Part shown: positions 1 through 10,000 of the stretch, in pieces | Position numbering within the stretch: the stretch's first letter is position 1 | Layout: the number at the start of each line of letters is the position of its first letter | DNA from: Candidatus Hydrogenedens sp. | GTDB lineage: Bacteria > Hydrogenedentota > Hydrogenedentia > Hydrogenedentales > Hydrogenedentaceae | DNA: 10,000 nt | Direction: 5' to 3' | Assembly: GCA_020216745.1 (NCBI GenBank) | Contig: JAIWNQ010000188.1 | Coordinates: forward strand, 1 to 10,000 | Translations under genes and position numbers: made by a program | Notes under the pieces: generated by a model | What the model was told of the DNA's origin: nothing | What the model saw: the letters and a program-made list of their open reading frames with translations, nothing else | Database searches by the model: none

Positions 1-2424
1 TCTATGTGGAAATCTATATATCATTGTGAAGAATGTCCGGAGCCGGAGAATGAATTATTAAAAGAAATTGTCCGTTGGCATAGAAACGCTATGGCAATAC
101 CAAGGCTTTATGGAGATGATTTCGGGAATGTGTCCACTATGCCCGTAAACTCTGTTTTTGGGATGAACCGATTGAATCATAATACAGAAATATTTTATGA
201 ATCTCTACGAACAGCAAACCCAGAAATACGAAAGACCTTCTTACTGTGGTGTCAAAATTATACACAGTTGTCAATATGGTGGGGCGAGTTAGAAAAAACA
301 AATTTTGGAGGAACGCGTTATAACAATATTCGAGGCAGAGACCCCAAAATACATGAAGATGACAATAATTTTATGTGGCGTTCTAATGACTCTGTTACCT
401 TCTGCACAAAAGGCTTTGACAATTTACTTTTTGCGTATGAGGAGACTGGTGACCCATTTTATGCATGTGGTTTAAAGTGGCAGATTGAATATGCAAAAGA
501 GAATGTTCACGCCAATACAGGGGAATGCAGAAATGTAGGGGTTGTAAAAGATTTTATGGTTCTATACCATGCTTTGGGAAAACAAGAATATGTACAACAT
601 GCCTTACGACTGTTCCGTGAATTACGTGAAAAATTATGTGATAATCATTTATTTTCTCAAGGTGGTGAACCATTAAAAAAAGATGTGCCATTTATTCAAA
701 ATGACCAGACTGGATATAAAAATCCGTTCCCGAAACCTTATATTTTGGGCTATGCATTGCAGGGATTGCCAGATTTGTATAAGGAATTCCCAGATGAACC
801 TCGTTTATATGAAACCATAGAATCTATTGCAAAGTTTATTGCGGAAAGTGGCGACCCTGTAGGTGGTTGGCGTTATCCCCATCCACGTTCACCACTTACA
901 TTCATTGGACAAGGGATTGAACATGCCCAGCAATTGGTAGATGCTTGTTCCGTGTTAAAGGAAAAGTCCCCTTATTTTGACCTTTGTTTAGATAGAATTG
1001 AAACTGTTTTACAGGCACGGGTTGCAGGTTTAATACGGAACCAATGTGTCTTGAACAGTTTAGGACCATGGGAATATGCAACAGGTAAGGTAGAAGCAGG
1101 AAAAAATTTAGAAGAAATATACAAAACGTTTGAGGAACGCGATTATTCAAGAGATTATACAGAGGGAAATATCTCCTGCACAGATGTCTTGCCTCCCGAA
1201 GGAGTAGTTTTCTTTGCAAGTGTTCTGAATTATTACCTGAAACACAGGGACGCAGAGCGTGTTTTGAATATTTCACACCCTGAATTACGGACAATCTTGA
1301 TGCGAATGACATTACCGAAAACAGAAACAAATATAGAAACAGGCAAAAATTGTTCTATCGAAAAAACACTTCCTAAATTTACGGCAGATTGGCTAAAAAA
1401 TTATGTGCCTTCTTTTCGTTATGAACAGGGGAAATTTACTAATTTCGAAGATTGGAAAAAGGAAGGTCGTAAGAAGGTTTTTGAATGTCTCGGTTCTCCA
1501 CCACCGTTTACCTTGTTCAGACCCGAATTAATTATAGAGGAAGATCGAAAATCTTATGTTGCACGGAAACTGATTTTGAACATATCTGAATGGGAACGTA
1601 TACCAGCCTATTTGCTAATCCCGAAAGGGACACCTCCTTTCCCTGCGGTCGTGTGCTTGCATGACCACGGTGCACATTTTAGTATCGGTAAAGAAAAGGT
1701 CGTCCAGCCTATAGCGGAACGTGATGAGGTAGTTGATGATGCAACAGATTGGGTAAATAAATATTATGGTGGTAGATTTATCGGTGATGAACTTGCAAAG
1801 CAAGGCTATATTGTTCTCGCAATTGATGCCCTATTTTGGGGTGCACGTCAGGAATGTGAAGGTAGTCAGTATGAACATCAACAACAATTAGGGTCAAACA
1901 TATTTCATTTAGGAACATCATGGTTGGGGATTATAACATGGGATGATATTCGTTCTGTGGAGTTTTTGAAAAGTCTACCAGAGGTTGATGGTGAACATAT
2001 AGGTGCAATAGGACTTTCCATGGGAGCACATCGCACATGGATGCTAAGTGCATTATCGGATAACATTAAAGTAGGCTGTGCTATTTGCTGGATGGCTACC
2101 ACACCATCATTGATGGTACCTGACAATAATCAGACACGAGGGCAATCCGCATATTCAATGTTAGCACCAAATCTGTATTTGTATCTGGACATACCCGATG
2201 TTGCCAGTTTAGCATGTCCGAAACCAATGTTGTTCTTCAACGGCACAAAAGATATTTTATTTCCATTAGAAGGTGTAGAAGAAGCATATAAGATTATGGG
2301 GAATGTCTGGCAGGCTCAAGGAACACCAGAAAACTTGCATACAAAAATATGGAATGTCCCTCATGAATTTAACCACGAAATGCAAGAAGAAGCATTTCAA
2401 TGGCTAAATAAACATCTAAAATAA
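1..2424 (+). CDS. Two-domain carbohydrate-active protein: helical toroid-like region plus alpha/beta-hydrolase (5' end probably cut by window edge)
   Basis: The frame is open to the left edge. The first ATG is at 4, but only three bases precede it, so the true start is probably upstream. Numbering from that ATG gives 806 residues. Residues 1 to about 430 are rich in Trp, Tyr and His and look all-helical, like the (alpha/alpha)6 toroids of polysaccharide lyases and unsaturated-glucuronyl hydrolases; a relation to exo-rhamnogalacturonan lyases (YetA-like) is possible but weak. From about residue 520 an alpha/beta-hydrolase follows. It has an oxyanion-type HDHGAH motif at 553-558, a nucleophile elbow GLSMGAH with Ser672, an acid candidate Asp750 (GTKD) and base candidates His787 or His791. 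This domain resembles acetyl-xylan-esterase/dienelactone-hydrolase-like proteins. The inferred role is removal of an ester group and cleavage of a plant or algal polysaccharide. No signal peptide is visible, but the real N-terminus is missing. Hydrolase call is firm; N-terminal family is not. Confidence 0.75.
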   Translation, partial: SMWKSIYHCEECPEPENELLKEIVRWHRNAMAIPRLYGDDFGNVSTMPVNSVFGMNRLNHNTEIFYESLRTANPEIRKTFLLWCQNYTQLSIWWGELEKTNFGGTRYNNIRGRDPKIHEDDNNFMWRSNDSVTFCTKGFDNLLFAYEETGDPFYACGLKWQIEYAKENVHANTGECRNVGVVKDFMVLYHALGKQEYVQHALRLFRELREKLCDNHLFSQGGEPLKKDVPFIQNDQTGYKNPFPKPYILGYALQGLPDLYKEFPDEPRLYETIESIAKFIAESGDPVGGWRYPHPRSPLTFIGQGIEHAQQLVDACSVLKEKSPYFDLCLDRIETVLQARVAGLIRNQCVLNSLGPWEYATGKVEAGKNLEEIYKTFEERDYSRDYTEGNISCTDVLPPEGVVFFASVLNYYLKHRDAERVLNISHPELRTILMRMTLPKTETNIETGKNCSIEKTLPKFTADWLKNYVPSFRYEQGKFTNFEDWKKEGRKKVFECLGSPPPFTLFRPELIIEEDRKSYVARKLILNISEWERIPAYLLIPKGTPPFPAVVCLHDHGAHFSIGKEKVVQPIAERDEVVDDATDWVNKYYGGRFIGDELAKQGYIVLAIDALFWGARQECEGSQYEHQQQLGSNIFHLGTSWLGIITWDDIRSVEFLKSLPEVDGEHIGAIGLSMGAHRTWMLSALSDNIKVGCAICWMATTPSLMVPDNNQTRGQSAYSMLAPNLYLYLDIPDVASLACPKPMLFFNGTKDILFPLEGVEEAYKIMGNVWQAQGTPENLHTKIWNVPHEFNHEMQEEAFQWLNKHLK

Positions 2425-2523
2425 GATTAACATTTCCAATAAAAAGTACATATTATTTTTTAAAAAAATACATTTTAAATATTTTTTGAAAAATTTCTTT
2501 TATTTTTTTTATTAAGAATTTGT

Positions 2524-2557
2524 TTTTGTAACAAAAAAAATTTTGTAACAAAAAAAT
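2524..2557. repeat. Two tandem 17-bp direct repeats carrying TTTTGTAAC
   Basis: Copy 1 (2524-2540) and copy 2 (2541-2557) share TTTTGTAACAAAAAAA and differ only at the last base. The 9-bp core TTTTGTAAC recurs at 2638-2646 and 2672-2680, which are 34 bp apart, i.e. twice the 17-bp period. An inverted copy, GTTACAAAA, lies at 3324-3332 in the speD-dhs spacer. The background is very AT-rich, but the conserved GTAAC core makes four same-strand copies in about 160 bp unlikely to be only composition. They could be operator sites or remnants of a repeat. Confidence 0.6.
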
Positions 2558-2575
2558 AACTAAAACTGTATATTT

Positions 2576-2604
2576 ATGAAAGCCTCATAAATAGAGGCTT
2601 TCAT
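2576..2604 (+). terminator. Possible transcription terminator after the hydrolase gene
   Basis: An 11-bp perfect stem with a 7-nt loop: ATGAAAGCCTC pairs with GAGGCTTTCAT around ATAAATA. The T-run (TTTTT at 2616-2620) begins 11 nt after the stem rather than immediately, so it is not a textbook intrinsic terminator. It lies about 150 nt after the stop codon at 2424. It could also be a 3'-end processing or stability hairpin. Confidence 0.5.
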
Positions 2605-2673
2605 TAATATGACTGTTTTTAAAAAAAATTTTAAAATTTTTGTAACTTTTAACTTGATTTTTCGTATTAAATT

Positions 2674-2703
2674 TTGTAACATTCTACCAATTTAAAATAT
2701 ATA
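2674..2703 (+). promoter_or_regulatory. Candidate promoter for the speD operon
   Basis: A TTGTAA -35-like box at 2674-2679 is followed by an 18-bp spacer and TATATA at 2698-2703; TAAAAT at 2693-2698 is an alternative -10. Either would start transcription at about 2705-2710, at the left edge of the GC-rich structured leader. The -35-like box lies inside the fourth TTTTGTAAC motif, so a protein bound there could compete with polymerase. Weak because almost any AT-rich DNA offers such boxes. Confidence 0.35.
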
Positions 2704-2797
2704 GCCTGCATATCTCCGTGTGATATGGAGGCGGCACAAGCCGACCCCAAGCCCTAAGCTCCTTAGTGAGGCGACCAGCGTAAGGCGGCAACGCGGT
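2704..2797 (+). ncRNA. Structured 5' leader of speD, candidate riboswitch or cis-regulatory RNA
   Basis: This block is much GC-richer than its surroundings and sits directly before speD. Reading it as RNA gives four successive hairpins. (1) GCCT 2704-2707 pairs with AGGC 2729-2732 and, inside, ATATC 2710-2714 with GATAT 2722-2726. An alternative is CTCC 2714-2717 with GGAG 2727-2730. (2) CGGC 2732-2735 pairs with GCCG 2740-2743 around ACAA, sharing base 2732 with (1). (3) GCC-CTAAG 2751-2758 pairs with CTTAG 2762-2766 and GGC 2770-2772. (4) ACC 2774-2776 and GCGT 2778-2781 pair with ACGC-GGT 2791-2797, leaving A2777 bulged and AAGGCGGCA as loop. No terminator follows, so translational control is more likely. 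I do not recognise it as any riboswitch class I know. It could instead be a protein-binding leader. Confidence 0.55.
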
Positions 2798-2811
2798 ACC
2801 AACTAAAAACA

Positions 2812-2833
2812 ATAAACCTATAGGAGGGTTTAT
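2812..2833 (+). promoter_or_regulatory. Hairpin presenting or hiding the speD Shine-Dalgarno site
   Basis: ATAAACC at 2812-2818 pairs with GGTTTAT at 2827-2833. The 8-nt loop, TATAGGAG, carries most of the Shine-Dalgarno core (AGGAGG, 2822-2827). The 3' arm covers the first two bases of the ATG at 2832. The structure could gate ribosome entry and is the natural output for the leader upstream. The stem is mostly A-U, so it would be marginally stable. Confidence 0.5.
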
Positions 2834-2897
2834 GAATTGCACAAGGGCATGCATCTTATTATCGATTGTCGGAATGTGTCGCGCGACCTATGCTTAA
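2832..2897 (+). CDS. Possible 21-codon leader peptide overlapping the speD start, out of frame
   Basis: The only ATG just after the AGGAGG site (spacing 4 nt) opens a frame of 21 codons ending in TAA at 2895-2897. This frame differs from speD, whose start TTG (2837) or ATG (2849) lies inside it. The peptide would begin MNCTRAC and has three Cys and two Arg. It may be a real regulatory leader peptide. It may also be an accidental ATG, or the original speD start displaced by a one-base deletion near 2839. No conservation evidence is available. Confidence 0.3.
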   Translation: MNCTRACILLSIVGMCRATYA

Positions 2898-3244
2898 ATG
2901 ACAAGCTGGTGTTGAACGTGATGGCTCGTGCTGCGGAACGAGCCGGCGCGACTGTAATTTCGCAAGTTCGTTACAAATTTGGGAGTGATTCCCCCCCCGG
3001 ATTTGCCGCCTTGGTCATGTTAGATGAAAGCCATTGCTCTGCTCATACCTATGCAGATTTAGGGCTCATCGCTATGGACATCTTTACTTGTGGAAAGACA
3101 GACCCACGGATTGTGTTCCGTTATATCCAAGAAGAATTAGATCTCGGAGATGTTACAATCCGTGAGTTGCCTCGGTTTCCCATTGAAGAAGAGATACCGT
3201 CGTCAATTCACAAAATTGAGTCCTTTGCAATGGCAAACAAATAA
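2837..3244 (+). CDS. speD: SpeD-family pyruvoyl-dependent decarboxylase (AdoMet decarboxylase, or arginine/ornithine decarboxylase derived from it)
   Basis: The 135-residue protein has the short bacterial/archaeal SpeD form. The self-processing site is DESHCSAHTY: cleavage between Glu64 and Ser65 would make the pyruvoyl group. His70 and Cys85 (DIFTCG) keep the +5 and +20 spacing of the Thermotoga maritima enzyme's Ser63, His68 and Cys83. The usual HTWPE stretch after the processing site is HTYAD here. AdoMet decarboxylase makes the aminopropyl donor for spermidine. Some SpeD homologues are known to have become arginine or ornithine decarboxylases, which would fit the agmatinase neighbour and lack of speE. 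The start is uncertain. TTG at 2837 is 9 nt after AGGAGG; ATG at 2849 is 21 nt away; ATG at 2832 is out of frame. A run of eight C lies at 2991-2998. Family is firm, substrate open. Confidence 0.88.
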   Translation: MHKGMHLIIDCRNVSRDLCLNDKLVLNVMARAAERAGATVISQVRYKFGSDSPPGFAALVMLDESHCSAHTYADLGLIAMDIFTCGKTDPRIVFRYIQEELDLGDVTIRELPRFPIEEEIPSSIHKIESFAMANK

Positions 3245-3431
3245 TTTTTTCTGGATGCTTGGGACAGATAATTCCTGCCAAAATAAATAGGGTGTTTTTT
3301 TCTCTAAATAGAGCAGGAATAACGTTACAAAACAAGCAAAGGGAGAGTATTCTCTTAGGCTATACCTTCCTTTGTTATTCGATTTCTGTTTATAATACTC
3401 TAAATACAATGCAGATAATAGGAGAGTAGCC
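3245..3431 (+). promoter_or_regulatory. speD-dhs spacer with alternative hairpins and a -10-like box
   Basis: This 187-nt gap is long for genes of one operon. TTGG 3259-3262 and CAG 3265-3267 can pair with CTG-CCAA 3275-3281, followed after 12 nt by a T-run (3294-3301). This excludes a second fold, in which ATTCCTG 3271-3277 pairs with CAGGAAT 3314-3320, stacked on CTCT 3302-3305 with AGAG 3310-3313. A further weak stem is CAAAGG 3337-3342 with CCTTTG 3369-3374. TATAAT at 3391-3396 is a perfect -10 box, but no good -35 lies 16-18 bp upstream. An inverted GTTACAAAA is at 3324-3332. The spacer may hold an attenuator or an internal promoter. The following gene has AGGAGAG at 3420-3426, five bases before its ATG. 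Confidence 0.4.
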
Positions 3432-4511
3432 ATGCATCGTGAATTACATGATGGTCGCGAAGATGGCCTTATGCCTCTTGAAAGTCTGGATTTGTCTAAA
3501 ATACATCGGTTTAGTGACCTCATCAAAGCAATGAGAAAGACTGCTTTCACTGGAAGAACATTAGGAGAAGCATTCGAAGTATTATTGCAAATGTTTCGTG
3601 ATGAGGATTGCAGTGTTGTTCTTACTCTTTCAGGAGCTATGACCGTGGCAAAACAAGGTATGATTATTTGTGAAATGATTAACCGTGGTTTGGTTCAAGC
3701 GGTCATCGCAACAGGTGCACTTATTGCCCACGGTGTTACCGAAAGCATTGGACTTACTCACTACGCTGTAAATCCAGAGGTAGATGATAAGGAACTTTTT
3801 GAAAAAGGTTATAACCGCGTATACGACACATTAGAGATGGAAGCCAATTTAAATGATGTATGTGAAGTGGTAGCCCGAGTATTGGATTTAATCGAACCTG
3901 AAGACGGCTTCTGGTGTTCTTATCGTTTCTGCCATGCTATCGGAAAAGAATTAGAAGATTTAAATTATGGTCCTGGCATCTTACGAAGTGCTTATAATAA
4001 AAATGTTCCCGTTTACATACCCGCCTTTACTGATAGTGAAATGGGACTGGACTTTTCTACGTGGGCAATGAAAAAAGCCATTGAAAAAAGGCAACAAGAA
4101 AACAATGTTTGGGACCCAGAAGAATTATTTCAGGCTGTGCCTAATTTTAACCCATTTTTAGATTTACAACATTACGCCCGATTAATCGGTAGAGCAAAAC
4201 GATTAGGAATTATAACCATCGGCGGTGGTGTTCCCCGCAATTGGGCACAACAAGTAGGACCTTATTATGACATAACCGCAAACCGATTAAATGTAGAGAT
4301 AAAACGACCTCGATTCCAATACGGCGTCCGTATTTGTCCTGAGCCTGTTTATTGGGGAGGCTTATCAGGTTGCACCTATTCCGAAGGCGTGAGCTGGGGC
4401 AAATTTGTGCCACTCGAAGAAGGTGGTAGATACGCAGAAGTATTAGCAGATGCGACACTTGTTCTGCCTTTCTTAATGAAATGTGTTTTTGAAGAATTAG
4501 ACGCAAATTAA
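3432..4511 (+). CDS. Deoxyhypusine-synthase-family protein, likely homospermidine synthase
   Basis: At 359 residues this matches full-length deoxyhypusine synthase (DHS). The C-terminal EGVSWGK carries Glu318, Trp322 and Lys324, matching human Glu323, Trp327 and catalytic Lys329. The following ADATLVLPFL also matches. The glycine-rich TLSGAM (65-70), ATGALIAHG (93-101) and GGG (264-266) fit the NAD-binding Rossmann core. The GGG is followed by VPRNW, where the human enzyme has VVKHH. Bacteria lack eIF5A, so hypusine formation is unlikely. Bacterial DHS homologues are known to make homospermidine from putrescine, as shown in the cyanobacterium Anabaena. The position between speD and an agmatinase gene supports a polyamine role. 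The start is supported by AGGAGAG five bases upstream. The stop is 9 nt from the next ATG, suggesting coupled translation. The exact aminobutyl donor and acceptor are not visible. Confidence 0.85.
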   Translation: MHRELHDGREDGLMPLESLDLSKIHRFSDLIKAMRKTAFTGRTLGEAFEVLLQMFRDEDCSVVLTLSGAMTVAKQGMIICEMINRGLVQAVIATGALIAHGVTESIGLTHYAVNPEVDDKELFEKGYNRVYDTLEMEANLNDVCEVVARVLDLIEPEDGFWCSYRFCHAIGKELEDLNYGPGILRSAYNKNVPVYIPAFTDSEMGLDFSTWAMKKAIEKRQQENNVWDPEELFQAVPNFNPFLDLQHYARLIGRAKRLGIITIGGGVPRNWAQQVGPYYDITANRLNVEIKRPRFQYGVRICPEPVYWGGLSGCTYSEGVSWGKFVPLEEGGRYAEVLADATLVLPFLMKCVFEELDAN

Positions 4512-4520
4512 GAGGGCTGT

Positions 4521-5435
4521 ATGAATAGAAGTGGAAAAACATATTTGTCTGAAAAAGAAAATTTCATGGCGTTGTCTCAAAATTTTTCTCATTCGGACAC
4601 TGCAAATGTTATAGTGTTGCCTGTACCATTTGAAAAAACATCAACATTCGGAAAAGGCTCAAAAAAAGGACCAGAAGCAATCATCAACGCCTCACACGAA
4701 GTGGAGTTATACGATACTGTATTAGGGTACGAGCCATATAAAACATGCGGAGGAATTGCTACATTATGCCCTCTACGAACTACTTCCATCTCAGGTTCAA
4801 ATTTGGCAAAAACATTAGAAAAAGAGGTGAGCTACTGGCTAAATAAGAAAAAATACATTGTTACCCTTGGTGGTGAACATTCAAGCATTGTAGGTTCAGT
4901 TTACGCACATATAACTACATATAAACCCCTCACCATTATTCAGTTGGATGCCCATAGTGACTTGCGAGATGCATACCTAAACGACAAATGGAACCATGCT
5001 TGTGCTATGGCACGTATTTTAGACCGACATAATGAGAAATTAATTCAGGTGGGTATACGGAGTGAAGCACCAGAAGAGCCAGAAATCTTAAAACAAGAAA
5101 AGAACCGTGTCTTCACCTTCTACGCCCATAAACTAAAAGAACGAGAAAAGATATCTATAAAAGAAATCGTAGACCTCTCCGATGAACAGGTATACATCAC
5201 ATTAGATTGTGATGTTTTTGACCCAAGTATTATCCCATCTACTGGGACACCGGAACCCGGAGGTCTAACTTGGGAATGGATTAATCATTTTTTCTCTGTC
5301 TTATCAAAAGAGAGAAAAATTGTCGGATTTGATGTAAGTGAACTCAGTCCCATTCCCTTCCTGCACCATCCACAATTCACCATAGCAAAACTAATTTACA
5401 GACTTATTGGACTCATCTTTCCACCTAAAAAATAA
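4521..5435 (+). CDS. speB: Agmatinase-family ureohydrolase
   Basis: Agmatinase hydrolyses agmatine to putrescine and urea. The 304-residue length is normal for the family. The binuclear manganese ligands are all present: His120 in GGEHS; Asp143, His145 and Asp147 in DAHSD; Asp229 and Asp231 in DCDVFDP. The following STGTPEPGG is the usual substrate-loop signature. AGAGGG at 4511-4516 overlaps the dhs stop and sits 4 nt before ATG 4521. ATG at 4566 would remove 15 poorly conserved residues but has a weaker ribosome site. It is the last gene of the polyamine cluster. Relatives in the same fold act on arginine, guanidinobutyrate or N1-aminopropylagmatine. Agmatine is inferred from context; aminopropylagmatine is a real alternative if SpeD makes decarboxylated AdoMet and an aminopropyltransferase is encoded elsewhere. 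Confidence 0.88.
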   Translation: MNRSGKTYLSEKENFMALSQNFSHSDTANVIVLPVPFEKTSTFGKGSKKGPEAIINASHEVELYDTVLGYEPYKTCGGIATLCPLRTTSISGSNLAKTLEKEVSYWLNKKKYIVTLGGEHSSIVGSVYAHITTYKPLTIIQLDAHSDLRDAYLNDKWNHACAMARILDRHNEKLIQVGIRSEAPEEPEILKQEKNRVFTFYAHKLKEREKISIKEIVDLSDEQVYITLDCDVFDPSIIPSTGTPEPGGLTWEWINHFFSVLSKERKIVGFDVSELSPIPFLHHPQFTIAKLIYRLIGLIFPPKK

Positions 5436-5542
5436 CGAACCCCTATCCTATAAGAAAATCCCATACATTACACTCTATCTTTTTTATATGAAAAATTACA
5501 TAGTAAAATGACAATATGACATCGAAATTCAACGTCAGAGGG

Positions 5543-6523
5543 TTAGCTTTGTATGGTTCCAGATAGACGTTTGCGGAGATTATCGTAGAAAACAAGAATT
5601 ACAAGTAGAGCACCGACAAATACTTGTTGCCAATAGGCATTAATGTTTTCAATATTACAGAAATTTCTGAGAACCATGATAATCAGAGCCCCTGCTAACG
5701 CAGAAATAGCACCACCTTCACCTCCCATCAGGCTTGCACCGCCAATAACACATGCGGCAATGGCATCTAATTCGTAGGTTTGCGCAGCGTTTGGGTCGGC
5801 AACGCTAGTCCGTGATGCTAATACCAGACCCGCCAATCCTGCCATGGCTCCACATAAGACATAAGCAATGGTACGAACGAGCTCCACACGTATTCCAGAG
5901 AGTCGCGTTGCAGTTATATTTCCGCCAATAGCATAAAGTGCTCTACCGAAACGGGTCATCGTAAGGACAAACGCAAATATAACTGCTAAACTACCTGTGA
6001 TTGAAACTGGTATCCACCAGTATAATGTTCCGCCCAACCATGAGAAGCTGTTAGGCAAGCCAAAAATGGTCTGAGCACCACTAATAACCAAAGTAACCCC
6101 ACGTGCTGCCATCATCATACCTAATGTGGCAATAAACGGAGGTATTTTCCCCTTAGTAATTAATAACCCATTAATAAAACCAGCAAAGCCTCCGCAGACA
6201 ATTCCCACAAAAATACCGATTATTACCACGAGATAATCGGGATAGTTGGCTTGGTGTAAGTTTTTCATCAATAGGCATGCAGACATACTTGCAAAAGCAG
6301 CGACACTTCCGACAGAAAGGTCAATTCCTGCTGTTAAGATAACCAATAATTCTCCAACACACATAATCCCAATTACAGAGGTACGATATGCAACGCTGGT
6401 CAAATTTTCTACTTTTCGGAAGTCAGGCGAAATAAACGCAAGAATAATACATAATATTGCAAAAATAATCAGAGGAGATTGTCGGGATAATGTTCTTTTC
6501 ACACGACTGAATTCTTTTGGCAT
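5543..6523 (-). CDS. RbsC-type ABC sugar transporter permease
   Basis: This 326-residue integral membrane protein belongs to the ribose/xylose/galactose permease family (BPD_transp_2). Hydrophobic segments run through most of the chain. Family landmarks are TAGIDLSVGS at 64-73, the GFINGLLITKGKIPPFIATLG stretch at about 115-135, YAIGGN at 197-202 followed by a cytoplasmic loop likely to contact the ATPase, and IGGASLMGG at 260-268. It would form the inner-membrane channel of a CUT2 importer. The start has AAAAAGGG seven bases upstream. It follows the isomerase gene by 50 nt and is probably co-transcribed with it. Its 3' end faces speB convergently. The ATPase (RbsA-like) and periplasmic binding protein that this family needs are not encoded nearby. 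The sugar cannot be told from the sequence. Confidence 0.93.
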   Translation of the reverse strand: MPKEFSRVKRTLSRQSPLIIFAILCIILAFISPDFRKVENLTSVAYRTSVIGIMCVGELLVILTAGIDLSVGSVAAFASMSACLLMKNLHQANYPDYLVVIIGIFVGIVCGGFAGFINGLLITKGKIPPFIATLGMMMAARGVTLVISGAQTIFGLPNSFSWLGGTLYWWIPVSITGSLAVIFAFVLTMTRFGRALYAIGGNITATRLSGIRVELVRTIAYVLCGAMAGLAGLVLASRTSVADPNAAQTYELDAIAACVIGGASLMGGEGGAISALAGALIIMVLRNFCNIENINAYWQQVFVGALLVILVFYDNLRKRLSGTIQS

Positions 6524-6573
6524 ATTTAAACCCTTTTTAGTTTTATCGCTCTACCAAGTATGCATTATTTTAT

Positions 6574-7986
6574 CTAACTAAAATGATAATACACATCCCA
6601 GCCAAGATATTTCTCCCATGCCTCATAAACGCTTTGTGCTGATTTGCCGAGTGTTACTGCCACATGGTGTTCAAATCCGTTAATACAGATATAGTGAAGA
6701 AGTGTTTGAAGATTAATAATCTTGGCAACACCATAACCACCGAAAGAATTTAATTTGTCATTAGTAAATTCTCCTTCACCAACAAATGCTTGAATTTCAC
6801 CCAAATCTTCACGTGTACAGACACGTGCGAAAGTCATAGGGCTGGATATGATTTGCCCTGTAACAGTTCCATACGTATTTTCTTTTCCAACGGAACCTGC
6901 AATTATCGCCTGATAATCCATCGCTGGCTTTTTAAAGAATGATTTGGGTAAATTGGAACAGTGGAACATAACACAACGGTCTGGGTCATTTTTGTAATTG
7001 TTGTTCCAATCCAATAATGCACTGGGACGTTGCGAAGCAAGGGACAGAGAATACATTGAAATAGCTCCGCATACATCTACTTCACATGCACTTGGTATAA
7101 GTTTTTCACTTAGCATACTCATACATGTGCAAGGCACTACTCCGAAATATGTTTCAAGTGCAGTCCAACATTGGATAGCCGTGGCATCCAATTCCTTTTC
7201 TTTAATCCATCGTTCCGTGACAATAGAAAAGCGAGCCATCCGCTCGATTGCTGTCACTGGAATTGACTTAACAGATATATATTCTGAGATTTCTTTGCAC
7301 TTTTCTTTGACCAACGTGTCATTTGCAGAAAGCTTCTCCGCTTGTCCCAAAATTTCAGATAGGTCTATTGTTTCAATGGATATGCCGTAATTTTCAAGGA
7401 GTTTTTCGCTGTATCGAACCGTATTAAATGCAGAAGGACGTGCCCCCATTGCACCAACACGGCAGTTTTTTAGTCCACGGACTACTCTACATGTCCCTGC
7501 AAATGCGTGCAAATCTTCTAAAAATTCGGGGGAGTCTAGTGGTTCTGTGTGAAATGTTGTTAAAGTAAAAGGAATGCGGTATTGATTTAGGTTTGCACAA
7601 ACGCTGATTTTACCACAGAACGAATCCCTTCTCCGACTAATACTCATTTCATTAGGGTTGTCTGGTTGTGCATGAATTAATATTGGCACTTGTAGGTTGG
7701 CTAAACGTAATGTATTGGCAACAGCACGCTCATCACCAAAATTTGGTAGTGTAACAATAATTCCATCAATATCATCCCTATGTTTTTTAAATAAATCAGC
7801 ACATTTTTTTGCATCTTCCCATGTCTCAACTGCTCCATACTTTGTATCCTCTTCACCAAGTATTACAATACCAAAACCTTGTTTTTTCAATAGTTTCACA
7901 ATTTCAGCATGCCCTTCTTTGGCAAGGATGTCAGGGAAGAACCCTCGATTTCCGACGATAACTCCAAAAGTAAGATTCTTGTTCAT
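6574..7986 (-). CDS. L-fucose/L-arabinose isomerase-family protein
   Basis: The 470-residue chain has the three-domain FucI/AraA plan, with an N-terminal Rossmann-like half starting FGVIVGNRGFFP. Four candidate metal or active-site residues can be placed. They are Glu302 in ACEVD, Asp326 in LLDWNN, His342 in MFHCSN, and His441 (or His440) in FEHHVAV. The Glu-Asp gap of 24 equals that of E. coli FucI (Glu337/Asp361), and the overall spacing resembles AraA (Glu306, Glu333, His350, His450). The protein should be a Mn-dependent aldose-ketose isomerase, but members of this superfamily act on different sugars (fucose, arabinose, sulfoquinovose), so the substrate is open. TAAGGA sits eight bases before ATG 7986. 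The next gene downstream is the permease. No kinase or aldolase for the product is seen in the window. Confidence 0.85.
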   Translation of the reverse strand: MNKNLTFGVIVGNRGFFPDILAKEGHAEIVKLLKKQGFGIVILGEEDTKYGAVETWEDAKKCADLFKKHRDDIDGIIVTLPNFGDERAVANTLRLANLQVPILIHAQPDNPNEMSISRRRDSFCGKISVCANLNQYRIPFTLTTFHTEPLDSPEFLEDLHAFAGTCRVVRGLKNCRVGAMGARPSAFNTVRYSEKLLENYGISIETIDLSEILGQAEKLSANDTLVKEKCKEISEYISVKSIPVTAIERMARFSIVTERWIKEKELDATAIQCWTALETYFGVVPCTCMSMLSEKLIPSACEVDVCGAISMYSLSLASQRPSALLDWNNNYKNDPDRCVMFHCSNLPKSFFKKPAMDYQAIIAGSVGKENTYGTVTGQIISSPMTFARVCTREDLGEIQAFVGEGEFTNDKLNSFGGYGVAKIINLQTLLHYICINGFEHHVAVTLGKSAQSVYEAWEKYLGWDVYYHFS

Positions 7987-8021
7987 AATTCTTTTCCTTA
8001 TTTGTTTTCTTCTTTTATAGT

Positions 8022-8051
8022 ATATTAATCACGGATTACATTTAGTCTCAA
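8022..8051 (-). promoter_or_regulatory. Candidate promoter for the isomerase-permease pair
   Basis: On the minus strand TTGAGA (8051-8046) is followed by an 18-bp spacer and TAATAT (8027-8022). TATACT, closer to consensus, overlaps at 8024-8019 but is then too far from the -35 box. It lies in the 115-nt gap between the glycosidase-like gene and the isomerase gene. No clear terminator for the upstream gene was found there, so read-through is also possible. Confidence 0.3.
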
Positions 8052-8101
8052 ATTATGGCTGTCATTTTTGGATATACCTGTGATATTTCTTAATTGTCTT
8101 T

Positions 8102-9238
8102 TCACATTTCTGATTCGGAAACTTCTCGACACATAAAACGGATACGATTATACCGAAAATTATAATCAGGGTCTCCTCCAATCTGGCAGGAATAGAAAAG
8201 ATATATCATATCTTTTCCTTTCTCATTGATTACAATTGCTTCGGGCACATGCGTCGCAGGAGTATCTGGGTCAGGGTCAATATAACCTGTAATCTGCCAA
8301 TGGACACCATCTTTTGATATGGCTTCAGTAATTTTTCTTCCTTTCCAGCCATGATGTTCATATCCACCAGGGTCTGCATAGGCATAATAAATGTTTTTAA
8401 CCTTGACAACATCAGGGTTTGGAAATTCCCAAAGGCAAGGATTTTCGCCAATACGAATCAATTTCCAATCTTCAGACTTCATGAAATCTCCATGATTCTC
8501 AGCATAGCCCATTGCAGTTCCACGTGGTGTCCAGTAATCAAACCAAATTTTAAACTTGCCGTCTTCATACATAATTGAGGGACGATGGTAAGTACCCCAT
8601 AAAGTAACATCTCCTGCCTTATCTTTGGAACCTAACTCGCCAACATATTCCAAAATAGGCTTTTCCGAACGTTTCCAGTGTATCCCATCATCAGACACGG
8701 CACCCATAACACAATAGAAATCGCCATCCGTATCGTTAGGTGTATCCGCAGGAATTCTGTCTTTATCATGCCCAGTAGCACTATATGCCATGTAGTATTT
8801 ATTCCCTACTTTAATAACAGATGGGTCACCATTATGCCATTCATCAAAATAGGTTCCCGAAGTACTAAATAACGGCTTCCACAACTTCGGATTGCAGGTA
8901 ATATCCCATGTATTATCACCCGAATATACCTCCCATGGTCCTTCCAATTTCTTTGACCGTGCCATAAAAATAGCATCACAACCCTTAAAGTCAGGAATGT
9001 TTCTATTGCAGTCCTCAACTGCCCAACCAAAAAACCATGCTTTGAATGGATATTCTGCATCAGGTTCATGAAGTACATGAAAATTGTACATATTACCAAA
9101 GCCACTCAAAATATTTTTATAATTCTTTTGCCATAAGGCTGAACAATTCTTAATCTGGTTATTACTGGTAATCCGAAACTCCAAAATAAAACATAAGCAG
9201 AGTAATGAAATTGTAAAAACAATTCGTTTGCTAATCAT
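8102..9238 (-). CDS. Exported five-bladed beta-propeller protein, GH43/GH32-like glycosidase family
   Basis: With the start at ATG 9238 the protein is 378 residues and begins MISKR followed by a hydrophobic run to about residue 20, a signal peptide or membrane anchor. AAAGGA lies seven bases upstream of this ATG. The in-frame ATG at 9271 has no ribosome site and would push the signal sequence inward. The rest shows repeated propeller blades: NGDPSVIKVGNKYYMAYS (136-153), SDDGIHWKR (182-190), HRPSIMYEDGKFKIWF (218-233), FPNPDVVKVKNIYYAYADPG (272-291), SKDGVHW (308-314) and HVPEAIVI (330-337). Asp138 and Glu333 are possible catalytic acids, not assignable with certainty. Such folds occur in arabinanases, xylosidases, fructosidases and glycoside phosphorylases. 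It probably releases sugar outside the cytoplasm for the importer and isomerase encoded downstream. Confidence 0.8.
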   Translation of the reverse strand: MISKRIVFTISLLCLCFILEFRITSNNQIKNCSALWQKNYKNILSGFGNMYNFHVLHEPDAEYPFKAWFFGWAVEDCNRNIPDFKGCDAIFMARSKKLEGPWEVYSGDNTWDITCNPKLWKPLFSTSGTYFDEWHNGDPSVIKVGNKYYMAYSATGHDKDRIPADTPNDTDGDFYCVMGAVSDDGIHWKRSEKPILEYVGELGSKDKAGDVTLWGTYHRPSIMYEDGKFKIWFDYWTPRGTAMGYAENHGDFMKSEDWKLIRIGENPCLWEFPNPDVVKVKNIYYAYADPGGYEHHGWKGRKITEAISKDGVHWQITGYIDPDPDTPATHVPEAIVINEKGKDMIYLFYSCQIGGDPDYNFRYNRIRFMCREVSESEM

Positions 9239-9308
9239 TCTTATATCCTTTCTATTTCCTTGGTTTATCATTTAATAGGTTTATTTAAATAAGTTAAATT
9301 ATGTAAAT

Positions 9309-9337
9309 AGAATACGTTTTTGGGATAATAATGTCAA
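9309..9337 (-). promoter_or_regulatory. Sigma70-like promoter for the propeller glycosidase gene
   Basis: On the minus strand a perfect TTGACA (9337-9332) is followed by a 17-bp spacer and TATTCT (9314-9309, four of six consensus bases). Transcription would begin at about 9302, leaving a leader of about 63 nt before ATG 9238. A perfect 12-bp palindrome TTATTTAAATAA at 9281-9292 lies in that leader and might be an operator, though it is pure A and T. The 162-nt region 9239-9400 also serves the divergent oxidoreductase gene, for which I found no convincing promoter boxes. Confidence 0.5.
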
Positions 9338-9400
9338 TTTACAAAAAATAGCCACTTAAATTGATAAATGACAAAATAATGTTTAGAAGGAGATATCTAC

Positions 9401-10000
9401 ATGAGCAAGAAGGTACGAGTTGGAGTCATCGGTTGTGGTGCAATAGCTGAACGAGTTCATGTGCCTGATTACCATGCCTGTCCGCAGGCAGAACTGGTTG
9501 CATTTTGTGATGTAGATGAAAAGAAAGCAAAAGCATTGGCAGAACAATTCGCACCTAAAGCACGCATTTATACCGATTATCAAAAAATGTTTAAGGATGG
9601 AGGCATTGATGCAGTTTCAGTATGCACACCCAATATGTATCACGGACCTGCTACCATCTGTGCCATAAAAGCAGGGTGTCATGTTTTGGTAGAGAAGCCT
9701 ATGGCAACCAGCGTAGAGGAAGCACAAAAAATGATAGACACCGCAAAGAAAGCAGGTGTGTTACTGATGGTGAATCAAAGTCAACGACGTTTCCCAGAAC
9801 ATCGCAAAGCGAAAGAAGTAGTAGAAAGTGGAATATTAGGGAAAATTCTCCACGTTACCGCAATGTTTGGACATGCAGGGCCAGAAGAATGGAGCCCTAC
9901 TGGAAAATGGTTCTTTAATAAAAAAGAGGCTCGCTTTGGGGCTATGGCAGACTTAGGTGTTCACAAGGCAGACCTTATTCGGTATCTAACAGGAAAAGAA
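9401..10000 (+). CDS. Gfo/Idh/MocA-family NAD(P)-dependent oxidoreductase, 3' end beyond window
   Basis: The first 200 codons are visible and the frame is open at the right edge; full-length members are usually 330-400 residues. The N-terminal Rossmann fold has GVIGCGAIAE (8-17), with the dinucleotide-binding GxGxxA pattern. EKP at 98-100 carries the family's conserved Lys99. The start of the second domain shows DLGVHKADL, with Asp184, His188 and Asp191 in the usual active-site helix. These enzymes oxidise or reduce sugars, sugar acids and inositols, and some drive NAD-assisted glycoside cleavage. AAGGAG at 9387-9392 lies eight bases before ATG. It is transcribed divergently from the glycosidase-isomerase-permease cluster and probably belongs to the same sugar regulon. 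The substrate cannot be inferred. Confidence 0.93.
   Translation, partial: MSKKVRVGVIGCGAIAERVHVPDYHACPQAELVAFCDVDEKKAKALAEQFAPKARIYTDYQKMFKDGGIDAVSVCTPNMYHGPATICAIKAGCHVLVEKPMATSVEEAQKMIDTAKKAGVLLMVNQSQRRFPEHRKAKEVVESGILGKILHVTAMFGHAGPEEWSPTGKWFFNKKEARFGAMADLGVHKADLIRYLTGKE

Follow-up and report, generated by a model that had tools for sequence, protein, structure and literature searches.

A conserved candidate regulatory RNA in the leader of a probable arginine decarboxylase operon of Hydrogenedentota

Introduction

Riboswitches such as SAM-II and preQ1-I act on translation. For polyamines, the evidence for riboswitches was, despite claims, considered unconvincing before variants of SAM-I were described (PMC10853860). 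In the spermidine riboswitch, a variant SAM-I aptamer with a four-stem junction, spermidine leads to premature transcription termination (PMC10853860). The leader of speF in Salmonella provides another type of control, in which a polyamine-synthesis decarboxylase depends on arginine at the mRNA level (PMC6386406). Some SpeD homologues are arginine decarboxylases (SpeDA), and for several of these an arrangement with speY and speB has been published; a proline distinguishes AdoMet decarboxylases (AdoMetDC) from the arginine enzymes (PMC10407285).

Here, we analyse a stretch of 10 000 nucleotides from Candidatus Hydrogenedens sp. (phylum Hydrogenedentota; contig JAIWNQ010000188.1, assembly GCA_020216745.1), hereafter the window, which contains a putatively structured leader upstream of a speD homologue. 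Like SAM-II and preQ1-I, this leader has a short conserved core near the Shine-Dalgarno sequence and could adopt an alternative pairing, but it matches no Rfam model. It resembles the spermidine riboswitch in being a leader RNA tied to polyamine-synthesis genes. It differs from it in its core and in the lack of SAM-family Rfam matches at E-values up to 10, in that no terminator is seen at positions 2400–3450 of the window, and in its gene, which probably encodes no AdoMet decarboxylase (PMC10853860). The likeness to the speF leader is that of a polyamine decarboxylase gene under (here putative) mRNA-level control, although speF encodes an ornithine decarboxylase (PMC6386406). The encoded protein, itself a putative SpeDA, shares with the SpeDA enzymes the speY and speB neighbours, the missing AdoMetDC-typical proline and the apparent lack of a stand-alone spermidine synthase, but the main text of the SpeDA study contains neither 'Hydrogenedent' nor 'riboswitch' (PMC10407285).

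A conserved core upstream of the speD homologue

We compared the DNA upstream of speD homologues among relatives of the window's genome. This revealed a core, GCCGNCCCCAAGC-(21–30 nt)-GCGUAAGGCGGC, at positions 2740–2789 of the window (table 1). Of the 29 genomes of the order that have a close homologue of the gene, 11 carry the motif, i.e. GCCGNCCCCAAGC, 21–30 variable bases and GCGTAAGGCGGC, between a promoter-like sequence and the ribosome-binding site; CCCCAAGC is exactly conserved in all 11. Seven aligned sequences from five families (f1, f2, f3, f5 and f11) have 24 invariant columns, 23 of which are within the two core strands; the distance between the halves is 21, 22, 23, 25, 27 or 30 nt. 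A preliminary description of this DNA had expected the GC-rich block to recur upstream of orthologous speD genes, which is true of these 11 genomes and not of the other 18, where the leaders are different.

Table 1. Features of the leader and of the operon, in window coordinates.
Feature	Position	Strand	Remarks
Sigma-70-type promoter-like sequence: TTGATT (2654–2659), 17 nt, TAACAT (2677–2682)	2654..2682	+	no differences among three species of the genus
P0, first hairpin of the leader, sequence variable between families	2704..2732	+	from predicted folds
Core 5' strand, GCCGNCCCCAAGC	2740..2752	+	all positions but N invariant across seven aligned sequences (five families)
Variable inner segment (P2), 21–30 nt in relatives	2753..2777	+	CUCC at 2759–2762 could pair with a Shine-Dalgarno sequence
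Core 3' strand, GCGUAAGGCGGC	2778..2789	+	would pair with 2740–2746, closing the core; the seven sequences differ at the last base alone, where one has U
Shine-Dalgarno hairpin, AAACC-TATAGGA-GGGTTT	2814..2831	+	from folds; congeners carry AACCC/GGGTT there; not general in other families
ATG (2832) out of frame with the gene, opening a 21-codon frame that overlaps its start	2832..2897	+	27 of 29 loci of the order retain the ATG at -5
SpeD homologue, TTG start; probable arginine decarboxylase of the pyruvoyl-dependent type (SpeDA)	2837..3244	+	PF02675; TIGR03330; HTYAD
Deoxyhypusine-synthase homologue, probably SpeY (homospermidine synthase)	3432..4511	+	PF01916
Agmatinase (SpeB)	4521..5435	+	PF00491; TIGR01230 above cut-off

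The core is tied to a single gene. We built a covariance model (R1) from seven of the 11 core sequences, leaving out L003 and L004 (both with the same core as the window), L019 and L022. The searches of the order and of the phylum both covered 68 genomes, and R1 matches 11 of them, once each, always directly upstream of a speD homologue and in the same five families. Beyond the phylum, R1 has no credible match in a set of 386 genomes (order included) at stricter filters; the sole further match, in G127 (E = 0.005), falls in a GC-rich inverted repeat and was judged to be due to chance. Nor was anything found in 195 genomes of the phylum of G095 (stricter filters, run without a positive control). 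Weak versions of the core were absent from 22 other loci with speD homologues, 18 from the order and four from outside, even with filters off (best E = 1.3). A loose version of the pattern occurs in 17 places in 15 genomes of the phylum, 11 of which are the speD leaders. The remaining six, one of them in G048 (contig C153), a genome without a match to the speD homologue, were taken as chance given that the reversed control pattern occurs seven times. The loose pattern is also found in at least 120 stretches of viral contigs. A stricter one finds five such contigs carrying one near-identical stretch with an unrelated inner part, again taken as chance. We also rejected a mobile repeat: the core is single-copy in its own genome, R1 matches once per genome elsewhere and there are no matches in phages or plasmids.

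The leader is under strong selection, as shown by comparison within the genus. The window's leader is identical to those of two congeners at 88 of 91 and 90 of 91 positions, whereas fourfold-degenerate sites of the gene differ at 20 of 53 and 23 of 51 in the same two, and the DNA upstream of the promoter aligns poorly among the three species of the genus. The same type of comparison establishes the conservation of the core across families, its placement between promoter-like sequence and ribosome-binding site, and its tie to one gene. On the gene tree, where many forks are unresolved, the label 'has the core' needs five changes, against a mean of 9.4 when shuffled, and it is possible that the core had one origin with later losses.

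A search with Rfam 15 (4227 families, gathering threshold) gave no match in the window, and in 17 loci of relatives the sole match at this threshold was a tRNA in L013. When E-values up to 10 were allowed for three leaders with the core, the only matches were far below gathering scores and none was to a SAM family. The preliminary description, which could match the leader to no known class, was right in this respect, since no Rfam family fits the leader. We found no description of such a leader in open-licence papers. Hence, the class appears to be new, while its kind, a structured mRNA leader, is already known.

The gene probably encodes an arginine decarboxylase

The preliminary description had taken the gene for an AdoMet decarboxylase gene. 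The 135-aa protein matches AdoMet_dc and lies just above the cut-off of TIGR03330 (85.6 versus 75.65 bits). It retains the processing serine and the catalytic His and Cys, as LDESHCSAHTYADLGLIAMDIFTCGK aligns with PDB entry 1tlu, which we take to be the AdoMetDC enzyme of T. maritima. The proline of the HTWPE motif of this solved AdoMetDC is absent from all 29 loci of the order, which have HTYAD, HSYAD or HAYSD; besides 1tlu itself, L031 and the speD next to speE in G044 have HTWPE. We infer that the missing residue is the proline marked in PMC10407285.

The genomic context is that of the SpeDA operons. A deoxyhypusine-synthase homologue lies downstream of the gene in 15 of 18 loci of the order (L206–L223), and 10 of the 11 motif-bearing genomes have speY, speB or both downstream, G050 being outside the comparison. 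The SpeY candidate of the window scores under the cut-off of each of the seven NCBIfam equivalogs listed. In the window's own genome (86% complete), we found no stand-alone spermidine synthase, PF01564 being matched only in frames of 895, 978 and 1187 aa; its single PF02784 gene is nearest to lysA, below the lysA cut-off. PF01564 has matches in 67 of the 68 genomes of the order, mostly in long frames among the matches listed. Frames of stand-alone size include a true speE in G044 and a 281-aa frame in G036, both genomes with the core. In G044, the speE (146.4 bits) adjoins a bona fide second speD and is followed by an agmatinase-like gene with 29% identity to that of the window (L205, positions 1715–2164, 838–1731 and 27–878 for speD, speE and the agmatinase-like gene, all on the minus strand). 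This second speD provides a natural control: R1 finds no core there.

The absence of the AdoMetDC-typical proline, the adjoining speY and speB and the failure to find a stand-alone spermidine synthase speak against the original gene assignment. The gene is probably a SpeDA arginine decarboxylase in a speDA-speY-speB operon and not a SAM decarboxylase. This changes the ligands worth testing: AdoMet and spermidine become less likely, while agmatine, arginine or a polyamine stay in play. We note that the NCBIfam equivalog would give this protein the name AdoMet decarboxylase despite its probable identity. Elsewhere in the window, a 389-aa protein (8102–9271, minus strand) has no Pfam family, and its NCBIfam match, to beta-1,2-mannobiose phosphorylase, is weak; a protein resembling fucose isomerase and an ABC permease for sugars are encoded in the same stretch.

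Promoter-like sequence and predicted hairpins

From the position of the promoter-like sequence (table 1), transcription would start at about 2690 and the leader would be about 147 nt long. A scripted search finds TTGA..-N16..18-T....T in nine of the 11 core-bearing leaders; the pattern fails in L019 and L022. A general promoter scan omits the TTGATT/TAACAT of the window, which has eight of 12 consensus bases where nine are demanded. A simple consensus scan that also required a T run gave no terminator-like site at 2400–3450, and control of the operon by a terminator was rejected on this ground. An inverted repeat, GAAAGCCTC...GAGGCTTTC, is located at 2578–2604, 3' of the gene of an 806-aa hydrolase, and is partly retained in congeners; it is perhaps a terminator, though the terminator scan lists none.

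The leader contains the abrupt GC-rich block that had first drawn attention to it: the GC content is 15.8% at 2425–2690, 61.9% at 2704–2800 and 27.8% at 2801–2836. Four successive hairpins had been drawn in this block by eye. The minimum-energy fold of 2700–2805 gives them at near-identical coordinates (2704–2732, 2733–2742, 2751–2772 and 2774–2797), but the fold of 2690–2860 keeps only the first two and adds a Shine-Dalgarno hairpin (approx. 2814–2831). The hairpins are not stronger than expected by chance: for 2700–2805, 65 of 200 shuffles of the same composition are as stable (z = -0.45), and for 2690–2860, 18 of 200 (z = -1.44). Folding of the single sequence is uninformative for this leader. 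Hairpin 2 (GGC/GCC) is disrupted in both congeners, where GGC is changed to GAC. Hairpins 2 and 4 use bases of the core, in which GCCG (2740–2743) would instead pair with CGGC (2786–2789). Two competing pairings had been noted in the first hairpin; both tolerate the changes in the sole congener that differs (C-G to U-G and U-A to U-G), so the data give no choice between them. P0 is more stable than shuffled sequences in four sequences of f1 and f3 (p = 0.002–0.05) and not in five others tested (p = 0.086–0.68). The further hairpin proposed around the Shine-Dalgarno sequence is indeed predicted, with AGGAGG (2822–2827) in its loop and stem. It was also correct that no open frame, or at least no conserved one, explains the block: a short frame starting ATGGAGGC is confined to the three leaders of the window's genus and missing from the eight others with the core, and a leader peptide was rejected accordingly.

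Folding of the core and pairing of the Shine-Dalgarno sequence

The core can close as GCCG/CGGC plus CC/GG around an internal loop CCAA/GUAA, with an inner GC/GC in nine of 11 constrained folds. These pairs are formed in 100% of the cells of the alignment and are invariant but for one G-C to G-U change. None of the eight is changed on both sides; since they hardly vary, covariation speaks neither for nor against them. None of the 11 leaders has the core in its minimum-energy fold, and forcing the core costs 2.3 to 11.5 kcal/mol relative to the free ensemble. Instead, in the minimum-energy folds of seven leaders, AAGC and the inner segment pair with five to seven of the seven bases of the Shine-Dalgarno region, which excludes the core. 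This pairing is absent from the folds of the other four (the three of the window's genus and L016).

The energies of these anti-Shine-Dalgarno duplexes, tested in seven sequences with two near relatives left out, gave combined p-values of 0.0025 and 0.036 with mononucleotide and dinucleotide shuffles, respectively, a weak signal resting largely on one lineage (L019, p = 0.008). When the core is forced, the predicted accessibility of the Shine-Dalgarno sequence increases by at least 0.07 in four of the 11 leaders, including the near-copies L019 and L022 for which the transcript start was guessed, and is about unchanged elsewhere. These models make the geometry of a switch plausible.

Proposed mechanism and rival explanations

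The preliminary description had presented the leader as a cis-regulatory element of a polyamine gene. The promoter-like sequence, the core shared by five families, the single associated gene and the lack of an Rfam match bear this out, and we consider it very probable that the 5' leader holds a conserved cis-acting regulatory RNA. Its known range is one phylum and one gene, and 18 of the 29 genomes with the gene are without the core. The stretch would be the leader of the operon speDA-speY-speB, whose probable product is homospermidine, made from arginine via agmatine and putrescine. We propose that the core is a short helix, GCCG-CC/GG-CGGC, enclosing the internal loop CCAA/GUAA and a variable inner hairpin, and that the invariant loop would be the site for a small metabolite of the pathway, i.e. 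arginine, agmatine, putrescine or homospermidine. Folding of the core would compete with pairing between the Shine-Dalgarno sequence and its partners, AAGC and the inner segment, and ligand binding would thereby alter translation initiation at the weak UUG start. In this geometry the ribosome-binding site would be released once the core is formed, which suggests that the ligand may switch expression on. For the window's own genus, the prediction instead puts the ribosome-binding site inside a local hairpin. That the leader is a translational riboswitch for a pathway metabolite is, taken as a whole, a statement for which we see the chances as nearly balanced. We advance more tentatively a fuller reading: a new riboswitch class, so far confined to Hydrogenedentota, would sense a metabolite of the arginine-to-homospermidine pathway (arginine, agmatine, putrescine or homospermidine) and control translation of the operon of a neofunctionalised SpeD. 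Within this one phylum, the same gene would then be served by at least two leader architectures unrelated to each other, this being one of them.

The main rival, which we consider unlikely, is that a protein binds the leader and either represses or activates translation, with no small-molecule ligand on the RNA; it could be specific to the operon or a general one, e.g. a ribosomal protein. A short asymmetric internal loop with invariant bases and a short closing helix would suit protein binding no less than an aptamer. The core, with its 23 invariant positions in two strands, is small, and the free RNA is not predicted to adopt the core fold; the single copy per genome, at a single target gene, counts somewhat against such a site. 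It is quite improbable that the element is constitutive or independent of metabolites, acting by stability hairpins at the 5' end, as a thermosensor or by folding alone. In favour of this reading, the predicted ensembles of all 11 leaders have the Shine-Dalgarno sequence at least partly paired, and P0 is strong in f1 and f3. Yet elements of this kind keep their pairing rather than their sequence, whereas the 23 core positions, unpaired ones included, are invariant in seven sequences from five families.

The gene start raises a different possibility. The start column at 2837 is TTG in all 29 loci of the order (GTG, ATG and GTG in three relatives from outside), and the out-of-frame ATG at -5 is kept in 27 of them amid varying neighbouring bases. 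This ATG (2832) may compete with the gene's own start and so lower or tune expression. The small overlapping frame could itself be the control, its AUG five bases before the UUG capturing ribosomes while the leader merely presents the Shine-Dalgarno sequence. We regard this as very improbable: the AUG accompanies leaders with and without the core, which is hence left unexplained, and the frame varies in length (21 codons in five loci of f1 and f3, 10 in one and nine in the other 21 with the ATG), its end being largely dictated by the Leu codons of the gene. The least probable alternative is that a transcription factor binds the conserved halves as an operator in the DNA. They do sit downstream of a sigma-70-type promoter-like sequence, but their spacing ranges from 21 to 30 bp with no helical phase, they are complementary to each other as a hairpin and they have the same orientation to the gene in 11 of 11 cases. 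Such variable spacing fits an RNA hairpin better than an operator of fixed spacing.

If the riboswitch reading holds and arginine, agmatine or homospermidine is bound, the ligand specificity would in our judgement be rare or new among natural switches. Next to the SAM-I variants, the element would be a second leader class at a polyamine operon, unrelated to the first, and its compact core of about 50 nt is a small, testable RNA.

Other leaders at the same gene

A second leader is found in seven of the 29 genomes, all from f10 (loci L007, L008, L012, L013, L014, L015 and L018). It reads GTG-TTTGTGCCGC-NTTT-GCGGGC-AC, with small departures between members, and lies approximately 40–80 bases upstream of the gene. 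In its helix, seven of 15 pairs are changed on both sides (as many in two of 500 shuffles) and the covariation score is reached in none of 500 shuffles, the structure having been drawn from the same seven sequences that were tested. The number of further pair types is unremarkable (59 of 500 shuffles as high). Rfam gives no credible match for this leader (one member, E-values up to 10). A model built from the seven sequences (R2) finds the same seven genomes again, each at the gene, plus two weak matches elsewhere. These comparisons suggest that structured leaders recur at this gene, that of f10 being independent of the core. Two unrelated leaders at one orthologous gene in one phylum would allow the replacement of one regulatory RNA by another to be studied. 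The remaining 11 of the 29 genomes have leaders of other types. Further GC-rich leaders, with no single structure common to them, are carried by f10 at L009, L010, L011, L017, L020, L021, L025 and L026.
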